Source: Chitinophaga pinensis (GTDB lineage: Bacteria; Bacteroidota; Bacteroidia; SXHM01). Taken from it: a stretch of 36,075 bases of DNA. Under the pieces are notes generated by a model. That model made no database searches. It saw nothing but the letters and a program-made list of their open reading frames with translations, and was not told the origin of the DNA. A program made the translations under genes and the position numbers. Within the stretch, counting starts at the first letter, position 1; every line of letters starts with the position of its first letter. Location of the stretch: the NCBI GenBank assembly GCA_945861685.1, contig CAMAVO010000009.1, positions 1 through 36,075 of the forward strand, given 5' to 3'. Shown here piece after piece: positions 1-36,075 of this stretch.

Positions 1-1
1 A

Positions 2-481
2 GAGCCCGGAAAGCAATTTTTTTCTGCAACTCACAGATTGGTGAAGGATAGAGAAAAGCTCATTATTACTGAGCGCAATACAATTAATGCAGATGAGGTG
101 TGCTCTGTTTCTCAAAAGATCATTCTGCTCCTTAAGCCTGTAAAGATTGAGTTTTTAACAGTGAAAAATTCTAAAAAATTTAAAATTCCATCAGATAGCA
201 ACATTGCTTGTTTAGATTTTGAAAAACTGAAATTTCCGTTAGAAATAAGGAAGTGGAAAAATGGAGACTTTTTTTATCCGCTGGGAATGAATAAAAAGAA
301 GAAACTCAGCGATTTTTTTACAGACATTAAGCTTTCTATTCCGGAAAAAGAAAACACATGGTTGCTATGCTCTGACGAGAAAATTGTCTATGTAATAGGA
401 AAAAGAATAGACGAACGCTATAAAGTTGGAAAAGAAACAAAATCAATATATCTTGTGCGGTGTATTGATAAGAATGTTTAA
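2..481 (+). CDS. tilS: tRNA(Ile)-lysidine synthetase, C-terminal part (truncated by window edge)
   Basis: Frame is open from the window start; 'LEIRKWKNGDFFYPLGMNKKKKLSDFFTDIKLS...VIGKRIDERYKV' matches the TilS C-terminal domain pattern (R.W..GD...P.GM...KK.SD.F.D.K). Confidence 0.85.
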   Translation, partial: EPGKQFFSATHRLVKDREKLIITERNTINADEVCSVSQKIILLLKPVKIEFLTVKNSKKFKIPSDSNIACLDFEKLKFPLEIRKWKNGDFFYPLGMNKKKKLSDFFTDIKLSIPEKENTWLLCSDEKIVYVIGKRIDERYKVGKETKSIYLVRCIDKNV

Positions 482-498
482 CCCTTAAACCCAAATTT

Positions 499-792
499 AT
501 GGAAACAATTTTGCAAAAAGCCGAGTTAGTTGAAAAGGAAAAAATAGGAGAACTTCATTTCCCGAAAACTGAAGTTGTTGCTGATGAAGCAGGCCAAAAG
601 CTCAGGCTTAAAGATTTGTCTGATGCAACAATTTTGGGCAACATTGAACATAATAAAGTAAAGATTATTTTTGAAGATGATAAAGGTGTGAAATACACCG
701 AAACAACTATTTGGGCTGTAGGCGATAAAAACATTGTATTGAAAAGTGGAATAACTATACCTTTGCACCGCATTCATCGCATAATTATTTAA
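499..792 (+). CDS. conserved hypothetical protein
   Basis: 97-aa ORF starting 17 nt after tilS, co-directional, good spacing to the next gene; antisense ORFs look like shadows. Confidence 0.65.
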   Translation: METILQKAELVEKEKIGELHFPKTEVVADEAGQKLRLKDLSDATILGNIEHNKVKIIFEDDKGVKYTETTIWAVGDKNIVLKSGITIPLHRIHRIII

Positions 793-810
793 CCAAACTT
801 AAAACTAACA

Positions 811-1392
811 ATGAACAACCGATTTCTTATTATTCCTTTATTATTTATTGCATCGCTTAGTTTAAGCAGTTGCGGATACAACAGCATGGTTGAAAAACAA
901 GAAGCTGTAACCTCTAAATGGTCTGAAGTTGAAAATCAATATCAGCGCAGATCTGACCTAATTCCCAATCTGGTGGAAACTGTTAAAGGTTATGCCGCTC
1001 ATGAGTCTGGAACTTTTACCGCTGTTATTGAAGCGCGTGCAAAAGCTACCAGCGTAACTGTTGACCCTTCAAAATTAGATGCCGAATCCATTCAGAAATT
1101 TCAGGAAGCTCAGGCGGGACTTTCTTCTGCTTTGTCAAAACTGATGGTTGTGGTAGAGAATTATCCTGATTTAAAAGCTAACCAGAATTTCATGGAATTG
1201 CAGGCTCAATTGGAAGGCACTGAAAACCGCATTACTGTTGCCCGTAAGAATTTCAATGAATCCGTTCAGGACTACAATACCTACATCCGAAAATTTCCTC
1301 AATTGATGTTTTCTGGAATGTTTGGCTTTGAAAAGAAAGGATATTTTGAAGCCAAAGAAGGCACTGAAAATGCGCCAACTGTGAAGTTTTAG
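811..1392 (+). CDS. lemA: LemA family protein
   Basis: Lipoprotein-like N-terminus plus 'EKQEAVTSKWSEVENQYQRRSDLIPNLVETVKGYAAHE', the LemA hallmark. Confidence 0.93.
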   Translation: MNNRFLIIPLLFIASLSLSSCGYNSMVEKQEAVTSKWSEVENQYQRRSDLIPNLVETVKGYAAHESGTFTAVIEARAKATSVTVDPSKLDAESIQKFQEAQAGLSSALSKLMVVVENYPDLKANQNFMELQAQLEGTENRITVARKNFNESVQDYNTYIRKFPQLMFSGMFGFEKKGYFEAKEGTENAPTVKF

Positions 1393-1396
1393 CAGA

Positions 1397-1831
1397 ATGA
1401 AAGCTGCTGATTTTTTCACGCCCGAAATTCAGGCAGAGATTGTAAAAGCTATTAAACAAGCCGAAGCACAAACTTCTGGTGAAATACGTTTGTTTGTGGA
1501 AGACCACTGCAAAGATGATGTGCTTGACCGCGCTGCTTTCATGTTCGAAAAATTGGAAATGCATCAAACCGAACTTCGAAACGGAGTGCTGTTTTACCTT
1601 GCCTACCTCGATCACAAATTTGCCATTATTGGTGATATTGGGATCAATGCAAAAGTTGGTAACGACTTCTGGACTAATATTAAGGATGCAATGAAGGAAA
1701 AATTTTCGCAAGGACATTTTCAGGAAGGGCTATCGGAAGCAATAATCCAATCAGGCGAGGCGCTCCAGAAATATTTTCCTGGGCAACACGATGATAAAAA
1801 CGAGTTATCTGACCATGTGGAGTTGGGTTAA
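1397..1831 (+). CDS. TPM domain-containing protein
   Basis: 'EIQAEIVKAIKQAEAQTSGEIRLFVEDHC...YLAYLDHKFAIIGDIGIN' TPM/TLP18.3 type; follows lemA as usual. Confidence 0.85.
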   Translation: MKAADFFTPEIQAEIVKAIKQAEAQTSGEIRLFVEDHCKDDVLDRAAFMFEKLEMHQTELRNGVLFYLAYLDHKFAIIGDIGINAKVGNDFWTNIKDAMKEKFSQGHFQEGLSEAIIQSGEALQKYFPGQHDDKNELSDHVELG

Positions 1832-2618
1832 AAATACTTTTTTGCTGTTGTTTTCAGTACTGCCTGTTTTGCTTGCTGCGCAGAATTATCCTGAGCGTTC
1901 ATCAACGCTTGTCACCGATTATACCGCTACTCTTTCTTCTTCTGAAATTAATGCGCTCGAAAATAAACTGGTGGCATTTGATGATTCTACTTCATCGCAA
2001 ATAGCAGTTGTATTAATTAAAACGCTGGACGGCTATGAAGTAGCTGAATATGCTGTTGGCCTTGCCGAAAAATGGGGAGTTGGTCGCGATGGGAAAGACA
2101 ATGGAATTATGGTGCTTGTGGCAATGGACGATCGTAAAATGACCATTCAAACAGGTTACGGAATGGAAGGTGCCTTGCCTGATGCAATAGCAAAGCGTAT
2201 TATTGAAAACGATATGAAACCTGCTTTCAAAAGCGGTAATTATTACGAAGGCTTGGATAAAGCTACTGACAATATAATAGCATATACCAAGGGCGAATAT
2301 AAAAGCGAAGGTCGAAAAGGGAAAGAAAAGCCTTTCCCTATTTTTATAGTATTTATTGTTCTTGGGATTTTCGCGATTATACTTCTTTTTCGTGTAAGAG
2401 AAGCCCGCCAATATTCGCGTGTAAACCACATCGGTTTTTGGGCTGCATGGGCTTTGTTAAATGCGTTGCAAAATAAACCCGGTGGCAAGTGGAGCGATTT
2501 CTCATCAGGCAGAGGTAGCTTTGGCGGATGGAGTGGGGGAGGTGGAAGCAGCGGTGGCGGTTTCGGTGGCTTTGGTGGTGGCAGCTTCGGTGGCGGTGGC
2601 GCAAGTGGAAGCTGGTAA
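1815..2618 (+). CDS. TPM domain-containing protein (YgcG family), Gly-rich C-terminus
   Basis: Signal peptide, 'DDSTSSQIAVVLIKTLDGYEVAEYAVGLAEKWGVGRDGKDNGIMVLVAMDDRKMTIQTGYGMEGALPD', TM helix, Gly/Ser-rich tail. Start could also be 1791. Confidence 0.9.
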   Translation: MWSWVKNTFLLLFSVLPVLLAAQNYPERSSTLVTDYTATLSSSEINALENKLVAFDDSTSSQIAVVLIKTLDGYEVAEYAVGLAEKWGVGRDGKDNGIMVLVAMDDRKMTIQTGYGMEGALPDAIAKRIIENDMKPAFKSGNYYEGLDKATDNIIAYTKGEYKSEGRKGKEKPFPIFIVFIVLGIFAIILLFRVREARQYSRVNHIGFWAAWALLNALQNKPGGKWSDFSSGRGSFGGWSGGGGSSGGGFGGFGGGSFGGGGASGSW

Positions 2619-2702
2619 CTGTAACCAAATAAAGTTAATTGTAGTTAATGTTACACAACTTTGTTTCCTTATTGGTTACTTTTGCGCTCTGTATAAATAA
2701 TT

Positions 2703-4781
2703 ATGATTAAACGACTTCCTCTTTTAGTTATCTTTTTAGTTTCTTTTTTCGCGCAGGCGCAGGTTTTAAAACCTGTGAAATGGAATTTTTCCGTTAAAGA
2801 AATCTCAGAAACTGAAGCCGAACTTATTCTTAAAGCCAGTGTTGAAAGGGGATGGCATCTCTATGCGCAGGATATCCCGGCTGACGGACCCATTCCAACA
2901 TCTTTCAAATTCAATAAAAATGCAGATTACGAACTGAGCGGAAAAGTTGTTGAACCCAAGCCCATTGAGGAGTTTGATAACATGTTTGGTATGACGATTA
3001 AGTATTTTGCTTCGGATGTTGCGTTCAAACAAAAAATTAAAATCAAGAATAAAACAGAGTTTACTGTTACAGGTGAAGTGGAGTTTATGGTCTGCGATGA
3101 TCAAAAATGTCTGCCGCCCGAAGTAGTTGAATTCAGTTTTGTAATCAACAAGGGTAAAACAGGAAATAATGCTAAGCCTGAGATAACCAATGATACCATC
3201 GGCACCGGCAGCGTTATTCCGCAGATGGATACACTTAACAAAGTTGACTCGGCTGCCATCGCAGTAGTTCAAACTCCCGATGACGGAAAGTGTCACTTAA
3301 AAACATTTAACGGAGCATCTGCCGAAACCAAAGGTGAATTTTCTTATTGGGGTTTTATGCTGCTTGCATTTCTGGCAGGTTTGGCGGCATTGCTCACACC
3401 CTGCGTTTTTCCGATGATACCGATGACGGTAACTTTTTTTTTGAAAACTGCTGAAACCAGAAAAATTGCCATCCGCAACGGTATTCTTTACGGACTTTCC
3501 ATCATTGCTATTTACACTTTTGCAGGAACGCTGGTTTCAGTGCTTATTGGTCCTGAGTTTGCCAACTGGCTTTCAACGCACTGGTTTCCGAATATTCTGT
3601 TCTTCGTGATATTTATGGTGTTTGCCGCATCGTTCCTCGGCATGTTTGAAATTACCTTGCCAAGCAGTTGGGTGAATGCAATGGATAAAAAAGCCGACAA
3701 AGGCGGAATTGCCGGTCTTATTTTCATGGCTTTTACCTTGGTGTTAGTTTCATTTTCCTGCACAGGTCCTATTGTTGGCGGCATTTTAGTTGAATCAGCA
3801 CGAGGCGAATTTTTCAAACCCATGCTGGGAATGTTCGCCTTTTCATTGGCCTTTGCTTTGCCGTTTTCGCTGTTTGCTATTTTCCCGAACTGGTTAAGCA
3901 ATCTTCCTAAATCGGGCGGTTGGCTCAATTCCGTGAAAGTAACTTTAGGTTTTTTGGAGCTTGCTTTGGGCTTAAAATTTTTGAGCATTGCCGACCAGAC
4001 TTATCATTGGGGCATTCTTGACCGCGAAATAAATATTGCTTTGTGGATAGTGATTTTCTCTTTACTCGGTTTGTATTTTCTTGGAAAAATAAAAACTCCG
4101 CACGATAGTCCGGTTCATCATATCAGTGTTCCGCGAATGATGCTGGCTCTGATTACTTTTTCGTTTGTGGTATATCTTATTCCCGGCATGTTTGGCGCCC
4201 CGTTGAAAGCTCTTTCAGGTTATTTGCCTCCTCAGGCAACACATGATTTTGACCTTGTGCATAAGCTTGAAGTTGCAACAGGAACTGAAACCAAAACCTG
4301 TGGCGAGCCCATCTATGGCGATATTCTGCACCTGCCCCACAACCTGAATGGCTACTTTGATTACGAGCAGGGAATGGCCTGCGCCAAAGAATTAGGCAAG
4401 CCAGTCTTCATTGATTTTACAGGCCATGGCTGCGTAAACTGCCGCGAAATGGAAGCCAACGTTTGGAGCGACCCCGCAGTGTTGAAAATCCTCCGCGAAG
4501 ATTTTGTACTCATTGCCTTATATGTGGACGATAAAACCGAACTTCCCGAAAAAGACTGGTACACCTCAAAATACGATGGCAAGAAAAAGAAAACCATTGG
4601 CGCGCAAAATGCCGATTTTCAGATTTGCTCGTTTGACAATAATGCACAACCTTATTACATTACCCTTGACCATAAAGGCGAGCTGCTGCATGTGCCCACG
4701 GCTTACAATCTTGAAGTAAGTGACTTTCTTAAATTTCTGAATGACGCGAAAGCGGAGTTTTTGAAAACTACTCAGAAATAG
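2703..4781 (+). CDS. dsbD: Thiol:disulfide interchange protein DsbD-like (DsbC-like N-domain, CcdA-type membrane core, C-terminal thioredoxin)
   Basis: 'LLTPCVFPMIPMTVTFFLK' membrane core and 'DFTGHGCVNCREMEANVW' CxxC thioredoxin motif. Confidence 0.92.
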   Translation: MIKRLPLLVIFLVSFFAQAQVLKPVKWNFSVKEISETEAELILKASVERGWHLYAQDIPADGPIPTSFKFNKNADYELSGKVVEPKPIEEFDNMFGMTIKYFASDVAFKQKIKIKNKTEFTVTGEVEFMVCDDQKCLPPEVVEFSFVINKGKTGNNAKPEITNDTIGTGSVIPQMDTLNKVDSAAIAVVQTPDDGKCHLKTFNGASAETKGEFSYWGFMLLAFLAGLAALLTPCVFPMIPMTVTFFLKTAETRKIAIRNGILYGLSIIAIYTFAGTLVSVLIGPEFANWLSTHWFPNILFFVIFMVFAASFLGMFEITLPSSWVNAMDKKADKGGIAGLIFMAFTLVLVSFSCTGPIVGGILVESARGEFFKPMLGMFAFSLAFALPFSLFAIFPNWLSNLPKSGGWLNSVKVTLGFLELALGLKFLSIADQTYHWGILDREINIALWIVIFSLLGLYFLGKIKTPHDSPVHHISVPRMMLALITFSFVVYLIPGMFGAPLKALSGYLPPQATHDFDLVHKLEVATGTETKTCGEPIYGDILHLPHNLNGYFDYEQGMACAKELGKPVFIDFTGHGCVNCREMEANVWSDPAVLKILREDFVLIALYVDDKTELPEKDWYTSKYDGKKKKTIGAQNADFQICSFDNNAQPYYITLDHKGELLHVPTAYNLEVSDFLKFLNDAKAEFLKTTQK

Positions 4782-4827
4782 GATAATAGCGTAAGACATA
4801 CATCATGTATGTCTTACGCTATCATCC
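4781..4827. repeat. 47-bp near-perfect palindrome GGATAATAGCGTAAGACATACATcATGTATGTCTTACGCTATCATCC
   Basis: Arms of 23 nt with 22/23 complementary positions around a single central base (4804); starts on the last base of the dsbD stop codon. Confidence 0.9.
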
Positions 4828-4927
4828 TGTATCCTTAACACATACATGATGTATTCCTTAAACAACCATGATGTTTATCTTACACCAACACTATGTATCT
4901 GTTACACTATAAATATTGTTTATTCTC
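4796..4927. repeat. Degenerate 22-bp tandem array, about 6 units, consensus ACATACATGATGTATCCTTAC(A)C
   Basis: Units: ACATACATCATGTATGTCTTAC / GCTATCATCCTGTATCCTTAAC / ACATACATGATGTATTCCTTAA / ACAACCATGATGTTTATCTTAC / ACCAACACTATGTATCTGTTAC / ACTATAAATATTGTTTATTCTC; 22-bp spacing for the first five. Confidence 0.75.
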
Positions 4928-5010
4928 TGCACCTCTGCGGTAAAAACTTAGTGTCCTCTATTACCCTTAGTGGTAAAAACCTACACACACTTTGCGCTAA
5001 AATCAGTCGT
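4925..5010 (+). repeat. Degenerate copies of the dispersed 'CTCTGCGGTAAAAAC' element
   Basis: 'ctctgcacctctgcggtaaaaacttagtg...cttagtggtaaaaacctacacacactttgcgctaaaa'. Confidence 0.5.
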
Positions 5011-5078
5011 TTATCGTAATTTTGAAACAATAAAACCAAATATCAGTAATACCCTACCCTAATAAAACCCGAAACACA

Positions 5079-5453
5079 ATGCTAACGATAGCACCCACCT
5101 CCAACACTCCCGCCATAGAGTTTGACACCGCAAGCGGTGTGCTCACTATTTCGGGCAAGTCAATAGCCGAAGATTCACAGGAGTTTTTCCGTCCCCTTCT
5201 TGAAGCCCTCACAGAATACAAAAAGCAGCCCCGCCTGCAAACCACCGTAAACCTTAAATTAGTTTACTTCAACACCAACTCCTCAAAATCAATACTCGAT
5301 GTCTTGCGCCTCATCGAATCGCTTAAAGAAAACAGCGAAGTAATCATCAACTGGTTCTACGAAAAAGAAGATGAAGACATGCTTGAATTAGGCGAAGACT
5401 ACTGCGAAATAGTAAACCTGCCCTTCCATATGGTTGAAGTAGATAGTCTGTAA
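5079..5453 (+). CDS. DUF1987 / SiaC family regulatory phosphoprotein
   Basis: 'IEFDTASGVLTISGKSIAEDSQEFFRPLLEALTEY...VNLKLVYFNTNSSKSILDVLRLIE', SiaC/DUF1987 pattern. Confidence 0.85.
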   Translation: MLTIAPTSNTPAIEFDTASGVLTISGKSIAEDSQEFFRPLLEALTEYKKQPRLQTTVNLKLVYFNTNSSKSILDVLRLIESLKENSEVIINWFYEKEDEDMLELGEDYCEIVNLPFHMVEVDSL

Positions 5454-5478
5454 TAATTTTCCAATCATCTTATTTTTC

Positions 5479-5510
5479 CTTTGCGTCTTCGCGCCTTTGC
5501 GGTAAAAAAC
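5479..5510 (+). repeat. Dispersed element CCTTTGCGTCTTCGCGCCTTTGCGGTAAAAAAC
   Basis: Same motif family as 6908-6936, 6954-6985 and 22851-22875. Confidence 0.75.
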
Positions 5511-5540
5511 TACTTTTGCCCTATACCAAATTCTTACTCT

Positions 5541-6902
5541 ATGCCAACCACTGTTGAAATTCTGAAAACCCTTAAAGCCTCAGGCGCCACAAAAGTAAAA
5601 CTTGCTGTAACCGATATTGACGGAGTATTGCGCGGAAAAGTGGTAAGCATCGAAAAATTTCTGGGCATAGCCGAAAAAGGTTTCGGCTTTTGCGATGTTG
5701 TTTTTGGGTGGGACAGCAGCGATGTGGCCTACGACAATGCCAATTACACCGGCTGGCACACCGGCTATCCCGATGCACAGGCAGTGGTTGATTTCAACAC
5801 CTTCCGCAATATCCCCTGGGAAAATAATCTTCCTTTTTTTCTTGCCGATTTCCGTAAAAACGATGGCAGTGAACTTGAAATTTCTCCCCGCAATCTTTTG
5901 AAGAAAATAATTGGCCAAAGCGAAAAGCAAGGCTATCATTCCGTTTTCGCGCAGGAGTTTGAGTGGTTCAACTTTGCCGAAGATGCAGATACATTGCACG
6001 AAAATGGTTTTTATAAACCACAACACCTTACTCCCGGAATGTTTGGTTATTCCGTGTTGCGCGCTTCGCAGAATAGCGAGTTCTTCAACGATATATTCGA
6101 CCAGCTTGCCAAATTCAGGGTGCCTATAGAAGGCCTGCATACTGAAACCGGTCCGGGCGTTTACGAAGCCGCTATCTTATATGGCGATACGCTGGAAGCA
6201 GCCGACCGTGCCGTGTTATTCAAATCAGGCGTGAAAGAAATTGCACACCGCCATGGAATCATGGCAACCTTTATGGCAAAGTTCAGTGAAAATCTTCCCG
6301 GCTGCAGCGGTCACGTTCACCAAAGCCTGTGGGATAAAACAAAAAAGAAAAACCTTTTCCATGACGCGAAAAGCAAAACCGGAATGAGCCCACTGATGGA
6401 AAGCTACATTGCCGGACAACTGCATTGCCTGCCGTATGTGCTTCCTATGTATGCCCCAACCGTTAATAGCTACAAGCGTTTGGTAGTAGGGGCCTGGGCA
6501 CCAACAACCTTAACATGGGCAATAGACAACCGCACAACCGCATTACGCGCTTTACCAACAGGTGAAAAATCAACCCGCCTCGAAACCCGCGTAGTGGGCA
6601 GCGACAGCAATCCATACTTGGCAATGGCGGCCTGCCTTGCCTCCGGTCTGTATGGCGTGAAAAATAAACTGAAACTCAAAACCCCTGAAACTATGGGCAG
6701 CGGCTATGCCGATGTAAAAAACGGAACACTTCCGCGTAACCTTGCCGAAGCCACCGAAGCCATGAAAACCTCTAAACTTGCCGAAGAATTATTCGGAAAA
6801 GAATTTGTGCAGCACTTTGTGCAAACAAGAGAGTGGGAGTGGAGACAGTTCTCTAAAGTAGTTACCGACTGGGAGTTGAAGAGGTACTTCGAAATAATCT
6901 AA
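5541..6902 (+). CDS. Glutamine synthetase family protein
   Basis: 'TETGPGVYEAAI', 'PGCSGHVHQSLWD', 'NRTTALRALPTGEKSTRLETRVVGSDSNPYLAMAACLASGLYG'. Start set to the ATG at 5541 because the ORF-track start (5481) lies in the dispersed repeat. Confidence 0.92.
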   Translation: MPTTVEILKTLKASGATKVKLAVTDIDGVLRGKVVSIEKFLGIAEKGFGFCDVVFGWDSSDVAYDNANYTGWHTGYPDAQAVVDFNTFRNIPWENNLPFFLADFRKNDGSELEISPRNLLKKIIGQSEKQGYHSVFAQEFEWFNFAEDADTLHENGFYKPQHLTPGMFGYSVLRASQNSEFFNDIFDQLAKFRVPIEGLHTETGPGVYEAAILYGDTLEAADRAVLFKSGVKEIAHRHGIMATFMAKFSENLPGCSGHVHQSLWDKTKKKNLFHDAKSKTGMSPLMESYIAGQLHCLPYVLPMYAPTVNSYKRLVVGAWAPTTLTWAIDNRTTALRALPTGEKSTRLETRVVGSDSNPYLAMAACLASGLYGVKNKLKLKTPETMGSGYADVKNGTLPRNLAEATEAMKTSKLAEELFGKEFVQHFVQTREWEWRQFSKVVTDWELKRYFEII

Positions 6903-6907
6903 AAGGG

Positions 6908-6985
6908 TTTCACCGCAGAGGCGCAAAGACGCAGAGTTGTATAGGTTGATTTTCTTTGCGCCTCCGCGTCTCTGCGGTAAAAAAA
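6908..6985. terminator. Inverted pair of dispersed elements between convergent genes (possible bidirectional terminator hairpin)
   Basis: TTTCACCGCAGAGGCGCAAAGACGCAGAG ... CTTTGCGCCTCCGCGTCTCTGCGGTAAAAAAAC; arms largely complementary. Confidence 0.65.
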
Positions 6986-8134
6986 CTATAAGGCTTCAAG
7001 ATAAATTTTCTTAAAATCCTCTCTGCTCACCGGCTTAGGATTATTAGGGTGACAGAAATCCGCGAAAGCCAGGTCAGCAAGTTTTTCAATATGCTCGGGT
7101 TTTACACCAATGCCGCTTAGTTTTAAGGGCAATCCTAATTTCTGATTCAGCTCAAACAAAGCATTCACCACACCTTCACCACTTTCATCTTTCAGTTCCA
7201 TAGTACGGGCAATGGTGCGGAATTTATCCTCAAATCCGGGATAGTTGAAACGCATACCGTAAGGCAAATTCACTGCGTTTGCAAGGCCGTGGTGCGTATC
7301 CAATAATTGCGAAAGCGGATGAGCTAGTGAATGCACAACCCCTAATCCTTTTTGAAAAGCAACAGCGCCCATCAACGATGCCAGCATCATTTTGCTGCGC
7401 GATTCTAAATCGGGTTTGTTCACTGCTCTGTCAATTGATTCATTGATTAAAGCGATACCCTGCAAGGCAATTCCCTCGCACATCGGGTGAAACATCTTTG
7501 CTATGTAGGCTTCCATGTTGTGTGTTAGCGCATCCATTCCTGTTGCAGCCGTTACAAAGGCAGGTAATTCAAATGTCAATGTAGGGTCAGCAAAAACACG
7601 TTTTGCAAGAAGTTTTGGCGAAAACAGAATTTTTTTCTGGTGCGTTTCATCATCCGCAATAATCGCGCTGCGGCCTACTTCGCTGCCTGTTCCGCTGGTA
7701 GTTGGAACGGTTACGAAATACGGAACTTCTTCCGTTACGTAAATATCACCGCCAATCAAATCATCGTAATCAAATAAATCGCGTGTGTGGTTTACTCTCA
7801 AAACAATAGCACGTGCAACATCAAGCGCAGCGCCACCACCCACACCCACAATACAATCGCGTTTGGTCTGGTGAAAAGCATCACCGCCATTCAGTACATC
7901 TGATTTTACAGGGTTCTTGTGAATATTGCTGAATACTTCGGGTTTTAGTCCTGCTTTTTCTAGGTCAGCAATTATTTTTTTGAAGAAGTCTAATTGCGCC
8001 ACCACCGGGTCGGTAACCACTAATGGTGATGCAAGATTTTGTTCTTTCAGATGCCCGCCCAATTCATTGATAGCACCCGCCCCAAAGCGGATTACCGTTG
8101 GGAAATTGTATTGTAATACTTGATTAAAATTCAT
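6986..8134 (-). CDS. Iron-containing alcohol dehydrogenase
   Basis: 'VGVGGGAALDVARAI', 'VPTTSGTGSEVGRSAII', 'GMDALTHNMEAYIA', 'GVVHSLAHPLSQLLDTHHGLANAVNLPY', Fe-ADH motifs. Confidence 0.93.
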   Translation of the reverse strand: MNFNQVLQYNFPTVIRFGAGAINELGGHLKEQNLASPLVVTDPVVAQLDFFKKIIADLEKAGLKPEVFSNIHKNPVKSDVLNGGDAFHQTKRDCIVGVGGGAALDVARAIVLRVNHTRDLFDYDDLIGGDIYVTEEVPYFVTVPTTSGTGSEVGRSAIIADDETHQKKILFSPKLLAKRVFADPTLTFELPAFVTAATGMDALTHNMEAYIAKMFHPMCEGIALQGIALINESIDRAVNKPDLESRSKMMLASLMGAVAFQKGLGVVHSLAHPLSQLLDTHHGLANAVNLPYGMRFNYPGFEDKFRTIARTMELKDESGEGVVNALFELNQKLGLPLKLSGIGVKPEHIEKLADLAFADFCHPNNPKPVSREDFKKIYLEAL

Positions 8135-8253
8135 GTTTTTTATTTTTACGGGCGCAAAGATGACAAAAACTAAGCAAACGATTGAATGAAATATTTTGCT
8201 TGCAAATAGAATATATTCTACATTTGAAGCACCAAAACATAAAAACTCATCCT

Positions 8254-8751
8254 ATGAAAAAAGTGATTTTAACGCTACTTCCTTTTGCTGCTGCGACAAT
8301 TGTGAATGCTCAATCCATTTCGCCACAGGTTATTGCCAGTGCCGGAACACACTATACAGGTTCTAACGCTCAGTTGAGCTGGACTATTGGTGAGCCAGTT
8401 ATTACAACCGTTTCAAACGGCACTAATACCATCACACAAGGTTTTCATCAAACGCTATTAAATGTTACTTCTGTTGAAGAACAAAGCGTAGCGGGAGTAA
8501 ATGTTACCGTGTTCCCAAACCCTACTTCCGATGTATTGAATATCAATCTCACCAACAATCTGAAAGATTTGCAAATGGATTTATTTGACATGAGCGGAAA
8601 ATTGTTGCAGGCTCGTGAAATTGGCACTGCCGAAGGCAACGTTCAAATTAATATGACTGAATATGCCCGTGCAAATTATCTTCTTCGCGTCTATTCTGCT
8701 GATGGAAGTGTGAACTACACATATAAAGTGCAGAAAATGAATGCGCACTAA
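8254..8751 (+). CDS. Secreted protein with T9SS type A sorting domain
   Basis: Signal peptide MKKVILTLLPFAAATIVNAQ and C-terminal 'VTVFPNPTSDVLNINL...LFDMSGKLLQ...YLLRVYSADGSVNYTYKVQK'. Confidence 0.88.
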   Translation: MKKVILTLLPFAAATIVNAQSISPQVIASAGTHYTGSNAQLSWTIGEPVITTVSNGTNTITQGFHQTLLNVTSVEEQSVAGVNVTVFPNPTSDVLNINLTNNLKDLQMDLFDMSGKLLQAREIGTAEGNVQINMTEYARANYLLRVYSADGSVNYTYKVQKMNAH

Positions 8752-8768
8752 TTTCGAGTATAGAAATT

Positions 8769-8809
8769 AAAGTAAAAAGCCCTGCGAATTTCGCGGGGCT
8801 TTTTACTTT
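8769..8809. terminator. Rho-independent-type bidirectional hairpin
   Basis: AAAGTAAAAAGCCCTGCGAATTTCGCGGGGCTTTTTACTTT. Confidence 0.85.
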
Positions 8810-9239
8810 AGAACAGTTTGCTGTCGGCACTGTATTTCCCCGGGCCGGTAAACAGCAGTGCAAATAATAGGATGCCTAATTCAATGGCATGGGAGCCTTC
8901 CATGATTTAACCTTCACCTGCTGCGGCTGCATCAACCCAATGAACATGTGCAGCAACAACCATTGTGATAAGCATTATAAAACATGCCGGACGAAATAAT
9001 AAACCAAGCACTAATAATATTCCACCGCCAAACTCGGCAAAGGCAGCCATAAAACCCCAGAAGGTTGGCAGAAATGTAATTCCAATATCTTCCATTGAAC
9101 CGCCAAGCTTCAGCCATTTTTCGGGGCCGCCAAACATTTTGCCTTGTCCGTGAAGAATGAACATAATACCAATTCCAATTCTTAGAACTAATAAACCAAA
9201 GTTTACGGCTTGTGTGCTGGGGCTGAGTAATTTTTTCAT
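8808..9239 (-). pseudogene. DoxX family protein interrupted by an in-frame TAA (codon at 8907-8909)
   Basis: MKKLLSPSTQAVNFGLLVLRIGIGIMFILHGQGKMFGG...AAAAGEG*IMEGSHAIELGILLFALLFTGPGKYSADSKLF*; the conserved C-terminus continues in the same frame after the stop. Confidence 0.8.
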
Positions 9240-9265
9240 GATTTGAGTTGAGGTTTGATTAAATT

Positions 9266-10342
9266 CTATTTGGGTGCCCGTGCAATAAGCCAGATACTTA
9301 AAATTCCATAAAGAATATTGGGTGTCCATACTGCCAGCATTACCGGCACATTGCCGGAAGTGGCAAAAGTATTAGCTACCTGCATAAACATGATGTAAGA
9401 AAAACTTAAGCCCACACCAATTCCGATATTAATTCCTAATCCGCCACGCACCTTTCGGCTTGACAGGCTTACACCTATCAGTGTTAAAATAAATGTTGCA
9501 AAGGGTAATGAAATCCGACTGTATTTTGCTACCAGATAAACATTAATTACATCTGAACCTTTCATTTTTTCTTGTTCAATAAACTCATTCAGTTCAAAGT
9601 AATTCATTGTTTCTATCAGGTTTACTTTTCGTTTAAAATCTTTTGGATAAAGATTTAGTACGGTATCTTTTTTCTCCCCTGTTCTGAGTATTTCTTCAAT
9701 GCCGTTTATTTCACGGCTCATCCAGTTGTTAATTACCCATTGATTACCTGTCGAATCCCAATTGATGTGGTCGGCATTGAGTTTGTAAACTAATTTACCT
9801 TCTTTAAATTGTTCAAGTGAAAATTTGTAGCCGATATTTCGCTCACTGTTATAGCTTTCAAAATACACATAATTTCCGGGGTGAATTTGCCGGTGAATAT
9901 TTCTTCCGCTAAAACTGAGCGTCTTATAAACGTATGCTTGTTCAAATTCAACACGATGCCTGTTTGCCGGAGGCATAATGAAATTGTTTACTGTTAAAGA
10001 AAGCAATACAAGTAGAGTAGCTGCAACAAAATAAGGAACCAGAAACCGGTAAAAACTTACGCCACTATTTAGAATGGCAATAATCTCCGTATCATTTGCC
10101 ATTTTTGAAGTGAAGAAAATAACGGCAATGAATATAAAAAGTGGGGCAAACAGATTGGCAAAATAAGGGATAAAATAAATGTAGTAATCCAGTAAAATGG
10201 TCTTAATACTTAAACTGTGCTCAATAAAATCATCTACTTTTTCTGATATATCAAATACCACAGCAATCGCTATAATTAGCGCTAACGTGAAGAAAAAAGT
10301 TCCGAGAAACTTTTTGATGATATAGAGGTCTATAATCTTCAT
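9266..10342 (-). CDS. LptF/LptG family permease (YjgP/YjgQ)
   Basis: 'MKIIDLYIIKKFLGTFFFTLALIIAIAVVFDISEKVDDFIEH' and six-TM architecture typical of Bacteroidetes LptF/G. Confidence 0.9.
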   Translation of the reverse strand: MKIIDLYIIKKFLGTFFFTLALIIAIAVVFDISEKVDDFIEHSLSIKTILLDYYIYFIPYFANLFAPLFIFIAVIFFTSKMANDTEIIAILNSGVSFYRFLVPYFVAATLLVLLSLTVNNFIMPPANRHRVEFEQAYVYKTLSFSGRNIHRQIHPGNYVYFESYNSERNIGYKFSLEQFKEGKLVYKLNADHINWDSTGNQWVINNWMSREINGIEEILRTGEKKDTVLNLYPKDFKRKVNLIETMNYFELNEFIEQEKMKGSDVINVYLVAKYSRISLPFATFILTLIGVSLSSRKVRGGLGINIGIGVGLSFSYIMFMQVANTFATSGNVPVMLAVWTPNILYGILSIWLIARAPK

Positions 10343-10366
10343 TTTATCCTTGTTTGTTTAATATAT

Positions 10367-10407
10367 AAAGTTTAAAGTTGTTCCATCTGCCGTGAACTTT
10401 AAACTTT
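10367..10407. repeat. Perfect 13-bp inverted repeat AAAGTTTAAAGTT-N15-AACTTTAAACTTT
   Basis: Direct reading between lptF/G and tgt. Confidence 0.85.
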
Positions 10408-10417
10408 AGACATTGAA

Positions 10418-11548
10418 CTATAATCTTGTTTCCACTTGTTTTACCATTTTAGTTTTCCATTCTGCAAAATCACCGGCAATAATATGTTTGCGGGCTTCTT
10501 TCACCAGCCATAAATAAAATCCAAGATTGTGAATACTTGCCAATTGCAATCCCAGAATTTCTTTTGCTACAAAAAGGTGTCGCAAATAGGCCTTTGAAAA
10601 ATTACGGTCGGCAAAAGTAGTTCCTTCCGGGTCAATAGGACTAAGATCGTTTTGCCACTTTTTATTTTTGATATTGATGAACCCTTGCGAAGTAAACAGC
10701 ATTCCATTGCGGGCATTACGGGTTGGCATTACGCAGTCAAACATATCTATACCTAACGCAATACTTTCCAGAATATTTCCCGGAGTGCCAACTCCCATAA
10801 GATAGCGTGGTTTTTCGGGTGGAAGAATACTGCAAACCACTTCGGTCATGGCATACATTTCCTCTGCAGGTTCGCCTACCGAAAGTCCTCCGATGGCATT
10901 GCCTTCCAGATTTTGTTCAGCAATAAAAGTTGCTGATTTTTCGCGTAAATCTTTGAAAACACTTCCCTGAACAATCGGGAAAAGCGTTTGCTCATAACCG
11001 TATTTTCCTTCGGTTTCGTTAAACCGTGTTACACATCGCTTCAACCAGCGGTGGGTCATCTCCATTGACTTGTGAGCATACTTATATTCGCAGGGATAAG
11101 GTGTGCATTCATCAAAAGCCATAATAATATCAGCGCCAATGGTGCGTTGCGTGTCCATCACATTTTCGGGCGAAAAAAACAGTTTTGAGCCATCAATGTG
11201 TGAAGCAAATTTTACACCTTCTTCTTTTATTTTTCGGTTGCCGCTCAATGAATAAACCTGGTACCCACCACTGTCGGTAAGAATTGGTTTATTCCAGTTG
11301 ATGAACTTGTGAAGTCCACCTGCTTTCTCAATAATTTCAAGTCCGGGACGAAGAAAAAGATGATAAGTATTTCCAAGAATTATCTGTGCTCCAATCTCAC
11401 TTTCCAGTTCGTGCTGATGTACAGCCTTTACAGTTCCTGCTGTTCCCACCGGCATAAAAATAGGTGTTTCTATTGTGCCGTGTGCTGTCAATAACTCCCC
11501 CGCTCTTGCTTTGGAATGCCCGTCAACGCTGCAAATCTTAAACTTCAT
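10418..11548 (-). CDS. tgt: Queuine tRNA-ribosyltransferase
   Basis: 'FMPVGTAGTVKAV', 'ILGNTYHLFLRPG', 'LTDSGGYQVYSL', 'MGVGTPGNILESIALGIDMFDCVMPTRNARNG'. Confidence 0.97.
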   Translation of the reverse strand: MKFKICSVDGHSKARAGELLTAHGTIETPIFMPVGTAGTVKAVHQHELESEIGAQIILGNTYHLFLRPGLEIIEKAGGLHKFINWNKPILTDSGGYQVYSLSGNRKIKEEGVKFASHIDGSKLFFSPENVMDTQRTIGADIIMAFDECTPYPCEYKYAHKSMEMTHRWLKRCVTRFNETEGKYGYEQTLFPIVQGSVFKDLREKSATFIAEQNLEGNAIGGLSVGEPAEEMYAMTEVVCSILPPEKPRYLMGVGTPGNILESIALGIDMFDCVMPTRNARNGMLFTSQGFINIKNKKWQNDLSPIDPEGTTFADRNFSKAYLRHLFVAKEILGLQLASIHNLGFYLWLVKEARKHIIAGDFAEWKTKMVKQVETRL

Positions 11549-11630
11549 CTCGCTGTGTATAAATTCCGCCAAAGATAAAGATTTGCGCCACCCGCGAATC
11601 TTAGTTTTGTTTTGAGATAAAAGTCCCTAA

Positions 11631-12767
11631 ATGAACCTTCCTGATTTCACCGCTGACACTAACGGATTAATTGTGTTTTCCGTTTTTGCAGCTGTGTTAC
11701 TCTTGCAGCTTTTTTATTACTTGTTTTTTTATTCGCGACTTGCGTTTTATAAACCCAAATCAGTAAATACAGGAACAGAACCTGTTTCGGTAATTATTTG
11801 TGCCCGGAACGAGGAAGATAATCTTCGGGTAAATCTTCCCTTAATTCTTGCTCAGGACTTTTCTGATTTTGAAGTGATCGTAGTTAATGATCGCTCTTAC
11901 GATGGTTCTTACGATTTGCTGAAAGACATGGCTGAGGTAAATCCCAAGCTGAAAGTTGTAAATATTGACGAAGAAGTAATCGTTTCGGGAAGCAAAAAAT
12001 TTGCGCTCACTCTGGGAATAAAAAAAGCCGCTAATGACATACTGTTACTTACAGATGCAGATTGCAAACCTTCTTCGCCACAATGGATTTTGCTGATGCA
12101 AAGCAATTTTTCAGAGAAAACAGATATTGTCCTTGGCGTTGGGGTATATCAAAAAAAGGATTACAGTTTGTTAAATCAACTCATCCGTTTCGACACTTTT
12201 TTTACAGCTCTACAATATTTGAGCTATTCGCTCGCAGGTTTGACTTACATGGGAGTTGGAAGAAATCTTGCCTATCGCAAGCACCTGTTTTTTGACAACA
12301 AGGGTTTTGGTTCTCATAACCACATTCGTTCGGGTGATGATGATCTTTTTATCAATGAAGTAGCACACAAAGCAAAAGTGAATGTCTCCGTTTCAGCCGA
12401 CAGCCAAACACTTTCCGTTCCTAAAACAAGCTGGAGTGAGTGGTTTCATCAAAAGCGCAGACACCTGACAACAGGTCCACTGTATAAAACAAAGCACAAG
12501 TTTTTACTTGGATTGTTTATGTTCAGCCAGCTGATGTTTTATCCTTTGCTGATTGTGTTATTTGTGATGCAATACAATTTTCCGGTAATTATTTCATTGT
12601 TTGCTTTGCGTTTTCTTATTCAAATTATAGTATTTGCCAAAGTGACGAAAACACTTAATCAACGTGATTTATTACTAATTTCGCCCATAATTGATTTGGT
12701 CTTACCGTTCATTACACTAACATTATCAGTTTCAAATTTGCTCGTTAAACCCCAAACATGGAAGTAA
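11631..12767 (+). CDS. Glycosyltransferase family 2
   Basis: 'PVSVIICARNEEDNLRVNLPLIL', 'DFEVIVVNDRSYDGSYD', 'LLTDADCKP', 'GDDDLFI', 'KRRHLTTGPLY', C-terminal TM helices. Confidence 0.92.
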   Translation: MNLPDFTADTNGLIVFSVFAAVLLLQLFYYLFFYSRLAFYKPKSVNTGTEPVSVIICARNEEDNLRVNLPLILAQDFSDFEVIVVNDRSYDGSYDLLKDMAEVNPKLKVVNIDEEVIVSGSKKFALTLGIKKAANDILLLTDADCKPSSPQWILLMQSNFSEKTDIVLGVGVYQKKDYSLLNQLIRFDTFFTALQYLSYSLAGLTYMGVGRNLAYRKHLFFDNKGFGSHNHIRSGDDDLFINEVAHKAKVNVSVSADSQTLSVPKTSWSEWFHQKRRHLTTGPLYKTKHKFLLGLFMFSQLMFYPLLIVLFVMQYNFPVIISLFALRFLIQIIVFAKVTKTLNQRDLLLISPIIDLVLPFITLTLSVSNLLVKPQTWK

Positions 12768-13432
12768 AAATGGCAGAAAGTCAAGAACCATCAGCAGAAA
12801 ACAAAGCTCCTGAAGCAGCAAATGCTGAAGCGGGCACTAACCTTTCGGAGAAAGCGGTACATGACTACAAGCTTGTATTGCAGGCGCGCGACCACGGTAA
12901 TCAAAATGCCTATGCCGAATTGATGGAACGCTACCGCGATTCAATTTATTTCATGCTGCTGAAAATGTTAAACAATAAGGATGATGCAGATGATTTGACC
13001 ATTGAAGCTTTCGGAAAAGCATTCAATAAACTTCATCAATACACACCCAATTACGCATTCAGTACCTGGTTGTTCAAAATTGCATCCAATAATTGCATCG
13101 ACTTTATCCGCAAAAAGAAAAAGCAAACCTACTCACTTGATAAAGGCTTTGAAGGCAGCGATGGCAGTGAAATGATGATTGAGGTAAAAGCCAATGTGCT
13201 TGACCCGGAAGAAACGTATATCAAGAAACAGAAAACCCATCTGATGCGCGAAGTAGTGGAGAAACTGAAACCACGTTATCGCACTTTAGTTGAGTTGCGT
13301 TATTTTAAAGAATACTCTTACGAGGAGATTTCAGTAGAACTTGATCTTCCGCTTGGAACAGTAAAAGCACAGCTCTTCCGTGCCCGTGAGTTTCTTTACA
13401 ACATCATGAAAAATTCGGAAGGGAAAATTTAA
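12758..13432 (+). CDS. RNA polymerase sigma factor, sigma-70/ECF type
   Basis: 'YRDSIYFMLLKMLNNKDDADDLTIEAFGKAFNKLHQY...FSTWLFKIASNNCIDFIRKKKK' (region 2) and 'YSYEEISVELDLPLGTVKAQLFRAREFL' (region 4). Confidence 0.93.
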   Translation: MEVKMAESQEPSAENKAPEAANAEAGTNLSEKAVHDYKLVLQARDHGNQNAYAELMERYRDSIYFMLLKMLNNKDDADDLTIEAFGKAFNKLHQYTPNYAFSTWLFKIASNNCIDFIRKKKKQTYSLDKGFEGSDGSEMMIEVKANVLDPEETYIKKQKTHLMREVVEKLKPRYRTLVELRYFKEYSYEEISVELDLPLGTVKAQLFRAREFLYNIMKNSEGKI

Positions 13433-13460
13433 TCTCTCCGTTCTCGATTCCTGCCTGACT

Positions 13461-14081
13461 ATGCAAATTATCCAGGAATATTTTCCTAACCTTTCCGATA
13501 AACAAAAAGAGCAATTCGCTCAATTGCTTCCGCTTTACCAAGACTGGAACAGCAAAATCAATGTGATTTCTCGTAAAGACATGGAGCAGTTTTATGAGCA
13601 TCATGTTTTGCATTCGCTTGGTATTGCTAAAGTGATTCAATTCAAACCGGGAACTAAGGTGTTGGATGTTGGCACAGGTGGTGGCTTTCCCGGAATTCCG
13701 TTAGCAATTTTATTTCCTGAAACAGATTTTTTTCTGGTTGACTCAATTGGTAAAAAAATAAAGGTGGTGAATGCTGTTTCTGAAGCAATCGGTTTGAAAA
13801 ATGTGCGTGCTCAACAAGTACGTGCAGAAGAAATTAAAGAGCAATTTGACTTTGTGGTAAGCCGGGCGGTAACTGAATTGCCCGTATTTCATGGTTGGAT
13901 AAAAAACAAATTCCGCAAGCAGAATTTCAATGATTTACCCAACGGAACATTCTATTTAAAAGGCGGAGATTTAACCGAAGAATTAAGTGAGTTCAAAAAG
14001 AAGGTGCAACTTTTTGAATTAAAAAATTACTTCCGTGAAGAGTTTTTTGAAACCAAGAAGGTTGTTTATGTGCCGGCTTAA
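13461..14081 (+). CDS. rsmG: 16S rRNA (guanine(527)-N(7))-methyltransferase
   Basis: 'NVISRKDMEQFYEHHVLHSL', 'VLDVGTGGGFPGIPLAILFP', 'VVSRAVTELP'. Confidence 0.95.
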   Translation: MQIIQEYFPNLSDKQKEQFAQLLPLYQDWNSKINVISRKDMEQFYEHHVLHSLGIAKVIQFKPGTKVLDVGTGGGFPGIPLAILFPETDFFLVDSIGKKIKVVNAVSEAIGLKNVRAQQVRAEEIKEQFDFVVSRAVTELPVFHGWIKNKFRKQNFNDLPNGTFYLKGGDLTEELSEFKKKVQLFELKNYFREEFFETKKVVYVPA

Positions 14082-15901
14082 AAAGTAGCCGCTTCAAATT
14101 GAAGTTTGCTCAAACTGCGATAAAGCCCGTTTTCAGCAGCAATCAGCTGTTCATGAGTTCCGCTTTCAATAACCACACCTTTATCGATCACCACAATTTT
14201 ATCTGCTTTGCGGATAGTGGCAAGGCGGTGAGCAATAACAAATGAAGTTCTGCCAACCATTAGCTTATCCAATGCTTCTTGCACCAAACGTTCTGATTCA
14301 GAATCTAAAGAACTTGTAGCCTCATCTAAAATAAGAATGGCAGGGTTTTTCAATACAGCACGAGCAATAGCCACGCGTTGGCGTTGTCCGCCCGAAAGTT
14401 TGATGCCACGCTCGCCAACAAGTGTTTCGTATTTTTCAGGAAAACTGTCAATGAAATTGTGAGCATTAGCTTGTTTAGCTGCTTCAATAATTTCTTCCAA
14501 CGTAGCTCCCGGTTTTCCGTAGGCGATGTTTTCTCTGATAGAACCACCAAATAACAATACATCCTGAGGAACCATCGCCATCTGATTGCGCAAATCTGTT
14601 AACCCATATTCTTTAGAATCTTTTTCGTCAATTAAAATCCGTCCGCTATCCGGCTCATAAAATTTCAATAACAACGAAACAATTGTGGATTTTCCGGCAC
14701 CGCTTGGGCCAACAATAGCAATGGTTTCGCCTTTTGCCGCTTTGAAAGAAAACCCTTTTAAAATCTGTAATTCTTTGCGTGAAGGATAGGTGAAAGCTAC
14801 ATTTTCGAAACTTACTTTCCCTTCAATGTTTTTGGTGATAGTAGTTGTTCCCGACAAGTCAACCATTTCAGTTTGTTCATCCAATATTTCAACCAAACGT
14901 TCGGTAGCTCCAATTGCTTTTTGAATTTGGGTATAAAGTTCGGCAAAGCCGCCAATAGAAGCACCTACGAAAACGGTGTAAAAAACAAATGAAATTAGCT
15001 CACCTATTAATAAATCACCTTTAATAACCAATACCACTCCATACCAAACCATTGCTACCAGCGAACCAAACAGGCAAAAGATGATGAACGAAGCAAAAAG
15101 TCCGCGGTACATCCCTACTTTAATGGCTTTCTGAGCTATCTCGTCAGCGCTTTTTACATAGCGTTTAATTTCAAAAAACTCGTTAGCAAAGGCTTTTACA
15201 TTCGTAATTCCCTGTAAGGTTTCCTCAATAATTGTGTTTGATTCTGCAACAGTATCCTGTACTTCGCGAGATGCTTTGCGTATAAATCTTCCGAAATAAA
15301 CCAGTGCCAGCGCCACAAATGGAATAATGGCAATCATAAGCATCGTTAGTTTAGGAGAGATAACAATAAGGAAAGCGATACCGCCAATGATAATGACGAA
15401 CTGTCTCAGGAATTCCGCAATTGTGGTTGTCAGCGTATCCTGGATTTGCACAATATCAGTGCTCATGCGGCTGTTCAATTCGCCTACCCGTTTTTGACCG
15501 AAATAGGTCATGGGCATGGTAATTAATTTTGTGTAAACAGCTTGTCGCAAGCCAGCCAGTGTGTTTTCGGTAACGTTTACAAACAGGTAAACCCTGAAAT
15601 AGGAGAAAACTGATTGTAAAAGAAGAATACCTATTAAAGCGGCTCCAAGCAGATTTGCAGTTTTCATGTCCAGCTTATTGCCTCCGGTAGTATCTACCAT
15701 TTTTCCCATCAATAGGGGAAATGCAAGGGCAGTAGCGCTTGTAAGTGCAAGAAAAATAAGCCCGATGATGAATTTCCATCTATGCGGACCCATAAAGGAT
15801 AAAATCCGCATCCCGGTTTTCAGGGAATCCTTGTTAATCTTTGCCTTTGGAAGGTCTTCGGTCTCGTTATTAAATCCTCTTGCCATAATTTGAGAGGGCA
15901 A
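14078..15901 (-). CDS. ABC transporter, fused permease/ATPase (MsbA-like)
   Basis: Walker A '[10 protein letters not shown]', signature '[36 protein letters not shown]', N-terminal TM domain. Confidence 0.95.
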
Positions 15902-15915
15902 ATTTAGTTTTAAAT

Positions 15916-15946
15916 TTGGATGGAAAGAAAACCTGACTATCTTTGC
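15916..15946 (+). promoter_or_regulatory. Bacteroidetes-type promoter upstream of rpmH (TTTG-N19-TATCTTTG)
   Basis: Matches the TTTG / TAnnTTTG consensus; followed by CAGCCC. Confidence 0.6.
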
Positions 15947-15974
15947 AGCCCGTTTAACGAAAAATTACGAAGAA

Positions 15975-16133
15975 ATGAAAAGGACATATCAACCCTCGGT
16001 TAAGAAAAGAAAGAATAAACATGGATTCAGAGAAAGAATGGATTCGGCCAATGGACGCAGGGTTTTGGCAGCACGCAGAGCAAGAGGTCGTAAAAAACTG
16101 ACTGTTTCTGACGAAGGTGGTCACAAAGGATAA
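15975..16133 (+). CDS. rpmH: 50S ribosomal protein L34 (not in ORF track)
   Basis: [52 protein letters not shown]. The start coordinate may be off by 1. Confidence 0.96.
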
Positions 16134-16155
16134 TTAAGTTTTAGCTTAATAGTGC

Positions 16156-16200
16156 AAAAAGGCGTCCCGCCCCGATACTTCGGGGCGGGACGCCTTTTTT
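16156..16200. terminator. Strong bidirectional intrinsic terminator
   Basis: AAAAAGGCGTCCCGCCCCGATACTTCGGGGCGGGACGCCTTTTTT between convergent rpmH and gldD. Confidence 0.92.
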
Positions 16201-16786
16201 ATTTCCATTCAAAGGTGTCGATAAACTTATTGATGTCTTCCTTGATAAATTTAATGACTGGTTGCAATGAGTCATTATTAGGGCGGACGGAAAAATACAA
16301 CGCACCTCTTAAAAAGTGCTTGCTGCTGTCGGTAACAAAAAACTGAACAGGCGAAGCAGCACCACTTCCTTCTATATCATAAATTAACCCGTAGACATCT
16401 TTTTCGGGCTTATTAATGATGATTTCATCAATGGCTGAGGCTTTTGCAATGTGTTTATTGGTTAGTTCTCTCGAATCTTCAAGGTATTTAATAATATTAC
16501 CATCAACTGCCTTATAGCTGATGTGCAATGTGCCTTTAAAATCAGGGAAATTTAGATTTATCCAACAGGGTTCTGACAAACCTTTCGTGTCATTTTCAAT
16601 AGTTGAATAAACCGGATATTCAAACGTAAACGGACAGTCTGATTGATAACTCTGATACTTCTTTTCCGGAAGTTCAATTCTAAAGAAGCCTCTTGGTTTG
16701 GGTGTGTAATCTTGTTCTCCGCATGAAGAAAAGAAGAAAATAACAGGCAATAAACAATAGACAATGAATCCCTTTCTTATGCTCAT
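16199..16786 (-). CDS. gldD: Gliding motility lipoprotein GldD
   Basis: 'SSCGEQDYTPKPRGFFRIELPEKKYQ...CPFTFEYPVYS' and position next to gldE. Confidence 0.93.
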   Translation of the reverse strand: MSIRKGFIVYCLLPVIFFFSSCGEQDYTPKPRGFFRIELPEKKYQSYQSDCPFTFEYPVYSTIENDTKGLSEPCWINLNFPDFKGTLHISYKAVDGNIIKYLEDSRELTNKHIAKASAIDEIIINKPEKDVYGLIYDIEGSGAASPVQFFVTDSSKHFLRGALYFSVRPNNDSLQPVIKFIKEDINKFIDTFEWK

Positions 16787-18141
16787 TCTTCAGCCTCTAC
16801 TTTATTTGGATGAATAGTAACCTTTATCCGTTTTATTTTTTTTGTGTCAACAGATTCAATAGCAAACTCAACATTGGCAAAATTTATAATGCTGTTTTTT
16901 GCGGGAATTCGACCTTCCTTTTCAAGAATAAAACCAGCCAGACTGTCGGCTTCACCTTTTGATTCTTCAAAGGCTTCGCTATTAATTCCGGTTATCCGGT
17001 AAAAATTATTGAGTGAAATTTTGCCTTCAAAAACAAAATTACGATCGTCTAATTTTGAATACACCAATTCATCATCGTCAAATTCATCTGTTATGTCGCC
17101 CACAATTTCTTCCATTACATCTTCCAGCGTTACTATTCCTGAGGTTCCGCCATATTCATCTACTGCAATGGCGAGGTGAATTTTGGTCTTTTGAAACTCG
17201 GCCAGCAGATCGTCAATTTTTTTATTTTCAGGAACAAAGAATGGAGGACGCAGTAATTGCTGCCACTTAAAATCATCTTTCTCATTTAAGTGAGCAAGTA
17301 AGTCTTTGGAGTAAATAATGCCGACTACGTTATCAAATGATTCTTTGTAAACCGGCAGACGCGAATAACCTGCTTCCACCAGTTGAGGTAATAACTCTGT
17401 AAAAGGAGTTTCAAATTCAAAAGCTTTCACGTCCATGCGCGGCTTCATAATCTGTTTTACCTCGGTGTTGCCGAATGTTACAATTCCGCGCAAAATCTTA
17501 TTGTCATCACTCTCCATATTTTCTTTGCTGGAAGTTAATTCCAACGCATGAGAAAGGTCATCAACAGAAATATCATGCCCTGATTTTGCAAGGCGTTTGT
17601 CCACAATGTCGGATAGGAAAACCAATGAACGCGACATGCCTGTCCACCAGAAAAAATTGCGGACAAACAACATCGGATAAGCCATTGAAATTGCAAATCG
17701 TTCTGAAAAATGATTAGCATAAATTTTAGGCATTACCTCGCCAAAAAGCAGGATAATAAACGTAACCACCAGCACCTGCATAATCCAGCCCAGTATTGTC
17801 ATTTCTGCCCCCGGAACTAAAAAAATTGAAATAATATATTCCGATAAAATTACAATGCCGATGTTGACAAAGTTTAGTGCAATAAGCATTGTTGCCAATA
17901 ACCTTTTTGGATATTTCAGAAGTTCAGCAACTAAGACTTCTTTCCTTGATTCTGAGATGGCAAGACGTTCACGTTGTTCTTTTTTTAATGAAAAAAATGC
18001 AACTTCAGCGCCTGCCATTAATGCAGAAATATAAAGCAGAACTATGATTCCGATAACGCTTGCCGTTAAACCGAAAACCGATTCCGGTGGAACAGAAAAC
18101 AGGAAAATAATAAGTTGATGAGCAGCTCCAGGGTCGTCCAA
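16783..18141 (-). CDS. gldE: Gliding motility-associated protein GldE (CNNM/CBS domain)
   Basis: 'AGAEVAFFSLKKEQRERL', CBS pair 'VMEEIVGDITDEFDDDE'; adjacent to gldD and ssb. Confidence 0.92.
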   Translation of the reverse strand: MDDPGAAHQLIIFLFSVPPESVFGLTASVIGIIVLLYISALMAGAEVAFFSLKKEQRERLAISESRKEVLVAELLKYPKRLLATMLIALNFVNIGIVILSEYIISIFLVPGAEMTILGWIMQVLVVTFIILLFGEVMPKIYANHFSERFAISMAYPMLFVRNFFWWTGMSRSLVFLSDIVDKRLAKSGHDISVDDLSHALELTSSKENMESDDNKILRGIVTFGNTEVKQIMKPRMDVKAFEFETPFTELLPQLVEAGYSRLPVYKESFDNVVGIIYSKDLLAHLNEKDDFKWQQLLRPPFFVPENKKIDDLLAEFQKTKIHLAIAVDEYGGTSGIVTLEDVMEEIVGDITDEFDDDELVYSKLDDRNFVFEGKISLNNFYRITGINSEAFEESKGEADSLAGFILEKEGRIPAKNSIINFANVEFAIESVDTKKIKRIKVTIHPNKVEAEE

Positions 18142-18156
18142 GTTCTTTCTGTAAAT

Positions 18157-18591
18157 TTAAAATGGAAGATCGTCAGTGGTGTTGCCTGAAGATGTTGGCT
18201 TGGGAGCAGGTTCAGGCGCAGAACTAACAACAGTATTCTGTGTATGACCTTCACCGGATTGTTTGCCGCCAAGCAATGTCATATTATCAGCAATAATTTC
18301 GGTGCTGTATCTTTTGATGCCGTCTTTATCTTCCCATGTGCGGGTTTTAATTTTACCTTCAATATAAACAGGGTTGCCTTTTTTCAGGTATTTCTCGGCA
18401 ACTTCGGCAAGTCCGCGCCATAAAATAATGTTGTGCCACTCGGTATGTTCAATTTTGTTTCCGCTTTTGTCTTTATACGTTTCGGATGTTGCAAGCGGAA
18501 AGCTAACTTTGGTTACTCCGCCTTCTAAGTGGCGAACCTCAGGGTCTTTACCCAGATTTCCGATTAGAATAACTTTGTTTACGCTTGCCAT
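18157..18591 (-). CDS. ssb: Single-stranded DNA-binding protein
   Basis: 'MASVNKVILIGNLGKDPEVR', 'TEWHNIILWRGLAEVAEKYLKKGNPVYIEGKIKTRTWEDKDG', acidic tip 'DDLPF'. Confidence 0.97.
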   Translation of the reverse strand: MASVNKVILIGNLGKDPEVRHLEGGVTKVSFPLATSETYKDKSGNKIEHTEWHNIILWRGLAEVAEKYLKKGNPVYIEGKIKTRTWEDKDGIKRYSTEIIADNMTLLGGKQSGEGHTQNTVVSSAPEPAPKPTSSGNTTDDLPF

Positions 18592-18645
18592 GATTTTGTT
18601 TTTTGAACTGCCAACAAACCTACGTTAAATTTAAATAATTTGCAA

Positions 18646-19710
18646 TTAACGCTCATTAATATAGCGTTCAACCAAGCGTGGCAAAGCAAAATTCTCCAGT
18701 TTGTTAAGGTTTGCTTTTATCAGGTTTTTATTCTTTAAAGGCTTCTGAATTTCAATTTCAATAAAACGTGCATGAAGGTGCTGATGCGACAAAATATGTT
18801 TGTAGGATTTTGAAACGGAACGTACATGAAATTTAGTTGCCTCTAAAATTATTTTCAATTCAGATGAACTTAAAATTTCGGTTTCAGTGGCTTTGTCTTT
18901 TGTTTCTATTAAGGGGAAATCATACAGGCCTTTCCAGATGTCTTTTTCTCTGCGTTGGTTCAGGTAAACGGTATTTTTATAATGAATAACCAAGTAATTG
19001 AAATGTCGTGCTCTTACTGCTGTTTTTTTTGATTTTACAGGAAGGCATTCAATCTGTTTTTCAGCAAACGCATAACATGAATTTTGCAAAGGACAAATAG
19101 TGCAATCAGGATTTACGGGTTTGCATTGAATAGCCCCGAACTCCATCACCGCCTGATTATATGAGCCGGGATTTTTCTCGTCAATTAATTGATTGGCAAG
19201 TTTTGAAAATTTCTTTTTGCCTTCGGTGCTGTCAATAGCATCTTTAATTCCAAAGTAGCGCGAAAGCAGGCGGTAAACATTACCATCTACCACCGCATGC
19301 GGAAGTTCAAACGCTAATGAAGCAATGGCTGCTGCGGTGTAAGCTCCCACACCTTTCAGTTTAAGCAATTCATTGTAATCGGCAGGGAATTTTCCTTTGT
19401 GGATTTCGGTAACCTGTTTTGCTGTAGTATGCAGGTTTCTTGCTCTGGAATAATAGCCAAGCCCCTGCCACAGTTTTAATACTTTGTTTTCATCTGCTTT
19501 TGCAAGGCTTTTCACATCCGGAAAGTTTTTCGCGAAGGCTATATAATAAGGCATTCCCTGATCAACGCGTGTTTGCTGCAAAATAATTTCTGAAAGCCAA
19601 ATAAGGTAAGGGTCGTTGGTTTTGCGCCAGGGAAGGTCGCGCTTATTGGCGTTGTACCATTTTATAAGGGTTTTGCCAAAGGCAGAGGTGTCTTGTTTTT
19701 TGGGAGGCAT
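18646..19710 (-). CDS. mutY: A/G-specific adenine glycosylase
   Basis: 'DLPWRKTNDPYLIWLSEIILQQTRVDQG', HhH 'LLKLKGVGAYTAAAIASLAF', 4Fe-4S 'CKPVNPDCTICPLQNSC'. Confidence 0.97.
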   Translation of the reverse strand: MPPKKQDTSAFGKTLIKWYNANKRDLPWRKTNDPYLIWLSEIILQQTRVDQGMPYYIAFAKNFPDVKSLAKADENKVLKLWQGLGYYSRARNLHTTAKQVTEIHKGKFPADYNELLKLKGVGAYTAAAIASLAFELPHAVVDGNVYRLLSRYFGIKDAIDSTEGKKKFSKLANQLIDEKNPGSYNQAVMEFGAIQCKPVNPDCTICPLQNSCYAFAEKQIECLPVKSKKTAVRARHFNYLVIHYKNTVYLNQRREKDIWKGLYDFPLIETKDKATETEILSSSELKIILEATKFHVRSVSKSYKHILSHQHLHARFIEIEIQKPLKNKNLIKANLNKLENFALPRLVERYINER

Positions 19711-19782
19711 AAGGGGATGCGAAAGTATTTAAATCTGTGAATCTGTGGCAAAAACAACATTTCGGTATTTCAAAATAATAAA

Positions 19783-19790
19783 TACCTTTG
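19783..19790 (+). promoter_or_regulatory. Bacteroidetes-type -7 box TACCTTTG upstream of the HU gene
   Basis: TAnnTTTG followed by CAGCCCTTTAAAAATTAC, closely similar to the rpmH leader. Confidence 0.55.
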
Positions 19791-19846
19791 CAGCCCTTTA
19801 AAAATTACTCACACAACATAATTAATTAAAACACAACAACAAACGT

Positions 19847-20143
19847 ATGACTAAAGCAGAGATTGTAAACGAGATTGCAGGTAAAACAAATATTGAGAAA
19901 GCAACAGTTCAAACAGTGGTTGAAGCATTTATGAAATCTGTTAGAACTTCTATGACAGGCGGAACAAATGTTTACCTCAGAGGTTTCGGCAGCTTTATTG
20001 TAAAGAAAAGAGCACAAAAAACAGGCAGAATTATCTCTAAAAACACTACAGTTATTATTCCTGAGCATTATATCCCTGCATTTAAACCGGCAAAAACTTT
20101 TGCTGATAAAGTGAAGAAAAACGTTAAAGTAACAGGAAAATAA
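19847..20143 (+). CDS. HU/IHF family DNA-binding protein
   Basis: 'MTKAEIVNEIAGKTNIEKATVQTVVEAFMKSVRTSMTGGTNVYLRGFGSFIVKKRAQKTGRI'. Confidence 0.96.
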   Translation: MTKAEIVNEIAGKTNIEKATVQTVVEAFMKSVRTSMTGGTNVYLRGFGSFIVKKRAQKTGRIISKNTTVIIPEHYIPAFKPAKTFADKVKKNVKVTGK

Positions 20144-20193
20144 TTCCCCTTTTTAAATTCATTTAACCTAGCGTTAGTATATAAGATTTAGAG

Positions 20194-21036
20194 TTGACAA
20201 CCAAGTGGCAAATAGTAGCATTGACAAGCGTAGCTGCGCTTGGCGCGGTAATTTACTTTGCCGACAAAGTGCCTGCTAAAGATTCTGCTGAACATAAGCA
20301 TGAAGAAGCCGCAGTGGTTGGAAAAATTGACTTTCTTTCAGAAGCTAAAAAGCTGACATCTGGTCCAGAATCAGAAGCGGTTGCACAACTTGAAAATCTT
20401 GCTGCTGCTGCCCGTAATAAGGAGCAGAAAATTCAGTTACTTGATTCACTTGTAAAACTTTGGGACGACAATCGTAAACCAACAGCTTCAGCTGTTGTAA
20501 GCGAGAATTTGGCTGAAGCCAGCGGCAAAGCAAGTGATTGGTATGCTGCTGCCGACAGGTATATGATGGCAACCCGTTTTGTAAAAGACGAAGCACAGAA
20601 AAAGCAATTGTATGAAAGCGCCACAGCAGCTTTTGAAAAAACGTTGCAATTAGAACCTGGAAACCTGGATGCTAAAGCAGGTCTCGGAGTTTCTTTAGTT
20701 GAAAGCGCAGGACTTACCGGACAGCCACCTATGAAAGGAATTGGCTTGCTGCGTGAAGTAGTTGCGAAAGATTCAACACACATTAATGCCCAGCTTAACC
20801 TCGGTTATTTCGCCATTCAAAGCGGTCAGTTCGACAAAGCGCTTGCCCGTTTTGAAACCGTAAAAAGAGTAAAATCCGAGTTTATAGAAGTGAACCTTTA
20901 TATTGCCGACACTTATGAGAAAATGGGAAACAATAAAGAGGCAATAAAAAATCTTGAGGTGTATAAATCCAAACTCAGCGATCCTGTGCTTGTTGTTGAG
21001 GTGGATAAATACATTAATGAACTTAAAAGTAAATAA
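20194..21036 (+). CDS. Tetratricopeptide repeat protein, membrane-anchored (TTG start)
   Basis: N-terminal TM; TPR-like 'AFEKTLQLEPGNLDAKAGLGVSLVE', 'INAQLNLGYFAIQSGQFDKALARFETV'. Confidence 0.88.
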   Translation: MTTKWQIVALTSVAALGAVIYFADKVPAKDSAEHKHEEAAVVGKIDFLSEAKKLTSGPESEAVAQLENLAAAARNKEQKIQLLDSLVKLWDDNRKPTASAVVSENLAEASGKASDWYAAADRYMMATRFVKDEAQKKQLYESATAAFEKTLQLEPGNLDAKAGLGVSLVESAGLTGQPPMKGIGLLREVVAKDSTHINAQLNLGYFAIQSGQFDKALARFETVKRVKSEFIEVNLYIADTYEKMGNNKEAIKNLEVYKSKLSDPVLVVEVDKYINELKSK

Positions 21037-21102
21037 GCACAAAGAAATTTAACGCCAAGCAGCAATGTGAGGCAAATGTTTAACAATTAAAAAAATAATA
21101 GC

Positions 21103-21198
21103 ATGCCAAGCGGTAAAAAAAGAAAAAGGCATAAAATGGCCACCCACAAACGTAAAAAACGTTTGAGAAAAAACAGACATAAGAAGAAAGGTAAATAG
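21103..21198 (+). CDS. 31-aa AURKAIP1/COX24-domain (mS38/bS22-like) ribosome-associated mini-protein (not in ORF track)
   Basis: MPSGKKRKRHKMATHKRKKRLRKNRHKKKGK, the recognisable Bacteroidetes COX24-domain sequence. Confidence 0.9.
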   Translation: MPSGKKRKRHKMATHKRKKRLRKNRHKKKGK

Positions 21199-21231
21199 TC
21201 TGTAATTTACCCTGGCAGGGGATTTCCCCGC

Positions 21232-21273
21232 ACACTCTTCTCTGTTGCATACTCTGCACACAGGGAAGAGTGT
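21232..21273 (+). promoter_or_regulatory. Long hairpin in the RNase E/G 5' leader (or terminator of the mini-protein gene)
   Basis: ACACTCTTCTCTGT...ACAGGGAAGAGTGT, 13/14 complementary arms; stem extendable via TGCA/TGCA with one bulged C. Confidence 0.7.
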
Positions 21274-21296
21274 ATTTACTTATTTAATCTTATTCT

Positions 21297-22847
21297 GTGA
21301 ATTACGATCTTGTAATATCATCGTCTTCGTCTGAAGCTGTAATAGCTTTGCTGAAAGACAAACAGCTGGTTGAGTTGCATAAGCAGCGCAGCAGCAACAA
21401 TTTTTCCGTGGGCGATATTTACCTTGGTAAGGTGAAGAAAATTATGCCCGGACTGAATGCCGCATTTGTAAATATCGGCTACGAAAAGGATGCGTTTCTG
21501 CATTACTTGGATTTAGGGCCGCAGATGAATTCGTTCGTCAAGTTTACCCAACAGGTTCAGTCGGGAAAGCAAAACAGTTCAAGGCTGGATTATGTGCGCC
21601 CTGAAAAAGACATTAACAAAGGCGGTAAAATTGATGACATTGTAAAAAGTGGTCAGCAAATTTTGGTGCAGGTTGCTAAAGAACCAATTTCAACAAAAGG
21701 TCCGCGCATAACTTCAGAGATTTCAATTGCAGGACGATACATTGTTTTGTTACCTTTTAACGATAAAGTTTCTGTTTCTCAGAAAATAAAAAGTTCGGAA
21801 GAAAGGGATCGTCTGAAAAAAATCATCAGCGATATTAAGCCTAAGAATTTCGGTGTTATTATCCGTACAGTTGCCGAGCATAAAAAGTTAGAAGAATTGG
21901 ATGCCGACATGAAGGATCTGATGATTAAATGGAATACTTGCTTTGAGCAACTGAAAAAAGCAAATGCTCCACAACGTGTGTTGGGTGAACTTGATCGTAC
22001 TTCAGCTTTGCTTCGCGATATTCTGAATCCTGATTTTAACAACATCTATACTGACGACCCGAAAGTTTTGGAGGAAGTGAAAAGTTATCTTCACGCTAAA
22101 GCCCCCGAAAAAGAAAGTATTGCAAAGTTATATACTGGCAAGTCTTCAATTTTTGAGCATTTCGGAATTGAAAAACAGATAAAAGCATCTTTCGGAAAAA
22201 CGGTAACATTCAAGAGTGGTGCTTACTTGGTGATTGAACATACAGAAGCGTTGCACGTAATTGATGTGAACAGTGGACACCGTGCAAAATCCGATAATGA
22301 TCAGGAAACTAATGCTCTTGATTGCAACCTAGAAGCTGCAAAAGAAATTGCACGCCAATTGCGTTTACGTGATATGGGCGGTATTATAGTTGTAGATTTT
22401 ATTGACCTTCATAAAGCCGACAACCGCAAACTTCTTTTTGAGAAGATGCGAGACGAAATGCAGGATGATAAGGCAAAACATAACATTCTTCCTCCTACAA
22501 AATTTGGTTTGGTGCAAATTACGCGTCAGCGTGTTCGTCCTGAAATGAATATTGAAACGGTTGAAAAATGCCCTGCCTGCGGTGGAACGGGTGAAATTGC
22601 AGCAACTGTTCTCTTTACTGACGAAATAGAAAACAATATGCGTTTCATTTTACAGGAGCAGAATGAGCAAATGGTTACCATCAGCGTTCATCCATATGTT
22701 GAAGCTTATTTGACCAAAGGGATATTTTCTATCCGCTGGAAATGGCAACGCAAATACAAGAAAAAAATTAAAGTGGAAAGTTCAAATGCTTATCACTTTC
22801 TGGAGTATCATTTTCTCAATGCTGCCGGAGAAGAGATAAAATTGTAA
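21297..22847 (+). CDS. rng: Ribonuclease E/G family (GTG start)
   Basis: 'VGDIYLGKVKKIMPGLNAAFVNIGYEKDAFLHYLDLGP' S1 domain, 'ALHVIDVNSGHRA', 'RDMGGIIVVDFIDL', 'ITRQRVRPEMN...CPACGGTG'. Confidence 0.96.
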   Translation: MNYDLVISSSSSEAVIALLKDKQLVELHKQRSSNNFSVGDIYLGKVKKIMPGLNAAFVNIGYEKDAFLHYLDLGPQMNSFVKFTQQVQSGKQNSSRLDYVRPEKDINKGGKIDDIVKSGQQILVQVAKEPISTKGPRITSEISIAGRYIVLLPFNDKVSVSQKIKSSEERDRLKKIISDIKPKNFGVIIRTVAEHKKLEELDADMKDLMIKWNTCFEQLKKANAPQRVLGELDRTSALLRDILNPDFNNIYTDDPKVLEEVKSYLHAKAPEKESIAKLYTGKSSIFEHFGIEKQIKASFGKTVTFKSGAYLVIEHTEALHVIDVNSGHRAKSDNDQETNALDCNLEAAKEIARQLRLRDMGGIIVVDFIDLHKADNRKLLFEKMRDEMQDDKAKHNILPPTKFGLVQITRQRVRPEMNIETVEKCPACGGTGEIAATVLFTDEIENNMRFILQEQNEQMVTISVHPYVEAYLTKGIFSIRWKWQRKYKKKIKVESSNAYHFLEYHFLNAAGEEIKL

Positions 22848-22850
22848 TTT

Positions 22851-22875
22851 TCTTTGCGCCTTTGCGTGATAAATA
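22851..22875 (+). repeat. Dispersed element TCTTTGCGCCTTTGCGTGATAAATA
   Basis: Same family as 5479-5510; ends 1-2 nt before the trmB start codon. Confidence 0.65.
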
Positions 22876-22876
22876 A

Positions 22877-23584
22877 ATGTCAAAAGGAAAGCTCGAAAAA
22901 TTTGCTGAGATTGGAACATTTCCTAATGTTTTTCAATTGCCTTCTTTACATAATTCTGAAGACTTCAGTCTGAAAGGGAAATGGCATAAAGAGTATTTCG
23001 AAAATGACAATCCTCTTGTTTTGGAGTTAGGTTGTGGCAAAGGTGAATACACCGTTGGTCTTGCAGAAAAATTTCCGAATAAAAATTTTATTGGGGTTGA
23101 TATAAAAGGTGCACGCTTGTGGCGCGGAAGCAAAACTGCTTTTGACAACAAGATGAACAATGTGGCTTTTGTCCGCACCCGCATTGATCACATTGAAAAG
23201 GTTTTTGCCCAAGGTGAGGTGGATGAAATCTGGGTCACTTTTCCAGACCCTCAGCCACAAAAAACACGAGAACGCAAACGCTTGACCTCACCTGTTTTTT
23301 TGAAACGATACGCGAATATTCTGAAACCTGGAGGAATTGTAAATCTTAAAACAGACAATTTTCCTCTCTATGATTATTCAAAAGAGGTTGCTCAGGAATT
23401 GAAACTTGAACTACTTGCTGCCACTGCTGATTTATATAAATCAATTGAAAAGGCAGATGATGCTTATGTCAGCAAAAATGCAGAACTTTTGCAGATAAAA
23501 ACCTATTACGAAAAAATGTTTTTGGAGCAGGGTTTGAAGATTAACTATCTTAGTTTCAAAATTTCTGCATTGCAAAATGGCTGA
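22877..23584 (+). CDS. trmB: tRNA (guanine(46)-N(7))-methyltransferase
   Basis: 'LELGCGKGEYTVGLAEKFPNKNFIGVDIKGARLWRG', 'VTFPDPQPQKTRERKRLTSPVFL'. Confidence 0.95.
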   Translation: MSKGKLEKFAEIGTFPNVFQLPSLHNSEDFSLKGKWHKEYFENDNPLVLELGCGKGEYTVGLAEKFPNKNFIGVDIKGARLWRGSKTAFDNKMNNVAFVRTRIDHIEKVFAQGEVDEIWVTFPDPQPQKTRERKRLTSPVFLKRYANILKPGGIVNLKTDNFPLYDYSKEVAQELKLELLAATADLYKSIEKADDAYVSKNAELLQIKTYYEKMFLEQGLKINYLSFKISALQNG

Positions 23585-23927
23585 TACCCAAAAGCACCAA
23601 TCATTTTTTGAAGATGTTTATGCTGTTACCCGATTAATTCCTAAAGGAAGAGTAACTTCTTACGGAGCAATTGCACGTTACCTCGGCACGGGAAAGAGTT
23701 CACGAATGGTAGGCTGGGCAATGAATAATGCAGGTTCTCAGAAACCTAGAGTTCCTGCACATCGTGTGGTAAACCGTAACGGTTTGCTCACAGGAAAACA
23801 CAATTTCGGGCATCCCGATTTGATGAAACAACTGCTGGAAAATGAAGGAATAAAAGTGGTGGAAGACAAAGTGGAAAACTTTGAAATGCTTTATTGGGAT
23901 CCAATGAAGGAGTTAGGCTTGGATTAA
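23577..23927 (+). CDS. Alkyltransferase-like (ATL) MGMT-family protein lacking the active-site Cys
   Basis: 'IPKGRVTSYGAIARYLGTGKSSRMVGWAMN' with 'VPAHRVVNRNG' in place of PCHRV. Confidence 0.92.
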   Translation: MADTQKHQSFFEDVYAVTRLIPKGRVTSYGAIARYLGTGKSSRMVGWAMNNAGSQKPRVPAHRVVNRNGLLTGKHNFGHPDLMKQLLENEGIKVVEDKVENFEMLYWDPMKELGLD

Positions 23928-25099
23928 GAATAAAAGTACTTCTTCAGCTTCAGAAACTTCAGCTCAAAAAAGTAATAACTGAGGTATGCAGCAGGAATTA
24001 TAATAATTAATGCCACCGCAGGTTTTATAAGTAGAAACCATCCAACACTATCCTGCAAATTCAGCAATTCTAAAACCCTTCCGCCAATCAGAATGCCTAT
24101 TTCGTGGAAGCAGAAAAGCCCGTAAGAGATTAAACCCAAAAAGCTGAATAACTTAAGCCTTCCGAATTTTATCCATGAGTTTTTGCAGAAGTTTTGTTCG
24201 AAAATGAAGAAAGCGAGGAGTAGAGCGAAAACTAGTTTTTCAATAATCAAGTTTACAATGCTCGGCAATAGATTATTTTCAAAAATAGGTTTGTAAAAAA
24301 TCAGACAAATCCAGAATAAACTATAAATGATTGCAATTTTATTTTTACTCAAATCTTCAAGGAAATAGAAAATACGTTCCCCTCTCCCTCGGAGAGGGGT
24401 TAGGGGTGAGGCTTGGAATGAGATGAATGCAAATAAAGCTCCCATTGCAATATCGCCAAGTAAGAAAAGTGTATGGTACCACAAAATATACTGGTCATTT
24501 TCTTTTACACCAAAAAGGTAAAAAGTTGAAACCGCAAAGACAATCATCAGCAACGGAAACAACCACTTAATTCTGAAACTGAAAAGTAGCAGTAAGAAAG
24601 GCCAGAAAATATAGAACTGCTCCTCCACCGAAACGCTCCATAATACGCTGATGATTGGCGATTGTGTAAAGCCATGTTCAATCAGGTAGAAATTACCAAC
24701 GAAGAATATGAAGTAAATGGGGTTGGCGGTTTCCTGAAAAGGTTCGTTCAGCAAATCTTTTGCAAAAGGTACTAATACAAAACCGATTAAAAGTGTCAGA
24801 AAATAAAGAGGCCAGATACGTAAGGCACGTCTTACATAATACATAATAGGGCTGAACCTTCCGCTGCTGTTCCGTTCTTCCAGAATAACCCAGGTATTGA
24901 TATAACTAGAAAGTACAAAGGCAAAACTAAATCCCGTTTTTCCAAAAATGTAGATGTAGTGCTTTACCCATCCGTAAACTTCGTCTTGTTTCAGTATTTC
25001 GCTTTCCGTATCCAACGCATGACCAAAAAAAATGAAGAAAAACGACACGAAACGCAGTGCGTCAAGGTTTTCGAAGTATCGTTTTTTGTTTAAGTCCAT
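23924..25099 (-). CDS. Acyltransferase family 3 (OafA/OatA-like) membrane protein
   Basis: 'FENLDALRFVSFFFIFFGHA', 'LWSVSVEEQFYIFWPFLLLL', multiple TM segments. Confidence 0.9.
   Translation of the reverse strand: MDLNKKRYFENLDALRFVSFFFIFFGHALDTESEILKQDEVYGWVKHYIYIFGKTGFSFAFVLSSYINTWVILEERNSSGRFSPIMYYVRRALRIWPLYFLTLLIGFVLVPFAKDLLNEPFQETANPIYFIFFVGNFYLIEHGFTQSPIISVLWSVSVEEQFYIFWPFLLLLFSFRIKWLFPLLMIVFAVSTFYLFGVKENDQYILWYHTLFLLGDIAMGALFAFISFQASPLTPLRGRGERIFYFLEDLSKNKIAIIYSLFWICLIFYKPIFENNLLPSIVNLIIEKLVFALLLAFFIFEQNFCKNSWIKFGRLKLFSFLGLISYGLFCFHEIGILIGGRVLELLNLQDSVGWFLLIKPAVALIIIIPAAYLSYYFFELKFLKLKKYFYS
24378..24416. repeat. GC-rich palindromic dispersed repeat (TCCCCTCTCCctcGGAGAGGGGttaggggtgaggc) inside the acyltransferase CDS
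   Basis: TCCCCTCTCC / GGAGAGGGG dyad plus TTAGGGGTGAGGC tail; reads as 'SPLTPLRGRGE' in the protein. Confidence 0.8.
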
Positions 25100-25289
25100 A
25101 AGTGAGGATAGAACGCGGATTTACAAGAATTTAATGACGGCTATCAACAAAATACTCGATATAAGTGTTCCATTATCAAACCCAAAGTAAAAATAAATTT
25201 TCCGGTCTGCACAATAATAAATCAAAAGCCTCGTTTACGATTTTGACGCTTTCAAAATAAATCTATAAATTCACACTCTATTTAAAGTT

Positions 25290-26372
25290 ATGACATATAA
25301 TTTTCGCTCTGCAATCTTTGCTCTATTATTATCAATTACTTCCCTGTCGGTATTTGCACAGGCACCCAAATACAGTAACGAATTTCTTGCTATTGGAGTA
25401 GGTGCGCGTGCGCTTGGTATGTCGGGTGCATACATTGCGCAAAGCAATGATGTAACTTCAGGTTATTGGAATCCTGCCGGTCTTTCACAGATCAAAAACA
25501 ATTTTCAGGTAGGTTTGATGCACAGCGAATATTTTGCAGGAATTGCTAAGTATGATTACCTTGGAGTTGCAGCAAAAATTAATCCCGAAAGCACACTTGG
25601 CTTCAGCGTTATCCGTTTTGGTGTGGATGATATTCCGAACACTACGCAATTGATTGACAACAACGGGCAAATCAATTACGACCGCATTAAATCCTTTACG
25701 GCAGCTGACTATGCGTTTATCATTTCCTATGCACGTAAGTCTAAAATTGAAGGGTTGAGTTACGGAGCCAACGCAAAAATTATTTACCGTAAAGTGGGTG
25801 ATTTTGCCAGTGCTTTTGGTTTTGGTTTGGATGTGGGAGCGCAATACCAGCGCGGAACATGGAAGTTTGCGGCAATGGGTCGCGACATCACTTCTACATT
25901 TAACGCATGGAGTTATAGTCTTGATGAAACTACTAAACAGGTTTTTCTGCAAACAGGAAACGAAATCCCATCTAATTCATTGGAAGTTACCTTGCCAAAA
26001 TTAATTCTTGGCGTTGGAAAACAATTCACCATTTACAAGAAATTTACCACCTACGTAGAAACTAATCTTGACTTTACTTTTGACGGAAGGAGAAATGTTG
26101 CTATTGGTGGAGACCCTATCAGCATTGACCCTAAATTCGGTTTGCAATTAGCTTATTCTGATTTTATTTTTGTGCGCGGTGGAGTTGGAAACATACAACA
26201 AGTACTGGATATTGACGGAAAGAAAGTAACTACTATTCAGCCAAATATAGGTGTTGGTATCCGCATTAAGAACTTTACTATTGATTACGCGTTAGCTAAT
26301 GTAGGACAAAGTGTTGGTCTGCTTTCGAATGTGTTTTCGCTAAGATTTGATTTCACAAAAAAGGAAAAATAA
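25290..26372 (+). CDS. PorV/PorQ-family T9SS outer-membrane protein
   Basis: 'YSNEFLAIGVGARALGMSGAYIAQSNDVTSGYWNPAGLSQI' and position directly before a PorU2-like gene. Confidence 0.88.
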   Translation: MTYNFRSAIFALLLSITSLSVFAQAPKYSNEFLAIGVGARALGMSGAYIAQSNDVTSGYWNPAGLSQIKNNFQVGLMHSEYFAGIAKYDYLGVAAKINPESTLGFSVIRFGVDDIPNTTQLIDNNGQINYDRIKSFTAADYAFIISYARKSKIEGLSYGANAKIIYRKVGDFASAFGFGLDVGAQYQRGTWKFAAMGRDITSTFNAWSYSLDETTKQVFLQTGNEIPSNSLEVTLPKLILGVGKQFTIYKKFTTYVETNLDFTFDGRRNVAIGGDPISIDPKFGLQLAYSDFIFVRGGVGNIQQVLDIDGKKVTTIQPNIGVGIRIKNFTIDYALANVGQSVGLLSNVFSLRFDFTKKEK

Positions 26373-29300
26373 ATGAGGGGACTTTTACGCGCCTTATTAT
26401 TTCTGTTATTACCTTTTGCTGCCTCTGCGCAGTTCACCAACTCTTGGATTAATTACAGCCAGCCTTATTACAAATTTCCGATTTTACAGGATGGTGTTTA
26501 CCGCATCACCTATGATGCCCTGGTAAACAGCGGGATTCCTGCTGCTTCAATTGATCCTGATAATATACAAATGTTCGGTCGCGGACAGGAACTTGCTATT
26601 TGGGTGCAAGGCGGTCAGGATGGCAGTTTAGATTCGGCTGATTACATTGAGTTTCATGCACAGCGCAATGATGGTTATTTTGACCGCGAGGTTTATGATG
26701 TACCCGAAAACCACGGAAATCCTTACTACAGTTTGTTTAATGATACTGCATTTTATTTTTTCTCGTGGGGTAATACAGCAGGTTTAAGATTTCAGAATAT
26801 TACTGATACCAATATTACGGGCATTACTCCAGCTGATTATTTTTTTAAAGAAAATATAAGATACTTTACTGGAGGAGGGTATTATACAGGTGAGACGTAT
26901 CCGATTGTTAATGGAGCCACAAGTCCACAATATACAGCGGGAGAGGGATATTTTAGCGGAACATTTACAGTAGGCGGTTCAACTACTGCCACAATAAGCA
27001 CACCGTCTCTTTATTCATCTGGTCCCGTTGCCACCTTTAGAGCAAACGTGATAGGTTTATCAAACGGAAGCGCAATCCCGAATCATCATACAAGGCTTAG
27101 TATAGGCTCTTTTTCAACTGATGCTATTTACAATGGGTTTCATGTTCAAAATTTTAATGTTCAAGTCCCTTCGTCCAATCTTTCCAGCGGGTCAACTGTT
27201 CCTTTGTTTTCATCACTATCCACATCAGGGCCATCCAACAATGCTATTGCTTATGTTGCAATTAAATATCCGCATACCATGACTGTAAGCGGAACTATGT
27301 ATGCTAAAATGTTTATTCCGGATAATACTAATGCGAGTAAAACGTTGCTTAACCTAACCGGTTTTGATTTACAAAGTTCAACAGGAAGATTATATGATCT
27401 TAGCAATTACAAACGTATTGCATTGTTTACAAACGGCAGTGCAACTGCTGCACTTGTTCCCAATGGTGGTAATGATAAAGAATGTTACCTTACCAGTGAT
27501 GCTCAGATTGCAATTAATTCCATTCCTTTATTAAAGCCTTGCGGAACAAATCAGGATGGTTATTTTCTTGACATCACCAATTACCTAGTTCCGCCCAACT
27601 TCTATATTATAACGCACAAAAGTCTGTGGCAAGAAGGACAGAATTATAAGATTTACCGTAACCAAAGCGGTTATAATGCCGAGTTGTTTGATATTGATGA
27701 AATCTATGACCAGTTTGGGCATGGTATTCCTAAGAACCCTATGTCAATCAGACATTTTGCTAATTATGCTTATCAGGAATGGGGGCCAGATACCATGCAG
27801 CATTTATTTCTTTACGGAAAGGCTATTTACCCTTATGCCTGCCGCAATAATACAACAAACTATTCAGCCTGTCTTGTTCCTACATTCGGTTTTCCTTCAT
27901 GTGATATGCTCCTTACCGCAGGCTTGGGTGGAAATTTGTATGAGCCAGCTATTCCAGTAGGAAGGGTGGCAGCCCGCACTCCCGATCAGGCTCAGGATTA
28001 TTTAGATAAGGTAGTAGAATATGAAGGCGCAGAGCCTGATGAATGGAAAAAGCGCGTGCTGCACTTTTGCGGTGGTGCGGATGGTGCGGAAAATGAACTA
28101 CTCTGCTATTATGTAGATGTATTTGAAGAAATCATTGAAGACTCGCTCTATGGTGCATGGGTTCAGAAATTTTCAAAAACTAATTCTCAGCCTTTTCAAA
28201 TCACACAATCTGATTCTATTCGTGAGCTGATTGAAGACGGTGTTTCACTGATGACATTTTTCGGGCACGGTTCGGGTGGTGGTTTTGATGTGAACACTGA
28301 TGATGTGAATACCTATAACAACGAAGGAAGATACCCGCTGATTTTTGGTAACTCCTGTCTTTCAGGTGATATACACAATGTACCCGGTGCAAGTTTGAGC
28401 ATGAGCGAACCATGGGTGTTGGCTCAGGATCGCGGGGCAATCGGTTTTCTTGCTTCAGTCGGTAATGGTGTTACCGGTGCGTTGGCGCGCTATGGAGACA
28501 GTCTGTATGCTAATCTTGCTTTGAAGCGTTACCACCACACCATAGGAAATGTTATGAAAAATACGGTTGCTGATGTGCAGGTCCAAGGAAATTACCTCTA
28601 TAACTTTACCGTTATGCAGAATAATCTTCATGGTGACCCTGGAATACGAATAAACACGCATCCTTTGCCTGACCTTGCTATTTCTGAGCCCAATGTTTAT
28701 TTCACCAATCCTGACGGCAACGGCACTCCAATTACCGTTACAACAGAATTGGATTCATTTGATATAAATATCATCGTTAATAATCTGGGAAGAACCTATG
28801 GCGATACACTTACGCTTTATGTAAGACGGACCTACCCGGGCGGTATTGATGGTGGAAGCATTGCCAAAACATTTGCGCCCATTTTCTTTAAAGACACATT
28901 GACGGTGCGCTTTGCAACCAATCAGATTTTTGGTATTGGAATAAATCAACTCTACGTTCATATAGATGACGGACCTTTCCCGGTGATTGATGAATTATCG
29001 GAGCAGAATAACTTTATCAATAACATGAATTTTGTGGTACAGTCGCCCGACATTATTCCGGTTTATCCCTACAAGTTTGCGATTATGGGCGAGCAAGGCA
29101 TTACGCTGAAAGCCTCAACGGGCAACCCTTTTGCTCCGGTGCGCACGTATCGTTTGCAGTTAGATACCACCGACCGTTTCAATAGCCCGCTGATGCAGCA
29201 AACCACTATTACCCAAAGCGGGGGAGTGGTAAACTGGACGCCTACCCTGCTTGCCAATATGCCCGATAGTACGGTGTATTTCTGGCGCGCTTCGGTTGAC

Positions 29301-31502
29301 TCTACCGTGTTTAAATGGCGCGAAAGTTCGTTCCAGTATATTACGGATAAATACGGGTGGGGGCAGGCGCACTTCTTCCAGTTTAAGCCGGACACTGCAA
29401 ATTATGAAGGGGATAACTACCAGTTTATAAAACACAACCGCCCTTTCCGCAGATTTGATTTCATTAATACTCCTAAAACTATCTCGCTCCACAATAAAGG
29501 TTGGATTACAACCTTAACAGAAGCCTACACTGTTTTATATAAAATAGATTCTGAAGTTGAAGATTACCTTGCTTGCGGCAATGGTGCTAATATTCTAAGA
29601 CCACAGGTTATTTCAGTAGTTGTGGATGCCAATACGCTCGAGCCTTGGGGCTCGCCCGGCACTGACCCTGTTACCGGTCAATTAGTAAATCAAGGAAATG
29701 TATTTGGTCAGATGAATGCTAACGGAAGTTGCGGAAGAACAAGGTCAGAGTTATTTTTCTTCTGGAGACAAGACAACGGAGGCAATGACATGACCGATTT
29801 GAGTAACTTCCTTGACAACACAGTTCCCGATAGTAATTACATTATGCTCTATAGCTGGATACCCGCCAATCCAAATTGCTGCGGTCCTTCTCCCGGAACA
29901 TTTGCTCCATGGCCGGCAGATATTCTTAACACATTTCATAACTTAGGATTTGATGCTATAGATACTATCCCATTAAATATGCCCTGGGTTTTCTTTTGTA
30001 AGAAGGGTGATTTGGCAACAGCTATCGCGCAGTCAGGACTTGCTCAGACCGATATGATAGACTTCAGTGCTCAAATGACCGGCACCTACAACAAAGGCAC
30101 CATCACCACCCCGCTCATCGGCCCATCTGCAGGCTGGAACTGGATGTATTGGGATCGCCATCCGAGTGAGATACCTTCGGATGATACCATGAATGTTTCC
30201 ATTATTGGTGTGCGCCAGAATGGTACGGAAGAAGAGGTGCTTTCGGATTATCTTATTTACCCTTCCACCAACCCCGACAGTCTTTCGCTGACAGGCATTA
30301 TTGATGACCTTGAGTTTCCTTACATGAAATTGCAGGCCTTTACACAGGATGATACCACCCGCACTCCTGTGCAGTTAGAGCGCTGGCAGATTATTTACGA
30401 CCAGGTTCCTGAGGCGGCATTAAATCCTAACATCGGGTATTACTTCCCGAGTTCGGTGGTGGAGCAGTTTCAGGATGTTGTGTTTATGACCGCCATTGAA
30501 AACATCAGCGACTATGATATGGACAGCTTGCTGGTAAAATACTGGGTGCAGAAACAGGACAACAGTTCGGTTATTGTTCCTTATCCGCGCCAGGCTCCTT
30601 TATTGATTGACGGGGTGTTGATTGATACCATTCACGTTCCTACTGCCGACTTTGTGGGCAATAACAAGTTGTGGGTAGAGGTTAACCCGTATGATTCATT
30701 GGGCAATCCCGACCAGCTGGAGCAATACCATTTCAATAACATCGGCTATGTTCAGTTCAGTACCAGTGGCGACCGCATTAATCCTATTCTGGATGTTACC
30801 TTTGATGGTATCCACATTCTGGATGGCGATATTGTTTCGGCCAAGCCACAAATAATAATGAACCTTGATGACGAGAACCAATACCTGTTAATGAATGAGG
30901 TTACCGATACTTCTAAAATCAGGGTGTATGTTGTAAAACCCAATACTTCGGTGCCTGAACGCATTTATTTCGATGGCTTTAATACCATGCAGTTTTTCCC
31001 GGCATCGGCCCCCGAAAATAAATGCAGGATAGAGTTTCCGGGCGAGTTTACCATCGATGGCGTTTATAAACTCATTGTTCAGGGAAGCGATAAGAGCAAT
31101 AACGCTTCGGGCTCGTTTGAATACACTATTTCGTTTGAGGTTATTAACCGCAGTACCATTACCGAGGTGCTGAATTATCCTAACCCGTTCAGTACTTCAA
31201 CGCGCTTTGTGTTTGTGCTCACTGGCTCGGTTATTCCTGATTATTTCAAGATACAGATTATGACCATCACGGGTAAAGTGGTGCGCGAAATTACTACCGA
31301 TGAACTGGGGCCTATTAACATCGGGCGCAACATAACCCAATATGCCTGGAACGGTAAAGACGAGTATGGCGACCAGCTTGCCAACGGGGTGTATCTCTAC
31401 ACCGTTACTGCCTACATAGGCGGGCAGGATATTGAGCACCGCAACTCCGGTGCCGATAAATATATCCGCAAGAACTTCGGGAAGATGTTTTTGATGAGGT
31501 AG
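26373..31502 (+). CDS. Putative T9SS sortase PorU2-like, peptidase C25 (gingipain) family, 1709 aa
   Basis: 'VSLMTFFGHGSGGGF' (catalytic His), 'FGNSCLSGDIHN' (catalytic Cys), C-terminal 'LNYPNPFSTSTRFVF...YAWNGKDEYGDQLANGVYLYTVTA' FlgD-like domain. Confidence 0.9.
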   Translation: MRGLLRALLFLLLPFAASAQFTNSWINYSQPYYKFPILQDGVYRITYDALVNSGIPAASIDPDNIQMFGRGQELAIWVQGGQDGSLDSADYIEFHAQRNDGYFDREVYDVPENHGNPYYSLFNDTAFYFFSWGNTAGLRFQNITDTNITGITPADYFFKENIRYFTGGGYYTGETYPIVNGATSPQYTAGEGYFSGTFTVGGSTTATISTPSLYSSGPVATFRANVIGLSNGSAIPNHHTRLSIGSFSTDAIYNGFHVQNFNVQVPSSNLSSGSTVPLFSSLSTSGPSNNAIAYVAIKYPHTMTVSGTMYAKMFIPDNTNASKTLLNLTGFDLQSSTGRLYDLSNYKRIALFTNGSATAALVPNGGNDKECYLTSDAQIAINSIPLLKPCGTNQDGYFLDITNYLVPPNFYIITHKSLWQEGQNYKIYRNQSGYNAELFDIDEIYDQFGHGIPKNPMSIRHFANYAYQEWGPDTMQHLFLYGKAIYPYACRNNTTNYSACLVPTFGFPSCDMLLTAGLGGNLYEPAIPVGRVAARTPDQAQDYLDKVVEYEGAEPDEWKKRVLHFCGGADGAENELLCYYVDVFEEIIEDSLYGAWVQKFSKTNSQPFQITQSDSIRELIEDGVSLMTFFGHGSGGGFDVNTDDVNTYNNEGRYPLIFGNSCLSGDIHNVPGASLSMSEPWVLAQDRGAIGFLASVGNGVTGALARYGDSLYANLALKRYHHTIGNVMKNTVADVQVQGNYLYNFTVMQNNLHGDPGIRINTHPLPDLAISEPNVYFTNPDGNGTPITVTTELDSFDINIIVNNLGRTYGDTLTLYVRRTYPGGIDGGSIAKTFAPIFFKDTLTVRFATNQIFGIGINQLYVHIDDGPFPVIDELSEQNNFINNMNFVVQSPDIIPVYPYKFAIMGEQGITLKASTGNPFAPVRTYRLQLDTTDRFNSPLMQQTTITQSGGVVNWTPTLLANMPDSTVYFWRASVDSTVFKWRESSFQYITDKYGWGQAHFFQFKPDTANYEGDNYQFIKHNRPFRRFDFINTPKTISLHNKGWITTLTEAYTVLYKIDSEVEDYLACGNGANILRPQVISVVVDANTLEPWGSPGTDPVTGQLVNQGNVFGQMNANGSCGRTRSELFFFWRQDNGGNDMTDLSNFLDNTVPDSNYIMLYSWIPANPNCCGPSPGTFAPWPADILNTFHNLGFDAIDTIPLNMPWVFFCKKGDLATAIAQSGLAQTDMIDFSAQMTGTYNKGTITTPLIGPSAGWNWMYWDRHPSEIPSDDTMNVSIIGVRQNGTEEEVLSDYLIYPSTNPDSLSLTGIIDDLEFPYMKLQAFTQDDTTRTPVQLERWQIIYDQVPEAALNPNIGYYFPSSVVEQFQDVVFMTAIENISDYDMDSLLVKYWVQKQDNSSVIVPYPRQAPLLIDGVLIDTIHVPTADFVGNNKLWVEVNPYDSLGNPDQLEQYHFNNIGYVQFSTSGDRINPILDVTFDGIHILDGDIVSAKPQIIMNLDDENQYLLMNEVTDTSKIRVYVVKPNTSVPERIYFDGFNTMQFFPASAPENKCRIEFPGEFTIDGVYKLIVQGSDKSNNASGSFEYTISFEVINRSTITEVLNYPNPFSTSTRFVFVLTGSVIPDYFKIQIMTITGKVVREITTDELGPINIGRNITQYAWNGKDEYGDQLANGVYLYTVTAYIGGQDIEHRNSGADKYIRKNFGKMFLMR

Positions 31503-31519
31503 TCAACCACTCTAAAATA

Positions 31520-31876
31520 TCATTCTTGCATCACGTACTGTGGTGATAACACCACGGTTTCTCGTGATAACATCGCGCTCTGTGGTGATTGCATTACGCT
31601 CTGTGGTGATTGTATCATCTACTGTGGTGATAACACCACGGTTTCTGGTGATAACATCGCGCTTTGCGGTGATTGCATCACACTCTGTGGTGATAACACC
31701 ACGGTTTCTGGTGATAACATCGCGCTCTGCGGTGATAACACCACGGTTTCTGGTGATAACATCGCGCTCTGTGGTGATTGAATCACACTATGTGGTGATT
31801 GTATCACGTACTGTTGTGATAACACCACGGTTTCTGGTAATAACATCGCGCTCTCTGGTGATAGCATCAGAGCACT
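31520..31876. repeat. 17-unit, 21-bp strictly phased tandem array of short dyads
   Basis: Unit types TGGTGATAACACCACGGTTTC (A), TGGTGATAACATCGCGCTCTG (B), TGGTGATTGNATCACNCTCTG (C); all units exactly 21 bp. Confidence 0.92.
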
Positions 31877-31907
31877 CCGTACATATCTTTCAGGTGGTAA
31901 AAAAGTT

Positions 31908-33323
31908 CTACAGCAGTTTCCTTATCGCAAACTTGATAAAGTTCACGTTGCCGGTGGTGTAGGGGGCGTACTTCTGCTTCACATCAAACATAAACGGGCG
32001 TTTAAGAGCCGGTTTGGTGTGCGAGAAGGTATCGAAACCGAACTTGCCGTTGTAGGCACCTGTTCCGCTGTTGCCCACCCCGCCAAAAGGCAGTCCCGGG
32101 TGACCGGCATGCAGCATTACATCATTTACAAGCACCGCTCCCGAAGAAGTTTCGTTAATAATGCGCTCACTGAAAGCTTTGCTGTTGCTGAACACATAAA
32201 GAGCCAATGGTTTTTCGCCTTTATTGATAAAAGCAATAGCCTGATCAAGGGTATCGTATTCCATCAAGGGCACAATAGGGCCGAAGATTTCTTCCTGCAT
32301 CACTTTCTGGTCGGGCGTAACATTATCAATAATGGTAGGCGCAATGTATTTCTGCGAAGCATCGGTTTGTCCGCCTGCCACCACATCACCGTCAATGAGT
32401 TTTTTCACGCGCTCAAAATGTCTGTCGCTGATGATGCGCGGAAAGTCAGGGCTTGCCTTAGGGTCGGCACCATAAAACTCGGTAATGGTTTTCTTCATTT
32501 TTTCAATGAAGGCTGGCTTTATCTTTTTATTGATGAGAATGTAATCGGGAGCAATGCAGGTTTGTCCGGCATTTACAAATTTACCCCATGCAATACGCTT
32601 AACGGTAACATCCAAATCGGTGTCGGCATCTACTATGCAAGGGCTTTTTCCACCCAACTCCAAGGTAACGGGAGTAAGGTGTTTGGCAGCCGCCTGATAA
32701 ATGATGCGGCCTATTTCGGTTCCGCCTGTAAAAAGGATGTAATCAAAACGCTCTTTAATCAGTTCGGTAGTTTCGGCAGCACCGCCCTCAATCACTTTCA
32801 TGTAGCGCGGGTCAAAGGTTTCGCTCACCATTTTATTAAGTACCGCAGAAGTAGCAGAAGAAAGTTCAGACGGTTTAATAATCATGGTGTTTCCTGCGCT
32901 TATAGCACCAATCAGCGGACCCACCGTGTTCTTAAAAGGGTAGTTCCACGGACCGATAATCAACGAAACCCCATAAGGCTCTTTATACAACCAACTGCTG
33001 CCCGGAAGAAAGAACAGAGGTGTAGAAACCTTCTCGGGTTTCATCCATTTGCTCAGGCGTTTCAGGTTGTAATCAATGTCAGCAATGCTGATACCTATTT
33101 CGGTAGCAAAGGCCTCCATCTCTGATTTGTTGAGGTCGCTTTTCAGCGCAGCCAGTAACTCCTTCTCATACTTAATAATAGCATTCTTTAGCTTGGTTAG
33201 TTGCTCCCTGCGGAAGCTTTCGCTTTTGGTAACGCCCGTATTAAAAAACTCGCGTTGTTTGCTTACAATTATTTTCATGGCTGAGGTTGTTTTTACTTCG
33301 GGTTCGGCTGTTAGGGTTGACAT
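31908..33323 (-). CDS. Aldehyde dehydrogenase family protein
   Basis: 'LIIGPWNYPFKNTVGPLIGAISAGNTMIIKPSELS', 'FTGGTEIGRIIYQAAAKHLTPVTLELGGKSPCIVD', 'NAGQTCIAPDYIL', 'LPFGGVGNSGTGAYNGKFGFDTFSHTK'. Confidence 0.97.
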   Translation of the reverse strand: MSTLTAEPEVKTTSAMKIIVSKQREFFNTGVTKSESFRREQLTKLKNAIIKYEKELLAALKSDLNKSEMEAFATEIGISIADIDYNLKRLSKWMKPEKVSTPLFFLPGSSWLYKEPYGVSLIIGPWNYPFKNTVGPLIGAISAGNTMIIKPSELSSATSAVLNKMVSETFDPRYMKVIEGGAAETTELIKERFDYILFTGGTEIGRIIYQAAAKHLTPVTLELGGKSPCIVDADTDLDVTVKRIAWGKFVNAGQTCIAPDYILINKKIKPAFIEKMKKTITEFYGADPKASPDFPRIISDRHFERVKKLIDGDVVAGGQTDASQKYIAPTIIDNVTPDQKVMQEEIFGPIVPLMEYDTLDQAIAFINKGEKPLALYVFSNSKAFSERIINETSSGAVLVNDVMLHAGHPGLPFGGVGNSGTGAYNGKFGFDTFSHTKPALKRPFMFDVKQKYAPYTTGNVNFIKFAIRKLL

Positions 33324-33362
33324 GGGCTTGGATGTAATAAGTAAGATTTAACAGATAATAAT

Positions 33363-33590
33363 TCAGGCAGCAAGATTTCTTGCATGGGGCATTTCGCCTT
33401 TTTTTATTTCCCTGATTTGATTGGGTGTTAGGGTAGAAACTGAAACGGTTTCGCCATAAAGTGTAATAAATTCAACTTCGTAAGCAGCGTTGTTATTGTA
33501 AATCATAACAACAGTGCCTAAGTCACCTTCCAGAAGATTTTGTTCGGGAATATTTGTTGTTAATACAACGATATCAAGTTCGGCTATCAT
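33363..33590 (-). CDS. DUF4926-like small protein
   Basis: 'ELDIVVLTTNIPEQNLLEGDLGTVVMIYNNNAAYEVEFITLYGETVSVSTLTPNQIREI'. Confidence 0.8.
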   Translation of the reverse strand: MIAELDIVVLTTNIPEQNLLEGDLGTVVMIYNNNAAYEVEFITLYGETVSVSTLTPNQIREIKKGEMPHARNLAA

Positions 33591-33632
33591 TTTTTATTTT
33601 TTTGGGATCTTTGCGCCTTTGTGGGAACTAAA

Positions 33633-34136
33633 CTAATATTTAATCCCCAGCTTCTGGTAAATAAAACTCATCAGCCACGCAGGGCCAATCATCAGAAACT
33701 GCAGGTCTTTCAGGAACGAAGGTTTTTTACCCTCCACACTGTGCCCCCAAAACTGACCAATCCATGCAACGATGAATAGACTAATACTTAATATCCAAAT
33801 GGGGAAGTTGCCTTCTTTTGAATGGTCAATAACATTGAGTAAAGCCAGACACGCGCTTCCGAAAATAAACATACCTAAAGCAATAGGAATAGATAAAGTA
33901 AGATAATAACCAAAAACGAGAAGCAGCGAAACTATAGCCCAATTAGGATGAAATCCCCAAATGGTAAAGTCTTGCCAGGGGAAAGGGATTTCCCAAACAA
34001 GTCCAACTATACTAAAAAAGATTGCTGGCACACAAATCCAGTGCACCATTTTGTTAGTAGGGTTTTTATGACTTTCGCCATATTCTTCAAGCCAGGTATT
34101 GATTGTTTTCATAAAGGGTTTAAAATGTTTGACCAA
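33633..34136 (-). CDS. DUF962 / Mpo1-like family membrane protein
   Basis: 'INTWLEEYGESHKNPTNKMVHWICVPAIFFS', multiple TM segments. Confidence 0.88.
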   Translation of the reverse strand: MVKHFKPFMKTINTWLEEYGESHKNPTNKMVHWICVPAIFFSIVGLVWEIPFPWQDFTIWGFHPNWAIVSLLLVFGYYLTLSIPIALGMFIFGSACLALLNVIDHSKEGNFPIWILSISLFIVAWIGQFWGHSVEGKKPSFLKDLQFLMIGPAWLMSFIYQKLGIKY

Positions 34137-34223
34137 TAATGTTAAAGCAAATGTAGTAATTCAATTATTAATTTCCTGCTTTTTGTAAATACACTAAGTT
34201 TGCTAACTCAAAAAAACAGAAAA

Positions 34224-34763
34224 ATGAAAAACTGCATCAACCTTTTTTACACCCTTCTTTTAGTTTCAGTAATTCTTTTTGCCTCGTGTGCAAAAGACAA
34301 AAAAAATGAACTGGAGTTTTTTAATGACCTGGAAAATGTAAAAGGCTGGACAGAAGGAAAGAATAATGAAGAAACCATTATTAAAGGGGTTGCCCAATCA
34401 GGTCAGTACCTTTCAAAAACCGATTCAATATTTCAGTACGGTTTTGGTTTTAGAATAAACCTGAGCGACCTGGCCGAGCAACCGGTTAAAAAAGTTAAGG
34501 CAAGTATATGGGTAAATGTAACCGATATCCGCTCAGATGCAGGTCTTGTAGTAGCACTTGATTCTGCCGGAAAGAATATCTTATGGGTATCAAAACCAAT
34601 AAAAGATTTTGTAAAGAAAACCGATGAATGGACAGAGGTTATTTCTGAAGTTGAGTTTCCTAAAATGAAAACTTCAAAAGATTATACGGTAACTGCCTAT
34701 ATCTGGAATACCGGAAAGTTCCCCGTTTTGTCAGATGACATCCGCGTAGAGTTTTTGAAATAA
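34224..34763 (+). CDS. Hypothetical lipoprotein
   Basis: MKNCINLFYTLLLVSVILFASCAKDKK lipobox; start moved to the ATG at 34224. Confidence 0.8.
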   Translation: MKNCINLFYTLLLVSVILFASCAKDKKNELEFFNDLENVKGWTEGKNNEETIIKGVAQSGQYLSKTDSIFQYGFGFRINLSDLAEQPVKKVKASIWVNVTDIRSDAGLVVALDSAGKNILWVSKPIKDFVKKTDEWTEVISEVEFPKMKTSKDYTVTAYIWNTGKFPVLSDDIRVEFLK

Positions 34764-34766
34764 AAC

Positions 34767-35351
34767 CTATAGTTCATTTACCCAAAAACGGTAAGGCAGT
34801 TTGGCATCTTCGCCTGCATAGTCAACACCTATGCGTGGCCCTTTATTGATAAGCCTCTCCGGAATTATTATTCCGCGGTCTTCAATCCATATTTTGTTTC
34901 CCGCAAGGTCTTGTGCATTGTGACTGCGGAAGTTTATTCCCAGCGCCATACTTACTTTCCCCGGTCCTGTGGTTAATCCTTTTTTTAGTTTCTCTGATTT
35001 TCTGCGTTGCAAAATTTTCTCAATCCCTTCTAACGGTTTTATGGCTCTTACGAGCACTGCATGCGGAATATCTTTTTGGTTGGTAACCACATTAAAGAGT
35101 GAATACATTCCATAGCAGAGGTAAACATACGATATACCACCAACTGCATACATGGTTTCTGTTCTTGAAGTTCTTCTTCCACCGAATGCATGCGAGGCTT
35201 TATCAATCACCCCTGCGTAGGCTTCGGTTTCGGTGATGATGCCTGCGGTTGTTATTTTCCCTTCTTTGGTAAAAAGAATTTTTCCGAGTAGTTGTTTACT
35301 CAAACTCACTACATCATCCTGTAAATAAAAATCCTTTGGAAGTTTACTCAT
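34767..35351 (-). CDS. 3-methyladenine DNA glycosylase (AAG/MPG family)
   Basis: 'ITETEAYAGVIDKASHAFGGRRTSRTETMYAVGGISYVYLCYGMYSLFNVVT', 'TTGPGKVSMALGI'. Confidence 0.95.
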   Translation of the reverse strand: MSKLPKDFYLQDDVVSLSKQLLGKILFTKEGKITTAGIITETEAYAGVIDKASHAFGGRRTSRTETMYAVGGISYVYLCYGMYSLFNVVTNQKDIPHAVLVRAIKPLEGIEKILQRRKSEKLKKGLTTGPGKVSMALGINFRSHNAQDLAGNKIWIEDRGIIIPERLINKGPRIGVDYAGEDAKLPYRFWVNEL

Positions 35352-36075
35352 TGACTAATTGGAGCTTGTTCTCATCATTATAAGTAACGATTGCCTCATC
35401 CAATAGTTGTTGCAGTGTTTTTATAATCAAAGCTGCTTTGTTACTTCCGTATTGCTCAACTAATTCTTTTAAGCCAAGCGGAGAATTCGCCAACAGTGAT
35501 TTTATTTTCTCCGACATTTTCTCAAAATCTGCAGTCTTTAATTCCTGCTTATTTCGCTCAAGACAAACATCACAGACACCACAGTTTTCGGAGTTGCTTT
35601 CACCAAAATAAGCTAATAGCAAGCGACTGCGACAAAAGAGTTTGTTGTCTGCATAGTTGAGCACAGCATCAATTTTTTGCTGAAATACTTTTTTTCGGAA
35701 CTCGTAATTTTCTTTTGAAAATGTGAGTAGTCCTGTATCAATTCTGCCTCTGCAGAACGATAGTTTTGGCAAACTGCTTTGCGGAAAGTAAGAAACCAAC
35801 TCATGTTCCTCCAAGCGGTAAAGGATATTCAGAACCTTTGCCTTGTCTAATTTGGTGCGTGTTGCTATGTCGTTTTCGAAAATATTAACGTACTCAAAAA
35901 ATAAACCGGAGTAGGAGCGGAGCATCACTTTTACCACAGCATCCACTTCCTGATTGGCAACCTGAAATTCGTAGAGTTGCTCTTTTGTTCCTGTTATTTT
36001 AAGGCGCGAAGGCATATAAACACTTTCAGTTAGAAGGAGGTGTTCTTCTTTTTCAAGAAACTTTATGCAATTGAT
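35344..36075 (-). CDS. recQ: ATP-dependent DNA helicase RecQ, C-terminal part (truncated by window edge)
   Basis: Frame is open to 36075 (INCIKFLEKEEHLLLTESVYMPSRL...); 'CRSRLLLAYFGESNSENCGVCDVC' zinc-binding motif. Confidence 0.88.
   Translation of the reverse strand: MNCIKFLEKEEHLLLTESVYMPSRLKITGTKEQLYEFQVANQEVDAVVKVMLRSYSGLFFEYVNIFENDIATRTKLDKAKVLNILYRLEEHELVSYFPQSSLPKLSFCRGRIDTGLLTFSKENYEFRKKVFQQKIDAVLNYADNKLFCRSRLLLAYFGESNSENCGVCDVCLERNKQELKTADFEKMSEKIKSLLANSPLGLKELVEQYGSNKAALIIKTLQQLLDEAIVTYNDENKLQLVNE

Follow-up and report, generated by a model that had tools for sequence, protein, structure and literature searches.

Tandem repeats in bacteria are generally taken for neutral products of slippage, and a repeat that holds its unit length exactly while its bases diverge raises the question of what is being held constant. 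Such an array lies in the window analyzed here, a 36,075-bp stretch of DNA that forms an entire contig (G000:C9) of a 3.04-Mb Bacteroidia MAG. We compared the array with its counterparts in congeneric genomes and with other arrays across the genus, and we weighed what could have fixed its step. All of the evidence comes from sequence comparison of MAGs.

A tandem array between two convergent genes

The array occupies positions 31518–31874, with no strand assigned to it or to its units, and division into 21-bp steps starting at 31518 yields 17 units in register, of which the first and last are degenerate, in about four copies of an 84-bp higher-order unit. It is flanked by a porU2-like C25 peptidase gene on the + strand (26373–31502; 1709 aa; Pfam Peptidase_C25, with a weak FlgD_ig match) and a convergent aldehyde dehydrogenase gene (ALDH) on the − strand (31908–33323; Pfam Aldedh, E = 1.8e-89). 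The first well-formed unit (31539) begins 36 bp after the porU2 TAG stop, and the array ends 33 bp from the ALDH stop. Three unit types are arranged in a loose 84-bp higher order: an A-type unit, TGTGGTGATAACACCACGGTT (31539–31559; near copies at 31623, 31686, 31728 and 31812), built on the dyad GTGGTG-ATAA-CACCAC; a C-type unit, TGCGGTGATTGCATCACACTC (31665–31685; variants at 31581, 31602, 31770 and 31791), built on GTGAT-TGC-ATCAC; and a third type with a weak dyad, TCTGGTGATAACATCGCGCTC (31707–31727; near copies at 31560, 31644, 31749 and 31833).

An earlier sequence-only reading had described about 17 exact, indel-free 21-bp units at this position, and two measures bear it out. TRF reported a period of 21 at 31529–31869 (16.2 copies, score 281) together with an 84-bp higher-order form at 31539–31869 with 0% indels, and autocorrelation reached 0.68–0.77 at lags of 21, 42, 63, 84 and 105, with every other lag between 1 and 109 at 0.45 or below. 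The same reading held that most units carry a dyad. This stands for the window, where the A- and C-type dyads are genuine, the third type has hardly any dyad, and the excess over column-permuted arrays is significant but modest (p = 0.023); it fails for the wider class of arrays described below, in which the 42-bp arrays have strong dyads and many of the 21-bp arrays have weak ones or none. At 4828–4874 of the window, between ORFs, there is also a short tandem repeat of 22 bp (2.1 copies).

Searching its own genome (G000) with the window array returned only the array itself, besides chance-level matches, and a single relative was found at another site in G001 and G006. Nothing similar was found in the phage and plasmid collections searched, and an origin from either was rejected.

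We found six congeneric genomes (G001–G006). A comparison of unit number among relatives, which the sequence-only reading had proposed, showed that, in congeners carrying a homologous array, its length differs by multiples of 21 bp alone: the array is one unit shorter in G004 (−21 bp) and ten units shorter in G001 and G006 (−210 bp). Since congeners show the array at the same flanks, with lengths that differ by exactly these amounts, an assembly slip is very unlikely to be its source. Two further species carry unrelated sequence in the same gap. The porU2-ALDH gap of G003 holds an array of alternating 21-bp units with the dyads ATCCGC..GCGGAT and TGAA..TTCA (42/84 bp), and that of G005 holds a 41-bp array built on TTCCGGAA. 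Where the porU2 locus was read in relatives of the class from other genera, this gap contained no 21n array.

A common step in unrelated sequences

The genus, one of lake bacteria, was surveyed by running TRF on 2.01 Mb from G000, G003 and G006, about a sixth of these three MAGs, with crude longest-ORF gene calls and a method that misses weak arrays. Outside ORFs, 56 arrays were found; the best period was a multiple of 21 in 42 of them and 41, 82 (two arrays) or 106 in four more. For the 48 non-ORF arrays that reach 80 bp in length, the basic period was 21 bp in 21 arrays, 42 in 17, 41 in three, 22 in one and another value in six, so that 42 of the 48 have a basic period of 21, 42, 41 or 22 bp. 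Arrays inside ORFs in the same census have periods scattered over 12–54 bp. Seventeen of the 41 arrays that were analyzed further are self-similar mainly at 42 bp and weakly (at most 0.50) at 21 bp. Periods of three or five helical turns (31–32 and 52–53 bp) were not seen among the arrays, which argues that the 21-bp module as such acts as the ruler, and not the face of the helix alone.

Array-to-array comparison within the genus revealed mostly unrelated sequences. The scan of the genome and its relatives for arrays of similar period thus recovered a genus-wide class with 21- and 42-bp periods, and the proposal that a fixed period with diverging bases reflects selection on spacing is strengthened by these dozens of unrelated arrays, as it is by a porU2-ALDH locus that holds its period in species with unrelated sequence. 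Some arrays are missing in close relatives. In the first 1.2 Mb, arrays were commoner between convergent genes and rarer between divergent genes than expected from general intergenic regions, and this skew, including the divergent depletion, is weaker in the 2.0-Mb catalogue. Coding repeats of other kinds occur in these genomes: in G003 (L072, 10831–15556), two neighbouring large genes carry collagen-like Gly-X-Y repeats with a 42-bp non-coding array between them, and in G006 (L112, 7459–16443) repeats of 240 bp make up some 9 kb of coding sequence.

Several known systems share part of this description. Plasmid iterons are tandem direct repeats of about 17–22 bp, spaced two helical turns apart and bound by Rep, with a conserved core and a variable remainder. 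The arrays described here resemble them in their direct repeats at about two-turn spacing and in their combination of conserved core and variable remainder, but they are scattered over the chromosome at many sites, differ in sequence from site to site, are often dyadic with 42-bp units, and have no replication initiator gene beside them; the window array adjoins the porU2-like peptidase and ALDH genes. Bacterial minisatellites and VNTRs are likewise tandem and intergenic, with copy number that varies between relatives as it does here; they differ in that these arrays show a 21/42-bp period lock across unrelated sequences, a core/spacer structure and a tie to a gene family. In eukaryotic centromeric satellites, unit length is constrained, and the sequence evolves fast and is homogenized in concert. 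By analogy, the present arrays may share the constrained length and the concerted, fast-changing sequence, although they are short, bacterial and spread over many gene-flanking loci, with helical turns and not a nucleosome as the unit.

REP and BIME elements are short extragenic palindromes, sometimes clustered, and REPs have one sequence genome-wide. The dyadic arrays are likewise made of short extragenic palindromes; unlike REPs, each has its own core and a fixed step, and no palindrome is common to the genome. TAACTGA direct repeats of Beggiatoaceae form many intergenic sets in one genome, as these arrays do, and a regulatory role is proposed for them; one heptamer is common to all of those sets, whereas these arrays are free in sequence and fixed in length (PMC4679880). 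CRISPR comes to mind for the 42-bp arrays, which alternate a conserved dyad core with more variable spacers at a fixed step, but the spacers of those examined are interrelated and homologous between species. The sequence-only reading had set CRISPR aside for the window array, correctly, as the array has no spacers, and no cas genes were seen among the window genes examined. We found no description of length-locked intergenic arrays in Bacteroidota in the open-access papers searched.

Array-linked genes and concerted turnover of cores

Many arrays of the class lie 5′ of genes, and the association is concentrated in one group of proteins. P0001 (324 aa) and P0002 (404 aa), both of them array-linked, belong to one superfamily. 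This superfamily (L185–L203, L239–L261) is uncharacterized and multi-copy, its members are about 300–420 aa long, and most have an array 5′ of the gene. In the sampled contigs, where related loci are not independent, an array lies within 700 bp 5′ of the gene in 12 of 16 superfamily members and in 33 of 1368 other genes (P = 5e-16). Family A, one branch of the superfamily, is present in 19 of 295 Bacteroidia genomes and in seven of 156 genera. Outside the genus, upstream DNA could be read at 17 family-A loci, and 13 of these have an array 5′ of the gene, of 42 bp or, in two cases, 41 bp and with private sequence, compared with any 21n array at two of 35 control loci. At one of those two control loci (L063), the array lies 66 bp 5′ of a small-protein gene whose product resembles the array-linked family C by eye; a structure prediction for this protein (mean pLDDT 36.6) was discarded. 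Families A and C co-occur across genomes (seven shared of 13 and 17; P = 9e-7, uncorrected for phylogeny).

Family A and B proteins matched no known family except for a weak CarboxypepD_reg domain, the P0001 branch gave no convincing match in Pfam, NCBIfam or PADLOC, family A matched neither solved structures nor PADLOC, and no relatives of A and B were found in viral contigs. At family-B loci, the array has a conserved block upstream of it and the start codon on its other side. A 36-bp block, TTTGACATACTCCCCCTCGACCAATAAACATTTGTCC (L198 at about 1005; orthologues of the L091 locus), is conserved between G003 and G006 upstream of family-B arrays, and the arrays beside it are unlike. A common promoter block next to arrays was found at orthologous family-B loci only, plus one look-alike.

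Within arrays, conserved columns cluster into cores beyond what permuted columns give (p < 0.05 in 15 of 34 arrays; combined P = 6e-13). Dyads exceed column-permuted controls overall (P = 1e-8), chiefly through the 42-bp arrays, which show a preference for a second dyad at a distance of 21 bp (mean rank 0.69 over 17 arrays). In the column-permutation test, no clear dyad emerges from several of the 21-bp arrays, and outside the genus dyads reach p < 0.05 in four of 13 arrays.

The family-A locus of G000 and G006 has six cores in each species, 42 bp apart. Within one array, identity is 82–83% among cores and 43–48% among spacers. Between the species, cores are 32% identical, and spacers are 66% identical unit by unit and 46% identical between non-corresponding units; the six spacer stretches include the array flank, which is the best conserved of them and lifts the spacer mean. 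As the cores differ between species yet are uniform within each array, and the spacers correspond, the cores at this locus have been replaced in concert and the spacers kept. The FtsW locus and one family-B locus also have unlike arrays in related species.

What could fix the step

We read the window array as a probable member of a helically phased, genus-wide class that may serve as a phased multi-site DNA platform, with iteron-like geometry and locus-specific cores, a reading whose chances we rate as evenly balanced. The 21-bp unit would correspond to two turns of B-DNA and the 42-bp unit to two different two-turn halves, so that equivalent cores would face one side of the helix at fixed intervals. 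A putative DNA-binding protein or filament most likely fills the sites cooperatively, as Rep does on iterons. Geometry would then be constrained, and each array's core would be free to change, provided that it changed in concert, because the units within one array must match one another. An array 5′ of an A- or B-family gene probably acts in cis on that gene, and the window copy, which has the 3′ end of a convergent gene on either side, would be an unattached member of the class. Such a platform fits the period, the cores and the concerted turnover best, and the suggestion of stacked sites on one DNA face is still the best fit to the data. Nearly every array has its own core, which makes a single sequence-specific factor a poor fit. 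The absence of some arrays from close relatives and the lack of universal dyads outside the genus count against the platform.

Its main rival is a mutational ruler, in which a lineage-specific replication, repair or recombination process makes and homogenizes 21- or 42-bp tandem duplications and the arrays are near neutral. This would account for the common step of independent, sequence-unrelated arrays, for copy number that, at the window locus, shifts by nothing but whole units, and for gain or loss between close species; template switching at palindromes could also homogenize dyad cores and spare spacers. It leaves unexplained the arrays 5′ of most superfamily members (12/16) and of most family-A loci outside the genus (13/17), the loci that keep an array despite replacement of its sequence, and the cores of non-dyadic arrays, and we consider it unlikely, though with an appreciable chance of being right. 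An ordinary neutral minisatellite of unconstrained period would also be tandem, intergenic and variable in copy number, but the period histogram and the refilling of the same locus by unrelated arrays of the same step disfavour it so strongly that we give it very little credence.

Tests of a structured transcript (G·U asymmetry), of static curvature (wedge model) and of coding (frame counts) each came out unsupportive. Transcribed arrays could form strings of hairpins with a part in the regulation or protection of mRNAs, as the sequence-only reading had partly anticipated; dyads are numerous, the window array gives better folds than shuffled sequences on either strand (z = −5.95 and −3.93), and the family-B arrays lie ahead of the start codon. 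Such an RNA element is nonetheless improbable: G·T versus A·C mismatches within dyads are not skewed in favour of the gene strand, a folding excess on two strands is expected of any dyad array, an RNA would have no need of a 21-nt step, dyads are unclear in several of the 21-bp arrays, and no Rfam family reached threshold (best score 22.8 against a gathering score of 143.5, in the range of chance matches). A general role as terminator, also suggested earlier, is unlikely, as the FtsW locus already has a terminator-like hairpin and T-run before its array and many arrays lie 5′ of genes. Sequence-independent mechanics, whereby any helix-phased repeat would produce curvature or a plectoneme tip, would explain a period of whole helical turns for any sequence and the enrichment between convergent and depletion between divergent genes in the first 1.2 Mb. 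We find it distinctly improbable, given that the divergent depletion weakens in the larger catalogue and that a wedge model gave bends of 29.7 degrees per 63 bp for real and 31.2 for column-permuted arrays, with the window array unusually straight at 11.9 degrees. Finally, translation of the array could explain a period that is a multiple of three. A + strand frame is open over 31540–31962, and the array continues in the porU2 frame past the TAG stop (31500–31850), where read-through would yield SGDNIALCGDNTTV repeats. Against this, one in-frame TGA breaks the porU2-frame reading, 41-bp arrays occur, non-ORF arrays lack other multiples of three between 18 and 33, and frames stay open no more often than they do in permuted arrays (1.79 versus 1.54), with none open in 10 of 34 arrays; a coding repeat is therefore highly improbable.

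Whichever process is responsible, a unit length that stays fixed across unrelated arrays whose letters are free makes these arrays a natural experiment, replicated dozens of times in each genome, in which constraint on geometry can be told apart from constraint on sequence. Should the protein platform be true, it would be a new phased-binding system in Bacteroidia, attached to an unnamed gene family; if the mutational ruler is true, it would be a new copying process with a 21-bp step.

We put forward, tentatively and at somewhat less than an even chance, that the arrays form the DNA component of a hitherto undescribed system in Bacteroidia, one of multi-copy proteins, each paired with a length-fixed, sequence-free array just 5′ of its gene, in which concerted turnover of the cores would give every locus a private address and window-type arrays would be unattached. 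The paired proteins are predicted from their sequences to have a helical N-terminus and a beta-sandwich C-terminus. In further array-linked proteins, an apparently helical part is followed by fn3 or CarboxypepD_reg domains.
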